A stretch of DNA of 64,000 bases from Variovorax sp. PBL-H6. Its GTDB lineage: Bacteria; Pseudomonadota; Gammaproteobacteria; Burkholderiales; Burkholderiaceae_C. Location of the stretch: NCBI RefSeq assembly GCF_901827155.1, contig NZ_LR594659.1:1674001-1738000 (forward strand), given 5' to 3'. Shown here one piece after another: positions 1 through 64,000 of this stretch (within the stretch, counting starts at the first letter, position 1; each line of letters opens with the position of its first letter). The translations under genes and the position numbers were made by a program. The notes below the pieces were generated by a model. It did not search any database. It saw only the letters and a program-made list of their open reading frames with translations, and was not told the DNA's origin.

Positions 1-125
1 CCATGCTTGCATAGCCGGAAGGGTGGCATGCCCTGCCAAACTGATGCGTAGCGCGATGTCCGCTTAGGGGCCCCCCGGCGACCTTGGCGCAAAGTTTCGA
101 TCCCTAAACTGCACAGGAGATCGAC

Positions 126-572
126 ATGAACGCTTCCGCAATCTCTGGGCTGCGCGCACCCTGGAACAAGGACAAACTCGTCGGGCAGAAGCGGCCATTC
201 AAGCTCAAAGAAATCTGGGCGGTCCGGACCCGGCTTCAACTGTCTTGCCGAACCCGCGACCTTGCACTCTTCAATCTCGGCATCGATAGCAAGCTTCGCG
301 CCTGCGACTTGGTCAAGCTGCGGGTGCGCGACGTGGGGACGCGGCAGTACGCGCGCATCGTCGACAGCTGGGTGGAGGAGATCGGCTTGGACTCGGCGGA
401 TTACGGCACCCATTCGATGCGTCGGACCAAGGCTTCCTTGGTCCACCGCCGAACCAGGAACCTGCGCGCGGTGCAACTGTTGCTCGGGCACACGAAGCTG
501 GAAAGCACCGTGCGCTATCTCGGGATCGAAGTTGAAGACGCTGTGGAAATAGCCGAACAGACGGAAGCCTGA
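126..572 (+). pseudogene. tyrosine recombinase (phage-type integrase) with internal deletion
   Basis: The 148-residue product keeps the catalytic landmarks of tyrosine recombinases: Arg58 in LRACDL, the H-x-x-R box THSMRR (His96, Arg99), His122 in LLGHTK and the nucleophile context VRYLG (Tyr131). Family members have roughly 60-70 more residues between the first Arg and the H-x-x-R box, including the beta-hairpin lysine; here RVRDV (to residue 70) runs straight into GTRQYARIV, which looks like a clean in-frame deletion. The start is supported by AGGAG a few bases upstream. The protein is probably inactive. Its 3' end is duplicated in inverted orientation near 11.1 kb. The family call is secure; loss of activity is inferred. 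Confidence 0.8.
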
Positions 573-626
573 CCTGCCCTGGCGCCTCAAAATGGCGGGC
601 GCCAGAGAAGGGCAAAATGCGGCCAG
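504..626 (+). repeat. inverted repeat copy 1 (integrase 3' end and flank)
   Basis: These 123 bases, the last ~23 codons of the integrase plus about 54 bases downstream, match the reverse complement of 11110-11232 with only about three mismatches by eye. The right end (611-645) also carries an inverted version of the short TGGCCG-core repeat found elsewhere in the window. Confidence 0.85.
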
Positions 627-696
627 AAGCGGCCCGTCGGTTGCGGCGCAGAATTCGTGGAACAGCGGACCGACGCCTGTTCAGAAGGAATAGTCA

Positions 697-810
697 ATGT
701 TGCCGGTCAACGTGGTTCAGCGCCAGTTCGAGGCTTACAACGCACATGACCTCAGTGCTTTCCTGAACGGCAGCATGCGGCAACACCCGACAGTCGACCT
801 GAACCCCTAA
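697..810 (+). pseudogene. truncated NTF2/SnoaL-like protein N-terminus
   Basis: This 37-residue reading frame has a good ribosome binding site (AGAAGGAA, 683-690). It begins with a helix (VVQRQFEAYNAHDLSAFL) typical of the first helix of SnoaL/NTF2-like fold proteins, which are usually 110-150 residues long. After about 23 residues the similarity ends and the frame soon stops, so it appears to be the 5' relic of a deleted gene. The family call rests on one helix and is tentative. Confidence 0.45.
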
Positions 811-824
811 CGTGGCCATCATCC

Positions 825-1412
825 GTGAACCTGCCCTCTCAGCCTGAACTTGAGACACGACTCGTCACCCTGGTGCGCTCGTCGAACAGCTTGATGGCTG
901 CTTTGAGGGCCGTCCGCTCTCTCGGATTGAGTTCTTGGTGCATTGGCGCGGGCGCCGTACGTTCGCTAGTTTGGGACGCGCTCCATGGCTATGAACGGGC
1001 ATCAGCACTTGAGGACGTCGACGTCGTCTACTTCGACGACGTGGCCTGTGGTCCGGGTCAAGATGCAGACTTGGAAGGTCGCCTCGCCAAGGCTACCCCG
1101 GCGGTGCGTTGGGAGGTCACCAATCAAGCAACCGTCCATGACTGGTTCGCCAAGAATCTGGGTGAGGTGGTGCCACCAATTCGCTCCCTTGAAGAAGGCG
1201 TGGCCACTTGGCCGGAGTTCGCCACATGCGTGGGGGTCAACCTGGATGACGAGGAATCGATAGGGGTTATCGCTCCGCACGGACTCGACGACCTGTTCGC
1301 ACTGGTCGTTCGACACAACCCGATGAGAGCGAGCGCTGCGACCTTCCGGCACCGAGTGCAATCAAAGCGGTTCGGCGAGCGATGGCCGTTGCTTTCCATA
1401 GAAACATGCTGA
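825..1412 (+). CDS. nucleotidyltransferase family protein (DUF925-like)
   Basis: The 195-residue protein resembles the COG3575/PF06042 group of predicted nucleotidyltransferases. It has a GAGAVRSLVWD segment near residue 41 and an acidic strand DVDVVYFDD near residue 65 that would bind the metal in a Pol-beta-like fold. Length is normal for the family and no signal peptide or membrane segment is seen. It starts 14 bases after the NTF2-like relic, and a TGGCCG-core repeat lies just after its stop. The substrate is unknown. The family call is reasonably firm. Confidence 0.7.
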   Translation: MNLPSQPELETRLVTLVRSSNSLMAALRAVRSLGLSSWCIGAGAVRSLVWDALHGYERASALEDVDVVYFDDVACGPGQDADLEGRLAKATPAVRWEVTNQATVHDWFAKNLGEVVPPIRSLEEGVATWPEFATCVGVNLDDEESIGVIAPHGLDDLFALVVRHNPMRASAATFRHRVQSKRFGERWPLLSIETC

Positions 1413-1747
1413 AGGCCGAGTTCCGGCTATGAAGTTGACGGGGCCGGGACCCGGTGGCCGCGCAGCGGACATTCAGCGCCCCCCTTGCAGCCGGCGGCAG
1501 CTGGCCCTGCGTCACCGGGCTCCATCGCCTTCGAAGTCAAACTAGTGCGGAGCCTAGCGAGGCGTTGCCGTCCTGCGCGAGACAGTGGCTTCAAGACCCC
1601 TCAAGCCTTGACCAAGATTGCCTCGGTAGGGTAAAAGGCGGACGTTGCCATTGGAATTGCGTTTCATTCTCGATACCTCTGTTCCCCCTCCTGTCTGCCG
1701 GCTCACGGTCGCGCAATTGCCTCTGTGTGCCCTAATATGGGTACAGG
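1413..1747. other. intergenic region, no gene recognised
   Basis: Reading frames here have no recognisable protein content. The stretch contains one degenerate copy of the TGGCCG-core repeat (about 1446-1475) and must hold the promoter of the histidine kinase that follows. No confident promoter boxes were assigned. Confidence 0.5.
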
Positions 1748-3727
1748 ATGGAACCGACTAAAACCAACTTCCCCCTGGGTCTACCGGTCGAGGTCGCAAG
1801 CGACCCCTCCTTCTCCTTGCTTCAGGTTGTTGAAGCCGAGGACGGCCGGATATTTCGACGCCTCGTCGAAACGGTTCTGGACTACGCCATCTTCCTCCTG
1901 ACGCCCGACGGGCGTGTCGCGTCATGGAACGCTGGCGCGGAGCGCATCAAGGGATACCAGGCCCACGAAATCGTCGGGAGGCACTTCTCGGTGTTTTATC
2001 CACCCGAAGCGCTCGCTCGAAACTGGCCGGCCGAAGAGCTGCACCGCGCCGTGCTGGATGGCAGGCTCGAGGACGAAGGCTGGCGAGTGCGCAAAGACGG
2101 CTCTCAGTTCTGGGCCAATGTGGTCATCACGCCGGTGCTTGGGCCCAACGGCGCACTGCTTGGCTTTTCCAAGGTCACGCGCGACCTGACGGAGCGCCGC
2201 CGCGCTGAGGAACGCGTACGCGACAGCGAACGCGCGCTTCGGCTTTTGGTGAATTCGGCTCAAGACTACGCCATCTTCATGCTTGACCCCCAAGGTCGAA
2301 TCACCAGTTGGAATTTGGGCGCCGAACGCATCAACGGTTACACCGCGTCGGAGGCTATCGGACGTCACTTCTCAATGTTCTATGAGCCGGAGGCGCTGGC
2401 CGCAGGCTGGCCGCAGGAAGAACTCCGACGAGCGGCCGCTACCGGCAGCTTTGAAGATGAAGGCTGGCGGCTCAGAAAGGACGGCAAGCGCATCTGGGCG
2501 AACGTTGTCATCACTGCCTTGCGAGGGCAGGCCGGCGAATTGCTCGGCTTTTCGAAGGTTACGCGAGACTTGACGGAGCGCAAGGCGCACGAAGAGGCCT
2601 TGCGCGAAAGAGAGGAGAGCCTGCGTCTGTTGGTTGATGGTGTCAGAGACCATGCGATGTTCTTCTTGGATGCCGATGGCCGCATTCAGACTTGGAGTCT
2701 GGGAGCCCAGCGGGTATTTGGATATGCGGCCGAGCAGGTGACGGGCCGAGATGTTTCCATGTTCTATTCCGCTCAGGACCGCTTTGAAGGCAAGAGCGCA
2801 GCCGAGCTTTCGGCGGCACTTCTCGCTGGGACGACGACCATTGTTGGTACACGATGCAGAGCGGATGGCTCGCCGTTTTGGGCAGAGATAACCACGACGT
2901 CAATTCGCGACGGCAACAACAACTGCAAGGGCTTCATCCGAATCGTTCGCGATACGACCGCAACCAAGCGTGCGGAAGCCCTGGAGTTCGAAAGCAAGAG
3001 GATTTCGGAGTTCATTGCCGTTCTTTCTCATGAGCTTCGCAATCCGTTGGCCGCCATCAAGAACGCTCTTGAACTGCTGCGGCGGCCTGTGGCCAAACCA
3101 GATGCCGCACGGTACGTCGATATGGTCGGCCGCCAAGTTGCCCACATGGCGCGACTGATAGATGACCTTCTCGACGTCAACCGAGTCATGCGAGGAAAAG
3201 TGCGGCTTGAACTGGAAGTCCACGAACTCGATGAACTGGTAAGCACGGCTGTCGAGTCCGTCAAGGCAGCTGTCGCTGCGCATAACCACACTTTGCATGT
3301 GCGCAGTGCGGGTCACAGAAGACGCGTCCGTGCGGATGCCACCAGGATGACCCAGGTCATCGTCAATCTGTTGACCAACGCCGTCAAATACACACCCGAT
3401 GGCGGGCACATCGAAGTGATAGTTACAGGTGACGGTGAAGTCGCCCATCTTGAGGTCAAGGACAACGGCTTGGGAATGACGGACGTTTTGCTTCAGAGAG
3501 CCTTTGAGCCTTTCGTCCAGGGAGCTTCAGATGCAAACGCAGAGGGTGGCCTGGGTATTGGCCTCGCACTGGTGAAAAGCATCGTCGAACAGCACGGCGG
3601 CCACGTGGCGGCAGTGAGCGCCGGCCTAGGCCAAGGCACCGCTTTTACTGTATCCCTGCCATTGTCCAAGGAGCCTGAGGTGGACAAGGGCTCCCATCCG
3701 GTCGTTCACGGAAAGCCCGCGCCCTGA
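1748..3727 (+). CDS. three-PAS-domain sensor histidine kinase
   Basis: The 659-residue cytoplasmic kinase has three tandem PAS domains (about residues 36-155, 167-280 and 295-405). A HisKA dimerisation domain follows with the phosphoacceptor box SHELRNPLAAIK (His near 428), then a HATPase domain with N box NLLTNAVKY (~540), G1 DNGLGM (~571), F box FEPF and G2 GLGIGLAL (~600). There is no transmembrane segment and no receiver domain, so it probably senses an intracellular or diffusible cue such as redox, light or oxygen. The first two PAS domains are strikingly alike (AGAERIKGY against LGAERINGY), which suggests an internal duplication. No partner response regulator lies alongside, so it is an orphan kinase here. 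Confidence 0.92.
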   Translation: MEPTKTNFPLGLPVEVASDPSFSLLQVVEAEDGRIFRRLVETVLDYAIFLLTPDGRVASWNAGAERIKGYQAHEIVGRHFSVFYPPEALARNWPAEELHRAVLDGRLEDEGWRVRKDGSQFWANVVITPVLGPNGALLGFSKVTRDLTERRRAEERVRDSERALRLLVNSAQDYAIFMLDPQGRITSWNLGAERINGYTASEAIGRHFSMFYEPEALAAGWPQEELRRAAATGSFEDEGWRLRKDGKRIWANVVITALRGQAGELLGFSKVTRDLTERKAHEEALREREESLRLLVDGVRDHAMFFLDADGRIQTWSLGAQRVFGYAAEQVTGRDVSMFYSAQDRFEGKSAAELSAALLAGTTTIVGTRCRADGSPFWAEITTTSIRDGNNNCKGFIRIVRDTTATKRAEALEFESKRISEFIAVLSHELRNPLAAIKNALELLRRPVAKPDAARYVDMVGRQVAHMARLIDDLLDVNRVMRGKVRLELEVHELDELVSTAVESVKAAVAAHNHTLHVRSAGHRRRVRADATRMTQVIVNLLTNAVKYTPDGGHIEVIVTGDGEVAHLEVKDNGLGMTDVLLQRAFEPFVQGASDANAEGGLGIGLALVKSIVEQHGGHVAAVSAGLGQGTAFTVSLPLSKEPEVDKGSHPVVHGKPAP

Positions 3728-4013
3728 CTTTTAGGGCGAAGTCGACACCTGCGGAGTAGTCGGGCGTAGGCGACAGACCTCAAACAATGAGACTACCCGG
3801 CACATGTGCGTGAAGCAGCTCAGCGATGGGCAGGCCGTCATGCGGTAGGCGTTCGCCCCTGCCCACATCAGGGCAATCCATTGGTCATGTCCGCCTGTTT
3901 TTTGTCCAACAGGTCTTGAGGCGCGACGCCGCATGCTGCTTGAAGGCCCGCTTTCGCGAAACAGCTACTTCCGCTTTGGGCCCAAACCGGCTGTACGCTG
4001 CGCTCCTTAGCGG

Positions 4014-4430
4014 TCACTCACAGGCGTTGAATTCCGTGGCCGGCGCCTCATAGAGCCACACGCTGAGCGCAATGCCCAACGTTCCCAAGCCGGCAAGAAC
4101 TACAGGTTCGATGCACAAAGAAAGAGAGCCTTTTTCCGCTCGGCAATCAAGATACGGCGAGTATCCAAGCTGGCGCAGACGGCCCATTCGCTCGCGCTTG
4201 GTGCCGAGTATCGTCAACCATCGCGCGAGTTGCTCCTCAACGGTTTCATCGGTTTGGGAGTCAGGAAGGCGCAACTTCCACATGCCCACCGAGGATGGTC
4301 GCTGGATGTCGCCAACTGCAACGACATCCCCCACCTTATAGCTATGCGTTGGCTGGAGGTCGAGTGTGTGAGTGACAAAGTCGGGTTCAACAGTGTCTCG
4401 GCAAAAGATGAGTTCGGTACAGTTCAACAT
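4014..4430 (-). CDS. DUF4279-domain protein
   Basis: The chosen start (ATG at 4430) gives 138 residues matching the pattern of DUF4279 proteins: a first strand with TELIFC, the LDLQPTHSYKVGD segment, a central GMWKLRLPDSQ strand, an amphipathic helix and a final strand-helix with EPVVLAGLGTLGIALSVWLYE. These are small soluble proteins of unknown role, often in mobile or immunity-like contexts. An upstream in-frame ATG at 4547 would overlap the neighbouring small gene and is less likely. It is downstream of that gene on the same strand and may be co-transcribed. Confidence 0.65.
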   Translation of the reverse strand: MLNCTELIFCRDTVEPDFVTHTLDLQPTHSYKVGDVVAVGDIQRPSSVGMWKLRLPDSQTDETVEEQLARWLTILGTKRERMGRLRQLGYSPYLDCRAEKGSLSLCIEPVVLAGLGTLGIALSVWLYEAPATEFNACE

Positions 4431-4483
4431 TGTCTGGGCTTGGAAGTGCGCATTTCGTTGTGGGCTGTTGGCCGATTTCTGCC

Positions 4484-4642
4484 TTAAGGCGGGGCCACGA
4501 TGCATCGGCCACGGTCGTAGTCCCAAGAGCCGCCGCGATCTAAACAACTGTCGATCGACAGCTCACGACCAAGCCACAGGCCGGCAGAGGTCAGGGTCAC
4601 TACAGAGATTACAACCAAAGCAATCCAGAACCGCTTAGTCAT
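4484..4642 (-). CDS. small single-pass membrane protein
   Basis: This 52-residue product has one N-terminal transmembrane helix (residues 5-24, IALVVISVVTLTSAGLWLG) and a short exported tail with two cysteines in the arrangement SCLDRGGSWDYDRGRC, probably a disulfide loop. Similar short proteins with a C-x-D-x-GG-x-W tail are common hypotheticals in proteobacteria. It lies between an ABC ATPase gene and a DUF4279 gene on the same strand. Longer upstream starts read through that ATPase gene and are rejected. Confidence 0.6.
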   Translation of the reverse strand: MTKRFWIALVVISVVTLTSAGLWLGRELSIDSCLDRGGSWDYDRGRCIVAPP

Positions 4643-4733
4643 CTTGAATGTCTGCTGCTGGCCGCATCCAGCCACAGCCTCGCTGACATTCGCTGCCCGG
4701 AAGTCACATGTCGCGCGAGCCGGTACGTCATGT

Positions 4734-5372
4734 TCAACAAAGCGGTAGCTGAATCGAACCGGAAAGCGGAACCGAATCCATTCGCGCGGCGCTTGCAACG
4801 ACGATGGCACGGTCGGGCCACTCAGCGAGGTCGGCGAGTGCGCGCCACAAGTAGCAAATCGATGCGACATCGAGCCCGCCCGTGGGTTCATCGAGCAATG
4901 TAAGTGCGCGTCCTGATGCAAGCGCAGCCGCCAACCAGACCTTGCGCTTTGACCCGGTCGAAAGCATGTACATCGGCTTGCCGAGATGCGGGGTCAAGGA
5001 AAATCCATCGATGTGGGTTCGCCACCTGGCATCGCTGAAGCACGCATCACCAGCTTTGAGCGAGGCCGTGCACTCAACCGCGGTGACCTTATCAAACGCA
5101 TCGGTCGTTGGGTCGCAGAAGAAGACGTTTCCTTGATAGGCCTCGGGCTCGCCATCAAGACGTGCACCTGCAAGGGTCAGCCGGCCGTCAGCCGGTAGTC
5201 TGCCCGCAATCAATCGAAGAACCGTCGACTTTCCGCTGCCGGTGTCGCCGTGCAACAGCGTGACCCCGGCGCCGATGGACGCGTTCCATCCGGTCGCCAG
5301 CGCCGGTTGCCCTGGGTACGCGAAGCACAAGTCCTCGACGTCGAGAATTGGGGCGAGTGTCGGAAGTTTCAT
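4734..5372 (-). CDS. ABC transporter ATP-binding protein
   Basis: The 212-residue soluble ATPase carries the full nucleotide-binding signature: Walker A GDTGSGKST at residues 42-50, an LSTGSKRKV signature (variant of LSGGQ) and Walker B ALTLLDEPTGG. The small size and lack of fused membrane domain suit a CcmA-like or lipoprotein-export-type subunit. No permease gene is adjacent, so the partner and cargo are unknown. It is the first of three leftward genes with the small membrane protein and the DUF4279 protein; a functional link between them is not shown. Confidence 0.85.
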   Translation of the reverse strand: MKLPTLAPILDVEDLCFAYPGQPALATGWNASIGAGVTLLHGDTGSGKSTVLRLIAGRLPADGRLTLAGARLDGEPEAYQGNVFFCDPTTDAFDKVTAVECTASLKAGDACFSDARWRTHIDGFSLTPHLGKPMYMLSTGSKRKVWLAAALASGRALTLLDEPTGGLDVASICYLWRALADLAEWPDRAIVVASAARMDSVPLSGSIQLPLC

Positions 5373-5675
5373 GCCGCAACCCTACAGCAATGGCATGCAA
5401 GGGCCCCTCAGTCGACTGTAGCCGGACATGCTGTAAGCGCAAAGGGGCCCAAAGCGGGTGTCAATTCGGCGAGATTGAGCTCTTTGAAGCGGTCGTCCAA
5501 AGTACAGCCTCGGCCGCGGCACCAGCACGGCCAAGCACTGCATCAACTTTGGTAGCGACATCACAGTTTGCTCGGTGTAGTGGGGCGAAAGGCTCGCGCC
5601 GGCGCTCTTGCCGCCATTCTGGCAACATTGGTGGTGCACATCGGCCGTGCACCCACTGGGAAAGCGTGACAAGCC
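5373..5675. other. divergent intergenic region
   Basis: This stretch separates the leftward ABC ATPase from the rightward methyltransferase and should hold both promoters. A degenerate inverted pair of GGGGCCC-type words lies near 5404-5453. Short frames on the minus strand look codon-like in places, but none could be assigned to a family. Confidence 0.4.
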
Positions 5676-6545
5676 ATGCGAATTCAACTATTGCCCTGTG
5701 CGCGCGGCCTTCTGGCCGTGGCGCTCCTCGCGAGCCTAATCGGCTGCGCGATAAGCGACAGATCATCGGCGGCGCCGACACTGTCGCGCGACCGCATTGC
5801 CCAGATCGTCGCCAGCCCGGATCGCAGCGCCGCGGACCGCACGAACGACATCCGCCGCCACCCCGTCGACATGTTGGCGTTCATCGGCATCAAATCCGGT
5901 TGGACTGCGCTTGACGTAAGCACCGGTGGTGGCTACACGACCGAATTGCTGGCCCGCGCGATCGGGCCGTCAGGGACGGTGTACGCACAGAGCCCGCCGC
6001 GCGATCCGAACAGGACGGCGCCGGCGCCGGCCGCGCCCGAGGGCGGCGGCATTCCCACGGCCGCCGCCCCACCACGGCCGCAGCGCAGCACGGTGGACGT
6101 GCTCGCCGATCGCGAGAAGAACATGCAGGCCGCGGGCGTCGCGGCCGCGCACATCGTTTACGTTGGCCAGCGCTTCGACGATCCGGTGCCCCCGGCGATG
6201 GCCGACGGCAAGCTCGACCTTGTGACGCTGATGTTCAACTATCACGACTTCGGCTTCCTGGGTGTCAAACGAGCGCAGCTGAACCGCGCCGTCTTCCGGG
6301 CCTTGAAGCCAGGCGGCCTTTATGTCATCGCCGACCACGCCGGTCGACCGGGCACGCTCATTTCCGAGTCCGGCACGCTGCACCGGATCGAGGAATCGTT
6401 CCTGCGCGGCGAAGTTGAAGCGGCCGGATTCAGGCTCGCCGAAGAAGGCGACTTCCTACGCAACCCGAACGACCCGCGCGACCGGAACACTCCCGAACCA
6501 CCACAGCCGAAGGACGAGTTCGTGTTGAAGTTCGTCAAGCCCTGA
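5676..6545 (+). CDS. exported SAM-dependent methyltransferase-like lipoprotein
   Basis: The 289-residue protein begins with a lipoprotein signal (hydrophobic LLAVALLASLIGC, lipobox LIGC, Cys near residue 23). The mature part resembles COG4798 predicted methyltransferases: GWTALDVSTGGGYTTELLA as SAM-binding motif I near residue 76, DLVTLMFNYHDF as the acidic middle motif, and LKPGGLYVIADHA as the post-I strand. A Pro/Ala-rich insertion (about residues 110-135) splits the fold. An exported methyltransferase is unusual because SAM is cytoplasmic, so the real activity may differ. A TGGCCG-core repeat follows the stop. Confidence 0.75.
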   Translation: MRIQLLPCARGLLAVALLASLIGCAISDRSSAAPTLSRDRIAQIVASPDRSAADRTNDIRRHPVDMLAFIGIKSGWTALDVSTGGGYTTELLARAIGPSGTVYAQSPPRDPNRTAPAPAAPEGGGIPTAAAPPRPQRSTVDVLADREKNMQAAGVAAAHIVYVGQRFDDPVPPAMADGKLDLVTLMFNYHDFGFLGVKRAQLNRAVFRALKPGGLYVIADHAGRPGTLISESGTLHRIEESFLRGEVEAAGFRLAEEGDFLRNPNDPRDRNTPEPPQPKDEFVLKFVKP

Positions 6546-6623
6546 CCCGATCACGACTCGTCATGCGAATGCAGACACTTGGGCTGCCGCCGACTCGGCG
6601 GACAACTGGAAAGCTGCCGCTCG

Positions 6624-6660
6624 TGAACCGCCGGTCCTGGCCGCACTCGGACATCGGCCG
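6624..6660 (+). repeat. dispersed TGGCCG-core intergenic repeat
   Basis: This copy reads TGAACCGCCGGTCCTGGCCG followed by ACTCGGAC and ATCGGCCG. It sits between the convergent 3' ends of the methyltransferase and a small membrane protein gene. Confidence 0.5.
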
Positions 6661-6673
6661 ACCATTTTTGCCA

Positions 6674-6910
6674 TCATGGGAATGTCAAGTCCAAACCGAG
6701 CATCCTGCTCAGGCCGAAGGTAAGGAGCGAGAGGCCCAGGAGCGATAGCACGAAGACTGCGGCGACCTTGCCGCCCGGGCGTAGCACCGTGCTCTTCTCC
6801 TCCTTCCCCTTCTTCGCTCGCTCATAGTGCCACTTGATGGCGAAGAACATGCCCGTACCGAACACGAGAATCTTGAACGTGACGAAGACTATCGGGACCC
6901 AATCCATCAT
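6674..6910 (-). CDS. small two-helix membrane protein
   Basis: The 78-residue protein has two predicted transmembrane helices (about residues 5-25 and 50-70) joined by a basic loop rich in Lys and Arg (HYERAKKGKEEK). This suggests both termini face outside and the loop faces the cytoplasm. The family is not recognised. It stands alone between a methyltransferase and a SWIB gene. Confidence 0.55.
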   Translation of the reverse strand: MMDWVPIVFVTFKILVFGTGMFFAIKWHYERAKKGKEEKSTVLRPGGKVAAVFVLSLLGLSLLTFGLSRMLGLDLTFP

Positions 6911-7044
6911 CTGAGTATTTTCAAGCTATTGCTTGACGAGATGGCTCACGGCATCGGATGTCCGGACTTGGCCGTCTGGGTCTGGTCACCGACCAGGTCG
7001 ACTCCTGGCCAGCCGGAGCCGATGCGTGCGTGCGGCAACGCTCT

Positions 7045-7302
7045 TCAGGACAGGTGCTTCCCGACGAGACCCGACATTTCGAACATCGTCACCTCGGGCT
7101 TACCCATCACCGCTTGAAGCTTGGCATCACAAAGGATATTGCGCTTGTTCGCGGGGTTTTGGAGATTGTTCAGCTTGATGTAGCCCCACAGCAGTTTGGT
7201 GACCTCGGTTCGAGGCTGGGGTGCGGAACCTATGACAGCAGCGAGCTCGACGCTGGGTGTCAGGGGGCGCGTGAACGCCGTTTGCTTCTTGGCAGTGGTC
7301 AT
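7045..7302 (-). CDS. SWIB/MDM2-domain protein
   Basis: With the start at 7302 the product is 85 residues and consists almost entirely of a SWIB domain: FTRPLTPSVELAAVIG, then the conserved RTEVTKLLWGYIKLNNLQNP core, and NKRNILCDAKLQAVMG with the final MFEMSGLVGKHL helix. Bacterial SWIB proteins are small and thought to act on chromosome structure or transcription, as proposed in Chlamydia; the function here is unproven. A longer upstream frame (to 7491) is of non-coding character and was not used. Confidence 0.85.
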   Translation of the reverse strand: MTTAKKQTAFTRPLTPSVELAAVIGSAPQPRTEVTKLLWGYIKLNNLQNPANKRNILCDAKLQAVMGKPEVTMFEMSGLVGKHLS

Positions 7303-7426
7303 GTTTGTCTCGGCAAAGCGGCGAATTCTACGAGCGCCCTCCAAAAGGTTTCGTTGGGCGCGGCTCCAAACGGCGGGTATGGGGCACGCCCGTCGGTCAG
7401 TTCTTGGCAAGTTGGAAGGCTGGCAT

Positions 7427-7460
7427 GAAGGTTCGCTGTTGGCCAGCTGTAGCCCGTCGG
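7427..7460 (+). repeat. dispersed TGGCCG-core intergenic repeat (diverged)
   Basis: This diverged copy (GAAGGTTCGCTGTTGGCCA then GCTGTAGCCCG) lies between the SWIB gene and the 3' end of the first GNAT gene. Confidence 0.35.
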
Positions 7461-7563
7461 CTACCAGGCGCTTCAGGCCCGTTGCAGCCATTCGGCTTCC
7501 GGGGAAGCGAACGGCTTGAGGCGGTCACGGGTTTGCCGCTGTTTGTTCTCTCGATTGAAGGGG

Positions 7564-8055
7564 TCAGGTTTCACTGAGGTAGCCCCTCTCCACTTGCTGC
7601 TGCTGATTCTCAAAGATGGCCATAGCAGTCTTCATTCGCATGAAGCCGAACTTTCTGTAGAAAGGCTCTTTGCCCGGGACAGCATACAAGATGATTTTCT
7701 TGTGACCGCGTGACATCTCCACCAAGTCGCTGACAACCTGTTTGCCAAGGCCTGTGCCTTGATGGCTCGGCAAGACCGCAATGTCGCAGATGTACGAGCA
7801 TTCCCCACCATCAGCGAGCGCACGCCCGGCCGCCACGAGCTTCGTGTTCTCGTAGACGAAGCACTTAAACATGCTGTTTGAGAAGACTCTCTGCAGATGA
7901 AGCGGCCTCTTCTCGCCAAGCGGGGCCGCCCGATACAGGGCAGAAAGTTCTTCCCAGTCGATTCCTTCTGCGGAGTGTTTCCATTCGAGTGTCACTTGTG
8001 GCTCCAATGTCCCGTTCTGGCCGAATTCTGCCCCACGTGCTACCGCGTCAGCCAT
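7564..8055 (-). CDS. GNAT-family N-acetyltransferase
   Basis: The product is about 163 residues with the start at 8055, ten bases after the preceding gene's stop; a GTG at 8100 is the longer alternative but would overlap that gene. The acetyl-CoA binding motif A is clear: DIAVLPSHQGTGLGKQVV. FYRKFGF near the C-terminus is the usual motif B. It is cytoplasmic and the substrate is unknown. It is the last of three closely spaced leftward genes, the first of which encodes another GNAT enzyme. Confidence 0.85.
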   Translation of the reverse strand: MADAVARGAEFGQNGTLEPQVTLEWKHSAEGIDWEELSALYRAAPLGEKRPLHLQRVFSNSMFKCFVYENTKLVAAGRALADGGECSYICDIAVLPSHQGTGLGKQVVSDLVEMSRGHKKIILYAVPGKEPFYRKFGFMRMKTAMAIFENQQQQVERGYLSET

Positions 8056-8065
8056 CCGGTCCGCG

Positions 8066-8513
8066 TCAGGTGAAGACCTCAAAGAACTTGCCGATATCAC
8101 CTGTTGCAGTCAGCGCTTGGAGCGGAAAGGTTTCCCAAGGTGCTTCCGCCTTCATCGTATCCAGGCGGTCCACGAGCGCGTCACGCATGTCCGGCTTTAC
8201 CTCCTGACGCCAGTTCAACACCTGTCCCCAGGTGGAGCTGCCGTTCAGATGCAGCGGGGCCGCTACGGGTCGAATCGACATCGCATAGGAGCGCGGGAAC
8301 AGCCGCCTGTACGCATCGCGGTTGTAGAGCCAGGAGACGCCACGAACCGATAGGAAGTTGCGCTCGGTGCGACGGACATGCGAAAACAGTGCGCATAGCT
8401 CTTGCACTCTGGCACCCATGTTTGCGGAGGCCAGAGGGCTCGTGCTCGTGTTTTCTGGAGGGACGAAGTGGATTCGGAGCGTACCGGTCCGCGAACGCGT
8501 GGAAGGTCTGCAT
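8066..8513 (-). pseudogene. hypothetical protein disrupted by a probable frameshift
   Basis: Two frames seem to form one gene. The first runs from ATG 8513 (MQTFHAFADRYAPNPLR) to about 8465. The second continues from there (RIHFVPPEN, then SANMGARVQELCALFSHVRR) to the stop at 8066. The bases around 8466-8480 are readable as NPLR in one frame and RIHF in the other, so loss of one copy of a ~10-base direct repeat would explain the shift. The second frame alone stays open upstream to 8623, but it then overlaps the GNAT gene and has poor protein character. No family was recognised. Confidence 0.45.
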
Positions 8514-8537
8514 CTGGTCGTCAGCTCTCGCTGACCT

Positions 8538-9008
8538 TCAGTGCTCCTTGCCTGCATATATCCACATCGGCTCAGTGTGGCCCGCTCGCTCGAAGCCGAG
8601 TTCCTTGTGGAACTCAACAGCACGCCCGTCGGCGGTCAGCATCAGCTGATGGAAGCTCGCGTACTTCCCAAGGAAGGCCTGCATCATCCTTCTGCCGATG
8701 CCATGTCCGTGAAGACGAGGAAGGACCAACATGTGGGGAAAGTAGGCAACGAGGTGGCCATCGGAAATTGCATTGCCGAGATCAACTAGCTCGCCTGCGA
8801 CACGCGCCGTGACAAGGGCGTGCGAACCCCTCAGCGCCGCCAGAAGCTGAGCAGGCTTTTCAGCGGATGACCACTCGTTTGCTCGATAGAGCTCGAGGAC
8901 CTCTTCTTCGTCGATGGTGTCGCCAAGGGAAATCTCAACATCCACATTCGTCTCCTTCGCGCACAGCTCGTCGTTGGTCGTACCTGCCATGGCGGTCGCC
9001 GTGAGCAT
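8538..9008 (-). CDS. GNAT-family N-acetyltransferase
   Basis: The 156-residue protein has the GNAT core with motif A HMLVLPRLHGHGIGRRMMQAFL and a C-terminal EFHKELGFERAG motif B. The N-terminal SLGDTIDEEEVLELYR helix and SSAEKPAQLLAAL loop resemble small GNATs annotated as aminoglycoside- or polyamine-type enzymes, but the substrate cannot be told. The start at 9008 is used; an ATG at 8990 is also possible. It is first in a leftward run of three genes. Confidence 0.85.
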   Translation of the reverse strand: MLTATAMAGTTNDELCAKETNVDVEISLGDTIDEEEVLELYRANEWSSAEKPAQLLAALRGSHALVTARVAGELVDLGNAISDGHLVAYFPHMLVLPRLHGHGIGRRMMQAFLGKYASFHQLMLTADGRAVEFHKELGFERAGHTEPMWIYAGKEH

Positions 9009-9062
9009 ATCGTTCCAACCTAGCTCGCATTGCTGCGGTCAAATTCTGCTGCGGTCCTGTAG

Positions 9063-9095
9063 GCCCGGTCCTGGCCGACTGTAGCCGCCGGCGGC
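9063..9095 (+). repeat. dispersed TGGCCG-core intergenic repeat
   Basis: The copy reads GCCCGGTCCTGGCCGACTG then TAGCCGCCGG. It lies in the divergent gap between a GNAT gene and a small membrane protein gene. Confidence 0.5.
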
Positions 9096-9196
9096 CATAT
9101 GCTGCGACGGTCCGAGCAAGCACCAGCTCCCGATTTTGAACTCCTATAGGCTGCTCGCGTTCAAAGGAGCACCCCTCTATTCTTGGCCAACCTTCC

Positions 9197-9442
9197 ATGG
9201 ACAGCTTGCAGACACTGCAGTCGCTCGGGATTTCGCTCCCGAGCCCGGCCTACATCATTGGCGCCGTTCTATTCGGCCTCATCGGAATCGCGGTCTACCG
9301 CTACGGCAAGCGCGCCGGTCGTCCGCGAAGCAAGTGGCTCGGCGTCGCCCTGATGCTCTATCCCTACGCGATTCCGCAGACCTGGTTGCTGTACGTCGTG
9401 GGCGTGGCACTCTGCGCAGGTGTGTTCGTTGACCGCGATTGA
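9197..9442 (+). CDS. small membrane protein
   Basis: The 81-residue protein has two hydrophobic helices (about residues 18-36 and 48-76) separated by a strongly basic loop (YRYGKRAGRPRSKW). A GVAL-MLYPYAIPQTW segment resembles small conserved hypotheticals in Burkholderiales. There is no neighbour on the same strand. The function is unknown. A long minus-strand frame runs antisense over its 3' half; this gene is the better-supported reading. Confidence 0.6.
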   Translation: MDSLQTLQSLGISLPSPAYIIGAVLFGLIGIAVYRYGKRAGRPRSKWLGVALMLYPYAIPQTWLLYVVGVALCAGVFVDRD

Positions 9443-9920
9443 GCCGCCGGCTCTGGATAGCCCGGGACCTTCGCAAGCTCAGCGCCCCTCGGCGCCAAGT
9501 GGACGGCGCAGGTGAACGCCAGGGTTGCCCGGTCGGGGCCGCTGGGTCAAGGAATGAGGGTGTAGCCCGCCCCGGCAAGGGAGCCAATGCAGAGGATGAC
9601 GAAGAGCCAAACAGCTTGGCTGACAGTCTCCTCGCGTCCCAGCGCGACCAAAGCGGGCAAGCCTCAGCGGGAGCTTCGGGCGGCGCCCCGGCGGCTTGGC
9701 CTTCCGCGGTGGAGAGGACCCGTGCCGAGGCGGCGCATGCTTCAAAGCGGCGGATGGTAACCAAGACGCCGGCCACCATGCCCAGGCGAGCAATCGCTCG
9801 CTTTGCGAACCACGAACATGAAGCTCCGCCCGTCCGCACTCGATGTGCGCAGCTGAAGCCCTTATAGGGTGAGATGAACCGCTGGTATCCGTGAATGGCA
9901 GCTATCGCGAAGGTCTTCAT
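9279..9920 (-). CDS. YidD-like membrane protein insertion factor, C-terminus doubtful
   Basis: Residues 1-50 match the YidD (DUF37) pattern: an amphipathic helix then GYQRFISPYKGFSCAHRVRTG, SCS and a following RAIARLG helix. YidD assists YidC in inserting membrane proteins. The canonical CRxxPTCS motif is altered, as in a subgroup with YKGFSC. Beyond about residue 75 the frame is Arg/Pro/Ser-rich, lacks family features and continues for over 130 residues across a rightward gene. The true end is therefore probably lost by a frameshift, or the gene is decaying. The N-terminal call is good; the coordinates of the end are not reliable. Confidence 0.5.
   Translation of the reverse strand: MKTFAIAAIHGYQRFISPYKGFSCAHRVRTGGASCSWFAKRAIARLGMVAGVLVTIRRFEACAASARVLSTAEGQAAGAPPEAPAEACPLWSRWDARRLSAKLFGSSSSSALAPLPGRATPSFLDPAAPTGQPWRSPAPSTWRRGALSLRRSRAIQSRRLNRGQRTHLRRVPRPRRTATRSAESRRDRASGRRRATCFADDRRACRSGRPRFR
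9547..9660 (-). CDS. possible small single-helix membrane protein
   Basis: Within the doubtful tail of the YidD-like frame, another minus-strand frame starting at TTG 9660 gives a 37-residue peptide. It has an acidic N-terminal part (VALGREETVS) and one clear transmembrane helix (QAVWLFVILCIGSLAGAGYTL). The composition is far more protein-like than the overlapping frame. There is no strong ribosome binding site and no family match, so this is speculative. Confidence 0.3.
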   Translation of the reverse strand: MPALVALGREETVSQAVWLFVILCIGSLAGAGYTLIP

Positions 9921-9944
9921 GTGCCTCGTTGGACGTCCGTGCTG

Positions 9945-9975
9945 AATGTCTGGTCCTGGCCGAAGGCGGCGGTTC
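9945..9975 (+). repeat. dispersed TGGCCG-core intergenic repeat
   Basis: The copy reads GAATGTCTGGTCCTGGCCG then AAGGCGGCGGTT. It lies just before the 3' end of the leftward cupin gene. Confidence 0.5.
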
Positions 9976-9982
9976 CGAGCCC

Positions 9983-10420
9983 CTAGGCTCCGGCTGGAGT
10001 GGCCGGGACCAGGCCATAGCGCGTCATGACGGATATCAAAGCCGCTTTGTCCGGAGGTCCTCCGCCAGCGTTCACGACCGCGCCCACGTCTCGAAAGTAT
10101 TGGGCACCAATATCCGGCGATTGAACGATGAGGGCTCGGACTTCTGCGTCGAACGGGTTCGAGAACTGGTGGACGCTCCCCCGGGGACTCAACATGCTCT
10201 CTCCAGCAGTGAGGTCTCGAACTTCAGCGTTGACGGAATACCGCAGGGTTCCTTCCAGAACGTAGACGCATTCGTCGTTCTTCGTATGACTATGCGGGGG
10301 CGGCACGTTGGAGCTCGGCGGAACCTTGAGTTCGAACATACCGACGCTGCCTGTCTGAGACCCGTCCACAAGATAGCGAACGGACAGCTGACCAACCTTG
10401 ATGGGTGAGGAATCGGCCAT
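9983..10420 (-). CDS. cupin-domain protein
   Basis: The start at 10420 is preceded by CGGAGAATTGAA, a good ribosome binding site, giving 145 residues. The single beta-barrel has cupin motif 1 PPPHSHTKNDECVYVLEGTLRYSV (His, His, Glu metal ligands) and motif 2 with PRGSVHQFSNP (final His). Such small cupins bind a divalent metal and act as isomerases, dioxygenases or stress sensors; which applies here cannot be told. The TGGCCG-core repeat is found on both sides of the gene. Confidence 0.85.
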   Translation of the reverse strand: MADSSPIKVGQLSVRYLVDGSQTGSVGMFELKVPPSSNVPPPHSHTKNDECVYVLEGTLRYSVNAEVRDLTAGESMLSPRGSVHQFSNPFDAEVRALIVQSPDIGAQYFRDVGAVVNAGGGPPDKAALISVMTRYGLVPATPAGA

Positions 10421-10486
10421 TTCAATTCTCCGTTGAAGTTGAAGTTGACGATGACGCGGCATCATGCCGCAATTGTCCTGCGGCTG

Positions 10487-10520
10487 GAACGACTGGTTGT
10501 GGCCGGACGCCGCCATTGGC
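10487..10520 (+). repeat. dispersed TGGCCG-core intergenic repeat
   Basis: The copy reads GAACGACTGGTTGTGGCCG then GACGCCGCCATTGGC. It touches the stop codon of the leftward membrane protein gene. Confidence 0.45.
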
Positions 10521-10921
10521 TATCCGGAAATCCTTGCCCAAATCGCCCGAAGGCGTCGGGCGCGGTCTTCGAAGAGGTATGAGCCAGCCAGCGTCAGTAG
10601 ACCGGAAATCACACCCGTCACGATGGCCTCGGCAAAGGGGAAGTCGTAGTGATTCGGGTGCGAATAGGCGTCGCCCAACATTGTCAGGCAACCCACGACC
10701 AGCGAATTGCCGTATCGATTCGTGTAGAGCTTGGCCGCCGGCGTGAATGTCAAGAGCACGGCCAAAATCCCAGTAGCCAGACCTGTCTGTAGTGCAACCG
10801 TCCAGTGGACAAGGCTCAGCAGATTACCCCAGCTACCCGGCATACAAGTCATGCACGCGCTCGTCGGCTGCCAGAAGCGCTGGACAAACAACCTGACGCG
10901 GCGCTTCCATTCGCTTGACAT
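10520..10921 (-). CDS. hypothetical integral membrane protein
   Basis: With ATG 10921 the product is 133 residues. A basic N-terminus (EWKRRVRLFVQRFW) is followed by about three hydrophobic helices (near residues 37-60, 72-85 and 98-120), and the tail is basic (FEDRARRLRAI). This suggests N- and C-termini in the cytoplasm if an even number of helices crosses the membrane. The motif LGDAYSHPNHYDFPFAEA is distinctive but not recognised. It stands just inside the inverted integrase fragment. Confidence 0.55.
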   Translation of the reverse strand: MSSEWKRRVRLFVQRFWQPTSACMTCMPGSWGNLLSLVHWTVALQTGLATGILAVLLTFTPAAKLYTNRYGNSLVVGCLTMLGDAYSHPNHYDFPFAEAIVTGVISGLLTLAGSYLFEDRARRLRAIWARISG

Positions 10922-11109
10922 CATTATTCCGAACGATGGTGCCGCCCGCAGAATACCGCACATCCAAAGCTCCTGTTGGGCAGCGACCGGAGCCCGCCGT
11001 TTCACGGCATGGCGTCGAAGGGCAACTCTTTAACCCGCAAAGGTTGTTGGGCGCGCGCCGCGAAGGTCGGCTGTCGGGCGAATTGAGCGACGCCGGCGAA
11101 TGGCGGGTG

Positions 11110-11232
11110 CTGGCCGCATTTTGCCCTTCTCTGGCGCCCGCCAATTTGAGGCGCCAGGGCAGGTCAGGCTTCCGTCTGTTCGGCTATTTCCAGAGCGTCT
11201 TCAACTTCAATCCCGAGATAGCGCACGGTGCT
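11110..11232 (-). repeat. inverted repeat copy 2 (integrase 3' fragment)
   Basis: These 123 bases are the reverse complement of 504-626 with about three mismatches. They encode the integrase C-terminus (ending in EQTEA) on the minus strand, without the rest of the gene. The fragment ends exactly where the kdpD-like sequence begins, marking a recombination junction. Its left end also carries the TGGCCG core. Confidence 0.85.
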
Positions 11233-11518
11233 GGCGGCTATCTCGCATGACCTGCGCACGCCACTGTCGGCGATGGTGGGGATGGCCGACGCGCTCGCGA
11301 TGGTCGAGTATCGGCTGCTGATTCATCTGGCGGCTCACCCGCAATGCGTCCTCAGCCATCGGCAGTTGCTGCAAGCGGTCTGGGGGCCGAGTCACTCGCA
11401 AGACACGCACTACTTGCGCGTCTATATGGGGCAACTGCGCAAGAAGATCGAACACGACCCCGCTCAACCGCGTCATTTGGTGACCGAGACGGGAATCGGC
11501 TATCGCTTCGTGCCATAG
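11228..11518 (+). pseudogene. kdpD-kdpE chimeric remnant
   Basis: The 96-residue frame joins two pieces. Residues 1-24 are the phosphoacceptor box of the KdpD sensor kinase (LAAISHDLRTPLSAMVGMAD). Residues 26-96 are the C-terminal winged-helix DNA-binding half of the KdpE response regulator (VEYRLLIHLAAHPQCVLSHR, then YMGQLRKKIEHDP and GIGYRF). An in-frame deletion has removed the kinase catalytic domain and the whole receiver domain. KdpDE normally controls the Kdp potassium ATPase; no kdpFABC is present here. It abuts the integrase fragment and lies in a potassium-gene neighbourhood. Confidence 0.8.
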
Positions 11519-12012
11519 GACCTCTCATCGCGTGCATTGACCTGAATTTCGGTCGTGCATTCTTCAGGGAGACGGAAGTATTCCGCCAGCGAAACGCACA
11601 TGGCCGACAACATCGCGAAGAGCCATCGTTGCCACATTGGCATGCCCCTGACCGATCGTGCCGCGGCGCGGTCGTCGATGACGTAGTAGCGGAGCTTCGA
11701 TGGGTCCAGATCGAGGCGATCGATGCAGCGCAGCGCCTGAGGGATGTCGGGATCGTCGGCGAATCCATAGCGGATGTCGACCAGGTGCATGCCGTTGCCC
11801 AACGCCGTCACTTCCGCTTGTTTTGAGAGAGGAAGGTGTGGCACGTACTCCACATGTGATCTGACGAGCAGGACTTGTTCCGGTAGCCCCCGGACAAGAA
11901 GCAGGAAGCGAATGAAGGCATTCGCGTCGACCTCGCCGAAGGGCCACACGAGGATGGCGGTGCCCGCCTTGCGGACGATGCCGTCGAGGTGGAGCGCGTG
12001 GAGGAATTCCAA
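11500..12012 (-). pseudogene. Kup potassium transporter C-terminal remnant
   Basis: The 170-residue product corresponds only to the cytoplasmic C-terminal region of Kup/HAK transporters. It has a GTAILVW strand, the VLLVRSHVEYVPHL segment, then VDIRYGFADDPDIPQAL, LRYYVIDDRA and the final PMWQRWLFAMLSA helix. It parallels the intact neighbour ([27 protein letters not shown]) but is clearly diverged. All twelve membrane helices are missing, so it cannot transport. It faces away from kup and overlaps the 3' end of the kdpDE remnant. It is probably a decayed paralogue. Confidence 0.75.
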
Positions 12013-12232
12013 AGTTTGAGGCAGCAGAGCGTCATTGCACCCGATTAGGTATCAATATGGCGTAAAGAATGGCCACTCCGGCCCCCGAATCGAGCCGCGC
12101 CTCGCCGCTCCTTCCTCTGCACGGGCAGCAGGATCTTTATGCTTTCTTTATACGCGGCGTGTTACACCCTCTCCCTTGCTGAGCACAGGCAGCTTAGGGC
12201 CGCCTGCGCGAGTCCTGCCCAAGTCCAAGAAT

Positions 12233-14110
12233 ATGACCAACCCGACCCGCAGCCCTGCAGTCCTTGCAGGACTCACCCTCGGCGCCCTTGGCGTCGTCTA
12301 CGGTGATATCGGCACCAGCCCTCTCTACGCTGTGCGGGAGGTATTCCACGCCGGCCACGTCGATCCGACGCGCGACAACGTGTTGGGTGTCCTGTCGCTC
12401 ATTTTTTGGAGCCTGGCGATCGTTGTATCGCTCAAATACGTCGCGCTGGTGCTGCGGGCCAACAACAATGGCGAAGGCGGCACGATGGCGCTGATGGCGC
12501 TGGCCAGCACGTCGACGCACGACAAGCCGCGGGTACACCGCGCGCTGATCATCATGGGCATCCTGGGCGCCGCGCTCTTCTATGGCGACGGCATCATCAC
12601 GCCGTCGATCTCCGTGCTGTCAGCGGTTGAGGGCCTCGAGGTCGCGACGCCGGCATTCAAGCCGTACGTCGTGCCAATCACGCTGGCGGTTCTGACGGCT
12701 TTGTATCTGGTGCAGCGCCATGGCACGGGGACCATGGGTAAGTGGTTCGGCCCCATCACTCTTCTGTGGTTCGCAAGCATCGCGGCCACTGGGGTGTGGT
12801 GGATCGCGCGCAACCCCGAGGTTTTGCTGGCCTTGAACCCCTTTTACGCGCTGCGCTTCCTGCTGGTCGAAGGCTGGATCGCTCTGGCGGTCCTCGGCGC
12901 CGTGTTCCTCGCCGTCACCGGCGCCGAGGCACTTTATGCGGACATGGGACACTTCGGCAAGTCGCCCATCCGGATTGCCTGGTTCAGCCTCGTGTGGCCA
13001 GCGCTGTCGATCAACTACTTCGGGCAAGGCGCGCTGATCCTTCTCGATCCGAAGGCGATCCAGAACCCGTTCTTCATGATGGTGTCCGATGCGCTGCTTT
13101 ACCCCATGGTGGCACTTGCGACCGCGGCCACGGTGATCGCGTCGCAGGCGACGATCTCCGGGACGTTCTCGGTCACGAAGCAAGCCATCCAGCTCGGGTA
13201 CTTGCCGCGGCTGCGCATCCTGCATACCTCGGTGCGCGAGACGGGCCAGATCTATATCCCCTCGGTCAACTGGATCCAGTACGGCGCCGTCGTTCTGGCG
13301 GTGACGATGTTCGGATCTTCGAGCGCGCTGGCGACGGCCTACGGGATTGCAGTCACGGCCACGATGGTGCTGACGACACTGATGACTTTTGTCGTCCTGC
13401 GCTTCGGCTGGCGCTATCCGCTCGCGCTCGCCCTCGCTGCAACCGGATTCTTTCTCATCATTGAGCTGGTGTTCTTCGCGTCCAACGCGGTCAAGGTGCT
13501 GTCCGGCGGCTGGTTCACGCTGCTCATCGCTGGCGCAGTCTTCACGCTGATGCTGACCTGGAAGCAGGGGCGCAACCTGTTGTCGGAGCAGCTTCGCAAG
13601 ACCAGCATCGACTTGCACAGTTTTCTCGATAGCGTGTTCGTGAGCCCGCCCAGCCGAGTGCCCGGAACTGCCGTGTTCCTGACAGCCGAACCGAACGTGA
13701 CACCCACCGCGCTCTTGCACAACCTCAAGCACAACATGGTGCTGCACGAGCAGAATCTTTTTGTGACGGTCCAGCATCATGAGGTGCCATGGGTCCCAGT
13801 CGAAAAGAGCGTGGAAGTGGAGCCTCTCGGTCGCAATTGCTGGAAAATCCTGATCAATTTTGGGTTCAAGAACGATCCGGACGTACCGGAGGCACTTGAG
13901 CAGTTGAAGAGCCGTGGCATCGAACTCGAGGAAGCCCGCACCAGCTACTTCCTGTCGCGTGACATCGTGGTGCCGACGATCGGCGGGGGAATGGCTCCTT
14001 GGCGGGAGAAGCTTTTCGCAAATCTGCATCGCAACTCGAGCAATGCGGCAGAGTTCTTGAGCCTGCCACCAAATCGGGTGGTGGAGCTTGGCGCACAGGT
14101 TGCCATTTAG
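12233..14110 (+). CDS. kup: Kup low-affinity potassium uptake protein
   Basis: The 625-residue protein takes up K+ with protons across the inner membrane. It has the N-terminal signature [20 protein letters not shown] (residues ~17-36), the [18 protein letters not shown] motif, about twelve transmembrane helices to residue ~460 and a cytoplasmic C-terminal domain ([20 protein letters not shown], then the [12 protein letters not shown] segment). Length fits the family. ATG 12233 is chosen because upstream codons to 12035 lack family similarity. It has no operon partner. The truncated kup paralogue and kdpDE relic next to it suggest this is the surviving potassium system of the locus. Confidence 0.95.
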
Positions 14111-14642
14111 GCACTGCGCCTGCGGTTCTGCGCCCGCGAAGACGACATGATTCCATCCCCCGACCGTTCGTCGATCGCAAGAGCCTGCCGAAGGACAACC
14201 ACGCTAAGGTGCTAGTTTTCTGCCCCACGAGCATGTATAGGCGGCGAGCATGGTAGTGGGATGAGCACCGTCCTGGCCGCCCTCGCAGCGGTGGTGCTGG
14301 CCATGGCCGCGCTGGGGCTGCGTAGCTGCCTTTGAAAATGATCATGTCCAGGCGCCGCCGCTTCCTTTCGATGGCGCCTTGCGGCGTCCGTAGTGGTCAG
14401 CGATGCTGCGTTGTCGTCGCGCCGGATTCGGCCTGAGCTGCTTTCAAAGTGCTGCGCACGCTCTTCAAATCGCGTATCTTGCCGATCCGAACTTTTCGAG
14501 CCACGCGAGCCCGGCCTGGCACCGAAGCTGCGCTGGCGTGAGCCGTGCGCGTCTTCGGCGCCGCGAGGCTGCACCTTGGTTAGTGCACACACGCCCATGT
14601 TGTCCGAAATCCAGTTCAACACCCCAAGATTGGGCGGAGCGA

Positions 14643-14680
14643 CGAACGGCCGGTTGTGGCCGCATGCTGTCGAACTGCCG
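14643..14680 (+). repeat. dispersed TGGCCG-core intergenic repeat
   Basis: The copy reads CGAACGGCCGGTTGTGGCCG then CATGCTGTCGAAC. The acyl-CoA synthetase fragment starts within its right end. Confidence 0.5.
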
Positions 14681-14833
14681 GTCGCCTATGTGCAACTCCG
14701 GCCCGGCGTTCACGCGACGGAGGACGAACTTCTGTCCTTCGCCAGGGAGCAGATCACCGAGCGCGCAGCGATGCCGAAGGCGATCAGGCTGGTCGCGACC
14801 ATGCCCCTGACCGGCGTCGGGAAGATCTTCCAC
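14672..14833 (+). pseudogene. AMP-binding acyl-CoA synthetase C-terminal fragment
   Basis: Fifty-four codons encode a stretch typical of the C-terminal subdomain of ANL-family acyl-CoA synthetases. PVAYVQLRPG is followed by ATEDELLSFAREQI, the PKAIRLVATMPLTGVGKIF strand-loop and the catalytic lysine context. Nothing of the large N-terminal domain (usually about 400 residues) precedes it. The frame has no proper start, so it is a gene relic, perhaps of the same catabolic island as the adjacent thiolase cluster. Confidence 0.65.
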
Positions 14834-15056
14834 GGCGGCCGGCAGCGCGGGCGCCGGCATCGCGCGTGAGGTTCTGGGCCAGTTCCCATTCCGCTTCCAC
14901 GTCTCGTGGGCAAGCAGCGATGAAGGATGTCACTGAAGATGCTGCCTGTGCTGGCCCACCGATTCGCAAGAAAAAGTACGACCAGCCCTCAAGGGCCAAC
15001 GTCGGGATTACTTCGCGCTGACCCAAGCCAGCACATCGATGTTGCGGCACTTACGC

Positions 15057-16253
15057 TCATGCGCGCTCGAACACCGCTGCGATCCCCTGACCGCCGCCGA
15101 TGCACATGGTTTCAAGGCCGTAGCGCCCGCCGCGTCGGCGCAACTCGTGCAGCAGCGTGCACATCATGCGAACGCCGGTGGCGCCGATCGGATGGCCGAG
15201 CGAGATGCCTGAGCCATTCACGTTGAGCCGTGCCTGGTCGTCCCAGTGCCAGCCCTTGAGCACGGCGAGCACCTGACACGCGAAGGCTTCGTTCAGTTCG
15301 ACCAGGTCCATGTCATCGAGCGACATCCCGAGCCGCTCCATCAGCCGATTCACCGCCGGGACGGGACCGATGCCCATGCGTGAGGGCTCGCAGCCAGCGG
15401 CGGCCCATCCCACCAGGCGGCCGATCGGCGCGAGCCCCAAGCGGGCGAGCTGATCCTCGCCGACCACCAGGCACGCACAAGCCGCGTCGTTCTGTTGGCT
15501 GGCATTGCCTGCGGTGACCGTACCGCCCTTGATCAGCGGCCTGAGCCTGGCCAGGATTTCCATCGAGGTGTCGGCCCGAAAGCCCTCGTCGCGTGCGAAG
15601 GTGACGGGATCGCCTTTGCGCTGCGGCACCGACACTGGAACGATTTCGTCGGCGAAACGGCCCGCTTCCCAAGCAGCTGCTGCACGCTGATGGCTCTGTA
15701 CGGCATAGGCATCGGCGCGCTCCCGCGTGATGTCATAGTCGCGAGCGAGATTTTCCGCGGTGTCGATCATTCCCGGGATCACACCGAATCTCTCGGCCGG
15801 TTGCGAGCGTTCCCTGCCACGCTCGAGCCGGTCGTGCATGCGCACCGAGCCCGCGCGTGCTCCCCACCGCATGTCGGTGGTGTAGTACTCGATGTTGCTC
15901 ATGCTCTCCACGCCGCCGGCCAAAACCACATCCGCCGCGCCACTCTGGATCATCATCGCGGCGGTGGCGATCGCCTGCAGGCCCCCGCCGCAACGGCGAT
16001 CGAGCTGCATGCCGGGCACCTCGAGCGGAAGACCGGCTTGCAGCGCCACCCAACGCCCGACGCAGGGGGTCTCGCTGTTGGCGTAGGACTGGGCGAATAC
16101 GGCGTCGTCGATGCGCTGCGGATCGACGCCGCTGCGCCCGATCACCTCGCGCACCACGGTGGCGGCGAGTTCTTCCACCGGAACCGTGCGCAGGCTGCCG
16201 CCGAAGGTGCCGACGGGGGTACGCAAGGGATTGACGATAAAGGCTTGTCTCAT
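15057..16253 (-). CDS. acetyl-CoA acetyltransferase (thiolase)
   Basis: The 398-residue thiolase carries the acylated cysteine in [11 protein letters not shown] (Cys88 from the chosen start), the GHPIGATG histidine motif and the C-terminal [10 protein letters not shown] with the second catalytic cysteine. A NEAF motif ([11 protein letters not shown]) is also present. It should cleave 3-ketoacyl-CoA or condense acetyl-CoA. ATG 16253 has AAGGA upstream; the ORF extends six codons further. It is last in a leftward operon after a CoA-transferase (41-base gap) and an SDR. Together they suggest beta-oxidation-like breakdown of a carboxylic acid. Confidence 0.93.
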
Positions 16254-16294
16254 GGTCCTTGTCCTGTCCAAAGAAGAGCGAAAGCTGGACGCGC

Positions 16295-17611
16295 TCAGCG
16301 CCAGCCGAGGCTTCGCGCGGCTTGATGGCCTTCTTGCTCTAGGCGCGCGCGGTGCGAGGGGTGCGCGATGTCGATCATTCGTCGCATGCGTGCAGCCAGC
16401 GGGGCGCCGCGCAGGTCGGCAACGCCGTACTCGGTGACGAAGACGCCTGCGTCGCAGCGAGGCGTGCTCACCGGCCCCGAAAGCCGGGCGACGATGCGAC
16501 TGTGAGCACCGGCGGTCGAAGGCAATGCCACCACGGGTACGCCCCCGCGACTGCGCTGCGCGCCCCGCAGGAAATCCACTGCACCTCCAACGGCGCCCAC
16601 GTAGGAGCCGGCGGCGACCTCCGAGTTGACCTGACCCGTCAGGTCGACCTCGACCGCGGAGTTGATCGCAGCGAGCCGGGAGAGAGACGCCAGCACCTCG
16701 GGGTGATGCGTGTACTCGGTGCCGCGCAACTGCAGTGCAGGGTTGTTGTGCGCATATCGATGCAGCCGTGTGCCGCCCAGCAGAACGCCGGCGATGCTGG
16801 TCCCGGTGTCACGTCCCTTGCGCGCGTTGGTCACCGCGCCGGCTTCGATCAATTCGACGACGGCGTCGCCCACCGCGCCGGAGTGGATGCCCAAATCGCG
16901 CCGGCCCCGCAGCGCGCCGAGCACTGCTTCGGGAATCGCTCCAAGTCCGCATTGCAGCGTCGCGCCATCCTCCACCAGCGCCGCGACGTGGGCAGCGATG
17001 GCCCGTTCCCGGTCACCGACCTGGGTCGCGGGCACGGGCGACGGCGGATACGACGCCTCGACCCGCAAATCGATTTCTTCAGGCTGCAGCAGGCGATCGC
17101 CGCAGGTCCACGGCATCTGCGCATTGACTTCGGCGATCACGACGCGGGCGATGTCCAATGCGGCGAGCAGGTACTCGTGCGCCAGGCCGAGGCTGTGGCG
17201 GCCCTGTTCGTCGGCGGGCGGCACCTGCAGCAGGAGGACGTCGATGCGCAGCGCGCCGCTGCGGATGAACGCCGGCAGGTCGGAATAGTGGCAGGGCAGG
17301 ATCTCGAGCACTCCGGCGTCGGCGATACGCCGGTTGGTGCCGCTGCCACAGTAGCCGATGAAATCGATCGCATCGGCGTGCTGCGCGTCGAGCAGGCCCG
17401 TCAGCCCGATGCCAAGAAACGCCCGGGTGCGCGCAAAGTCGTGGCGCTGCTCCGCGTAGGCCCGCACCAGAGTTGCCGGCTCGGCGCTGGCCTGGCCCCA
17501 CATCAGGGTGTCGCCGGCGCGAATCCACCGGGCAAGGTCTAGCGTTGCGGCGGCCGGGAGCGATGGCGCCGCGCCCGGTCGCGCGACGCCTTGGGTCAGA
17601 TCGGATCCCAT
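16295..17611 (-). CDS. acetyl-CoA hydrolase/CoA-transferase family protein
   Basis: The 438-residue protein resembles the 4-hydroxybutyrate/butyrate-acetoacetate-type CoA-transferases of the acetyl-CoA hydrolase group. It has an N-terminal Rossmann-like half with FIGYCGSGTNRR and DVLLLQVPPAD, a middle LQCGLGAIPEAVL, and a C-terminal half with VDLTGQVNSEVAAG, YVGAVGGAVDFLRGA and FVTEYGVADLRG. It would move CoA between acyl groups, activating the substrate acid without ATP. ATG 17611 overlaps the SDR stop by 16 bases, implying translational coupling. The much longer open frame upstream (to 18163) is antisense-like noise over the SDR gene. Confidence 0.88.
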   Translation of the reverse strand: MGSDLTQGVARPGAAPSLPAAATLDLARWIRAGDTLMWGQASAEPATLVRAYAEQRHDFARTRAFLGIGLTGLLDAQHADAIDFIGYCGSGTNRRIADAGVLEILPCHYSDLPAFIRSGALRIDVLLLQVPPADEQGRHSLGLAHEYLLAALDIARVVIAEVNAQMPWTCGDRLLQPEEIDLRVEASYPPSPVPATQVGDRERAIAAHVAALVEDGATLQCGLGAIPEAVLGALRGRRDLGIHSGAVGDAVVELIEAGAVTNARKGRDTGTSIAGVLLGGTRLHRYAHNNPALQLRGTEYTHHPEVLASLSRLAAINSAVEVDLTGQVNSEVAAGSYVGAVGGAVDFLRGAQRSRGGVPVVALPSTAGAHSRIVARLSGPVSTPRCDAGVFVTEYGVADLRGAPLAARMRRMIDIAHPSHRARLEQEGHQAARSLGWR

Positions 17612-18495
17612 GTGAAGACGTCTGCCGAACGATCCATCGACACGAACGCCGATCGCAGTGCCGGAATACCGTGCTCGGCCAAGGTCTTGGCCGTCCAGCC
17701 TTCCTGGCGGTGGACGGATCGTAGCGGGCGCGGCTGGCTCATGAGGAACACCTCGTTGTTGCGAACGGTAAAGACCTGGGCATTCACTTCGGCGGCGGCG
17801 TCGCTGAGCAGATAGACAGTCAACGGGGCGATCTTGGCGGGAGTCATCTGCTTGAACTTCTCCACGCGGGCAACCTGGTCGGGGGTATCCGTGGGGATCG
17901 AACTCGTCATGGCCGTCCAGGCGAACGGCGCAATGCAGTTGGAACGCACGTGGAACTTCTGCATGTCGAGCGCAATGCTCTTCGAGAGGGCGGTGATCCC
18001 CATCTTCGCCGCGTTGTAGTTGGCCTGGCCGAGGTTGCCGATCAGGCCGGAGGTCGAGGTCATGTGCACGAACGCGCCGCTGCCCTGTTCCTTGAAATGG
18101 TTGGCTGCCGCACGGCTGACGTAGTAGGTGCCGTAGAGATGCACCCTGATGACGGCATCCCACTCGTCGGCACCCATCTTGTGGAAGAAGCGGTCCCGCA
18201 GGATGCCCGCGTTGTTGATCACGCCGTCGAGGCGGCCGAAGTGCTCGACCGCGCCGTCGACGATGCGCTGGGCCTCGGCCGGATCGGCCACGCTGCCGAG
18301 GCTTGCCAGCGCCTCTCCCCCTTCGTTGCGGATCTCCTCGACGACGCCGTGCGCCGCGTCGCCCGTGTCGTTGACCATCACCCGAGCGCCTTCACGTGCC
18401 AGTCCGAGCGCGAGATCCCGCCCGATGCCGGCACCGGCTCCGGTGACCAGCACCACCTTGTCTTGCACCATGTTGCTGCCTGTCGCATTTGTCAT
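17596..18495 (-). CDS. short-chain dehydrogenase (3-hydroxyacyl-CoA dehydrogenase-like)
   Basis: The 299-residue SDR has the cofactor motif TGAGAGIG near residue 19, NNAG (in VINNAGILRD), the serine strand HMTSTSG and catalytic YNAAK. The N-terminal half resembles the dehydrogenase unit of peroxisomal multifunctional enzyme type 2 (LRDRFFHKMGADEWDAVIRVHLYGTYYVS). That enzyme oxidises 3-hydroxyacyl-CoA with NAD. The start at 18495 has AGGACA upstream. It is first gene of the leftward operon with the CoA-transferase and thiolase, consistent with a beta-oxidation step. Confidence 0.9.
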   Translation of the reverse strand: MTNATGSNMVQDKVVLVTGAGAGIGRDLALGLAREGARVMVNDTGDAAHGVVEEIRNEGGEALASLGSVADPAEAQRIVDGAVEHFGRLDGVINNAGILRDRFFHKMGADEWDAVIRVHLYGTYYVSRAAANHFKEQGSGAFVHMTSTSGLIGNLGQANYNAAKMGITALSKSIALDMQKFHVRSNCIAPFAWTAMTSSIPTDTPDQVARVEKFKQMTPAKIAPLTVYLLSDAAAEVNAQVFTVRNNEVFLMSQPRPLRSVHRQEGWTAKTLAEHGIPALRSAFVSMDRSADVFTWDPI

Positions 18496-18607
18496 TTCTG
18501 TGTCCTGGATCGAGTGGAAGGGGGTTCTGCTCAGCACGAGCGCGGCATTCCGGGGACGTGCTCGGCCACGTCGCTCGGGATGAGGTCGGTGGAGAGGGGC
18601 GCGACCT

Positions 18608-18634
18608 GATAATCTAATTGATGTTTAGATTGTC
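18608..18634. promoter_or_regulatory. candidate operator palindrome in divergent promoter
   Basis: The perfect inverted repeat AATCTAA (18611-18617) and TTAGATT (18625-18631) has a seven-base spacer. It extends to ten-base arms GATAATCTAA and TTAGATTGTC with one mismatch. It lies between the divergent SDR and solute-receptor genes. The size and symmetry suit a TetR-type dimer, and a TetR gene closes the rightward operon; binding is inferred. Confidence 0.6.
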
Positions 18635-18765
18635 ACATGGATGTCTGCGGGTTTTCAATCGATAGAAACGTAGGGAAAACCTGAATTTGATCTCTCGAAC
18701 TAAGTGCCGTTAAGATTAGAACGTCAGAAGCTTTGCTCTTAGGTACCTCTTTGACAGGAGACAGA

Positions 18766-19791
18766 ATGTTCGCAAGAAAGCGCTTGAAGTTCGGCCCGGC
18801 GTGCACTCGAAGGCGCTGGTTCAAGGCCCTGGCCGCCGGCATTGCCTTGCCGCTTGTGCTGGGTGCTTCCGGCTCCGTGGGGGCGACCGCATTCCCGGAC
18901 AAGCCGATCAGGCTGATCGTCCCGTACAACCCCGGCGGCATCACCGACAGCCTCGCACGCCGCCTGGCCGAATTGATGCGACAGGACTTGCAGCAGCCGG
19001 TCATCGTCGAGAACAAGCCGGGGGGCAATACTGCGCTGGGTGCGCGCGCCGTCGCTTCCGCCGCGCCCGACGGGTACACCGTGCTCTTCGCGACCGGCGC
19101 TACCGCTGTGCTGAACCCGCTGCTCTATCCCAAGCTTTCCTACAACCCCGATAAGGAACTGCTCCCCGTGGCGCGTGTAGCGATCACGCCAATGGTCATG
19201 GTGGTGGGCCCCAACTCGACGTACCGTGCCCTGCGGGAGTTTGTCGTCGATGCCAAGGCCAATCCCGGAAAGTTCAACTACGCATCCACGGGCACCGGCA
19301 GCTCGCTGCACCTGGCAGTTGAGCTGCTGCAGAGCGAGACTGGTATTTCCCTCGTGCACGTGCCTTTCAACGGCAGCGCGCCCGCGCAGTCGGCGCTGAT
19401 GGGTGGGGACGTGCAGTTCTTCGCCGATGCGGCGGGCAGTTCGATGGCGCTGGTGCAGGGCGGCAGGCTGCGTGCCCTGGCAGTGACCAGCCGCGAGCGC
19501 CTTCCGGCCTTGCCCGAGGTTCCGACCGTGGCTGAAAGCGGCTATCCGAACGTCGAAGTCACGACCTGGTTCGGGCTGATGCTGCCGCGAAACGCACCCG
19601 CTGATGTAGCGAACCGGCTCAACGTCTCGGCGGCGCGTGCAATTGCCGACCCGAGCTTCCGTCAGCAATTCGAGGCGCTTGGTCTGGTCGTGCCTCCGGC
19701 CATGACACAGGCCGAGTTCGTTCGATACATCGGCAAGGAGCGCGAGCGCTGGGCGCCTCTGATCCGAGCCAAGAACATCGTCCTCGAATAG
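18766..19791 (+). CDS. Bug/TctC-family tripartite tricarboxylate transporter receptor
   Basis: The 341-residue periplasmic binding protein has a twin-arginine-like export signal (TRRRWFKALAAGIALPLVLG, cleavage near the GATA segment). The Bug fold shows FPDKPIRLIVPYNPGGITD, VENKPGGNTALGARAVASA, then YASTGTGSSLH, HVPFNG and LPEVPTVAESGYP. Such receptors bind a carboxylate and normally feed TctA/TctB membrane proteins, none of which are nearby. AGGAG precedes ATG 18766 at good spacing. It heads the rightward operon of acyl-CoA enzymes, so it probably captures or senses the acid they degrade. Confidence 0.93.
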   Translation: MFARKRLKFGPACTRRRWFKALAAGIALPLVLGASGSVGATAFPDKPIRLIVPYNPGGITDSLARRLAELMRQDLQQPVIVENKPGGNTALGARAVASAAPDGYTVLFATGATAVLNPLLYPKLSYNPDKELLPVARVAITPMVMVVGPNSTYRALREFVVDAKANPGKFNYASTGTGSSLHLAVELLQSETGISLVHVPFNGSAPAQSALMGGDVQFFADAAGSSMALVQGGRLRALAVTSRERLPALPEVPTVAESGYPNVEVTTWFGLMLPRNAPADVANRLNVSAARAIADPSFRQQFEALGLVVPPAMTQAEFVRYIGKERERWAPLIRAKNIVLE

Positions 19792-19822
19792 CCCTTTCCC
19801 CATCCACACTGGAAGTCATCGA

Positions 19823-20731
19823 ATGTTCGAAGCCAATCTCTTGCGCGGCAAACGCATCCTTGTCACCGGCGGAGGCTCCGGCCTGGGCCGCGAAATCGCC
19901 GAACGCTACCTTCAGCTTGGCGCAGAGGTCCATATCTGCGGGCGCCGCCAGTCGATCATTGATACGGCCGCCGCGGAACTGACGGCGCGCCATGGCGGGC
20001 TGGTGCGCTCTCACGCGGTCGACATCCGGGAAGCCGATTCGGTCGACGCGATGATCGAGCGCATCTGGGCCGAACACGGCCCGCTTGACGGCCTGGTCAA
20101 CAACGCCGCGGGCAACTTTGTGAGTCGCACGCAGGACGTATCGCCGCGTGGTTTTGACGCGGTAGCCAATACCGTGCTCCACGGCACCTACTACGTCACT
20201 CACCACGTGGGGCGGCGCTGGATCGCTGGCGGCCATAGGGGCTCGATTGTCTCCATCGTCGTGACTTGGGTGCGTACGGGCGCGCCTTTCGTCGTGCCCT
20301 CGGCCATGAGCAAGGCCGGCGTCGAAGTGATGACGAGATCGCTAGCGATCGAGTGGGGCCGCTACGGTATCCGGCTGAATGCCATCGCGCCTGGCATCTT
20401 TCCGACTGAAGGCGCCAACAGCCGCCTCAGCCCGAAGGCGGCCTGGGAGGACGGCGTCGTGCGGAATCCGATGAATCGGCTGGGACGCATGTCCGAGCTG
20501 CAGAACCTGGCAGTTTTCCTCATGGCCGATGGCGTCGAGTGGATCAATGGCGAGACCATCGCGATCGACGGTGCCGGCCATCGCCAGAACGGTGCCTCCT
20601 TCACCGAGTTGGCCGAGCTCGACGACAACGCCTGGCGCGAGATGCGCGAGGCGATCCGCAGCCAGGACCAGCGCGACAGGTCGCTGCGCGCCGCGCCCGA
20701 CGCCGCACCTTTTTCTGGCACCGACTGGTGA
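19823..20731 (+). CDS. SDR oxidoreductase resembling 2,4-dienoyl-CoA reductase
   Basis: The 302-residue SDR has TGGGSGLG (residues 15-22), NNAAGNF and a C-terminal segment close to mammalian-type 2,4-dienoyl-CoA reductases: VVPSAMSKAGVEVMTRSLAIEWG followed by RLNAIAPG and a GANSRLSP loop. As in that family the usual YxxxK tyrosine position holds serine (SAMSK), so catalysis relies on other residues. It would use NADPH to reduce a dienoyl-CoA, handling unsaturated acyl chains. It follows the solute receptor by 31 bases and its stop overlaps a 34-codon relic frame (ATGA). Confidence 0.88.
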   Translation: MFEANLLRGKRILVTGGGSGLGREIAERYLQLGAEVHICGRRQSIIDTAAAELTARHGGLVRSHAVDIREADSVDAMIERIWAEHGPLDGLVNNAAGNFVSRTQDVSPRGFDAVANTVLHGTYYVTHHVGRRWIAGGHRGSIVSIVVTWVRTGAPFVVPSAMSKAGVEVMTRSLAIEWGRYGIRLNAIAPGIFPTEGANSRLSPKAAWEDGVVRNPMNRLGRMSELQNLAVFLMADGVEWINGETIAIDGAGHRQNGASFTELAELDDNAWREMREAIRSQDQRDRSLRAAPDAAPFSGTDW

Positions 20732-20835
20732 TGGCCCCGCCGCTCAAGCCGGCGGAGTTCGATGCCTTCATCGGCCGCGAGCGCGCACTGTGGGGCCCCC
20801 CTCTGATCAAGGCCAAGAACATTCACATCGAGTAG
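20731..20835 (+). pseudogene. Bug-family receptor C-terminal remnant
   Basis: The 34-residue frame (PAEFDAFIGRERALWGPPLI then KAKNIHIE) closely resembles the last residues of the intact receptor upstream (QAEFVRYIGKERERWAPLIR then AKNIVLE). It starts at an ATG overlapping the SDR stop and ends six bases before the ligase start. It therefore looks like the 3' end of a second, tandem receptor gene that has been deleted. Whether the peptide is made is unknown. Confidence 0.75.
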
Positions 20836-20841
20836 GAACTC

Positions 20842-23835
20842 ATGAAAATCGATCGCATCGTGGAGGAGGTGGTTGCGCTTGGGCGGGGGGCCGAGGCGGC
20901 CCTGGCGCTGGAGGATGGGCGCACGCTTTCTTATGCCGAGCTGGCGGGGCGCATTGGCGCCGCGGCCCAAGAATTGACCGGCGCCGGCTTGGCGCCTGGC
21001 CAGCGAATGGTGCTGCTAGGCGAGAACAGTGAGGACATGGTCGTGGCCCTGATGGCAGCGATCCGTGCCGGCGCGTGGGCGGTACCGCTCAACGCCCGCA
21101 TGTCGGCCGGGGAAGTAGACGCGATCTGCGCGCACTGCGAGCCGCGCCTGGTCTACTTCGCGGCGGAGGCCTCGGCCGATGCGCGCGCTCACGCCGAGCG
21201 GCGGGGGGCGCAGGGCACGCGGGAGGCCCTTCCCGGCGGCCGCCTGCAGACGTTCGAGGGTGCGGGCACGGCAGCCGAGGCCAGCGGTGACGGTGATCCG
21301 GACGATGTCGCCCTCATGATCTACACCTCGGGCAGCACCGGCATGCCCAAGGGGGTCATGCTGACGCATGCCAACCTCGACTTCGTGACGCGCGTGGCCA
21401 GGCAGCAGGAAGTGCTGATGCCCGGCGACGTCGTCTTTCACGCCCTGCCGATCTCGCACTCCTTCGGCCTGATCACCGTGCTGCTGTGCGGCCTGCGCGC
21501 GGGCGCTACGTTGCGCCTGGTCGATCGCTTTTCGGCCGAGAAGTTGGGCAATGCCATTGCCGACGGCACCGTCACAGTGTTCCCGGGCGTGCCGGCGATG
21601 TACGCACGGCTGCACGAGTGGGCCCAGCACAATGGCAGGACGCTCACGCCGAACCGGATGCGGATGGCTTACATCGGCGGTTCCCTGATCGATGCTTCTC
21701 GGAAGGCTCAGTCTGAGGCCTTGCTCGGACTGCGCCTGCACCATGGCTACGGCCTCACAGAATCGGCTCCCTCCGCGACGCGCACGTTCGGCCACCCGCC
21801 ACCGAAGGACATCACGGCGGGCTGGCCGATCCCCGGCGTCGAGGTGGTACTGATGGACGCGGATGGAACGCCTGTCGCCGATGGCGAGCGCGGCGAAGTC
21901 TGCATCCGAGGCCCCAACGTGATGCGAGGCTATTTCCGGGATCCCGAGCAGACGCGCGCCGCGATCGATGCCGAGGGCTGGCTGCACACGGGCGACGTGG
22001 GTCTCTTCGGGTCCGAGGGCGATCTCTCCATCGTGGGCCGCAGCAAGGAGATGATCATCCGCGGCGGCTTCAATGTGTACCCGGCCGAGGTCGAGAAGGC
22101 GATCGCCGGATTTCCCCACGTGGCGCAGTGCGCGGTTGTCGGGCGCAGCGTACCGGGCGATGAAGAAATCGTCGCCTACGTTGAGCCGGAGCAGGGCCAC
22201 ATCGTCGACCTGGCGCGACTGCGCGCATTCCTGCGCGAAAGGCTCGCGCCCTACAAGGTGCCGGCCGAGGTGCACACGATGGCGCAGCTGCCGGCCACCG
22301 GTACCGGCAAGCTTCTGAAAGCGAAGCTGAAAGCACTGGCCAACGAAGCGCCGGCGCGAGCGCGACCATCGCTCGACGGTCTGTTGGCACCCCGTTCGGT
22401 CGCGGTCGTGGGCGCGTCCGACAACCCGAACAAGGTTGGCGGCCGACCGATCAAGTACCTGAAGGAGCAGGGCTTCGCCGGTCGGATCTATCCGGTCAAT
22501 CCCCGCGCCGACAGGGTGCAGGGCCTGCCCGCCTATGCGGCGCTCGATCGGCTGCCGCAGGTGCCGGACGCGGTGATCCTGTGCATCGGTGCCGAGCAGG
22601 CGGAACAACAGTTGAATGAATGCGTGCGCCTGGGCGTGCGCCATGCGCTGCTGTTCGCATCGGGGTATGCCGAGGTCGGCGCCGAGGGCCGGGTACGTCA
22701 GGAGCGTCTGGCCGAGATCTGCCGCGCTGGCGGCCTCCGCTTGGTAGGGCCCAACAGCATCGGTGTCGCCAGTTTCGACACCGGCGCGGTGCTGTCTTTT
22801 GCCTCGATCTACACCGACCACGTCCCGCAGGATGGTCCGGTGGCGATCGTCTCCCAAAGCGGGGCTTTCGGTGTGGCCGCGTATGCCTTGCTGCGCGAAG
22901 CCGGCTGTGGCGTGCGCTGCGTGGCGGCCACCGGCAACGAGGCCGATGTCGACACGGCGGATCTGATCGAGGCGCTGGTGCAGCGGGCGGGGCTGCGCCT
23001 GATTCTGCTTTATCTGGAGAACGTGCCGGATCGCGCGCGCATGGCCGCGGCGCTCGACGCCGCCCGGCAGCGTGGCGTGGCGATGCTCGCGGTGCGTTCG
23101 GGGCGTTCCGATCACGGAAGCCGCTCTGCAGATCTCCACACCGGTTCGTTCGGGGCGGGCGGCGCTGAGCTCGATGCACTGTTCGACGCGCATGGCTGCC
23201 GCGCATTTCCCGGCTTGGTGGAATTGGTGGCGAGCGTTCCGCTCTATCTTGCACCGATGCCCTGCCGTGCTTCTGCAGGCCGTGCACCTCGGCTGGCACT
23301 TGTCAGCAATTCGGGCGCCTCCTGCGTGCTCGCAGCCGATGAGGCGGAGGCGAGCGACCTGCCGCTCGCACGTCTGTCGGCCGAATCCGAACGGCAGTTG
23401 GATGAGTTGTTGCCGGACTTCTCGCTGAACCGGAATCCCGTTGACCTGACGGCCATGCTTCTGACCAGCCCGGCGCTGCTGGGTGACGTGATGCAGGTCG
23501 TGCTGCGCGACGAGGCGGTGGACGCTGCCGCATTGGGCCTGCTGGCGGTGGGTGGGCCCAGCTACGACGTGCCACGCTTCGTGCGCGAGTGCCGGACCGC
23601 GATGGAAGCCACCGCCAAGCCGGTGATTGTCTACAGCCCGCATGCCCATGTGCGCGAAGCCTTCGCGCTGGGCGGCTTTGCCGTCTTCACCGGAGAGGCG
23701 CAGGCTATGCAAGCACTCCGGGGCTTCGCCGCACACTGTGTCGGCTCGGTGCCTCGAGCGCTCTCCACTGCCCCGTCGAGCACCTCTCCAGCCTCACGTT
23801 CAGTTGACCCGATGGAGGAGCCGACCCATGCGTGA
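20842..23835 (+). CDS. fusion of AMP-forming acyl-CoA ligase and NDP-forming acyl-CoA synthetase alpha module
   Basis: This 997-residue protein joins two unrelated CoA-ligase types. Residues 1-505 are an ANL-family acyl-CoA ligase: [11 protein letters not shown] (~161-171), YGLTES (~303), GWLHTGD (~380), [16 protein letters not shown] and the catalytic lysine loop [12 protein letters not shown] (~485-493). Residues 511-960 are the alpha part of ADP-forming acetyl-CoA synthetases: CoA-binding [15 protein letters not shown], a SQSGAFG motif (~671) and ADLHTGS with His766 at the phosphohistidine-like position. The ATP-grasp beta module is absent. It may activate the cluster's substrate; the role of the second half is unclear. 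Its stop overlaps the thiolase start by eight bases. Confidence 0.88.
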
Positions 23836-25018
23836 TGCAGCCATTGTTTCCTATGCCCGTACCCCCATCGGCAAAGCCTTCCGGGGAACCCTCAATCTCA
23901 CGCACGGTGGAACACTCGGCGCGCACGTGGTGCGCCACGCCGTCGCGCGCGCCGGCGTGGCGCCGGACGAGATCGAGGATGTGATTCTCGGATGCGCCTT
24001 TCCGGAGGGTGCCAACGGCTTCAACATCGGCCGCATCGCTGCGCTCGCGGCCGGGCTGCCGGAAAGTGTCCCGGGCATGACCGTCAACCGCTACTGCTCG
24101 TCGGGGCTTCAGAGCATCGCAATTGCGGCCCAGGCCGTTCGCGCCGGCGGGCTGCAACTGGCGGTGGCCGGCGGGACCGAATCTGTCAGTTGCGTGCGCG
24201 AACACACCAACAAATTCATGCGTGAGGAGCCATGGCTCACGGCCCATGCGCCGCAGGTCTACATGCCGATGCTCGACACGGCAGAAGTCGTGCAACGACG
24301 CTATGGAATCTCGCGCGAGCGTCAGGACGAATACGCCGCCTTGAGTCAGCTGCGCTATGCCCAGGCGCAAGCGAACGGCTACTTCAACGAAGAGATCGTG
24401 CCTGTCGTGACGACCGCGCGCCGCCAGGATCGCGATGGCAGCACGCGGGATGAAGTCGCCGAACTCGGGAGGGACGAAGGTCCGCGTGCCGGCACGAGCG
24501 CCGCGACGCTGGCGGGACTGAAGTCGGTGCTCGAAGGTGGGACGGTGACGGCGGGCAATGCAAGCCAGCTGTCGGACGGCGCGGCCGCCTGCGTGGTGAT
24601 GGACGCGGACCTGGCCGCCCGGCGCGGCCTGCCGACGCTGGGCTGGTTCCGCGGCTTCGCGGTCGCCGGCTGCGCGCCCGACGAAATGGGCATCGGTCCC
24701 GTCTTCGCTGTGCCGAAGCTGCTTCGGCAGGCGGGACTGACGGTGGACGACATCGGCCTCTGGGAACTCAATGAGGCCTTCGCGGTGCAGGTGCTCTATT
24801 GCGCGGATCGGCTCGGAATTCCACAGGATCGCTTGAATGTCAACGGCGGTGCCATCACGATCGGGCATCCTTTCGGCATGTCGGGCGCGCGCATGACCGG
24901 CCACGCGCTCCAGGAGGGGCGGCGCAGAGGGGTGAAGTACGTCGTGGTCACGATGTGCATCGGCGGCGGCATGGGCGCCGCGGGCTTGTTCGAGGTCGCG
25001 GGGGTTGGTGGGCCGTAA
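23828..25018 (+). CDS. acetyl-CoA acyltransferase (thiolase)
   Basis: The 396-residue thiolase carries the reactive cysteine in [13 protein letters not shown] (Cys90), NEAF ([12 protein letters not shown]), the GHPFGMSG histidine motif and TMCIGGGMG with the second cysteine. It probably performs the final thiolytic cleavage releasing acetyl-CoA. ATG 23828 is set by a GGAGGAG ribosome site inside the previous gene and an eight-base overlap with that gene's stop. It is a different subfamily from the thiolase in the leftward arm, so two cleavage steps or two chain lengths are possible. Confidence 0.93.
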
Positions 25019-25120
25019 CAGCCTATTCGGAAGTGCCTGCCTTCACTCCCGAATCGACTGTCACGGCCCACTATTGCAGAGGGAGGTACGTGGTGCCCGC
25101 GCCGGTAACATACCGCCACA

Positions 25121-25735
25121 ATGACCGCCAAAGCCCAAAAAAGTGCATACCACCACGGCAATCTTCGCGAGGAATTGCTGGCTCAGGGCTTGGCGATCGT
25201 CGAGCGGGACGGACTTGGCAGCCTCACCATGCGCGAGCTCGCGAAACGCGTGGGGGTGACACAGACTGCGCCGCTTCACCATTTCGAGACCAAGGCAGCG
25301 CTCTTGGCAGCAATCGCTGCCCAGGGCTTTCGAATGCTTTTCGATCACCGCATCGCAGCGCTGAAGGACAAGCGCTCGCCTGGTGAGCGGTTGATGGCAG
25401 TGTTGATGGCCTACGTGGAATTCGCACTGGCGCATCCAGCGCTGTATCAACTGATGCATGGCCCGGAGATCCCTGACAAGACGCTGTTCCCGGAACTCAA
25501 CGACGCTGCGACACGCTCGTACAGCCTGCTCGAATCCGCAGTCGCGGACTATCTTCTCGAGAGCCAGGGCTCGATGGAGAGCAGTCGCGACGCGACGCTC
25601 GCTGCTTGGACCGTGTGCCAGGGACTCGCGACCGTTCTCATCAACCCGCAAAACACCCCGCGCTACGTGCTTCGCAAGGATCCGTTGGGGGTCTCGCGGC
25701 GGGTTTTCGAGATGTTTGTGAGAGCTATTGATTGA
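25121..25735 (+). CDS. TetR/AcrR-family transcriptional regulator (WHG domain)
   Basis: The 204-residue repressor has an N-terminal helix-turn-helix (YHHGNLREELLAQGLAIVER, then LTMRELAKRVGVTQTAPLHHF, residues ~9-55). The ligand domain is of the TetR-C WHG type (PGERLMAVLMAYVEFALAHPALYQLMHG). It lies 102 bases after the thiolase on the same strand and is the natural candidate to control the divergent acyl-CoA operons, perhaps through the palindrome near 18.6 kb and an acyl-CoA ligand. The target is inferred. Confidence 0.9.
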   Translation: MTAKAQKSAYHHGNLREELLAQGLAIVERDGLGSLTMRELAKRVGVTQTAPLHHFETKAALLAAIAAQGFRMLFDHRIAALKDKRSPGERLMAVLMAYVEFALAHPALYQLMHGPEIPDKTLFPELNDAATRSYSLLESAVADYLLESQGSMESSRDATLAAWTVCQGLATVLINPQNTPRYVLRKDPLGVSRRVFEMFVRAID

Positions 25736-25817
25736 AGCGAGGTCGGCTGGCGTGGCGAAGTAGCTCGACGAATACAGCTCGAACGCTTATGCGCTGGCCG
25801 CTGCGGCAGTCATGCGT

Positions 25818-25982
25818 TCATTCGGCCCTGATGCCGTTGCGCAGGATGCCTATGGCATCGACTTCGACCTCGATCATATCGCCCGGCTTCATCCACACAA
25901 GGCCTTCAGGTCGGCGGCGCGGCTTCCGAAGACCTGGCGCAGGTCGACCACGCGCTGGCCGAGCACGGCGCCGTAGCTGTCG
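25818..25982 (-). pseudogene. fumarylacetoacetate hydrolase-like gene fragments
   Basis: Two short pieces of a FAH-family gene are joined out of frame. The upstream piece (SYGAVLGQRVVDLRQVFG then SRAADLKAL, about 25902-25982) resembles the N-terminal start of FAH-family proteins. The downstream piece (LVWMKPGDMIEVEVDAIG then ILRNGIRAE, 25818-25901) resembles the extreme C-terminus. The catalytic core of about 200 residues is missing. It is a deletion relic. Confidence 0.65.
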
Positions 25983-26077
25983 GTGCCGTTGGCGCGTGCG
26001 GTCGCCGGGGTGAACCAAGCGGCTGTCAGAACTAGAGCGCTCAGAAGGACAATGAAGAAAGTACGTATTTTGCTCAT
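25889..26077 (-). CDS. short exported protein fused to a gene relic
   Basis: The 62-residue frame starts with a signal peptide or membrane anchor (MSKIRTFFIVLLSALVLTAA, with a possible cleavage site after TARA). It then runs into the FAH-like N-terminal fragment and stops. The ATG overlaps the stop of the SHOCT gene (TGATG), so the original gene was probably translationally coupled to it and its 3' part was replaced by a recombination event. No family was recognised for the exported part. Confidence 0.4.
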   Translation of the reverse strand: MSKIRTFFIVLLSALVLTAAWFTPATARANGTDSYGAVLGQRVVDLRQVFGSRAADLKALCG

Positions 26078-26298
26078 CACGGCTGGCTCAGCACCTTTAT
26101 CTTTTCTTGCCCGAACTCGGCTTGCGTCAGTGTTCCGCTATCGAGGAGCTTCTTCAAGTTGCTCAGCTTCGTGAACCTGACGTCCTCTGATTGAGGGTTC
26201 AAAAGCGGCGCAGCCTTGGCGACACACTCAAAGACAAGTTCGGCGCGAGGGAAATTGCCAAGAATGTGCGGGGGCGTGGAGGTGGTTTCCTGCAACAC
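26077..26298 (-). CDS. SHOCT-domain protein
   Basis: The 73-residue product ends in a SHOCT motif (FTKLSNLKKLLDSGTLTQAEF then GQEKIKVLSQP), a short C-terminal helix pair found on many oligomeric or membrane-associated bacterial proteins. The N-terminal 40 residues are not recognised and contain one cysteine. No signal peptide is present. It is probably translated together with the short exported protein that overlaps its stop codon. Confidence 0.6.
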   Translation of the reverse strand: MLQETTSTPPHILGNFPRAELVFECVAKAAPLLNPQSEDVRFTKLSNLKKLLDSGTLTQAEFGQEKIKVLSQP

Positions 26299-27081
26299 GT
26301 TTATCGATTGGCCCTTCCGCTCACATTACTGCACGGCTCGCAGTTCGTCTGGTCACACCCGGCCATGCCCGTCGCGATGGACGTAGCAATTGCGAACCTT
26401 GCTATCTTTGGCAGCACGCGCACCGCTTCCTGTTCGAATTGATTGGGCTCGGCCAGGAGCCAAGTAGGCGTTCGGGCCGAATATAGCTGCACGGGGATGG
26501 CGTTCAATGTTGCGGTATCAAGGATACCGGACGACCGTGACGAACGTCCGCTCCTGGCCGGCTGTCGCTGTTGACGACCCAACGCCGAACTGAGCAGAGG
26601 CTACACGCCCATCAGTTTCTGCGCGCTGAAAAGCGGTTCAGCCAAGAACCCTGCTGCCAGCACCTTGACCATGGTTGGCTGCTTCACGACTTCGACGTCC
26701 TGGTCGGGCGGGCTTCGCAGTCGCCGTCGCCCACGTCTGTGCCGTCAAGGCACTGCCATGGCGAGAGCTGTGGCCCCGACAAACAGCCAATGTTTCATGA
26801 ATTGGAAGAAACACGGTATGTCCGATCTTGGCCCGACCGCAGTCGGCCGTTGGACCAGCGCATACCGAGGCGCCGCGCGCGACCGTACCTCGCGGTGAAC
26901 GTCGCTGATGCAATCTTGTTCGCGTTGGTCATGAAGCCTGCGACTGCGGCTGTTGGCCAAGCCATGCGTCAGCGGAAATTCGCCCAGGCCCTCCGATTCA
27001 GGCTGTCGGCATCCGGCGCATACTTGACCGTGGCGCTTCCGGCGATGCTGACAGGGAGCCAAATAGGATGGGGAACTCAGG
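26299..27081. other. long intergenic region with repeat and possible broken ORF
   Basis: One TGGCCG-core repeat lies at 26541-26580. On the minus strand a signal-peptide-like start (MKHWLFVGATALAMA, ATG near 26798) hits a stop after about 17 codons; an adjacent frame continues with SALTAQTW. This may be a frameshifted small secreted protein. Nothing else could be supported, and the promoter of the serine hydrolase must lie at the right end. Confidence 0.4.
26541..26580 (+). repeat. dispersed TGGCCG-core intergenic repeat
   Basis: This is the best-preserved copy, reading GAACGTCCGCTCCTGGCCGG followed by CTGTCGCTGTTGACG. It is far from the 0.5-11 kb block, showing that the repeat is not confined to that region. 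Confidence 0.55.
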
Positions 27082-28083
27082 ATGCGGAAAGTCTTCGCCT
27101 GGCTTTGCTTGACGGTTGCGGCCACCGCCTTTGCGCAGGAGGCGCCGCCCTGGCGAAGGCCCGTCTCTGAGGAGCAGCAGCTCGACATCGCCGCTTTCAC
27201 GGAGGTCGACCGCATTGTGCAGGCGCTAGGCGATGTCCAAAGTGTTGTCGTTGTCCTCCAAGGTCGAGTGGCGTACGAGTACTACCGCGATGGCGACGTC
27301 AACGCATTGCGAAACATCCAGTCGGTCACCAAGAGTGGCCTGGCTCTCCTGGTGGGTACTGTATTGAAGCAAGGCCAACTTGCCACGCTCGAGGTGCCGG
27401 TCGTCGAACTCATGCCTGAATGGCGAACGCTCAATCTGGACCCCCGTGCGCGGACCATCACCCTCAAGCACCTGCTGGCCATGACCACTGGCTTTGAGGT
27501 AGACGACAGCACTGGAACTGCCGTATCCCTTGCGCCTGCGGCAGCTTGGGCCAGGGCGATTCAAGCGGAACCGGGGCGGCGCTTCGCCTACGACAACAGC
27601 GGACCCCCGATGGTGCAAGCCATTCTTGAACGAGTCACCGGGCGCCCCATCGCGGAACTGGTGCGCGACCAACTCGTGACGCCTCTTGCCATGCGAGAGC
27701 CTTCGTACTCTCGCGGAGGCATCGCGTCGATGAGAACGGTGGACATGGCGAAGTTGGGCTATCTGCTGCTTCGGGATGGCCGGTGGGAAGGCAAGGAGAT
27801 GCTCCCGCCTGGATTCGCGGCGGAAATGGTCAAGCCTCAAAGTGCTGGTGGGCCGCCCGTTGGCTTGCCCTATGGGCTTTTCTGGTGGGCTCCTTCCCGT
27901 TCAACCTACTTCGCCAGCGGCTACTCGGGCCAGCTCATCTGGGTCCATGCCCCGCTGGGCCTGGTGGTCGCGGCGACTTCCACCCTGTCGCCGGACAGCG
28001 CGCAGCGCGGCCAGGCCCTCAAGCTTGCGCGAGGACCTGTCTTTCAGGCTGTCCAGCAGCGGGTGGGCTCGAATGGGAAGTAG
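27082..28083 (+). CDS. exported serine hydrolase (beta-lactamase/class C family)
   Basis: The 333-residue protein has a Sec signal (MRKVFAWLCLTVAATAFAQE). The class C penicillin-binding-type fold follows: the S-x-x-K tetrad SVTK (Ser81, Lys84), a YDNSG motif near residue 170 as the Y-x-N box, and a late SGYSGQ in place of KTG. The KHLLAMTTGFE segment is typical of esterase-like members, so peptidase or esterase activity is as likely as beta-lactam hydrolysis. It is periplasmic. It has no operon partner; the MFS gene is convergent. Confidence 0.85.
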   Translation: MRKVFAWLCLTVAATAFAQEAPPWRRPVSEEQQLDIAAFTEVDRIVQALGDVQSVVVVLQGRVAYEYYRDGDVNALRNIQSVTKSGLALLVGTVLKQGQLATLEVPVVELMPEWRTLNLDPRARTITLKHLLAMTTGFEVDDSTGTAVSLAPAAAWARAIQAEPGRRFAYDNSGPPMVQAILERVTGRPIAELVRDQLVTPLAMREPSYSRGGIASMRTVDMAKLGYLLLRDGRWEGKEMLPPGFAAEMVKPQSAGGPPVGLPYGLFWWAPSRSTYFASGYSGQLIWVHAPLGLVVAATSTLSPDSAQRGQALKLARGPVFQAVQQRVGSNGK

Positions 28084-28203
28084 CGCGGTCGGCCGGGCGA
28101 GTGAGGCGCTCAGATTGAGGCGGCATCCGGCCATGAGCAGTCCTTCGGCTCTCCCCCGTTTGCAACGGTTTCGTCGCTTCGAATGACGGTGACCTCCTTT
28201 TGC

Positions 28204-29478
28204 TCAGGAGGCATTGCGCGCCTTTTCGTCGTGGTGCGTACCTCGCATCGCACGCCACAATGCCAAGTCGTAGCTGATCTTGAGCAAGCCGCACGCGATG
28301 AGCGGCATCGAGATCCATCCCGCAGCGAATAGAGCGCCGCTCAGGGTCGGACTGAGCGCCGCCGCCAAGCTTCGTGGCACGGCCGTGAAACTTGCTGCGG
28401 CACTGCGTTCCGCAGGGGTGACGACGGTCATCACGTAGGCGTTGCGCGTCGGGACATCCATTGAGGATAAGGCGCTGCGAACCATGAGCAAAGCCAGCGC
28501 GACTGGGAGGTTGTGTGCCAGTGCGGCCAGCACCAGGCAGACGTTTGCGGGCAGGTGCGTGAAGACCATGGTGTTGAGCAGCCCGATGCGCTGCGCGACC
28601 AGCGGTGCTGCAAGCTGGGATGCAGCACTGAGCAACCCGGTCCAGAAGAAAAACACACCGGCCTGCGTCAGCGAGAGACCGAAGCGCTCGAGCAGCCACA
28701 GCGACATCAGCGCATTGACAGTCAGCCCGCCGGCGAAGGCGTCGACGCTGAAGAGCGCCGCCAATCGAACCACAACGCTACGCGAAGGCCCCAGCGGCGT
28801 CGGCGCGACACGCTCGCTTACCGCTTCAACGCCGACTGGTGCCTGCACATTTCGATAGAGCCAGAACACCGCCAGTCCGATGGCGGCGTACACCAGGAAC
28901 ATGCCGCGTAGCGCGTCGACGTGCGCCAAAGCGGTGTGGCGTACCAGCCAGTCCGGCACGGCCGCCGCAAGCGCCCCGAGAGCGGCGCACAGCGCGCCCA
29001 TCAGGCTGTAGCGCGCAAACAGGGCGGTTCGCGCGTGGCCCCGAGCGGCGGCGGCAAGGCGCTCGTGTTCCAGCGGCAGAAAGACGCTGACGTCGCCCGA
29101 GCTGGGATTGAGCGTGCCGACGAGCGCCACGATCAGCAAAGGCCAGAACGACGACAGGCCCGCGAAGCCCAAGCCCGTCGCGGCCATCAGCAAGGCGGCG
29201 CCGCGCAGCAGCCGCCCACTCGCGAAGCGATAACCCCATGCTCCGACCGCCAAGGTGGCCAGCGCCGATCCCAGCATCGTTGCCGTGCTCACGATGCCGA
29301 CCTCCAGCGTGCCAAGCCCCATCGATAGAAGGTAGGCCGGCAGCAACACCGCCATGTAGCCGTCGCCGAAAGCACGCAGGGCCCGGGCGGCGAGCATGGG
29401 CAACGCGCTGGGATCGACGCCCGATGGCAGCAGGCGCAATAGACCGAGACGCGGGCCAGGCAAAGGGTCGGTATTCAT
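28204..29478 (-). CDS. MFS transporter
   Basis: The 424-residue protein shows about twelve hydrophobic helices in two six-helix halves with a central cytoplasmic loop (near residues 210-235, VSERVAPTPLGPSR). The loop after helix 2 (GAWGYRFASGR) is a degenerate motif A, and PTRNAYVMTVVTPAERSAAAS is typical of drug/proton antiporter-like members. The substrate is unknown. It is divergent from the secreted concanavalin-like protein gene and convergent with the serine hydrolase. Confidence 0.85.
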   Translation of the reverse strand: MNTDPLPGPRLGLLRLLPSGVDPSALPMLAARALRAFGDGYMAVLLPAYLLSMGLGTLEVGIVSTATMLGSALATLAVGAWGYRFASGRLLRGAALLMAATGLGFAGLSSFWPLLIVALVGTLNPSSGDVSVFLPLEHERLAAAARGHARTALFARYSLMGALCAALGALAAAVPDWLVRHTALAHVDALRGMFLVYAAIGLAVFWLYRNVQAPVGVEAVSERVAPTPLGPSRSVVVRLAALFSVDAFAGGLTVNALMSLWLLERFGLSLTQAGVFFFWTGLLSAASQLAAPLVAQRIGLLNTMVFTHLPANVCLVLAALAHNLPVALALLMVRSALSSMDVPTRNAYVMTVVTPAERSAAASFTAVPRSLAAALSPTLSGALFAAGWISMPLIACGLLKISYDLALWRAMRGTHHDEKARNAS

Positions 29479-29518
29479 TGTTCATCCGGCAGCATGGCCA
29501 AATTATGTAGAGATCGGG

Positions 29519-29605
29519 CGCTTCAAGAAGCTGCCGGAACCTGTCGTCGTGATCGCCGCGGCGCTGATCGGGCTCGCAGTGCATCCGTGGTTGGCCCATG
29601 CGTGA
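29519..29605 (+). pseudogene. membrane-transporter C-terminal fragment (ChrA-like?)
   Basis: A short frame ends with RFKKLPEPVVVIAAALIGLA and a VHPWLAHA tail. This looks like the last cytoplasmic turn and final transmembrane helix of a polytopic protein and resembles the C-terminus of chromate transporters. No start or upstream portion exists, as the MFS gene begins just to the left on the other strand. It is treated as a relic; the family assignment is weak. Confidence 0.4.
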
Positions 29606-29626
29606 CGTCCGAAAGGAGCAATCAAG

Positions 29627-30250
29627 ATGAAGCACAGATCGATGGTCCTCTTGGCCTCGCTCGCGTCCTCCCTGGCCGGCGCGCAGGCCATCAACTTCGA
29701 CTCCGACCCGGTGGGGACAACACCGGCAGGATGGCGCTGTGGCGTTACCGGCAGCGGAAGCCCGCGCTGGGCGGTGGCGGCGGATGCCACCGCGCCCAGC
29801 AAGCCGAACGTGCTGATGCAAAGCGGCAGCGGCGCCTTCCCCTGGTGCGTGAAGAGCGGGACAGCGCTTGCCGACGGCTTCGCCGAAGTGAAGTTCAAGC
29901 CCATCTCCGGCCGTGAAGACCAGGCAGGTGGATTGGTATGGCGATGGAAGGATGGCGACCACTACTATGTCGCGCGGGCCAATGCACTGGAGAACAACGT
30001 CTCGCTGTACTACACCGAGCGGGGCAGTCGGCAGACGTTGAAGTACACCAGTGCCCCGCTCAAGGCCGGCATCTGGCACACGCTCAGGGTCGAATTTGCG
30101 GGCACGCGAATCGCCGTGTCCCTGGACGGCAAGCGCTACATCGAATTCGACGACAACCACATCGGCGGCGCGGGCGCGGTGGGTGTGTGGACCAAGGCCG
30201 ACAGCGTGACCGCCTTCGATGATTTTGCATATGGCACCGCGCGCCCATGA
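29627..30250 (+). CDS. secreted concanavalin A-like (DUF1080-type) protein
   Basis: The 207-residue protein has a Sec signal ending in AGAQA (residue ~20). The mature part is a single jelly-roll domain resembling LamG/DUF1080-type sugar-related domains: EVKFKPISGREDQAGGLVWR, then DHYYVARANALENNVSLYY, WHTLRVEFAG, IAVSLDGKRYIEF and VGVWTKADSVTAFDDF. AAAGGAGC gives a good ribosome site. It should be periplasmic or extracellular and may bind a carbohydrate or keto-sugar. It precedes, on the same strand, a GMC oxidoreductase with a related C-terminal domain. Confidence 0.75.
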   Translation: MKHRSMVLLASLASSLAGAQAINFDSDPVGTTPAGWRCGVTGSGSPRWAVAADATAPSKPNVLMQSGSGAFPWCVKSGTALADGFAEVKFKPISGREDQAGGLVWRWKDGDHYYVARANALENNVSLYYTERGSRQTLKYTSAPLKAGIWHTLRVEFAGTRIAVSLDGKRYIEFDDNHIGGAGAVGVWTKADSVTAFDDFAYGTARP

Positions 30251-30556
30251 GTAAGGGAATGGGGACATGGCCAACGGACCTTGCCTGCTGGGACGCGGTG
30301 GCGTCCGGGGTGGAGGCGTTGCCAGGGCCCGCGCCATGAGAAGCGCCGGCCTTTTCGGAAGTGGCGCCCTATAACGAGAGAGCGGCAGGAGGAAGGAACG
30401 CGCTGCAAGGCATTCCGGACGAACTACGCCGTCCTGGGGATGTGCGGGGGGCAGCAGCAGGCTCAAACTCTCTTCGCGCAACCCTGCGCGGACCACGGCG
30501 GGCAAGCTGCGCTTGCAGCGTCCATCGGTCGTCGCGGCCATTGAGAGGGACTCATC
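30251..30556. other. intergenic region upstream of the GMC gene
   Basis: These 306 bases have no recognised gene or RNA. The gap is long for an operon, so the GMC gene probably has its own promoter here. No clear terminator hairpin or promoter boxes were identified. Confidence 0.4.
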
Positions 30557-32833
30557 ATGATCAACCGTCTGGTGGAAGCGACTCAGCCTGCAGATGTTCA
30601 GGAGACCACGTTCGCGATCGACGTCCTCGGGCGATACATCTGCAGCACTTGGGACGAGGCAACGGCGAATGGCGGCGTCGCCTTTGACGCGGTGGTGATC
30701 GGGGCGGGCATGTTCGGAGGCTATTGCGCGGAGAAGATCTATCGCGCCGGGCCCAACCTTCGTGTGCTCGTGCTTGACGCGGGCAGCCTGCTGGTGACGG
30801 AGCACGTTCAGAACCTCTCCCGAATCGGCTTGAACGCCGCCGGTCCGAAGAAGGATCCGACCAAGACGTTCGACGTCCCCGTCATCCTGAACGCCGACGA
30901 CCCCGGCACGCGCGAGCGCGTCTGGGGCATCCCGATGCGCAGCATGGTCCCCATCGCCGGCCTGGCCTATTGCCTGGGTGGCCGGTCCCTTTATTGGGGC
31001 GGGTGGTCGCCGCGACTGACCGACGCGGATCTGAGCCAGTGGCCGCAGCCCATCGCCTCGTGGCTTCAGAGTCCTACGCAAGCCGGTGATGCCTATGAGC
31101 GCGTCGAGAAGGAGATCGGGGTGTTCGACACGACCGACTACATCTCCGGTCCGCTGTTTGACGAGCTATTTCAGAAGTTCGGAAGCCTGGTCGGTACTGT
31201 GCCCAGCGTGGATGCCGTCGAAGAGGCGCCGCTCGCGGTGCAAGCCGCCCCGCCGGCCTCTGGCCTGTTCAGCTTCGACAAGTGGAGCAGCATGCCGATA
31301 CTGACCGACGCGGTGCGCGAAGCCGCCGGCCGGCCCGATTGGCAGCGGCGCCTTTTCATCGTACCGAGGGCACAGGTCACCCGGCTGCAGACGAGTAACG
31401 GCGCGGTGACAGGGATCGAGGCTCGCGTGAATGGAGAGCAAAAAGTTCTGGCGATCCAGCCTAGCTGCGCGGTGGTGCTCGCCTCGAGCACCATCGAGGC
31501 CACGCGGCTGGCACTCAACTCCTTTCCCACCCCGCTCATGGGGCGAAATCTCACGTCCCACCTGCGCACGAACACGGTCGTGCGCGTCCACCGCTCGGCA
31601 CTCGATCCGGCCTTGCCGCAGCGCTTGGAAGCGGCTGCGCTGCTGGTGCGTGGCTCGACGCCAGCTGGCCGCTATCACCTGCAGGTGACCGCAGCGGCGG
31701 GCCCGGGCGGGTCGGAGGACGTGATGTGGCGCATGATTCCGGACATCGACTTGCTCGATCGGACGCTTGCCGCGCAAAAGGAAGACTGGATCGTCATCAC
31801 CTTGCGCGGCATCGGCGAGATCGCGGGCGACCGCGACCCCAACGCCAACAAACTGACCGGCCAGCCGCCCAGCTGGATGGACCTGAGCGATCAGACGGAC
31901 ACGTTCGGCACGCCCCGGGCATGGGTCAATCTGGTCACGACGCAGGCGGACGATGCGCTGTGGGACACCATGGACAAGGCCGCCCTGGATCTCGCCAAGG
32001 CCCTGGCCAACAACGACCCGACGAAAATAAAAATCGTCTCGCACACACGCGACGGGCTCGGGACGACGCACCATGAGGCAGGGACTCTCTGGATGGGAGC
32101 GAGCGCGAGCGATTCGGTGACGAATCTCGATGGCCGCTTTCATCACGTCGCCAACGCCTACGTGGCGGGTCCCGCGCTCTTCCCTTCGCTCGGCTCAGCC
32201 AACCCTGCGCTCACGGGAATTGCGCTCGCGCGCCGCTGTGCTGAAGCCATCGCGCGGGAAAGTCTGCGGACTGAGCCAGGGTTTGCGCCGCTCGGCATGG
32301 GCGGCATCGATGGCTGGAAGATGGCGGGCCTGGGCGGGTTTGTCGAATTGGGCGGCAACATCATCGAATCTGCAGGCGGGACGGGCCTGCTTTGGTTCAC
32401 GGGCAAGCAGTTCCAGAATTTCGTTCTTCGTGTCGACTGGCGTGCCTTCGCGCAGGCGGACAACTCCGGGGTCTTCATCCGCTTTCCCGACCCCGGAAAC
32501 GACTGGACGATCCCGGTGACACAAGGCTACGAGATCCAGATCGACAACGCCGGCATGAACCCCGACGCGACCCCACCGGCCTTTGGAGATCCACTGCACA
32601 ACACAGGCGCCATCTACCAGCTCGCCGGGTCGACGGCGGCGCCGGCAATCGGTCAGTGGCACAGCTTCGAGATCGAGGCGAGTGGATCAACGATCACGGT
32701 CCGCCTGAATGGCCAGCAGGTGAGCCAACTGCAGAACGCGAGCCGCTCGCCGAAAGGCTTCATCGGCTTGCAGAACCACAACCCGAATTCACGTGTGCAG
32801 TTCACCCGGCTGCGGATCAAAGAATTGCCTTGA
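30557..32833 (+). CDS. GMC oxidoreductase fused to C-terminal DUF1080 domain
   Basis: Residues 1-580 of this 758-residue protein form a GMC-family FAD oxidoreductase. They include the dinucleotide motif VVIGAGMFGGYCAE (~44-57), SSTIEATRLALNS, the active-site region THHEAGTLWMGAS (His ~505) and the C-terminal NPALTGIALARR. A link (FAPLGMGGIDG) leads to a DUF1080 domain (PF06439, ~585-758): GGTGLLWFTGKQFQNFVLRV then DNSGVFIRFPDP, GYEIQIDN, GAIYQL, WHSFEIEASG and RSPKGFIGLQNH. DUF1080 proteins act on 3-keto-glycosides, so the pair could oxidise a sugar and cleave it. No signal peptide was seen. The coupling is inferred. Confidence 0.9.
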   Translation: MINRLVEATQPADVQETTFAIDVLGRYICSTWDEATANGGVAFDAVVIGAGMFGGYCAEKIYRAGPNLRVLVLDAGSLLVTEHVQNLSRIGLNAAGPKKDPTKTFDVPVILNADDPGTRERVWGIPMRSMVPIAGLAYCLGGRSLYWGGWSPRLTDADLSQWPQPIASWLQSPTQAGDAYERVEKEIGVFDTTDYISGPLFDELFQKFGSLVGTVPSVDAVEEAPLAVQAAPPASGLFSFDKWSSMPILTDAVREAAGRPDWQRRLFIVPRAQVTRLQTSNGAVTGIEARVNGEQKVLAIQPSCAVVLASSTIEATRLALNSFPTPLMGRNLTSHLRTNTVVRVHRSALDPALPQRLEAAALLVRGSTPAGRYHLQVTAAAGPGGSEDVMWRMIPDIDLLDRTLAAQKEDWIVITLRGIGEIAGDRDPNANKLTGQPPSWMDLSDQTDTFGTPRAWVNLVTTQADDALWDTMDKAALDLAKALANNDPTKIKIVSHTRDGLGTTHHEAGTLWMGASASDSVTNLDGRFHHVANAYVAGPALFPSLGSANPALTGIALARRCAEAIARESLRTEPGFAPLGMGGIDGWKMAGLGGFVELGGNIIESAGGTGLLWFTGKQFQNFVLRVDWRAFAQADNSGVFIRFPDPGNDWTIPVTQGYEIQIDNAGMNPDATPPAFGDPLHNTGAIYQLAGSTAAPAIGQWHSFEIEASGSTITVRLNGQQVSQLQNASRSPKGFIGLQNHNPNSRVQFTRLRIKELP

Positions 32834-32858
32834 ACCCTCGCGCGCGGTGTGCCCGGGG

Positions 32859-33917
32859 TCAGTGCTCGTGCCGATGGTGCGCATCCGGCACATGCGCGTG
32901 GCTGTGATTCACCGGTTCGTGCGTATGCTGATGGCTGTGCTGTCCCGCGGGCATCACGTCGTGGACATGCGTATGGTGCCCATCGTCGTGCGAGTGGGCA
33001 TGTTCGTGAACCAGCGGCTCATGATGGTGTTCGTGCCCGTGCGATTCGGCCAGGTGAATGACGACGCCAAGCATCATGAACACGCCGCCGGCCGCCATCA
33101 CCCATGTCCCGCTTCGGTCCCCGAGCGCGATTGCAAGCGCCGCGCCGATGAAAGGGGCGAACGCAAAAACGGATCCTGTCCGCGCAGCGCCGAACGCGCG
33201 CTGCGCAAGCAGATAAAAGCGCAAACTCAGTCCGTATCCGCTGGCGCCGACCAAGAACAAGGCGACCGCGGCACCAAAGGTCGGCAGCGGGTCGCCGAAG
33301 ACAAACGCGAGCACAGTCGTCGCCGCCGCGCCCATCACCGCCTTCCCCAAGACCACCTGGCCGGGATCACGCTCGGCAAGCCCGCGGGAGAGCGTGTTGT
33401 CCGCACCCCAGGCGGCGGTGGCCAGCAGCACAGCCAGCAAACCCCATAGCTGGGTGCCGCCACTGCGGCCCTGGTCGAGCACCAGCGTCACCCCGCCAAT
33501 CAAGAGCAGAAGCATCGCCGCCCAGACCCGGCGGTCCATCGTCTCCTGATAGAGGTAGCGTGCCAACAGAGCGGTGAACAATGCCTCGAGCGTCAGCATC
33601 AGCGATGCGCTGGTGCCGCTGGTGTGCTGGAGGCCCCACGCCATTGCAACGGGTCCGATGACGGCACCGAACGCCGCCATGGACATGAGACGAGGCAAGT
33701 CGCCCCGCACCATTCGCGCCTCGCGCTCCACGCGCTGGCGCAACAGCGCTCCGACGGCAGCTGCCCCCGCGTACAGGAGGGCGGCCGTCGTGAAGGCACC
33801 CAGCCCGGTACCGAAGCGCTGCACGAGAGGGGTGCTCACCCCGAACAGCACAGCCGCCAGCAAGGCCAGGAGACCGCCGCGAAGCGCTGGAAGATGGTTC
33901 AGGCGGCTTGGGCTCAT
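32859..33917 (-). CDS. EamA/DMT-family transporter with histidine-rich C-terminal tail
   Basis: The 352-residue protein has ten hydrophobic helices in two EamA repeats (up to residue ~288, ending GGVFMMLGVVIHLAE). A tail of about 60 residues follows with more than 20 histidines in HEHHH, HAHSHDDGHHTHVHD and HSHQHTHE patterns. DMT proteins export metabolites. The tail probably binds Zn, Ni or Co, as in CDF and NiCoT proteins, so metal efflux or metal-dependent regulation is likely. The start codon ATG 33917 overlaps the stop of the upstream small gene (TGATG). Confidence 0.85.
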   Translation of the reverse strand: MSPSRLNHLPALRGGLLALLAAVLFGVSTPLVQRFGTGLGAFTTAALLYAGAAAVGALLRQRVEREARMVRGDLPRLMSMAAFGAVIGPVAMAWGLQHTSGTSASLMLTLEALFTALLARYLYQETMDRRVWAAMLLLLIGGVTLVLDQGRSGGTQLWGLLAVLLATAAWGADNTLSRGLAERDPGQVVLGKAVMGAAATTVLAFVFGDPLPTFGAAVALFLVGASGYGLSLRFYLLAQRAFGAARTGSVFAFAPFIGAALAIALGDRSGTWVMAAGGVFMMLGVVIHLAESHGHEHHHEPLVHEHAHSHDDGHHTHVHDVMPAGQHSHQHTHEPVNHSHAHVPDAHHRHEH

Positions 33918-34168
33918 CACTTGAGGGCGAAGCGCAGTGTGATGGTCTTCTTGTCAGCGGTGGTCAGTACGGCAACCACCTTCGCGCCTTTGCCGAGTTT
34001 GACCCCCTTGGCTGACCCCGACCATCGGATAGGCTCGCCTTCAAGTTCCGATCGTCCTGGGCGCGCATCCGCCTTGGAGCCGTCTGACCTCGAGCTTGGC
34101 GCTGCGCTCGCGCTCTCACGTGAAGCCTCGCCAGCCCACTCCCCCCAGCCGCTCACCACCGCGGCCAA
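33917..34168 (-). CDS. hypothetical protein upstream of the DMT transporter
   Basis: The 83-residue frame has a low-complexity Ser/Ala/Arg-rich first half. The basic beta-strand-like second half (SAKGVKLGKGAKVVAVL, KKTITLRFALK) looks more like a real folded end. The stop overlaps the transporter start, which supports translation. The true start is uncertain and the first 40 residues may not be coding. No family was recognised. Confidence 0.35.
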   Translation of the reverse strand: MAAVVSGWGEWAGEASRESASAAPSSRSDGSKADARPGRSELEGEPIRWSGSAKGVKLGKGAKVVAVLTTADKKTITLRFALK

Positions 34169-34482
34169 TCATCAGCCCGCTTCCGCTCGACCCGCGCAGC
34201 GCCCCAGACCACGTGCAGTTTCCTGCCCTCCCGCGCCAGGCTGTCCGCCATCTTCTCGATCACGACCCGCCGTCGCAGGCTGTTGCCCGGCACGTCCAGC
34301 TCCCAAAGCTCGAGGGAGCCGTCCGGCCTTTCCTCCACCAGCATGGAGAAGCCGCCAAGGCCATCGCGGTATTTGAGGGTGCGGCAGTACATCGGGATTC
34401 GGGGAGGAGGGAAGCGCCAGTGCGTAACCCCCCAACCGCGAAAGTTCCCGTCGTCTGCCCGGGCTGCGTAGTGGTCCTGCAT
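34153..34482 (-). CDS. hypothetical protein
   Basis: With ATG 34482 the product is 109 residues, soluble, with a Trp/Pro-rich start (WGVTHWRFPPPRIPMYCR) and a beta-rich middle (FSMLVEERPDGSLELWELDV). It ends in two basic segments and WPRW. Codon use is like neighbouring genes. The frame continues upstream to 34665 over poor sequence, so the start is uncertain. It follows the GYD-domain gene by 40 bases on the same strand. The function is unknown. Confidence 0.45.
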   Translation of the reverse strand: MQDHYAARADDGNFRGWGVTHWRFPPPRIPMYCRTLKYRDGLGGFSMLVEERPDGSLELWELDVPGNSLRRRVVIEKMADSLAREGRKLHVVWGAARVERKRADDWPRW

Positions 34483-34522
34483 GGATCGCCACCAAAGCCT
34501 GGCGATCCGGACCGGAACGCAA

Positions 34523-34816
34523 CTATGGGAGCTTGGCGAGGATCTCGTCCATCTCGCCGCTCGAATAGGCGCGAAGCGATTGAAATCGAATATTGCCCTG
34601 CATGGCGATGGCGAGTGTGAACGCCGCCATGGCCTTCTCATCTTCGCCCTCGACGATGGAAACAAGGTCGTACTCGCCCTGGGTCCATAAAATTTCCCGC
34701 ATATTGACCCCGACCTTCTTCGCCGCTTCTTTCGCGGCTGCTGCGCGCTTGGTCGTGTCCTTGATCGATTGCAAACCCTTGTCGGTAAAGCTCATCAAGC
34801 CAACGTAGGTGATCAT
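34523..34816 (-). CDS. GYD-domain protein
   Basis: The 97-residue protein fits the GYD family (PF08734): TYVGLMSFTDKGLQSIKDTT, a KEAAKKVGVNMREILWTQGE linker and the diagnostic YDLVSIVEGEDEKAMAAFTL with GEYD in place of G-x-YD, ending in RAYSSGEMDEILAKL. AGGAG just before ATG 34816 fixes the start and excludes the longer frame. These small ferredoxin-fold proteins occur widely in proteobacteria with unknown function. It is probably first in a short leftward transcript. Confidence 0.85.
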   Translation of the reverse strand: MITYVGLMSFTDKGLQSIKDTTKRAAAAKEAAKKVGVNMREILWTQGEYDLVSIVEGEDEKAMAAFTLAIAMQGNIRFQSLRAYSSGEMDEILAKLP

Positions 34817-35135
34817 GTCATCTCCTCGGTTCGACATAGACGGCCGATGCCATCTGCCTCGAACCGCCGCAGCCGCCAAACGCCGATTCGAGCGCACTGG
34901 CAGTGAAATGGTCTGCGAGTCGTCGGCGAGGTGAAAACCGCAAAGGAAGTGCGTACCTCGCCCGGAGGCGGCAACATGACTTCACTGGGAGAGCGGTTGG
35001 GATGCTACGCGCTTCAGCGGCAATGGCAAGGTCCAGTGAATGGACACCGGCGATGCACTTCGTGCGCAACGCGGCCCTCGATTCATGGGCGGCAAGACCG
35101 CCGATGACCTGCGACGCTTCCATGGCCTTTCGCAA
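34817..35135. other. intergenic region
   Basis: It lies between the start of the GYD gene and the stop of the GntR regulator. Frames on both strands are open but unrecognised. No repeat, hairpin or RNA was seen. Confidence 0.4.
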
Positions 35136-35957
35136 TCACTCGCCGGACAAAGGATCGCCATCGACCGGCGCATCCAGCACGATCTGCCCCGCCGTCAGCG
35201 TGTTCACCGTCGCTCCGGCGATCTCCATCATCACGCTCGCACGGTCGGCGGCCATGTAGGCGGTGAGGTGCAGCACCGGGCGCTCCTTCATGTCATGCAT
35301 CAGCCGCACCAGCTTCAATAGCGGCGCACCCACCTCCGTCTGGATCAGGCCGGCCCGTTGCGGATCGCTCACCGTCGCGCTGAACTCCTGCACGACGCGG
35401 CCGAACTTCACGCCCTGCATCATCAGGATCTCGTAGAGCGCCTTCTTCTTGAGTGCAGCCGCCGTCACGCGCCGGCCAACGGCGGCGGGCACCCACGCGT
35501 CGGTCAGCATCGCCGGCTGGCCGTTGCGGTTGGACCGGATGCGCAGCGCGTGCACGGCCTTCTCGCCGGACGGAATCTGCAGCAGCCTCGCCACGTCGGC
35601 CGGGGGCGCGGTCTGCTCGACCTCGAGGACGCGGACGATCGTCTCGATGGCCGTCTTGCGCAGGCTGTCGATCACGCTGAGGCTGGGCATGGGCCGCATC
35701 TGCCCGGGCTCGCCGCGCACGAAGGTGCCGCGGCCGTGCCGGCGCTCGACGAGACCCTGCGCCGCCAGGTCGGCCAGGGCGCGTCGCACGGTGATGCGCG
35801 AGACGCCGAATCGCTCGCAGAGCGCTTCCTCGTTCGGCAACGCGCCGCCCGGGAACAAGCCCCGCGAAATCTCGTCGCGCAGCACCAGGTAGATCTGCCG
35901 GTGCAAGGCGGTGCCGCGTGCGCCGTTCATCGGCGTGGTTCCAGTCGACAGGTTCAT
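35136..35957 (-). CDS. GntR-family (HutC/UTRA) transcriptional regulator
   Basis: The 273-residue regulator has an N-terminal winged helix (LHRQIYLVLRDEISRGLFPG then LPNEEALCERFGVSRITVRRAL and the wing GLVERRHGRGTFVRG). A C-terminal UTRA ligand domain follows (AVHALRIRSNRNGQPAMLTD, KFGRVVQEFSATVSDPQ, MKERPVLHLTAYMAADRASV). ATG 35957 is used because upstream codons lack similarity. It is divergent from the lyase gene, 100 bases away, and likely represses that operon and itself until a carboxylate or its CoA ester appears. Confidence 0.92.
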   Translation of the reverse strand: MNLSTGTTPMNGARGTALHRQIYLVLRDEISRGLFPGGALPNEEALCERFGVSRITVRRALADLAAQGLVERRHGRGTFVRGEPGQMRPMPSLSVIDSLRKTAIETIVRVLEVEQTAPPADVARLLQIPSGEKAVHALRIRSNRNGQPAMLTDAWVPAAVGRRVTAAALKKKALYEILMMQGVKFGRVVQEFSATVSDPQRAGLIQTEVGAPLLKLVRLMHDMKERPVLHLTAYMAADRASVMMEIAGATVNTLTAGQIVLDAPVDGDPLSGE

Positions 35958-35966
35958 GGCGGGAGC

Positions 35967-35989
35967 ATAACTTGTTGACTTGTTGTTAT
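35967..35989. promoter_or_regulatory. candidate GntR operator
   Basis: An inverted pair ATAAC (35967-35971) and GTTAT (35985-35989) encloses two direct repeats CTTGTTG (35971-35977 and 35979-35985). It sits just upstream of the regulator start in the divergent promoter. It is AT-rich against a GC-rich background, as expected for a regulator site or a -10 region. Confidence 0.5.
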
Positions 35990-36057
35990 GTTGTGATAGT
36001 CTTAGGACAACAGAGACAGGCAAGCAACGATCAACTGCGCTGAAAGACCGCCGCCCA

Positions 36058-36930
36058 ATGACCACCCACACCTCCCTTCGCGAGCTGCTCGCCGCGCCCG
36101 GCATGCTCATCGCCCCTGGCGCTTATGACGGCATCGGCGCGCGGCTGATCGAGCAGGCGGGCTTCAGCGCCGTGTACATGACCGGGGCCGGCACGTCGGC
36201 GGCGCGCGGCTATCCCGACTTCGGCCTGCTCGACATGGGCGAGATGGTGGCCAACGCGGCCACGATGGCGCGCGCCATCAGCGTGCCGTTGATCGCGGAT
36301 GCCGATACGGGTTACGGCAATGAACTGAACGTGACGCGAACGGTGCGCGAGTACGAGTCGCGCGGCGTCGCCGCGATCCACATCGAGGACCAGGTCTCGC
36401 CCAAGCGCTGCGGCCACCTGGATGGCAAGGAAGTGGTCTCGCGCGCCGAGTTCGTCTCGAAGATTCGCGCCGCGGTCGAGGCGCGCCGCACGAAAGAGTT
36501 CGTGATCATCGCGCGCACCGATGCGCGCGCCATGCTGAGCCTGGACGAGGCCATCTGGCGCGGCAACGCGGCGCTCGACGCCGGTGCCGACCTGGTCTTC
36601 GTCGAGGCCACGCAGTCGATGGAAGAAGTGGCGGCGGTGCCCAAGGCAGTGAAGGGGCCGTGCCTGCTCAACGTGGTCGCCGGCGGCCGGACGCCGATCT
36701 TCGACCTTCGCGAAGCGGAGGCCATGGGCTACAAGCTGGCGATCTTGCCCGGCCTGATGCTTGCCGCCGCAATCCAGGCCGGCGATGCGGCGCTGGCCCA
36801 GCTGAAGGCCACGCACAAGGCGCCCGAGGTCACGCAGAACGTGGCGCAGACCTTCCGCCGCTTCGGCGCCGACGAATGGGATGCACTGCGCCAGCGCTTC
36901 AATGCCGGCGCCGTGATGGAAGCCAAGTGA
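36058..36930 (+). CDS. isocitrate lyase/PEP mutase superfamily lyase
   Basis: The 290-residue protein is of 2-methylisocitrate lyase/dimethylmalate lyase type. It has the TIM-barrel metal site DADTGYG (Asp81, Asp83), HIEDQ (Glu110), the mobile loop KRCGH with Cys118, as in true carbon-carbon lyases, and RTDAR. PEP mutases and oxaloacetate decarboxylases lack this cysteine loop, so cleavage of a substituted malate or isocitrate is likely. It starts an operon with an aconitase-like pair; the lyase stop overlaps the next start. The substrate is inferred from context. Confidence 0.88.
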   Translation: MTTHTSLRELLAAPGMLIAPGAYDGIGARLIEQAGFSAVYMTGAGTSAARGYPDFGLLDMGEMVANAATMARAISVPLIADADTGYGNELNVTRTVREYESRGVAAIHIEDQVSPKRCGHLDGKEVVSRAEFVSKIRAAVEARRTKEFVIIARTDARAMLSLDEAIWRGNAALDAGADLVFVEATQSMEEVAAVPKAVKGPCLLNVVAGGRTPIFDLREAEAMGYKLAILPGLMLAAAIQAGDAALAQLKATHKAPEVTQNVAQTFRRFGADEWDALRQRFNAGAVMEAK

Positions 36931-38333
36931 TGGCCGGCCGAACGCTCTTCGACAAGATCTGGGACGCCCACGTCGTGCGCGACCTGGGCGACGGCTGGGC
37001 GCTGCTGCACATCGATCGTCACCTGCTGCACGACCTCTCCGGGCCGCCTGCGCTCGCCGAGGTCACGGCGCGCGGCCTGCCGCTGCATGACCCGGCGCTG
37101 GTGTTCGCCACGCCCGACCACGCGATGTCGAGCCAGCCCGGGCGCAACGGGCTGACCTACCCGCCGGGCGGCAAGCTGTGGACGGCGCTGCGCGACCGCA
37201 CCCGTGCTGCCGGCGTGCGCCTGTTCGACCTGGGCGAGCCGGGGCAGGGCATCGTGCATGTCATGGGGCCCGAGCTGGGCATCGTGCTGCCGGGCCTCAC
37301 CGTGGTTTGCGGCGACAGCCACACCTGCACCAACGGCGCATTGGGTGCGATGGCCTTCGGCATCGGCTCGTCGGAGAGCACGCATGTCCTGGCCACCCAA
37401 ACGCTGCGCCAGCAGAAGCCCCGGCGCATGCGCATTCGTTGCGATGGCGTCTTGCGGGCGGGCGTCACCGCCAAGGACCTCGCGCTGCACATCATCGGCA
37501 AGCTCGGTGCTGCGGCCGGCGTCGGCCATGCGATCGAGTACGCGGGCAGCGCCATCGAGTCGATGGAGGTCGAGGCCCGGCTCACGCTGTGCAACCTGAC
37601 GGTGGAGCTCGGCGCGCGCTGCGGCATGGTGGCGCCGGACGAGCGCACCTTCGACTATTTGCGCGGGCGTCTCTTCGCGCCGCGGGGCGAGGCCTTCGAC
37701 GCGGCGGTGGCGCAATGGCGAGTGTTGGCGAGCGATGCCGATGCGGTCTTCGATCGGGAGGAGTTCATTGATGTCGCGCTCATCCGCCCCACCATCACCT
37801 GGGGCACGAGTCCCGAGCACGTTATTGCCATCGACGGCCGCGTGCCCGATCCGCAAGCCGTCGCCGATGCCGCGCAGCGCGACACGCTGGCCGCCGCCCT
37901 CGACTACATGGGCTTGGCGGCGGGGCAGGCCATCGCCGGCACGCCGGTCGACTGGGTGTTCATCGGGTCGTGCGCCAATTCGCGCATTTCCGATTTGCGC
38001 GCTGCCGCCGACGTGGCGCGCGGCAGGCATGTGGCGCCGGGTGTCACGGCGTGGGTGGTACCGGGGTCCGAGAACGTCAAGCGTGCCGCGGAAGCAGAGG
38101 GCCTGCGCGAGGTGTTCGAGGCCGCCGGCTTTGCCTGGCGCGAGCCCGGCTGCAGCATGTGCGTGGCGGCCAACGGGGAGCAGGTGCCGCCGCGGAAGCG
38201 GTCGGTGTCGACCTCCAACCGCAACTTCGTGGGCCGGCAGGGGCCGGGTGCCCGCACGCACCTCGCGAGCCCAGCCATGGCGGCTGCAGCGGCCATTGCC
38301 GGCTGCATCGCCGATGTCGGGAGCATCGCATGA
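36930..38333 (+). CDS. aconitase-family hydratase large subunit (LeuC-like)
   Basis: The 467-residue protein matches the 3-isopropylmalate dehydratase large subunit family: VVCGDSHTCTNGALGAMAFGIG (~127-148), IGSCANSR and CSMC supplying the three 4Fe-4S cysteines, and a C-terminal SNRNFVGRQG. It forms a heterodimer with the small subunit encoded next and would reversibly hydrate a substituted maleate or fumarate. The lyase partner points to a catabolic homologue such as dimethylmaleate or methylaconitate hydratase rather than leucine synthesis; no leuA or leuB is nearby. Overlapping start and stop codons (TGATG) link it to the lyase gene. Confidence 0.9.
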   Translation: MAGRTLFDKIWDAHVVRDLGDGWALLHIDRHLLHDLSGPPALAEVTARGLPLHDPALVFATPDHAMSSQPGRNGLTYPPGGKLWTALRDRTRAAGVRLFDLGEPGQGIVHVMGPELGIVLPGLTVVCGDSHTCTNGALGAMAFGIGSSESTHVLATQTLRQQKPRRMRIRCDGVLRAGVTAKDLALHIIGKLGAAAGVGHAIEYAGSAIESMEVEARLTLCNLTVELGARCGMVAPDERTFDYLRGRLFAPRGEAFDAAVAQWRVLASDADAVFDREEFIDVALIRPTITWGTSPEHVIAIDGRVPDPQAVADAAQRDTLAAALDYMGLAAGQAIAGTPVDWVFIGSCANSRISDLRAAADVARGRHVAPGVTAWVVPGSENVKRAAEAEGLREVFEAAGFAWREPGCSMCVAANGEQVPPRKRSVSTSNRNFVGRQGPGARTHLASPAMAAAAAIAGCIADVGSIA

Positions 38334-39001
38334 GCATCCCCCCATTCACTATCGTCAGCGGCGCCGCCCCATACCTGCCGCGCGCCAACATCGACACCGA
38401 CGTCATCATCCGCATCGAGCGCCTGACCTCGCTGCCCAAGGACCAACTCGGCCCCTACGCAATGGAGGCTTTGCGTTACCGCGCCGACGGCAGTGACGAC
38501 CCCGGTTTCATCCTGAACCGGCCAGTGTTCCGAGGCGCTCCGATCCTGCTGGCCGGCGACAACTTCGGCTGCGGCTCCTCGCGCGAGGGCGCTGTGTGGG
38601 CGTTGCAGGGCATCGGCGTGCGCTGCGTCGTCGCGCCGAGCTTCGGCGACATCTTCTACAGCAACTGCTTCCAGAACGGCGTGCTGCCGATCCGCCAGCC
38701 AGCAACCAAGGTCGAGGCATTGGCCGCGGCCTGTGCCGACGGAGCCCCGCTCACGGTCGACCTCGAACAGCGCATCCTGATAGCGCCCTCGGGCGCGCAT
38801 ACCCCGTTCACCATCGATCCGCTGCGCCGCGAAGCGCTGCTCCATGGCCTGGACGACATCGGCCTCACGCTGCGCGACGATGCCCTGATCCGCGCCTGGC
38901 AGCAGGCCGACCGTGTGCAGCGGCCGTGGGCCTGGCCACCGGCCCCGGTGGCGGCGGCGAACTGGAGATCACGAGCCCCGCCGAGTTCGGCCGCTTCCTG
39001 A
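38330..39001 (+). CDS. aconitase-family hydratase small subunit (LeuD-like)
   Basis: The 223-residue protein is the swivelling domain partner of the preceding large subunit: PRANIDTDVIIRIERL, the DNFGCGSSREGAVWAL substrate loop and VVAPSFGDIFYSNCFQNGVLP. ATG 38330 overlaps the large-subunit stop. The normal family similarity ends near DRVQRPWAW; the last 20 residues read out of frame through what appears to be a decayed receptor gene, so the C-terminus may be altered by a recombination junction. Activity should survive, since that tail is variable. Confidence 0.9.
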   Translation: MSIPPFTIVSGAAPYLPRANIDTDVIIRIERLTSLPKDQLGPYAMEALRYRADGSDDPGFILNRPVFRGAPILLAGDNFGCGSSREGAVWALQGIGVRCVVAPSFGDIFYSNCFQNGVLPIRQPATKVEALAAACADGAPLTVDLEQRILIAPSGAHTPFTIDPLRREALLHGLDDIGLTLRDDALIRAWQQADRVQRPWAWPPAPVAAANWRSRAPPSSAAS

Positions 39002-39060
39002 AGGCCGAGCCGACGAAGTGGGGCAGGGCGGTGGTCGACCGCGGCATTCAGGTGGGATTG
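38959..39060 (+). pseudogene. second Bug-family receptor C-terminal remnant
   Basis: In a frame other than the hydratase gene, codons read ELEITSPAEFGRFLKAEPTK followed by WGRAVVDRGIQVG. This is the typical final helix of Bug receptors (SP-x-EF, E-x-x-KWG, then GI). It has no upstream portion because the hydratase gene occupies that sequence. It immediately precedes an intact Bug gene, so it resembles the 3' end of a deleted tandem copy. Confidence 0.6.
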
Positions 39061-39130
39061 AGGCCTTTCGCAGCAAGCCCGCCGCGACGCGCAGGGCGCC
39101 GGCGCCTTGCCATCACAAAACGAAGGAGAC

Positions 39131-40159
39131 ATGAAGATGATGACGTGTGTGTTTCAACAGGCTTGGAGGCTCCTCGAGCGCGCCGTGCGGCGCCTGCGCC
39201 CTTGCGCCGCGGCGCTGGCCGCAGCCGCCGTAGCGGCCGCCGCTCTGCCGCTCGCCGCCGCGGCGGCCGATTGGAAGCCGGAGCACCCGGTGACGATGGT
39301 GGTGCCCTACGCAGCCGGCGGTGGGACCGATGCACAAGCGCGGGTCGTGGCGAAGGAGCTGTCGCAAATCTGGGGCCAGCCCGTGGTGGTCGAGAACCTC
39401 GGAGGCGCGGACGGCCTGATCGGCACCCGGCGCGTGATCGACGCCAAGCCCAATGGCCTCACGCTGCTGGTGCAGCTGCCCTCCATCACGCTGATCCGCC
39501 ACCTGCCGGCCTTCAAGGGCACCGATCCCGTGTCGCAACTGGTGCCGGTGTCGGCGTTCTCGACACTGCCCGGCGTGGTGGCTGCCAATGCCTCGCTGCC
39601 GGTCGCTACCATGACCGAGATGGTGCGGTACTGCAAGACGGCCGCTCCCCCGTGCTCGCTCGGCACGACCGAGAACATGGCGCGGCTGCAGACGCGCATG
39701 CTGGGCGAGGAAAGCGCGCTGCCCAACCTCATCGTCGTCAACTACAAGGGCGGCGGGCAGCTCATCACCGACCTGGTCGCCAACAACGTCTCGTTCGCCA
39801 TTTCCGGGAGCACGGCGGTGCTGCCCCATGTACGCTCCGGCGCGCTCAAGGTCATCATGACCATGGGCAGCAAGCGCTCGTCGATCTTGCCGGACGTGCC
39901 GACGGCCATCGAGCAGGGCTTTGCCAGCTTCGATGCGACCACCTGGTACGGCATCTTCGTGCCGAAGGGAACGCCGTCCGACATCCAGCAGGGCATCGCG
40001 ACCGCGTTGCGCGAGACAGCGAAGAGCGAGGCAGTGCGCAAGTCCTTCGCGACCATCGGCGCCGAGCCGCTGGGCAATACGCCGGCCGAGTTCGCGGCAA
40101 TGGTCCAGCGCGAGCGGGACCGTGCCGACGCACTGGCGAAGCGCTTTCCCCTCGAATGA
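39131..40159 (+). CDS. Bug/TctC-family solute receptor
   Basis: The 342-residue exported receptor has a long Ala-rich signal peptide (to about residue 46). The Bug fold shows WKPEHPVTMVVPYAAGGGTD, VVENLGGADGLIGTRRV, LPDVPTAIEQGF and a C-terminal NTPAEFAAMVQRERDRA. A pair CKTAAPPC could form a disulfide. GAAGGAGAC sets the start at 39131. It lies in the lyase-hydratase operon and presumably binds the carboxylate that these enzymes degrade. No TctA/TctB genes are adjacent. Confidence 0.92.
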   Translation: MKMMTCVFQQAWRLLERAVRRLRPCAAALAAAAVAAAALPLAAAAADWKPEHPVTMVVPYAAGGGTDAQARVVAKELSQIWGQPVVVENLGGADGLIGTRRVIDAKPNGLTLLVQLPSITLIRHLPAFKGTDPVSQLVPVSAFSTLPGVVAANASLPVATMTEMVRYCKTAAPPCSLGTTENMARLQTRMLGEESALPNLIVVNYKGGGQLITDLVANNVSFAISGSTAVLPHVRSGALKVIMTMGSKRSSILPDVPTAIEQGFASFDATTWYGIFVPKGTPSDIQQGIATALRETAKSEAVRKSFATIGAEPLGNTPAEFAAMVQRERDRADALAKRFPLE

Positions 40160-40199
40160 AATCCCGATCGAATCCACCGCACCCACCGAAGGAGAAATC

Positions 40200-40934
40200 A
40201 TGAGCAGACTCGACATTGCCGGCGATGCCCGGCGCACCATCGACGTGATCAGGGACGGCGGCATCGCCATCGTGCCCAACGACACGGGCTACGCCTGTTG
40301 CGGCTCCTCGATGGACCCGCTGAAGAAGATCTACGACACCAAGCGCCGCGGCAGCCACAAGCGAAACGCCATGGCGGCCGACCTCGAGACGCAGCGCGAA
40401 CTGCATACGCTGCCGCCCCGCGCGCAGCAGATGGTGGAGGCGCTCGTCGTCGATCACGACCTGCCGCTGGGCGTGGTCGGCACCTTCCGGCACGACCACC
40501 CGTTGATCCGCAAGCTGGACGACGACGCCATCAAGGCGAGCACGGCGGCCGGCACGATCGGCACGCTGGTCAACGCGGGCGTGTTCCACGCGGAGCTCTG
40601 CCGCCTGAGCCGCGAGGAGGTGGTGCCGCTGTTCGGCTCGTCGGCCAACCTGTCGGGGACCGGCACTCGGTTCAGCGTCGAGGACATCCCCGATGAACTC
40701 AAGCAGATCGCCGACATCACCGTCGACTACGGCCTGCGCCGCTATCACATCTATCGCCGCGCCGGAACGCTGATCAACTTCGAGACCATGGAGGTGATCC
40801 GCATCGGCGCCTGCTATGAACTGATCTCGGGCGTTCTCAAGCGCTGGTTCGACGTCGATCTGCCGGCTGACCCGGGCGTCGATGCGCTGCCTTCCGGGCA
40901 CCTCGACGAGTTCGCGTTGAAGAACGTCCAGTAG
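40200..40934 (+). CDS. Sua5/YciO/YrdC-family protein
   Basis: The 244-residue protein has the YrdC-type fold: GGIAIVPNDTGYACCGSS at the start, LKKIYDTKRRGSHKRNAMA in place of the canonical K-x-R nucleotide site, and SSANLSGTGTRFSVEDIP. True Sua5/TsaC enzymes make threonylcarbamoyl-AMP for tRNA modification. This protein is diverged in the substrate loop and lies between two solute-receptor genes, so a housekeeping role is unlikely. It may handle a carbamoyl- or carboxyl-adenylate in the pathway. The start has GAAGGAGAAA upstream. The family is secure; the role is unknown. Confidence 0.82.
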   Translation: MSRLDIAGDARRTIDVIRDGGIAIVPNDTGYACCGSSMDPLKKIYDTKRRGSHKRNAMAADLETQRELHTLPPRAQQMVEALVVDHDLPLGVVGTFRHDHPLIRKLDDDAIKASTAAGTIGTLVNAGVFHAELCRLSREEVVPLFGSSANLSGTGTRFSVEDIPDELKQIADITVDYGLRRYHIYRRAGTLINFETMEVIRIGACYELISGVLKRWFDVDLPADPGVDALPSGHLDEFALKNVQ

Positions 40935-40943
40935 GTGGCCGCC

Positions 40944-41939
40944 ATGCACGCAGCGCTCTTCGATCCGAGGCGCCGCTCGGCGCTTGCCGGCGGTGCAGCC
41001 GCGCTCGCGCTGGCCATGCTGGGTGGGCGCGCGCAGGCCCAAGCCTGGCCGAGCAAGCCCGTGCGCCTGCTGCTCGGCTACACCCCGGGCGGTTCTTCCG
41101 ACATCCTGGCGCGCGAGCTCTCGGTGCCGCTGACAAAGCTGCTGGGCCAGCCGGTGGTGGTCGACTACAAGCCCGGCGCGAGCGGGACCATCGCCGCGTC
41201 GGAGGTCGCGCGGTCTGCGCCCGACGGCTACACGCTCGGGTTGCTCGACAACGCGCCCCTGACCATCGTGCCGTCGCTGCGCAACCCGGGCTACGACCCG
41301 GTCGCCGGCTTCACACCGCTCGCGATGGCGAGCCAGTTGCCGCAGGTGCTCGTCGTGCCGGCGGCCGGCGGCATTCGCAGCACGCGCGAGTTGATCGAGG
41401 CGATGCGCAAGGAGCCCGGCAAGCTGAGCTATGGGTCGGGCGGTGCCGGCAGCGTCAGCCACCTTGCCGGCGAGCTGCTCAAGCTGCGCACGGGCACCTT
41501 CGCCCTGCATGTGCCGTACCGGGGCGCCGTGCCCGCGATCACCGCGTTGATTGCAGGCGACGTGCAGTTCGCCTTCCTGACCTACACGGGCACCTCGTCC
41601 TTCATCGCGAGCGGCAGACTGCGGGCCATCGGTGTCAGCTCGCTGCAGCGGCTGCCTGCCATGCCGGATGTGCCGACCGTTGCGGAGAGCGGTGTTCCCA
41701 ACTTCGATGCGCCGGGCTGGTTCGCGCTCATGGGGCCCGCGGGCCTGCCGCCGGCAGTGACCGCGACGATCCGCAAGGCGCTGGCCGAGGTGCTGGCGAC
41801 TCCCGCGGTGGTCACGCGCATGCAGGAGCTCGGGCAGACCGTGGTCACCGGCCAGGCGGACGTCGGGCGGACCATCGCCAACGAACTGGCCATGTGGAAG
41901 CAGCTCGTCGCGCAGAGAAAGATCGTCATCGACGGATGA
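40944..41939 (+). CDS. Bug/TctC-family solute receptor
   Basis: The 331-residue exported receptor has a signal with twin-arginine-like DPRRRSALAGGAAALALAML and cleavage near RAQA. Its Bug fold shows WPSKPVRLLLGYTPGGSSD, PGASGTIAASEVARSAPDGY, YGSGGAGSVSH, HVPYRG and MPDVPTVAESG. ATG 40944 with AGGTGG five bases upstream is preferred over GTG 40935. It is the second intact receptor of this operon and may bind a related acid or replace the first under different conditions. Confidence 0.92.
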   Translation: MHAALFDPRRRSALAGGAAALALAMLGGRAQAQAWPSKPVRLLLGYTPGGSSDILARELSVPLTKLLGQPVVVDYKPGASGTIAASEVARSAPDGYTLGLLDNAPLTIVPSLRNPGYDPVAGFTPLAMASQLPQVLVVPAAGGIRSTRELIEAMRKEPGKLSYGSGGAGSVSHLAGELLKLRTGTFALHVPYRGAVPAITALIAGDVQFAFLTYTGTSSFIASGRLRAIGVSSLQRLPAMPDVPTVAESGVPNFDAPGWFALMGPAGLPPAVTATIRKALAEVLATPAVVTRMQELGQTVVTGQADVGRTIANELAMWKQLVAQRKIVIDG

Positions 41940-42174
41940 ATCCGTCCTGCTCCGCTGCCGTGGGACGGAAGTCCACTGGGGATCTGTGTCTTCCAACGCG
42001 GGGGTGCAGGCGGAATGAACCGGGGGACCGGGGCATGGCCACGAGCGCTATCCCTCGTTGCGTGGAGTGAGTTCTTAACTATCATGTGACGAGAACGGCG
42101 TCCGTTTTGCAACCCCAGGCACAGGCTCGCAACTTGCTTGCATACTTGCCTTGCCCAAACTATTGGTGGAACCT

Positions 42175-43317
42175 TTGAGACCCTTTCATCGCCTCATCGC
42201 ATCGCTCGTCGCAGCCGTGTCTTTCGGCGTCGCAGCCCAGACCGACAGCGCACCCATCGTCATCGGTTCCTCCATACCGCTCACCGGTGGGGTCTCCACC
42301 TTCGGGCAGCATTCGCGATGGGGCTCCGAGCTCGCCATCGCCGAGGCCAATGCGGCGGGCGGCGTGCTCGGCCGCAAGATCGAGATCGACTTTCAAGACA
42401 ACCGCTGCAACCCTGCGGAGGCCGTCAAGAGCGTCACCAAGATGATCTCCGACAAGAAGTACGTCGCGATCCTCGACGGGCTGTGCAGCTCGGTGGCGCT
42501 CGCCATCATGCCGCTGGTCGAACGGGCGGAGATCCCGTTCGTGGTGGCCAACGCGTCGGCGACGTCCATCGCGGAGAAGTCAGGGGTGGGCGGCAACAAG
42601 TGGACCTTCAAGGTCAACCCCACCGACGCCAGCATGCTCGATGCACTGGTGGCCTGGCTCGCGAAGGACGGCAAGGCCGGCAACATCGCCTTCATGGGCG
42701 AGGACACCGACTTCGGCCGCGCCGGCTCGTCGGGTCTCGAAGGTGCGCTGAAGAAGCACAACCTCAAGCTGGCGAGCGTCGACTTCTTCCAGAAGGGCAC
42801 GGCCGACTTCAGCACGCTGCTCGCCAAGATCAAGTCGAAGAAGCCGGCCATGGTCGCGATGTACGCCATCGATGCGGACTTCCAGAACGTGATGCGCCAG
42901 TGGTACGCCATGGGCGCCGGCATCCCGCTCACGGGCCGCGTGCTGGTCGACCAGGTGCCGAAGGAAATCCTGGCCACCGGCGCGCTCGACGGCACCGTGG
43001 CCGTGCAGCCCTACGACCTGAACGTGGACCTGCCGGCCAACAAGGCCTTCGTCGAGGCCTACCGCAAGAAGAATGGCGAGCCGCCCATCCTGGTGGGCTT
43101 CGAGTCCTATGAGACGACGCGGATCTTGATCGATGCGATCAAGCGGGCGGGCAGCACCGAGCCGGCGGCCGTGCGCGAGGCGCTGACGAAGACCAAGTAC
43201 CCGTCGATCCTTGGCGCGACGCTCGAGTTCGACGCCAACAACCTGGTGCACAACAACGCCGTGATCCTTGGCATCCAGGGCGGCAAGGTCGTGGTGCTCG
43301 GATACAGCAAGACCTGA
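42175..43317 (+). CDS. branched-chain amino acid-type ABC transporter substrate-binding protein
   Basis: The 380-residue periplasmic receptor is of the LivK-like type I fold: PIVIGSSIPLTGGVSTFGQH, then AIAEANAAGGVLGRKIEID and the YETTRILIDAIKRAGS end. TTG 42175 follows GGTGGA and yields a signal peptide (RPFHRLIASLVAAVSFGVAAQ minus the start); an upstream TTG at 42151 is possible. It starts a complete transporter set with livH, livM, livG and livF. The ligand may be an amino acid, amide, urea or aromatic acid; sequence alone does not decide. Confidence 0.92.
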   Translation: MRPFHRLIASLVAAVSFGVAAQTDSAPIVIGSSIPLTGGVSTFGQHSRWGSELAIAEANAAGGVLGRKIEIDFQDNRCNPAEAVKSVTKMISDKKYVAILDGLCSSVALAIMPLVERAEIPFVVANASATSIAEKSGVGGNKWTFKVNPTDASMLDALVAWLAKDGKAGNIAFMGEDTDFGRAGSSGLEGALKKHNLKLASVDFFQKGTADFSTLLAKIKSKKPAMVAMYAIDADFQNVMRQWYAMGAGIPLTGRVLVDQVPKEILATGALDGTVAVQPYDLNVDLPANKAFVEAYRKKNGEPPILVGFESYETTRILIDAIKRAGSTEPAAVREALTKTKYPSILGATLEFDANNLVHNNAVILGIQGGKVVVLGYSKT

Positions 43318-43358
43318 AGCTGGATTGATCGGGGCGCCGCGAGGCGAACAGGCAACGC

Positions 43359-44234
43359 GTGGAACTCAGCTTTCTCATTCAACTGCTCGTCAACGGTTTG
43401 GTCATCGGCGTGATCTACGCGCTGATCGCCATGGGCCTGTCGCTCATCTTCGGTGTGCTGGAAATCGTGAACTTCGCGCACGGCGAGTTCTACATGCTGG
43501 GAGCGATGCTCGCCTACTTCCTGGCAGGCCAGCTCGGTATCGGCTACTGGCCCACCATCATCGCCGTGGTGCTGGCGGCCTTCTGCGTGGGTTACGTGCT
43601 GTACGAAGCGCTGCTTCGCTCCGTCAGTGGCCAGAGCTTCGAGCGCAGCATCCTGCTGACCCTCGGCCTGTCGATGGTGCTGCAGAACGGGGCCGTCTAT
43701 CTCTTCACCACCACGCCCAGGATGCTGCAGAGCAGCTACACCTACGCCAACGTCGTGCTCGGCGATGTCCGGGTGCCGGTGCTGCGGCTTTTCGCGCTGG
43801 GGCTGGGGCTCGCGGCCTTCGTGATGCTCTACCTGATTCTTCACCGCACGCAGGTCGGCAAGGCGATGCGCGGCGTGGCCCAGAACCGCGAAGCTGCGAC
43901 CATGGTCGGCATCGACGCACGCGCCGTCTCGCGGCTGGCCGTCGCCATCGGGATCGGGCTGTCGGGGCTGGCCGGTGCGGCGCTCGCGCCGATCTACGCG
44001 GTGCATCCGCTGATGGGCTTCGCATTCGTGTTCAAGGCGTTCGCGATCATCATCATCGGTGGACTCGGGAACGTCTCGGGTGCAGCCATCGCGGCCGTTT
44101 CGCTCGGCGTTCTCGAAAGCCTGATCGGTGGCTTCCTGCCGCAGGTGATGGTCGACGGCTTCGCCTTCGGCGCGATGATCCTCATCCTGCTGATCAAGCC
44201 CGAGGGACTCTTCGGCCGCGGGGTGCGCGTATGA
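43359..44234 (+). CDS. livH: ABC transporter permease LivH
   Basis: The 291-residue inner-membrane permease has about eight helices and LivH hallmarks: QLLVNGLVIGVIYALIAMGL, IFGVLEIVNFAHGEFYMLGA and RAVSRLAVAIGIGLSGLAGA with the cytoplasmic coupling loop GVAQNREAATMVGID. The GTG start is reached 41 bases after the receptor. Its stop overlaps the livM start by four bases, so the two permease subunits are probably made in equal amounts. Confidence 0.93.
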   Translation: MELSFLIQLLVNGLVIGVIYALIAMGLSLIFGVLEIVNFAHGEFYMLGAMLAYFLAGQLGIGYWPTIIAVVLAAFCVGYVLYEALLRSVSGQSFERSILLTLGLSMVLQNGAVYLFTTTPRMLQSSYTYANVVLGDVRVPVLRLFALGLGLAAFVMLYLILHRTQVGKAMRGVAQNREAATMVGIDARAVSRLAVAIGIGLSGLAGAALAPIYAVHPLMGFAFVFKAFAIIIIGGLGNVSGAAIAAVSLGVLESLIGGFLPQVMVDGFAFGAMILILLIKPEGLFGRGVRV

Positions 44235-45253
44235 CGCGGCCGCTTGCATGGCTGGCCGTCGTGGCCGGGCTGGTGGCGCTTTTCGCCCTGCCTTCCTTCA
44301 CCGCCAATGAATACCTGCTGGCGCTCGGCGTCAGCTTCGCCGCCTTCTCGGTGCTCTCGGGCGGGCTCAACCTGGTGTATGGCTACACCGGCCTGCTTTC
44401 CTTCGCGCAGGTGGGCTTCTTCGGCCTCGGTGCCTACACGGCGGCGCTGACGGTCACGGAGCTCGGCTGGTCGCTCTGGTGGGGCGCGCTGGCAGGCGGC
44501 GCGCTGGCGGCGGCGGTGGGCCTGGGCATCGGCTATTCGTCGCTGCGGCTGTCGCGCCATGCGTTCGCGATCGTGACGTTGAGCTTCGCGCTGCTGTGCA
44601 TGATCGTCTCTCGCGACTGGGTCTCGCTCACGCGCGGCGCCATGGGCATTCCCGGGCTTCCCGTGCCTTCGCTCGAGCTGCCCGGCGGCATCCACTGGCG
44701 GCTGAACAAGCCCTCGGATTTCTACTATCTGCTGATGGGCTTCGCAGTGCTGAGCCATGCGCTGATCTACCTGGTCGTGAGCTCGCGGCTGGGCCGTGCG
44801 CTGCGCGCGGTCAAGCTCAACGAACCGCTGGCGCAATCGCAGGGCATCAATCCGCTCGGCTACAAGCTGCTGGCGGTGACGCTGTCTGCCTTCCTGGCCG
44901 GTGTGCTCGGGGCCTTCTTCGTCTTCTACCTGACCATCGCCGACCCGTCGCTGTTCGACTTCTACTACACCGAAACCATGCTGATCATGGTCATCCTCGG
45001 CGGGCCGGGCAGCTTCTGGGGCGTGCTCTTCGCCACGGCCGTGCTGTCGGCATTGCCCGACCTGCTGCGCTTCACGACCGACCTGCGCATGGTGCTCTAT
45101 GGCTTGATCCTCATTGTGGCGATGCTGGTGTTTCCAGGCGGCATCGGCGGTTGGTTCGAGCGGCGGCGCATCGCACGCTGGCGCAACCGGCCCTACGGTG
45201 ATCCAGCCGACCGGACGGGCGTGGCCAAGAACCTCACGGAGGCGGGGCAATGA
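44231..45253 (+). CDS. livM: ABC transporter permease LivM
   Basis: The 340-residue inner-membrane permease has about nine to ten helices and LivM features: GGLNLVYGYTGLLSFAQVGF, GLGIGYSSLRLSRHAFAIVT, and the coupling loop RALRAVKLNEPLAQSQGINP. It pairs with LivH to form the channel. ATG 44231 overlaps the livH stop and its own stop overlaps livG. The tail is basic and cytoplasmic. Confidence 0.93.
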   Translation: MTRPLAWLAVVAGLVALFALPSFTANEYLLALGVSFAAFSVLSGGLNLVYGYTGLLSFAQVGFFGLGAYTAALTVTELGWSLWWGALAGGALAAAVGLGIGYSSLRLSRHAFAIVTLSFALLCMIVSRDWVSLTRGAMGIPGLPVPSLELPGGIHWRLNKPSDFYYLLMGFAVLSHALIYLVVSSRLGRALRAVKLNEPLAQSQGINPLGYKLLAVTLSAFLAGVLGAFFVFYLTIADPSLFDFYYTETMLIMVILGGPGSFWGVLFATAVLSALPDLLRFTTDLRMVLYGLILIVAMLVFPGGIGGWFERRRIARWRNRPYGDPADRTGVAKNLTEAGQ

Positions 45254-46047
45254 GCACCCATGCACCGCTGCTGGAAGTGCGCGGCCTCACCAAGCGCTAC
45301 CTCGGCCTGACGGCGGTCGACCAGCTCGACTACCAGGTCGAGGCCGGCACCATCGTGGGCCTCATCGGTCCCAACGGATCGGGCAAGAGCACCAGCATCG
45401 ACTGCATCAGCGGATTCCAGCGTGCCGACGAAGGCGCGTGGTTCCTCGACGGCGAGCCGCTCGCCGGCCTGTTGCCGCACAGGATTGCGCGTGCGGGGCT
45501 CACGCGCACCTTCCAGACAGTCCGGGCCTACGACGACATGAGCCTGCTCGACAACCTGCGCGTTGCCGCGCAGGAGAGCGATGGCTCCGGGTGGCTCGCT
45601 TCGCTGCGCCGCAGCCGCGCGGTGCGCGACAAGGAGGCCGCCGCCGCCCGACGGGGCCGCGAGTTGCTGGACACCGTGGGCCTGCTGGCCTATGCGGACG
45701 CGCCCGCCGCGATCCTCTCGTATGGCCAACGCAAGCTGCTCGCGATCGCCGCCAGCATGATGGCCCGGCCGCGCCTGGTGGTGCTCGACGAGCCCGTGGC
45801 CGGCGTCAACCCGACCATGGTGCGGCATATCGAAACCGTGGTGCGAAAACTCAACGCCGAGGGCGTGACGCTGGTGATCGTGGAACACAACGTCGACTTC
45901 ATCATGAATCTCTGCCAGCGCGTCGTCGTCCTCGAATCCGGCCGCAAGATCGCGGACGGGGCGCCGGGCCTCATCCGCAGCGACCCGCGCGTACTCGCCG
46001 CCTATCTCGGCAAGCAAGCTGCCGAAGTCGAGGCCGCTCATGTCTGA
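45250..46047 (+). CDS. livG: ABC transporter ATP-binding protein LivG
   Basis: The 265-residue ATPase has Walker A GPNGSGKSTS (~38-47), a Q-loop TFQTVRAYDDMSLLDNL typical of LivG, the degenerate signature LSYGQRKLLAIA, Walker B RLVVLDEPVAGVNP and switch His in IVEHNVDF. The C-terminal extension (IADGAPGLIRSDPRVLAAYLG) is the usual LivG tail. It powers uptake with LivF; overlaps with livM and livF show tight coupling. Confidence 0.94.
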   Translation: MSTHAPLLEVRGLTKRYLGLTAVDQLDYQVEAGTIVGLIGPNGSGKSTSIDCISGFQRADEGAWFLDGEPLAGLLPHRIARAGLTRTFQTVRAYDDMSLLDNLRVAAQESDGSGWLASLRRSRAVRDKEAAAARRGRELLDTVGLLAYADAPAAILSYGQRKLLAIAASMMARPRLVVLDEPVAGVNPTMVRHIETVVRKLNAEGVTLVIVEHNVDFIMNLCQRVVVLESGRKIADGAPGLIRSDPRVLAAYLGKQAAEVEAAHV

Positions 46048-46777
46048 GCCGCAGGTGCGCGAGCCCCTGCTCGAATTCGATGCGCTCTCCGCCGGATACG
46101 GAGACAACCCGATCGTGCGTGACTTCAGCGCCCGCATCGACACCGGCAGCATCACGACCATCATCGGCCCCAACGGTGCCGGCAAGTCGACCTTGCTCAA
46201 GGCGGTGTACGGGCTCAACCGCCACTTCGGCGGAAGCCTGCGCTTCGCAGGCGAAGCCATCGAGCAGCTGTCGCCGCAAGAGCGGCTCCGGCGCGGCATC
46301 GGCTTCGTGCCGCAGGGGCGCTGCAACTTCCCGCTCATGACGGTGCGTGAAAACCTGGAGCTTGGCGCCTACACGCTGAAGGGAGCCGCCGTCGCCCAGG
46401 CGATGGAGCGTGTGATCGAACAGTTTCCGATGCTCGGTGCCAAGCTCAAGGTGCTGGCCGGCAATCTCAGCGGCGGCGAGCAGCAGATGCTCGAAACCGC
46501 GATGGTGCTGGAGGCGCAACCCCGTCTGCTGCTGCTGGACGAGCCCTCGCTCGGCCTGTCCCCGGGCAACCAGGACCAGATCTTCGATTCCATTGCCACC
46601 CTGCGCAGCAAGGGCCTCACGGTGTTGGTCGTGGAGCAGAACGCGCATGGCGCGCTGCAGATTTCCGACACCGGCATCGTCATGGAGCTGGGGCGGCTCT
46701 TCCTGATGAAGAGCGCGGCCGAGGTGATCTCGGACCCGCGCATCAAGGTGGCCTATCTGGGCGGCTCGGCGGCCTGA
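46040..46777 (+). CDS. livF: ABC transporter ATP-binding protein LivF
   Basis: The 245-residue ATPase has Walker A GPNGAGKSTL, the LivF-type Q-loop GIGFVPQGRCNFPLMTVREN, signature LSGGEQQMLETAMVL, Walker B RLLLLDEPSLGLSP and switch His replaced in VVEQNAHGAL, as is normal for LivF. The start overlaps livG by eight bases. It is the last gene of the transporter operon; the convergent 787-residue gene ends 18 bases beyond, with no obvious terminator. Confidence 0.94.
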   Translation: MSEPQVREPLLEFDALSAGYGDNPIVRDFSARIDTGSITTIIGPNGAGKSTLLKAVYGLNRHFGGSLRFAGEAIEQLSPQERLRRGIGFVPQGRCNFPLMTVRENLELGAYTLKGAAVAQAMERVIEQFPMLGAKLKVLAGNLSGGEQQMLETAMVLEAQPRLLLLDEPSLGLSPGNQDQIFDSIATLRSKGLTVLVVEQNAHGALQISDTGIVMELGRLFLMKSAAEVISDPRIKVAYLGGSAA

Positions 46778-46795
46778 GCCGCCTGCCCCCGCTTT

Positions 46796-49159
46796 TCAGT
46801 CCTCGGCCGGCACCGACTCGATGGTCGGCGTCACCCGGCCGGTCTTCTTCGGTGTCGCCGCCAGCATCGCGACCCGCGCCTTTTCTGCGCGCTCGGCGGG
46901 CAGCCGCGTGATACGGATGGTGCGCTCGACAAAGTCGTTCTCGTCGCCCTGGATCATCAGGTCGAGGAAGGTCGTGATGCCCTCGAGCTTGGTGCGCAGC
47001 GTCGCCTTCTCGGCATCCTTGCGGGTCTTGCTGTTGCTCAGCTGGGCCTGGATGGTGCGCACGATGCGTGGCGCGAAGTAGCGCGCGGGCTCGTCGTCGA
47101 CCTGCACCCGGTAGGCGCCCAGCGGGTCCACGCCCTCGACGCACAGCGGTTGCGCACGGCACACGCTGACGGTGATCCGGGTCTCGCCCTCGGCCGCGAT
47201 GCGCCGGGCATCGAGGACCACGATGCCCTTGTTGCTCGGCTGGCGCAGCAACGGCTCGTCCTGGTCCCGGTCGCTGAACTTCAGCGACACCTCGGCACCC
47301 GGCGCCAGTGGCGGCAGCGTGACGAATCCGCCAGCGGCCACGTGCACGAGCTCGTCCTCGTCCTGCCACACGCTCGCGAAGGGCCGCTTCTGCTCCAGCA
47401 CCATGCCGGCGATGCGTCGCGCGGAGGGGTTGCGCACCGTCACCGACATGCCGTCCTCGCTCGTGAGCACGACGAGGTCCTCGTAGTCGGCCATGCGTTG
47501 GTAGAGGTCCCGTTGCGTGGCGATCCAGTAGTTGCTGCGCTCGGCCAGGTTGATGCAGTAGCGCACGTAGTCGAGCGAGCCCTTGCCGTCGTTGACCGAC
47601 GGGTCGCGCGCCAGCTCAGGGTGGTACTGGAAGCTGTAGACGCCGTTCTCCAGCACGTCCTCGACGCCGCGCTGTCGCGCGCTGTGGCCGCCGAAGATGG
47701 TCTCGACGAGCTCGTACGCGGCGTCGTACTCGTGCGTGCGGTCCCACCCGCGCAGCGGTCGCCATTCGGCATCCGTGGTAACCACGGGGTGGAAGGGGTA
47801 CCAGATGCCCGGCGTGGCGATGGTGCGCCGCAGGTCGGTGATGTAGGTCAGCTCCTTGCCGCCGATCGCGCCTTCGACCATCGCATTGGGGTCGCGCACC
47901 CCGTACTCGATCATGTGGTAGTAGCAGAAGGTGCACATGCCCAGCACGCTCTCGTGGTTCGCGTACAGGTAGTCCATCGCGTCGAGCGTTTCCGGATGCA
48001 TGTGGCCGCCGGCATGGCGCCCGCAGGTGCAGACCGTGAAGCCGAGGCTTTTCTCGGCGTTGATCAGGTGCGTGAAGAGACCGGTCCCGTGGATGGCCGT
48101 GGGGGGGTCGCCAATCGAGCTGTCGTTGTGCAGCGCCGGCTCGATGAAGTTGTTGCGGGTCGTGCGGGCGACCCAATCCTTCGCCATGGGCTCGGTGATG
48201 TTGGTCGAGAAGCCCGGGTCCTCGATGTCGTAGCTGCCCGGGATCAGGTTCTGCAGCTGGTAGTCGAGCATCGTGTAGTCGCGCATGCCGTGGACGTCGT
48301 GCCGGAACGAGAGCACGCCGTCGTAGGTCCCGAAGGCGCGCAGTCGCGTCGACCAGAGGTCGGCCAACCCGACGTCGCGTAGCAAGCGGCGGATGAAGAA
48401 GAGCAGCGTGTCGCCCCAATGCGTCGGATTGGCCCAGTGCCGAACCGGCTCGACGTTGAGGTGAGCCTGCATCATTCCGCCGATCAGTTCGAACACCTGG
48501 TTGGCGATGAAGACCGTCCGGTCGGTGGTCACGATGCCGGGGCCGATCCGGCGCGAAACGACGGTCTCCGCATTGCTCAGGTCGCCCGCGAACGCCATCA
48601 GGTCCGCCAGCACCCGGCTGCCGGGGGACGGCGCGACGCGCTGCACGCGATGGCCTGCATAGCCGCTCACGTAGAGCGGCTCCCAGGCCGGACCCGAAAA
48701 AGGCGAGCCCTCGAGCCATTGCCAGCCGGTGTAGCCCTCGGCCTGGACCGACTCGATGGAGTGAAGCCCAAGCAGCGCCGGCGGCAGGTTGGTCTTGCCC
48801 GAGACGATCAGGCGGCCCTGCGTGCGGCTCAGCCATTGGGTGATGCGCGCGATGGTGGTGTCTGCCAGATGCGCCGCATTGGGGATCAGCAGTGCCCGGC
48901 AATCCGCCAACACGGATTCCTCAAGCGAGGCTTCTTCCACCAGGTCGTGCTTGAGGTTGCAGCGCGCCAGCAACAGGCCCGCTGCGTTGGGAGCGAGGTA
49001 AGCGTACTCGCCCTTGAGCCAGGTGCGCTCCTCGCCAAAGGCGCTGTCGAAGCGGTAGGTTTGGTTGCGCTCCGCGGCTTCACGCGCGTACGCGGCGCGG
49101 CTGGCTTCGCTGAATAGAACCACAATCCGGTGTCCGCGCGGACCGCGCCATGCATTCAT
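46796..49159 (-). CDS. large protein of unknown function with GATase-like and deacetylase-like regions
   Basis: The 787-residue soluble protein has no signal peptide. Residues ~70-230 resemble a class I glutamine-amidotransferase-like or ThuA-like fold (ADCRALLIPNAAHLAD, GRLIVSGKT, TTDRTVFIANQVFELIGGMM). Residues ~280-500 have a polysaccharide-deacetylase-like start (GVLSFRHDVHGMRD, with Asp288 and His290 as potential metal ligands) and the His-rich CTCGRHAGGHMHPETLDAMD. The last ~200 residues are beta-rich (MSVTVRNPSARRIAGM, GGFVTLPPLAPGAEVSL), as in beta-galactosidase or glycosidase accessory domains. A sugar-acting enzyme is plausible but unproven. Confidence 0.7.
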   Translation of the reverse strand: MNAWRGPRGHRIVVLFSEASRAAYAREAAERNQTYRFDSAFGEERTWLKGEYAYLAPNAAGLLLARCNLKHDLVEEASLEESVLADCRALLIPNAAHLADTTIARITQWLSRTQGRLIVSGKTNLPPALLGLHSIESVQAEGYTGWQWLEGSPFSGPAWEPLYVSGYAGHRVQRVAPSPGSRVLADLMAFAGDLSNAETVVSRRIGPGIVTTDRTVFIANQVFELIGGMMQAHLNVEPVRHWANPTHWGDTLLFFIRRLLRDVGLADLWSTRLRAFGTYDGVLSFRHDVHGMRDYTMLDYQLQNLIPGSYDIEDPGFSTNITEPMAKDWVARTTRNNFIEPALHNDSSIGDPPTAIHGTGLFTHLINAEKSLGFTVCTCGRHAGGHMHPETLDAMDYLYANHESVLGMCTFCYYHMIEYGVRDPNAMVEGAIGGKELTYITDLRRTIATPGIWYPFHPVVTTDAEWRPLRGWDRTHEYDAAYELVETIFGGHSARQRGVEDVLENGVYSFQYHPELARDPSVNDGKGSLDYVRYCINLAERSNYWIATQRDLYQRMADYEDLVVLTSEDGMSVTVRNPSARRIAGMVLEQKRPFASVWQDEDELVHVAAGGFVTLPPLAPGAEVSLKFSDRDQDEPLLRQPSNKGIVVLDARRIAAEGETRITVSVCRAQPLCVEGVDPLGAYRVQVDDEPARYFAPRIVRTIQAQLSNSKTRKDAEKATLRTKLEGITTFLDLMIQGDENDFVERTIRITRLPAERAEKARVAMLAATPKKTGRVTPTIESVPAED

Positions 49160-49318
49160 TTGCTGCCTTCTCGAGGGATATGCGGACCAGGCTCTCGGAC
49201 GATCCCGAGGGCATGCCGTTGGCAGTAAATACTAGCGCAGAGGCCATCGCGCAGCAGTCGTACCCGGCGCGCTGCGCCGATGCCGCCTCAAGATTGTGCG
49301 ATGCGGAGGATGGCGATC

Positions 49319-49338
49319 CTCATCTCATCTCATCTCAT
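49319..49338. repeat. four tandem CTCAT units
   Basis: A perfect five-base repeat in four copies covers the stop codon of the small coiled-coil membrane protein gene on the minus strand (GATGA units on its coding strand). The stop lies inside the array, so gain or loss of units would not change the protein much. Confidence 0.8.
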
Positions 49339-49521
49339 CACCAGCACGGCCAGAACGGCGGCGACAACGGCCAAGGCGATGAATGTCAGGTTTCGACGCC
49401 AGCCCGCGGCAATCCTCTCGCGCTCCTGTTGACGTGCGTCCCAGAGCGCTTCCTGAAGCTGCGACGGACTGGTGTCGAGTTCTGCCTCGAAGCGGTTGTG
49501 ATTGCTGATCTTGTTTGCCAT
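49330..49521 (-). CDS. small membrane protein with coiled N-terminus
   Basis: With ATG 49521 the product is 63 residues: a charged helical first half (LDTSPSQLQEALWDARQQER) and a C-terminal transmembrane helix (LTFIALAVVAAVLAVLVM), so it is probably tail-anchored. The longer frame to 49566 adds unlikely residues. No family was recognised. The coding region ends inside a short tandem repeat. Confidence 0.55.
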   Translation of the reverse strand: MANKISNHNRFEAELDTSPSQLQEALWDARQQERERIAAGWRRNLTFIALAVVAAVLAVLVMR

Positions 49522-49691
49522 GCCTTCAAACCTGCGAAAAGTTGCCAATGTCGCAAATTGTATCAATTAGTAGTACTTGATTTGGCAAAAAGGCGTGATG
49601 GATGTGTACTTTTTAACTATTTGCATGGACTGTCGGCGCGTGCAAATGCTGAGTACGCTGGCGTGCAACGCCATGGCCCACAGCTCGACTC

Positions 49692-49880
49692 TTACTCCGA
49701 GAGGAGCCTGACAACCCGACGGACTTCCATCAAGTAGTCCGGGGTGGTTGGCTCGAGCTTCAGTTCGGGAACCGGGCAGGCACGCTGTTCGGCTTGTGCG
49801 AGTCGCTGCAGATGATCGATCCATTGCCCGCGCGTGAGCGCATCGCGCCGCGCCCCGGCGGGTGTGACGTAGCCGCCCAT
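49692..49880 (-). CDS. hypothetical small protein
   Basis: The 62-residue soluble frame (YVTPAGARRDALTRGQWIDH, LQRLAQAEQRACPVPE) is helical with one cysteine. It begins 13 bases after the stop of a small membrane protein gene, with GAAGCGGAC before the start, so the two probably form a pair. The function is unknown. Confidence 0.45.
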   Translation of the reverse strand: MGGYVTPAGARRDALTRGQWIDHLQRLAQAEQRACPVPELKLEPTTPDYLMEVRRVVRLLSE

Positions 49881-49893
49881 GTCCGCTTCCGAC

Positions 49894-50052
49894 TCAGAAT
49901 CGGACGGAAGAGACGACGAGCGCCATCACGAGGGCCACGGCGCCGATGGATACGGCTTCAACCAGGCGTTCTCGAAAGGAGGCGGCGGGAGCTTGGGTTC
50001 TGAGGGGCTCCGGCGGAAGGCCGCCCGGGACTGTGACTTGGCTGGGGATCAT
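49894..50052 (-). CDS. small single-helix membrane protein
   Basis: The 52-residue product has a Pro-rich cytoplasmic N-terminus (IPSQVTVPGGLPPEPLRTQ), a basic turn (FRERL) and a C-terminal transmembrane helix (VEAVSIGAVALVMALVVSS). The composition and charge pattern fit a real membrane peptide. The start is ATG 50052, or GTG one codon earlier. It precedes the hypothetical small gene on the same strand. No family was recognised. Confidence 0.45.
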   Translation of the reverse strand: MIPSQVTVPGGLPPEPLRTQAPAASFRERLVEAVSIGAVALVMALVVSSVRF

Positions 50053-50261
50053 CACCTGCACGCTTGTTGCTCCATGTCCTACGGTTGTGTCAGACAGGCA
50101 CTATAGAGCAAAAGTGCTCGGTATGGGAAAATTTCACACGCCTTGAAGCCTGGATGTAACCCGAAGTAGTGCACCGCGGGAGAATCCTCGCGTCCGGGCC
50201 GAACCCGACCATGCGCTGGGCCATGGACCGACCCAGTCCGGCAGAAACGACGAGGGCACGA

Positions 50262-50645
50262 ATGAACTCAAGAAGACGCGCCAGGCAGCCACGGCTGTTA
50301 GGCAAGGTCGCCGCAATCTCATCGATTCTGGCGCTCGGGTTGCTCGGCATGGATCTCATGTTTCCAACCGTGCCCGGGGCACCTTTCTCATCATCTCCGA
50401 GCGGGGAATTCCAGCGGCTGCTCCTGGTCGTCGCGCTGTTCGTTGCCCTGGCGTCGTTCGCCGGCGCGGTCGTCACGACCGTGCTGGCATGGCTGACGAA
50501 GTGGAGAGAACGGGAACAAGATGCGCCCTTTGCGCGCAATGCTCGCTTCGGACTGACTGCCGAACCTGCGAATGAGCGTTTGCGTGCGCTCAGGGCGGTG
50601 ACGTTGGAAGAGATCCCGGTTCAAGAGCCCGGACACCCGTCCTGA
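50262..50645 (+). CDS. hypothetical two-helix membrane protein
   Basis: From ATG 50262 (GAGGG upstream) the product is 127 residues. It has a basic start (NSRRRARQPRLLGK), two hydrophobic helices (KVAAISSILALGLLGMDLMF and LLLVVALFVALASFAGAVVT) and a charged cytoplasmic tail (KWREREQDAPFARNAR). The frame is open back to 50169, so an earlier start is possible. The family was not recognised and there is no operon partner. The gap upstream (50053-50261) shows nothing else. Confidence 0.55.
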   Translation: MNSRRRARQPRLLGKVAAISSILALGLLGMDLMFPTVPGAPFSSSPSGEFQRLLLVVALFVALASFAGAVVTTVLAWLTKWREREQDAPFARNARFGLTAEPANERLRALRAVTLEEIPVQEPGHPS

Positions 50646-50670
50646 CGGCCTTCCGCCGCCGCAGCGAGGG

Positions 50671-50946
50671 CTAGTCCGGAACGAATCTGGACTTGAACTT
50701 CGCAACGTCGTCCAGCTGTTCCAGCGTCACGAGTTGGCCCATCTTGCCGTCGGAGAGCCGGCAGGCGGCGAAGAGGCTGTAGCGGCCCTTCAGGTCATAG
50801 CTCGGGAGGTCGATCAGCGCGTAGGGCTGCGGCACGAACACCTGGTGTTCGAACACGACCCGGTGCACGTTGCGTGGCGAAGGGAAGAGCTTGTAGTCGG
50901 CGGTCTCGAAGGACCTTGCAGTAGCCATTCGCAATTCTCGCTCCAT
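50671..50946 (-). CDS. hypothetical protein
   Basis: The start at 50946 gives a 91-residue soluble protein with a beta-rich pattern (NVHRVVFEHQVFVPQPYALI then DLPSYDLKGRYSLFAACRL and SDGKMGQLVTLEQLDDV). ATG 50928 is an alternative. Codon use fits the region. No domain was recognised. It lies about 140 bases from the 3' end of the oxidase operon on the same strand but is probably separate. Confidence 0.5.
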   Translation of the reverse strand: MERELRMATARSFETADYKLFPSPRNVHRVVFEHQVFVPQPYALIDLPSYDLKGRYSLFAACRLSDGKMGQLVTLEQLDDVAKFKSRFVPD

Positions 50947-51089
50947 CGCAGCCTCGCCGGAGTTGTTCGGCCGCTGTGCAAATTCAGGTGAACATTCGAT
51001 CCGGCTCGAAGCCCCATCGGCATGGCCCACGGCGACCAGATGCACCACGACATGCAGCGGACGCGCGAGAGTGCCGGCGTCTCATGGGC

Positions 51090-51431
51090 TCACCTGTGGG
51101 ATGCGGGCGCTTCGAGCTGCCCCGGTGCCTGGTAGGCGGCCGGCTCGTCGGGCCGGGTCGCGTAGTCCACGCCGCTCAAGGCGGCCAGCAGCAGCAAGGT
51201 GCAAAGCGCGGTGGCTGCGACGATGCGCACCGTCACGCCGGCGCTCGCCAGGCCCATGAACAGCAGCACCACGATCGCCGACTTGAGCAGCGCGATCGCA
51301 AGCGCCGCGATGGGGTTGCCGACGCCCAGCGACAGGTATGCACTGCCGAGACTGGCGAACATGAGCGCCAGGAGCGCCAGCCATGCCAGCAGCAGCTTGA
51401 GTGCATGCCGCCTGAATTGCGTGTCGTTCAT
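51090..51431 (-). CDS. cytochrome c oxidase subunit IV
   Basis: The 113-residue protein has three transmembrane helices (about residues 13-33, 42-62 and 68-88) and the short bacterial subunit IV pattern (GNPIAALAIALLKSAIVVLL then FMGL). It is a structural subunit of the caa3 oxidase in the inner membrane. ATG 51431 overlaps the subunit III stop. It is the last gene of the respiratory operon. Confidence 0.85.
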   Translation of the reverse strand: MNDTQFRRHALKLLLAWLALLALMFASLGSAYLSLGVGNPIAALAIALLKSAIVVLLFMGLASAGVTVRIVAATALCTLLLLAALSGVDYATRPDEPAAYQAPGQLEAPASHR

Positions 51432-52071
51432 GAGTGCCGCTCCACCAGATAGAGAATCGGGTACAAGAAAATCCACACCACGTCGACGAAGTGCCAGTAC
51501 AGCGCCATCGCGTCCACGTGGCGGGCTGCGGCCCACGGCCGACCTCGTGCGCTGCCCCAGGCCAATGCGGCGATGCCCGCGATGCCGATGACCAGGTGAA
51601 CCGCATGCAGGCCGGTGGTGAGGAAATACAGCATGAAGAACAGCTGGGCGCCGGCCACTTGCAGGTGGAAGCGCGCACCGGGAAACAGCCCCTCCTGCCC
51701 TTCGTGGCGGTACTCGATGCCCTTGATCAGCAGGAAGGCCGCGCCGAGGCCGGCGGTGGCCCAGAGCAGGCGCGCCGTCAAGCGCCGGTGCGCCTGGTTG
51801 TCGGCGCAGGCGACGGCCAGCGCGACTGCCGCGCTGCTGGTCAGCAGCAGGCCGGTGTTGAGGGTTCCGAGCAGCACGTCGGTGTGGCGACTGGCGGCGC
51901 CGAAGCCTTGCGGCCAGTGCGTGCGGCCGTACAGGTACGCGACGAACAGCACGCCGAAGAACAGCAGTTCGGTCGCAAGAAAAACCCACATGCCCAGCAC
52001 GCCGATCTCGCGTGGCGGTGCCGCTTCCCGCTCTGCTTCGTGCGGGTGTTGTGCGGGCCAGGCACCGATGC

Positions 52072-52075
<4 letters not shown>
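51428..52075 (-). CDS. ctaE: cytochrome c oxidase subunit III
   Basis: The 215-residue, five-helix subunit III is of the short (caa3/quinol oxidase) type: [35 protein letters not shown], and [20 protein letters not shown] with the conserved histidines, ending [20 protein letters not shown]. It stabilises the catalytic core in the membrane. Four-base overlaps on both sides show tight coupling with subunits I and IV. Confidence 0.94.
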
Positions 52076-53660
<1,585 letters not shown>

Positions 53661-53664
<4 letters not shown>

Positions 53665-54614
53665 GGCACGTCTGCCGACCGCAGGAACGCGATCAGCGCC
53701 TGGATATCTTCTTCGCTCACCTGGCCGGCGAACGAGGGCATCACGGGGGCGAAGCCCGCGACCACGTCCTTCCTGGGCAGCAGGATGGAATCGCGCACAT
53801 AGTTCTCGTCGGCCGTCAGGCTGCGGCCATCCTGCAGGTGCACGGTGCGCCCGAGCAGGCCGCGCAGCGACGGGGCGTGCACGGTGGAGCCCGCTGCGTG
53901 GCAGCCGCTGCAACCCAGTTCGCGAAAACGCGCGAAGCCATACTGCGCGAGGCTGGGTTCCTCGGTCCCGCTGCCCAGCCATTGCGCGTAGTCGGCCGGC
54001 TGCATCACCACGATGCGGCCTGTCATCTGCGAATGCTCGGAGCCGCAGTACTCGGCGCAGAACAGGTGGAATTCGCCCAGCTGCGTTGCCGTGAACCAGA
54101 GGCCGGTATAGCGTCCGGGCACGACATCCTGCTTGAGGCGAAAGGCCGGGACATAGAAGCTGTGGATCGCGTCCTGCGAGGTCATGAGAAGCCGCACCGG
54201 CTGGCCCAGCGGCACATGCAGCTCGTTGATCTCGCGGCGGCCGTTGCGGTGCTGCAGCTTCCACATCCATTGCTTGGCGACCACGTAGACGGGCAAGGCA
54301 TCGGCCGGCGTGCGATACAGGCGCGAGAAGTCGTGCGCGGCCCAGGTGAACAGGGCGAGGAACAACAGCAGCGGGACGAGGGTCCAGGCCAGCTCCAGGC
54401 CGCGCCGTCCCCCCACCGTGCCGCGAACGACGTCGGCGCCGTGCCGATAGCGCACCGCGAAGACGAGGATCGCGATGCACACGCCCGCAGCGATCACGCC
54501 GCAGAGGATCAGCATCGCCGTGAACAGCAGGTCGGTGCGCTCGGCAACGGTCGAAGCACTTTGCGCGAGCAGGCGGAAGTTGGAGGCCAGGCGTGCGTCG
54601 GTGTCGCCGTTCAT
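53661..54614 (-). CDS. ctaC: caa3-type cytochrome c oxidase subunit II (with cytochrome c domain)
   Basis: The 317-residue protein has two transmembrane helices, a periplasmic cupredoxin with the binuclear CuA site [12 protein letters not shown] and a C-terminal cytochrome c domain with the heme motif CSGCH and a distal Met in APVMPSF. The fused cytochrome defines the caa3 type and lets the oxidase accept electrons directly from the Alternative Complex III. It has no obvious lipobox. The start overlaps the SCO stop. Confidence 0.95.
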
Positions 54615-55423
54615 TGCCGTGTCTCCGTTCTGCGCCGGCGCCAGCACCAGGCGGCCAGTGCGGCCACCATCAGCAGGCCCAGCACGCGCGTCGCATTCAT
54701 CACGGCGGTGCTGTGCGCGCCCACGCGGGGATCGAAGTGGGCGCACAGCAAGGCGATGCCTTGGCTGAGGATGCCGATGCGTTCGCCTTTCGCTTCGGCC
54801 AGCGCCACGCGCAGCTCGGCAGCGTCGAACTGCATGCCCGTCAAGTAGCGCGAGATCTTGCCCCGCGTCGTGGCGACCATCACCGCCGCAGGATGCGCAA
54901 AGCGGGCATCCGTGCCCGGTGTTTGCGTGTAGCCGAAACCGATGTCGCGCGCCAGGCGCTGCAATCGAGCGGGTGTCGCCACGAGCAAGTGCAGGTCCAG
55001 CGTGCCGGCCGGCGTGGGCGCGTCCATCAGGAACTCGGCATACGCGATGTCCTGTTCTCGCCGCTGCCGCGCCGTTTCCGGCGTGTCTTCCGGATCGATG
55101 CTGACGCCCACGATCCGCCAGCCATGCCGTGAAAGGCCGCTGTCGCGCAATCCCTCCAGCAGGCGGTGCATCAGCAACCCGCACAGCTGCGGACAACGGT
55201 AGTAGCCCAGCACCAGCAGCACCGGGCGGCCGTCCTCGAAATAGTCGCCCAGCCGCACCGGCCTGCCCTGCTCGTCCCACAGGTCCATCTGCAACGGCAG
55301 CTGGGCACCGGGCTTCTGCTCCAGGGCCGCGGCCGGTGGCGCAGGAATGGCCAGCGGTTGCGCCGAGGCGGCGAACCACGCCATGGCCATCAGGGCGGCG
55401 CAGAGCAGTCGCGGCGGCCTCAT
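54611..55423 (-). CDS. SCO1/SenC-family copper chaperone
   Basis: The 270-residue exported protein has a signal peptide (to about residue 21), the thioredoxin-like core with copper-binding YYRCPQLCG (Cys77, Cys81), [11 protein letters not shown] and the conserved His in [11 protein letters not shown]. It also has a C-terminal transmembrane helix (residues ~245-262) that many SCO proteins lack. It inserts copper into the CuA site of subunit II encoded next. Overlaps join it to both neighbours. Confidence 0.93.
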
Positions 55424-55773
55424 CGCTGCTCCCGCGTTTCGCTGGGCATGGGCTGGGGGGCCGGGTCCGCCAGGATGTCGATGGCACTGTCGATCGGGAT
55501 GCGCACGATGCCGCGTGACGCATCGACCCAGCCGCTGGTTTCCAGCAGTTTGCGTTTCTCGGCACGGTATCGGGCCAGGTCCAGTTGCGGCGCGCTCTGC
55601 AGCGTGGCCCCGCCGATCGACACGTCATAGCTCAGCCGGGCCCGTTCGGCATCGAACGGCAGGTCCCAGTGGCGCAGCAGCAGGAACACCGCGGCGACGA
55701 CGGCGAGAACCGTCAGCGCGATGGCGGCGCCGGTCCAGGCGATCGGGCGGGCGCTGACTTCAGGGGCCGGCAT
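55420..55773 (-). CDS. small membrane-anchored protein of the ACIII-caa3 operon
   Basis: The 117-residue protein has one N-terminal transmembrane helix (ALTVLAVVAAVFLLL, ~18-33) and a periplasmic part with two weakly similar segments, DVSIGGATLQSAPQLDLARY and the TSGWVDASRGIVRIPIDSAI stretch. This resembles small proteins encoded beside actF and SCO in other ACIII clusters. It may be an extra subunit or assembly factor, but no named family can be assigned. It overlaps actF by 14 bases and SCO by four. Confidence 0.65.
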   Translation of the reverse strand: MPAPEVSARPIAWTGAAIALTVLAVVAAVFLLLRHWDLPFDAERARLSYDVSIGGATLQSAPQLDLARYRAEKRKLLETSGWVDASRGIVRIPIDSAIDILADPAPQPMPSETREQR

Positions 55774-56848
55774 GCTCCATCCTTGGTGAGTCGGCTTCGG
55801 GAGCGCCGCGGCGCAAGCGTTCCGGCATGCCCGCGAACAGCAGCAGGCTCATGCCCGCGAACGCGAGGGGTGCCAGCCACCAGCCGTGCAGGCTGTGGGC
55901 ATCGACCGAAGGCAGCACGGTCCACGCTGCATCGAGCGCCGAAGCGGCGAGCATCAACGCGGCAACGCCGGCCAGCCGCCGCGGCCGGTCCTTGATGGAA
56001 CGGAACAGCAGCACCAGGAACGGCAGCACCAGTTGCAGCAGCACGAGCGCCACGGCAACGCAGACCCAGCCGGTCTGCAGTCTCGGCACATACCAGGCGA
56101 TCTCCCGCGGCAGGTTCTCGGCCCAGATGATGAGGAACTGCATGAAGGCCACATAGGCCCAGGTCATGACCCACATCAGCAGCAGATTGCCCAGGTCGCG
56201 CCAGAGCGGGACGCCGGCCGCGGCACGCGATGGCCATCGACCGGGCGCGCCCAGTGCCGTCAGCAGCACCGCCAGGGCGGCACCGGACAACGCCTGCGCG
56301 GTCAACGCAATCAATCCGAATGCCGTGCTGTACCAGCGCGGCTGCAGCGACATCAGCAGATCCACCGCTGCGAGCGAAGTCACCAGTGCATAGGCCACCA
56401 GGGCGGCGGCCGCACGACCCTTGCTCGCCAGCGAGCCCGCACGCGCCAAACACCACCACACCAGCGCGTAGACGACGAGCCGAGCCAGAAAGAAAGGCGC
56501 CGAGAGCCAGGCCTTCAGGAATGCCGGCCTCGAGATTTCATCGAGCCAGGCACCCCGGGGATCGGCCGCCCAGGGATAGAGCACGGCCAGGCCGGCGGCC
56601 ACCGGCACCAGCCCCAGCAGCAGCCAAGGCATGCGCCGGGCCAGCAGCACTGCGGCGGCGCGAATCGGATGGCCCCATGCGCCCCCGGTCAAGGCATGCA
56701 TCCAGGCATTGATGAAACAGCCCAGCACCAGTCCGAGACACCACCACCAGGCCGCCAGCCAGGACGCAAGGAACATCCGCGGCTCGATCCAGAGGCCGGC
56801 CAGCGACAGCGCCAGCAGGACCGCGCCGGCCATCTCGAGCCGGCTCAT
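55760..56848 (-). CDS. actF: Alternative Complex III subunit ActF
   Basis: The 362-residue integral membrane protein has about ten helices and resembles the quinol-binding-like ActF subunit: FINAWMHALTGGAWGHPIRA, YPWAADPRGAWLDEI, LLMWVMTWAYVAFMQFLIIWAENLPREIAWY. It shares ancestry with ActC/PsrC-type proteins and may contribute to quinol oxidation or proton movement. ATG 56848 overlaps the actE stop. Confidence 0.9.
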   Translation of the reverse strand: MSRLEMAGAVLLALSLAGLWIEPRMFLASWLAAWWWCLGLVLGCFINAWMHALTGGAWGHPIRAAAVLLARRMPWLLLGLVPVAAGLAVLYPWAADPRGAWLDEISRPAFLKAWLSAPFFLARLVVYALVWWCLARAGSLASKGRAAAALVAYALVTSLAAVDLLMSLQPRWYSTAFGLIALTAQALSGAALAVLLTALGAPGRWPSRAAAGVPLWRDLGNLLLMWVMTWAYVAFMQFLIIWAENLPREIAWYVPRLQTGWVCVAVALVLLQLVLPFLVLLFRSIKDRPRRLAGVAALMLAASALDAAWTVLPSVDAHSLHGWWLAPLAFAGMSLLLFAGMPERLRRGAPEADSPRMEHAGP

Positions 56849-57483
56849 CGCGCTGCTCCTGCCGAACCCGAAGCGGGGACCGCCGGCGAGGCCGGCAGGC
56901 TCTCGCGCAAGGCGGGCGGCAACGCGGAGAGCTGCACATGCTGGCTCAGTTGCAGCGCGCGGATATACGCCACGATCGCCCAGCGGTCCTCGGGAGTGAT
57001 GCGGTCCGCATACGAGTACATGATGCCGTGCCCGTGCGTCATCACATCGAAGAAATGGCGGTCCGGCGCTTCCCGAAGACGCTGCTGATGGTACGTGGGC
57101 GGGCGCGGGAAGCCGCGCCGCACCACCGGCCCGTCGCCGTCTCCGACCGGGCTATGACAAGGCATGCAGAAGATCTCGTAGCGCTCCCGCCCGTGCAACA
57201 GCAGCGCGCGGGTGATGGGCGCAGGGGAGCCGGCGGCATCGGCGGCCTGCCATTGCGCGGGCACTTCGCGGCCGCGGCGGCCGCTGCTGGTCGCAGCCAG
57301 CTGGCCGGCCGCCGCTGGCACGCTGCCGGGCGCCGGAGGCCGCGCGGCCTTGCCGTCCGGAAAGAGCGAACTGCCTTCGCCAGGGTCATAGCGCGGCTGC
57401 TGGTACATGCCGCGCATCTGGCGCTCGCAGCCGGCCACGCCGCCCAGCAGAACGGCCGCCAGTGCCAGCGCGAAGCACTTCAT
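56845..57483 (-). CDS. actE: Alternative Complex III monoheme cytochrome c ActE
   Basis: The 212-residue lipoprotein has signal sequence LALAAVLLGGVAGC (lipobox VAGC, Cys19). A mono-heme cytochrome c domain follows with CMPCH and a distal methionine in the GHGIMYSYADRI segment. It carries electrons from the complex toward the oxidase. A YEIFCMPCHSPVGDGDGPVV stretch is diagnostic of ActE. ATG 57483 overlaps the actD stop; the longer open frame upstream is not used. Confidence 0.92.
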   Translation of the reverse strand: MKCFALALAAVLLGGVAGCERQMRGMYQQPRYDPGEGSSLFPDGKAARPPAPGSVPAAAGQLAATSSGRRGREVPAQWQAADAAGSPAPITRALLLHGRERYEIFCMPCHSPVGDGDGPVVRRGFPRPPTYHQQRLREAPDRHFFDVMTHGHGIMYSYADRITPEDRWAIVAYIRALQLSQHVQLSALPPALRESLPASPAVPASGSAGAAR

Positions 57484-58016
57484 CCTGGCACCTCCACCCG
57501 CCGCAGCGGCTTCAGCGAATCGAGCAGCTCGGCCGCCTCCTGCGCGTCGAACACGGCCTCGTCCCTGCGCAGCAACAGGAAGAAGCGGTTGCGCGAGGCC
57601 AGGTCGAAATCGGGTGCGGCGAACACCGGATGCCGCAGCCGCGGCAGGCCGCTGCCCAGCAGCATCGCCAGCACCGCGGCCAGCGCGCCGCCGAGCACCG
57701 CCAGCTCGAACGCGACCGGGACGAACATGGGCCAACTGTGCAAGGGCCGCCCGCCTATGTTCAGCGGGTAGTCGATCACTGCCGAATACCATTGCATGAA
57801 ATAGCCCGCTGCTGCGCCGGCCAGTGCGCCGATGAAGGTGAAGAAGGGCACGCGGCTGCGCTCGAAGCCCAGGGCTTCGGCCAGGCCGTCGATCGGAAAC
57901 GGCGAATACGCCTCGGCATGGCGGTAGCCCGCTTCGCGCGCGCGCCGGGCGGCGGCGAGCAGCTCGTCGGCGGTGGCGAATTCGGCCATCAGTCCCCAGG
58001 GCACGGCTTCGCTCAC
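57480..58016 (-). CDS. actD: Alternative Complex III subunit ActD
   Basis: The 178-residue protein has two transmembrane helices and the family signature AEAYSPFPIDGLAEALG, then FTFIGALAGAAAGYFMQWYS and the DYPLNIGGRPLHSWPMFVPV loop. GTG 58016 is chosen because AAAGGAG precedes it and it overlaps the actC stop (GTGA); ATG 57989 is an alternative. It is a structural subunit at the membrane beside ActC. Confidence 0.9.
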   Translation of the reverse strand: MSEAVPWGLMAEFATADELLAAARRAREAGYRHAEAYSPFPIDGLAEALGFERSRVPFFTFIGALAGAAAGYFMQWYSAVIDYPLNIGGRPLHSWPMFVPVAFELAVLGGALAAVLAMLLGSGLPRLRHPVFAAPDFDLASRNRFFLLLRRDEAVFDAQEAAELLDSLKPLRRVEVPG

Positions 58017-59406
58017 GTCCCGGCTCCTTTCGAAGCCTCGTTCGCGCTCTCGCGCGCCAGCAGGCGCATCTCGGAAATCGAGATCGCAGGCAGCAGCCGG
58101 ATGAACACCAGGAACAGCCAGGCGAAGGTGCTGATCGAGCCGAGCAGGAACACCCAGTCCCAGAACGTCGGCACGAACAGGCCCCAGGAAGAGGGGAGGA
58201 AGTCCTGGTGCAGGCTTTGCACGACGATCAGCACGCGCTCCATCCACATGCCTGCATTGATCACCAGGCTCAGGCCGAACAGCAACAGCGCATGCCGCCG
58301 CGCCCGTCGCCACCACAGGATCTGCGGCGCCAGCACATTGCAGGCGAGCATGGCCCAGTACACCGGGGCGTAGGCACCGGTCCAGCGGTCGATGGTCATC
58401 GCAATCTCGTATTCGTCGCCGCTGTAGAACGCGATGAAGGTTTCGCTGGCATAGCCGTATGCCAAGAGCGCCCCGGTAGCCAGCAGCACCTTGGCGGCGT
58501 GGTCCAGATGCACGTCGGTGATGAAATCGTGCAGGCCGAAGGCGCGGCGCAGCGGGATCGCCAGCGTGAGCACCATGGCGAAGCCGGAGAACAGTGCACC
58601 CGCCACGAAGTAGGGCGGGAAGATGGTGGAGTGATAGCCGGGCGTGTTGCCGATGGCGAAATCCAGCGACACCACCGAGTGCACCGACACCACGAGCGGC
58701 GTCGCCAGGCCGGCCAGCAGCAGGTAGGCGGTCTGGTGCCGCGCCCAGTGCCGTGCCTCGCCGCGCCAGCCGAGAGCGAGCAGCCCGAACGTGAGCTGCT
58801 TGAAGCGGCTGTGGGCGCGGTCGCGCAGCGTGGCCAGGTCCGGGATCAACCCCAGGTACCAGAACAGGAAGGACACCGCCAGGTAGGTCGCGATCGCGAA
58901 GAAGTCCCAGACCAGCGGGCTGCGCCATTGCGGCCACAGGTTCATGCGGTCGGGATAGGGGGTGATCCAGTAGAAGAACCACGGCCGGCCGAGGTGCAGG
59001 ATGGGAAACAGCCCGGCCATGCCCGCGGCGAACAGCGTCATCGCCTCGGCAAAGCGGTTGATCGAAGTGCGCCAGCGCTGGCGCAACAGCAGCAGCACGG
59101 CCGAGATGAAGGTTCCGGCGTGGCCGATGCCGATCCACCACACGCAATTGGCGATGGCGAAGCCCCAGGCCACCGGGATGTTGACGCCCCAGATGCCCAC
59201 GCCTTCGGTGAACAGGTAGGCCATGGCCGCCAGGAAGGCGACCGTGCCGGCCAACGTGCCGAAGAACCCGAGCAGCCAGGGCCAGCGCACCGGCCGCGTC
59301 AGCACCAGGTCGGCGATCTTGTCGCCGATGCTGGCGTAGCCCCAGCCGGCGCCCAGCACCCCGATGTCGCGCGACACGGGCGGCTGCGTGCGAAGGGCAG
59401 GGGGCG

Positions 59407-59410
<4 letters not shown>
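58013..59410 (-). CDS. actC: Alternative Complex III subunit ActC (NrfD/PsrC-like)
   Basis: The 465-residue membrane protein has about ten helices in an NrfD-type fold: WWIGIGHAGTFISAVLLLLR, FYWITPYPDRMNLWPQW, VSVHSVVSLDFAIGNTPGYH and FIAFYSGDEYE. It is the likely site of menaquinol or ubiquinol oxidation, passing electrons to the Fe-S subunit ActB. ATG 59410 overlaps the actB stop. Confidence 0.95.
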
Positions 59411-62225
<2,815 letters not shown>

Positions 62226-62229
<4 letters not shown>

Positions 62230-62879
62230 CGGTGGCAGGTCGAGCAGTCGGTCATGCGCCGCCGGTCTTCCAGCTGCATCATGCGGGCCAGGGTTGTCGC
62301 GTCTTCGCCGTCCAGGCGCGGCGCGCTCATGTCGAACACCTGCTCGCGCGGGCGCAAGTGCGGCGCCGGATCGCGATGGCAGGCCACGCACCACTGCATC
62401 TGCAACGGCTGGGCCCGCCAGGTCAGCGGCATCTGGTCGACCCGGCCATGGCATTCGACGCAGCCGACCCCCTTGGCCAGGTGAACGCTGTGATCGAAGT
62501 AGACGAAGTCCGGCAGGTCGTGCACGCGGCGCCAGGCGATCGGTGTTCCGGTGCGCGCGCTTTCACGCAGTGGCTCCAGCACCGCGGCCTGCGTGTACAA
62601 CTGCGAATGGCACGTCAGGCAGATCTGCGTGGACGGCAAGCCGGCATGACGGCCGGTCTCCACAGCGGTGTGGCAGTAGCGGCAGTCGATGCCGTCGTCG
62701 CCGACGTGGTGCTTGTGGCTGAAAGGAATGGGCTGGGCCACCGGTTCGCCCAGTTGCTGGTAGGCGCTCTCGCGCCAGATCCCGAGACCCACCAGCGCCG
62801 GGACCAGCATGAACAGCGCGAGGATGACCAGCAGGATGGCCAGTTCGCCGCGCCGGCTGAAGACCTGCTTCGGCCTCAT
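62226..62879 (-). CDS. actA: Alternative Complex III pentaheme cytochrome c ActA
   Basis: The 217-residue protein has one N-terminal membrane anchor (LAILLVILALFMLVPALVGL) and five CxxCH heme motifs (CRYCH, CLTCH, CVECH, CVACH, CSTCH) in a periplasmic domain rich in His ligands (FSHKHHV, FDHSVHL). It accepts electrons from ActB and hands them to ActE. It is the first act gene; its start overlaps the stop of the cation diffusion facilitator gene by four bases. Confidence 0.95.
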
Positions 62880-63775
62880 GCGCTGCGTCCCTCGATATAG
62901 ATGCGGCGGATCTTCGGGAAGCGTTCCCCGATGCTCTTTTCGATGCGCTCTATCGCCGATGCGGTATCGCTCGCCGGCGTTTCGGGTTCGAACACCACAT
63001 CCAGCGTCATCAGCACTTCGTCGGCGCCGATGTACATCGAGCGCACCGGCCCCGTGTCGCGGACGCCGGCTTCCTCGCGCACGATTGCGCGTATCGCGGC
63101 GGCGGTCTCCGGCGCGACGCCTTCGCCGACCAGGAGCCCGCGGGACTCGCTGATCAGCAGCACCGCCACGCCGGCCAGCAGCAGGCCGATCAGGACCGAC
63201 GCGGCGCCGTCCAGCGCCGGCATTTGCAGGTGGTGACTGAGGAAGATGCCGGCCGCCGCGATGGCCAGGCCGGCCAGCGCGGCCGAGTCTTCCGCGAGCA
63301 CCGTGTAGTTGGCCGGGTCCTTGCTGGCATGCAGCGCCTTCCAGAACGGCGTGTCGCCGCGCTGCCGCGAGAACTGGCGCCAGGCAATGGTGAAGCTGAT
63401 GCCTTCGAACACGGCGGCGCAGCCGAGCACGACGTAGTTCCAGAAAGGGTCCTGCAGCGCAGTCGGCTCGCGCATGTGCAGGATGCCCTCGTACATCGAC
63501 ACGCCACCCCCCAGCCCGAAGATCAGCACCGCGACGATCAAGCTCCAGAAGTAGAGCTCCTTGCCGTACCCGAACGGATGTTGCGCCGTGGCCGCGCGTT
63601 GGCTGCGGCTCAGGCCGACCAGCAACAAGCCGCCATTGCCGGAGTCCACCAGCGAGTGGACGCCTTCGGACACCATGGCTGAGCTGCCCGTGAAGGCTGC
63701 GACCGTGAACTTGGTCGCCGCGATGGCGACGTTGGCGGCGATCGCGCCGTAGACGGCGATCCTGGATTCGGCCAT
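62876..63775 (-). CDS. cation diffusion facilitator family transporter
   Basis: The 299-residue protein has six helices. The metal-site residues are in VSEGVHSLVDSGNGG (helix II, H-x-x-x-D pattern) and LAEDSAALAGLAIA (helix V, D-x-x-x-A/D-like). The cytoplasmic domain (RSMYIGADEVLMTLDVVFEP) is of CDF type. It exports Zn, Fe or Mn in exchange for protons. It heads the ACIII-caa3 operon by a four-base overlap with actA, an unusual link that suggests metal homeostasis coupled to respiratory-chain assembly. Confidence 0.9.
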   Translation of the reverse strand: MAESRIAVYGAIAANVAIAATKFTVAAFTGSSAMVSEGVHSLVDSGNGGLLLVGLSRSQRAATAQHPFGYGKELYFWSLIVAVLIFGLGGGVSMYEGILHMREPTALQDPFWNYVVLGCAAVFEGISFTIAWRQFSRQRGDTPFWKALHASKDPANYTVLAEDSAALAGLAIAAAGIFLSHHLQMPALDGAASVLIGLLLAGVAVLLISESRGLLVGEGVAPETAAAIRAIVREEAGVRDTGPVRSMYIGADEVLMTLDVVFEPETPASDTASAIERIEKSIGERFPKIRRIYIEGRSA

Positions 63776-63779
63776 GGTT

Positions 63780-64000
63780 TCAATCGCTGCTCGCGGTCCG
63801 GGCCGCGCTGAGCGCCAGCGCCGCCGTGATGGTCAGCAGCAAACTCGAATCGGCCGCCTGGCTTCCGTCATGGCCGACGTCGCTGCCGATGGCGTTCGTG
63901 CCTGCCTCGAAGCCGGGCAGACAACACCAGTCGATCGAGCCGAAGCGCGAAACCAGCGCCAGAGTGCGGCCATCGCCAATGGCGGCGTACTCTTCGATGG
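63780..64000 (-). pseudogene. GH15 glucoamylase-like N-terminus, truncated (runs off right edge)
   Basis: Reading leftward from the window edge, the frame begins [20 protein letters not shown] and [13 protein letters not shown], the N-terminal pattern of GH15 glucoamylase/trehalase-like proteins (I-x-DY-x-IGD-x-x-TAALV-x-x-x-GSIDW). After about 35 residues the similarity ends, and the frame stops at 63780 after an unrelated hydrophobic stretch ([14 protein letters not shown]). GH15 proteins are about 600 residues, so this is a truncated relic whose start lies outside the window. It ends four bases before the CDF gene. Confidence 0.6.

Follow-up and report, generated by a model that had tools for sequence, protein, structure and literature searches.

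Textbooks treat the AMP-forming and ADP-forming routes to acyl-CoA as alternatives to each other. PMC11494057 describes ADP-forming enzymes in which the active site is built across a dimer and a swinging loop carries a phosphohistidine about 30 Å between the CoA site and the ATP-grasp unit. DddX, as presented in PMC8163506, makes DMSP-CoA and then acts on that product at a site equivalent to the one in the alpha unit. The ADP-forming synthetase domains of Pat are described as inactive, with the catalytic histidine absent, in PMC8556138.

The window, the whole stretch of 64,000 nucleotides from Variovorax sp. PBL-H6 analyzed here, contains at 20842-23835 (+) a single gene of 997 aa that encodes an ANL (AMP-forming) ligase, residues ~1-500, followed by a whole ADP/NDP-forming alpha unit, residues 512-961. 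The initial annotation had read it as a fusion of these two modules without ATP-grasp, and the domain make-up, in one 997-aa frame, bears this out. The ligase part (20842-22341, +; residues 1-500) has the AMP-binding and AMP-binding_C domains together with a motif at residue 162, GYGLTE (302), GWLHTGD (379), and GTGKLLK (487), the last with the C-terminal lysine, Lys490. From these motifs and Lys490, the ligase half looks competent. Beyond a linker (22342-22374, +), the alpha part (22375-23724, +) has its CoA-binding, flavodoxin-like, and third, ligase-CoA, subdomains all present, and no ATP-grasp (beta) unit is found within the fusion protein. The equivalent of the swinging loop spans residues 756-776 (23107-23169, +) and includes His766 (codon 23137-23139); its limits were carried over from S246-I266 of 8WZU via H256, as given in PMC11494057. 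The full-length structural model has a pTM of 0.61 and does not fix the relative orientation of the halves. Because a fold search with this model listed only ANL structures, the alpha was predicted and searched alone.

A search for the same domain order in 101 Variovorax genomes identified six other full-length fusions, so that seven of the 101 carry it, each half being 66-79% identical to the reference gene. This recurrence rules out an error of sequencing or assembly that joined two genes. Of 399 genomes sampled from the same family, four (G916, G1051, G1242, and G1224) carry alpha and ANL as separate neighboring genes. The split alphas, also without ATP-grasp and directly downstream of the ANL gene, are 64-67% identical over their length, and the ANL genes are 64-73% identical to the ligase half. 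All four have an ANL stop that overlaps the alpha start by 4 bp in another frame (ATGA in three, GTGA in one), at the place that the linker occupies in the fusion. Because the same two proteins are overlapping separate genes in these genomes, the partnership appears to predate the fusion, which would be the end state of a two-gene pair. The alpha of G916 bears a C-terminal MaoC-type dehydratase/hydratase domain (65.1 bits), a putative further partner that handles acyl-CoA.

At an identity of at least 66% there are 13 ANL orthologues, eight in the 101 Variovorax genomes and five more among the 399 family genomes. Seven are fused to an alpha, four have an alpha next door, and two are without one, no alpha being found within the 18 and 19 kb read around the ANL genes of the V. 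paradoxus VAI-C plasmid (CP063168; G013) and G1052. The ligase can therefore evidently do without the alpha. All 11 alphas lie beside (four) or are fused to (seven) an orthologue of the reference ANL, and therefore the alpha goes with the ligase, while the ligase can also be found alone. With the overlapping neighbor genes of the relatives, the pairing looks genuine and conserved. In wider samples (399 order, 398 phylum, and 399 family genomes; E ≤ 1e-42 for phylum and E ≤ 1e-55 for family), among the matches listed, the junction was spanned by the gene's own genome only; at most five candidates per genome were scored in these samples, and 22 in the Variovorax sample, and more distant fusions may be missed. 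Matches at 1e-60 were present in 66 plasmid records, and in no record did a single place cover 80% of the query. Among the best 80 of 202 relatives, both halves occur as one protein only in L042 (Variovorax sp. Root318D1), and L044 has an ANL separate from a full ADP-forming enzyme. Another neighborhood of the two ligase types is seen in eight rhizobia-related records (L045, L047, L049, L050, L052, L055, L056, and L067), where an ANL gene 27-30% identical to the reference ANL lies on the same strand as a full ADP-forming enzyme and about 2 kb downstream of it.

The 11 alphas (seven fused, four split) form one clade in the alpha tree with support of 100/100; its branch is long (1.01 changes per column) and adjoins ordinary full-length enzymes. 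At none of the 11 loci does an ATP-grasp lie beside the gene. At 97 of 99 other alpha places in the fetched loci the ATP-grasp part lies directly downstream, and of the two exceptions L088 is at the end of a contig, while L117, from a Proteobacteria metagenome bin, is a lone alpha of 470 aa. Because the orphan clade is so well supported and ATP-grasp is found beside none of its members, loss of ATP-grasp probably preceded fusion. A single loss before fusion is the simplest reading, with the orphan alpha probably becoming the operon partner of the ligase afterwards and the genes fusing later. The fused alphas themselves group weakly (80/49), and the ANL trees do not group the fused forms (AU p 0.0555 for the 18-row set, 0.043 for the 22-row set), so that one fused clade is marginally rejected in the larger set. 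In the SDR tree, the unfused plasmid locus falls among the fused loci. The fusion may have arisen once, the alpha being lost or exchanged in some lineages afterwards, or it may have arisen more than once. The lone alpha of L117 (7983-9395, +) is a second, separate beta-less alpha. It keeps the histidine, is about 30% identical to the orphan clade, has no ATP-grasp on the 12.7 kb read, and lies about 2.3 kb downstream of a distant ANL gene (23%).

Across 21 pairs of fused genes, the median dN/dS is 0.17 for the ANL and 0.12, 0.14, and 0.16 for the alpha subdomains; these values are rough, since the most distant pairs have a high dS (1.3-1.5 for own versus G029). The linker gives 0.38 (17 of 21 pairs finite), and the last 30 residues, a C-terminal tail nearly free of constraint, give 0.53 (17 finite pairs). 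The alpha is under purifying selection and is not decaying, and on its low dN/dS, together with the conservation of its residues, a dead remnant was rejected.

We compared 102 ordinary alphas and counted a position as conserved when 85% of them or more keep it. Of the 69 alpha columns so defined, 48 are unchanged in all 11 orphans, including Glu726, His766, Thr767, and the SQSG and GN motifs. The identity of His766, as given in the initial annotation, is borne out: this putatively phosphorylatable histidine lies on the loop and is kept in 11/11. Nine conserved positions are changed in most orphans (609, 687, 747, 752, 762, 770, 774, 788, and 813). Three of them lie in the swinging loop, 762, 770, and 774, changed in 10/11, 11/11, and 9/11, respectively; every orphan has loop residues changed, and the conserved loop sequence is not retained. 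Conserved positions are lost at three of seven sites in the loop versus six of 62 elsewhere (one-sided Fisher p 0.042), a weak enrichment for a range fixed beforehand; for residues 745-790, a range picked after looking, the losses are 6 of 12 versus 3 of 57 (p 0.0005). A loop that is rewritten yet keeps its histidine suggests that shuttling may have ceased and that something local may still need His766.

The genes around the fusion point to the setting of an acyl-CoA degradation pathway. A TctC/Bug-type substrate-binding protein (18766-19791, +; Pfam TctC 244.7 bits) is encoded upstream in 11 of 13 loci, and a 2,4-dienoyl-CoA-reductase-like SDR (19823-20731, +), directly upstream of the fusion gene in the window, in 12. 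A thiolase gene (23828-25018, +), whose start overlaps the end of the fusion gene, is directly downstream in five of the 13, and a TetR-type regulator (25121-25735, +) is nearby in 12, the own locus being included in each count. The opposite arm (15057-18537, -) consists of three genes, a thiolase (15057-16271, -), a CoA-transferase of the acetyl-CoA hydrolase/transferase type (16295-17590, -), and a FabG-like SDR (17596-18537, -). Among the six other fusion loci this trio is common to G029 (L040) only. Elsewhere among the loci, the neighbors also include acyl-CoA dehydrogenases, type III CoA-transferases, and thiolase-partner OB-fold proteins.

Three further features of the window were recorded. 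Between the SDR and the fusion gene, at 20731-20835 (+), is a short 3'-end remnant of a second TctC-type binding-protein gene, recognized by the similarity of its translation to the last part of the intact gene (18766-19791). A fragment of an ANL ligase C-terminus at 14393-14869 (+), matching AMP-binding_C positions 26-76 only (31.7 bits), adjoins a K+ transporter gene and is probably a pseudogene remnant. At 30557-32833 (+), a single open reading frame encodes a 3-keto-disaccharide hydrolase domain that comes after GMC oxidoreductase domains.

We tentatively propose a two-part acyl-CoA module in which the alpha handles the thioester of the ligase by local, histidine-dependent chemistry at its own site, a reading that we hold to be quite possible. 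The ANL half would use the customary adenylate route to turn acid, ATP, and CoA into acyl-CoA. The orphan alpha, adjoining the ANL or fused to it, probably descends from an ADP-forming synthetase whose ATP-grasp was lost. It would bind the ligase's own product at the CoA/acyl/phosphate site ("site I") and handle that thioester without ATP, either reacting it at the CoA site or sensing it. His766 would now act locally instead of travelling to the ATP-grasp site, with reversible acyl-phosphate or phosphohistidine chemistry, or hydrolysis of the thioester as quality control, as the options. The general idea of the initial annotation, that the second half may handle CoA or regulate the first, is supported at that level of generality. 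Counterpoints to local chemistry are that the kept histidine and glutamate could be structural and that two of the 13 ANL orthologues lack an alpha nearby. We know of no reaction carried out by a lone alpha that has the histidine but lacks ATP-grasp. A more specific and rather unlikely form of the proposal is that the alpha, via its conserved histidine, converts or senses the ligase thioester with phosphate, for example by phosphorolysis to an acyl-phosphate, phospho-His766 being a readout of the acyl-CoA/phosphate state. If true, such a phosphate-linked hybrid module would show an alpha at work with no ATP-grasp to pair with, and would connect the two routes of acid activation directly through chemistry.

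By analogy with Pat/PatZ, the alpha could instead be a non-catalytic acyl-CoA sensor or an oligomerization module that tunes the ligase, which we regard as possible but doubtful. This reading is weakened by the histidine: the Pat domains, according to PMC8556138, are inactive for lack of it, yet it is kept in all 11 alphas here. It is less likely still that the alpha has become, in the manner of DddX, an enzyme processing CoA thioesters (a lyase, hydratase, or isomerase) that acts on the ligase product. The catalytic Glu432 of DddX aligns with Tyr and its Trp391 with Thr, in a gappy stretch of the alignment, and no candidate general base was found in the alpha. Since these two residues are not conserved, the same lyase reaction is excluded, though not another one.

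Could the alpha still be the half of an ADP-forming ligase, borrowing an ATP-grasp subunit in trans so that both routes are usable? In archaeal enzymes (ACD1) the alpha and the beta are distinct subunits, according to PMC8163506, and site I is well kept. However, all nine strong ATP-grasp_5 matches of the own genome sit in open frames of other alphas, and the loop is altered throughout the clade, making such borrowing very unlikely. The weaker ATP-grasp_5 matches in the genome are a SucCD-like pair plus two others, located in frames of 767 and 1135 aa. The search for a separate ATP-grasp partner thus yielded none, either among the strong matches of the own genome or beside the 11 alphas. The suggestion that the cluster holds three ways of making the same thioester is not supported. 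The alpha is without ATP-grasp, the strong matches belong to other alphas, and the gene for the CoA-transferase, the supposed third way, is present in only one of the six other fusion loci (L040). We know of no way for an alpha without ATP-grasp to make a thioester from ATP. That the alpha is a mere passenger, a degenerating or accidental fusion without function, deserves hardly any credence: two ligase orthologues do without it and the fused C-terminal tail is unconstrained, but its dN/dS is as low as that of the ligase, 191 of its positions are invariant across the 11 sequences, and split and fused forms coexist in one clade.

Returning to the proposed module of ligase and local-acting alpha, both of its parts are of known kinds. 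What is new, in that we did not find it in the literature searched, is the combination, and with it a clade of ATP-grasp-less alphas that partners an AMP-forming ligase; the open-access full texts searched gave no paper on such a fusion or on a beta-less alpha of this kind. The conserved pairing of one ligase type with the ATP-less half of the other raises the question of what the alpha does without ATP, and fused, split, and alpha-free versions are all present in nature.

For the alpha, the closest known systems are the alpha units of ADP/NDP-forming ACD enzymes, ckcACD1 alpha (4xyl/4xym), PH0766 (2csu), and Nmar_0206 (8wzu). In contrast to these, the orphan alpha has no beta or ATP-grasp unit in cis or adjoining, its swinging-loop residues are changed, and its partner is an AMP-forming ligase. 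The ANL half shares its whole fold and its motifs with the malonyl-CoA synthetase MatB (4fuq, 4gxq) and the feruloyl-CoA synthetase of Amycolatopsis (8weu, 8wev), but is only 30-34% identical to them by structure alignment and bears the C-terminal alpha. DddX, an ATP-dependent DMSP lyase (7cm9), has the same alpha-type fold with acyl-CoA chemistry beyond ligation; it keeps its ATP-grasp and the Glu432/Trp391 pair, whereas the orphan alpha does not. Pat/PatZ, type I/II GNAT enzymes with an inactive ADP-forming synthetase domain (9it0, 9isq), likewise join an ADP-forming-type CoA-binding unit to an enzyme of another kind. That enzyme is a GNAT in Pat, absent here, and an ANL ligase in our case, where the histidine is present in 11/11 and the ATP-grasp is gone. 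A general answer on the role of the alpha would also bear on ADP-forming domains as CoA sensors, as in Pat.
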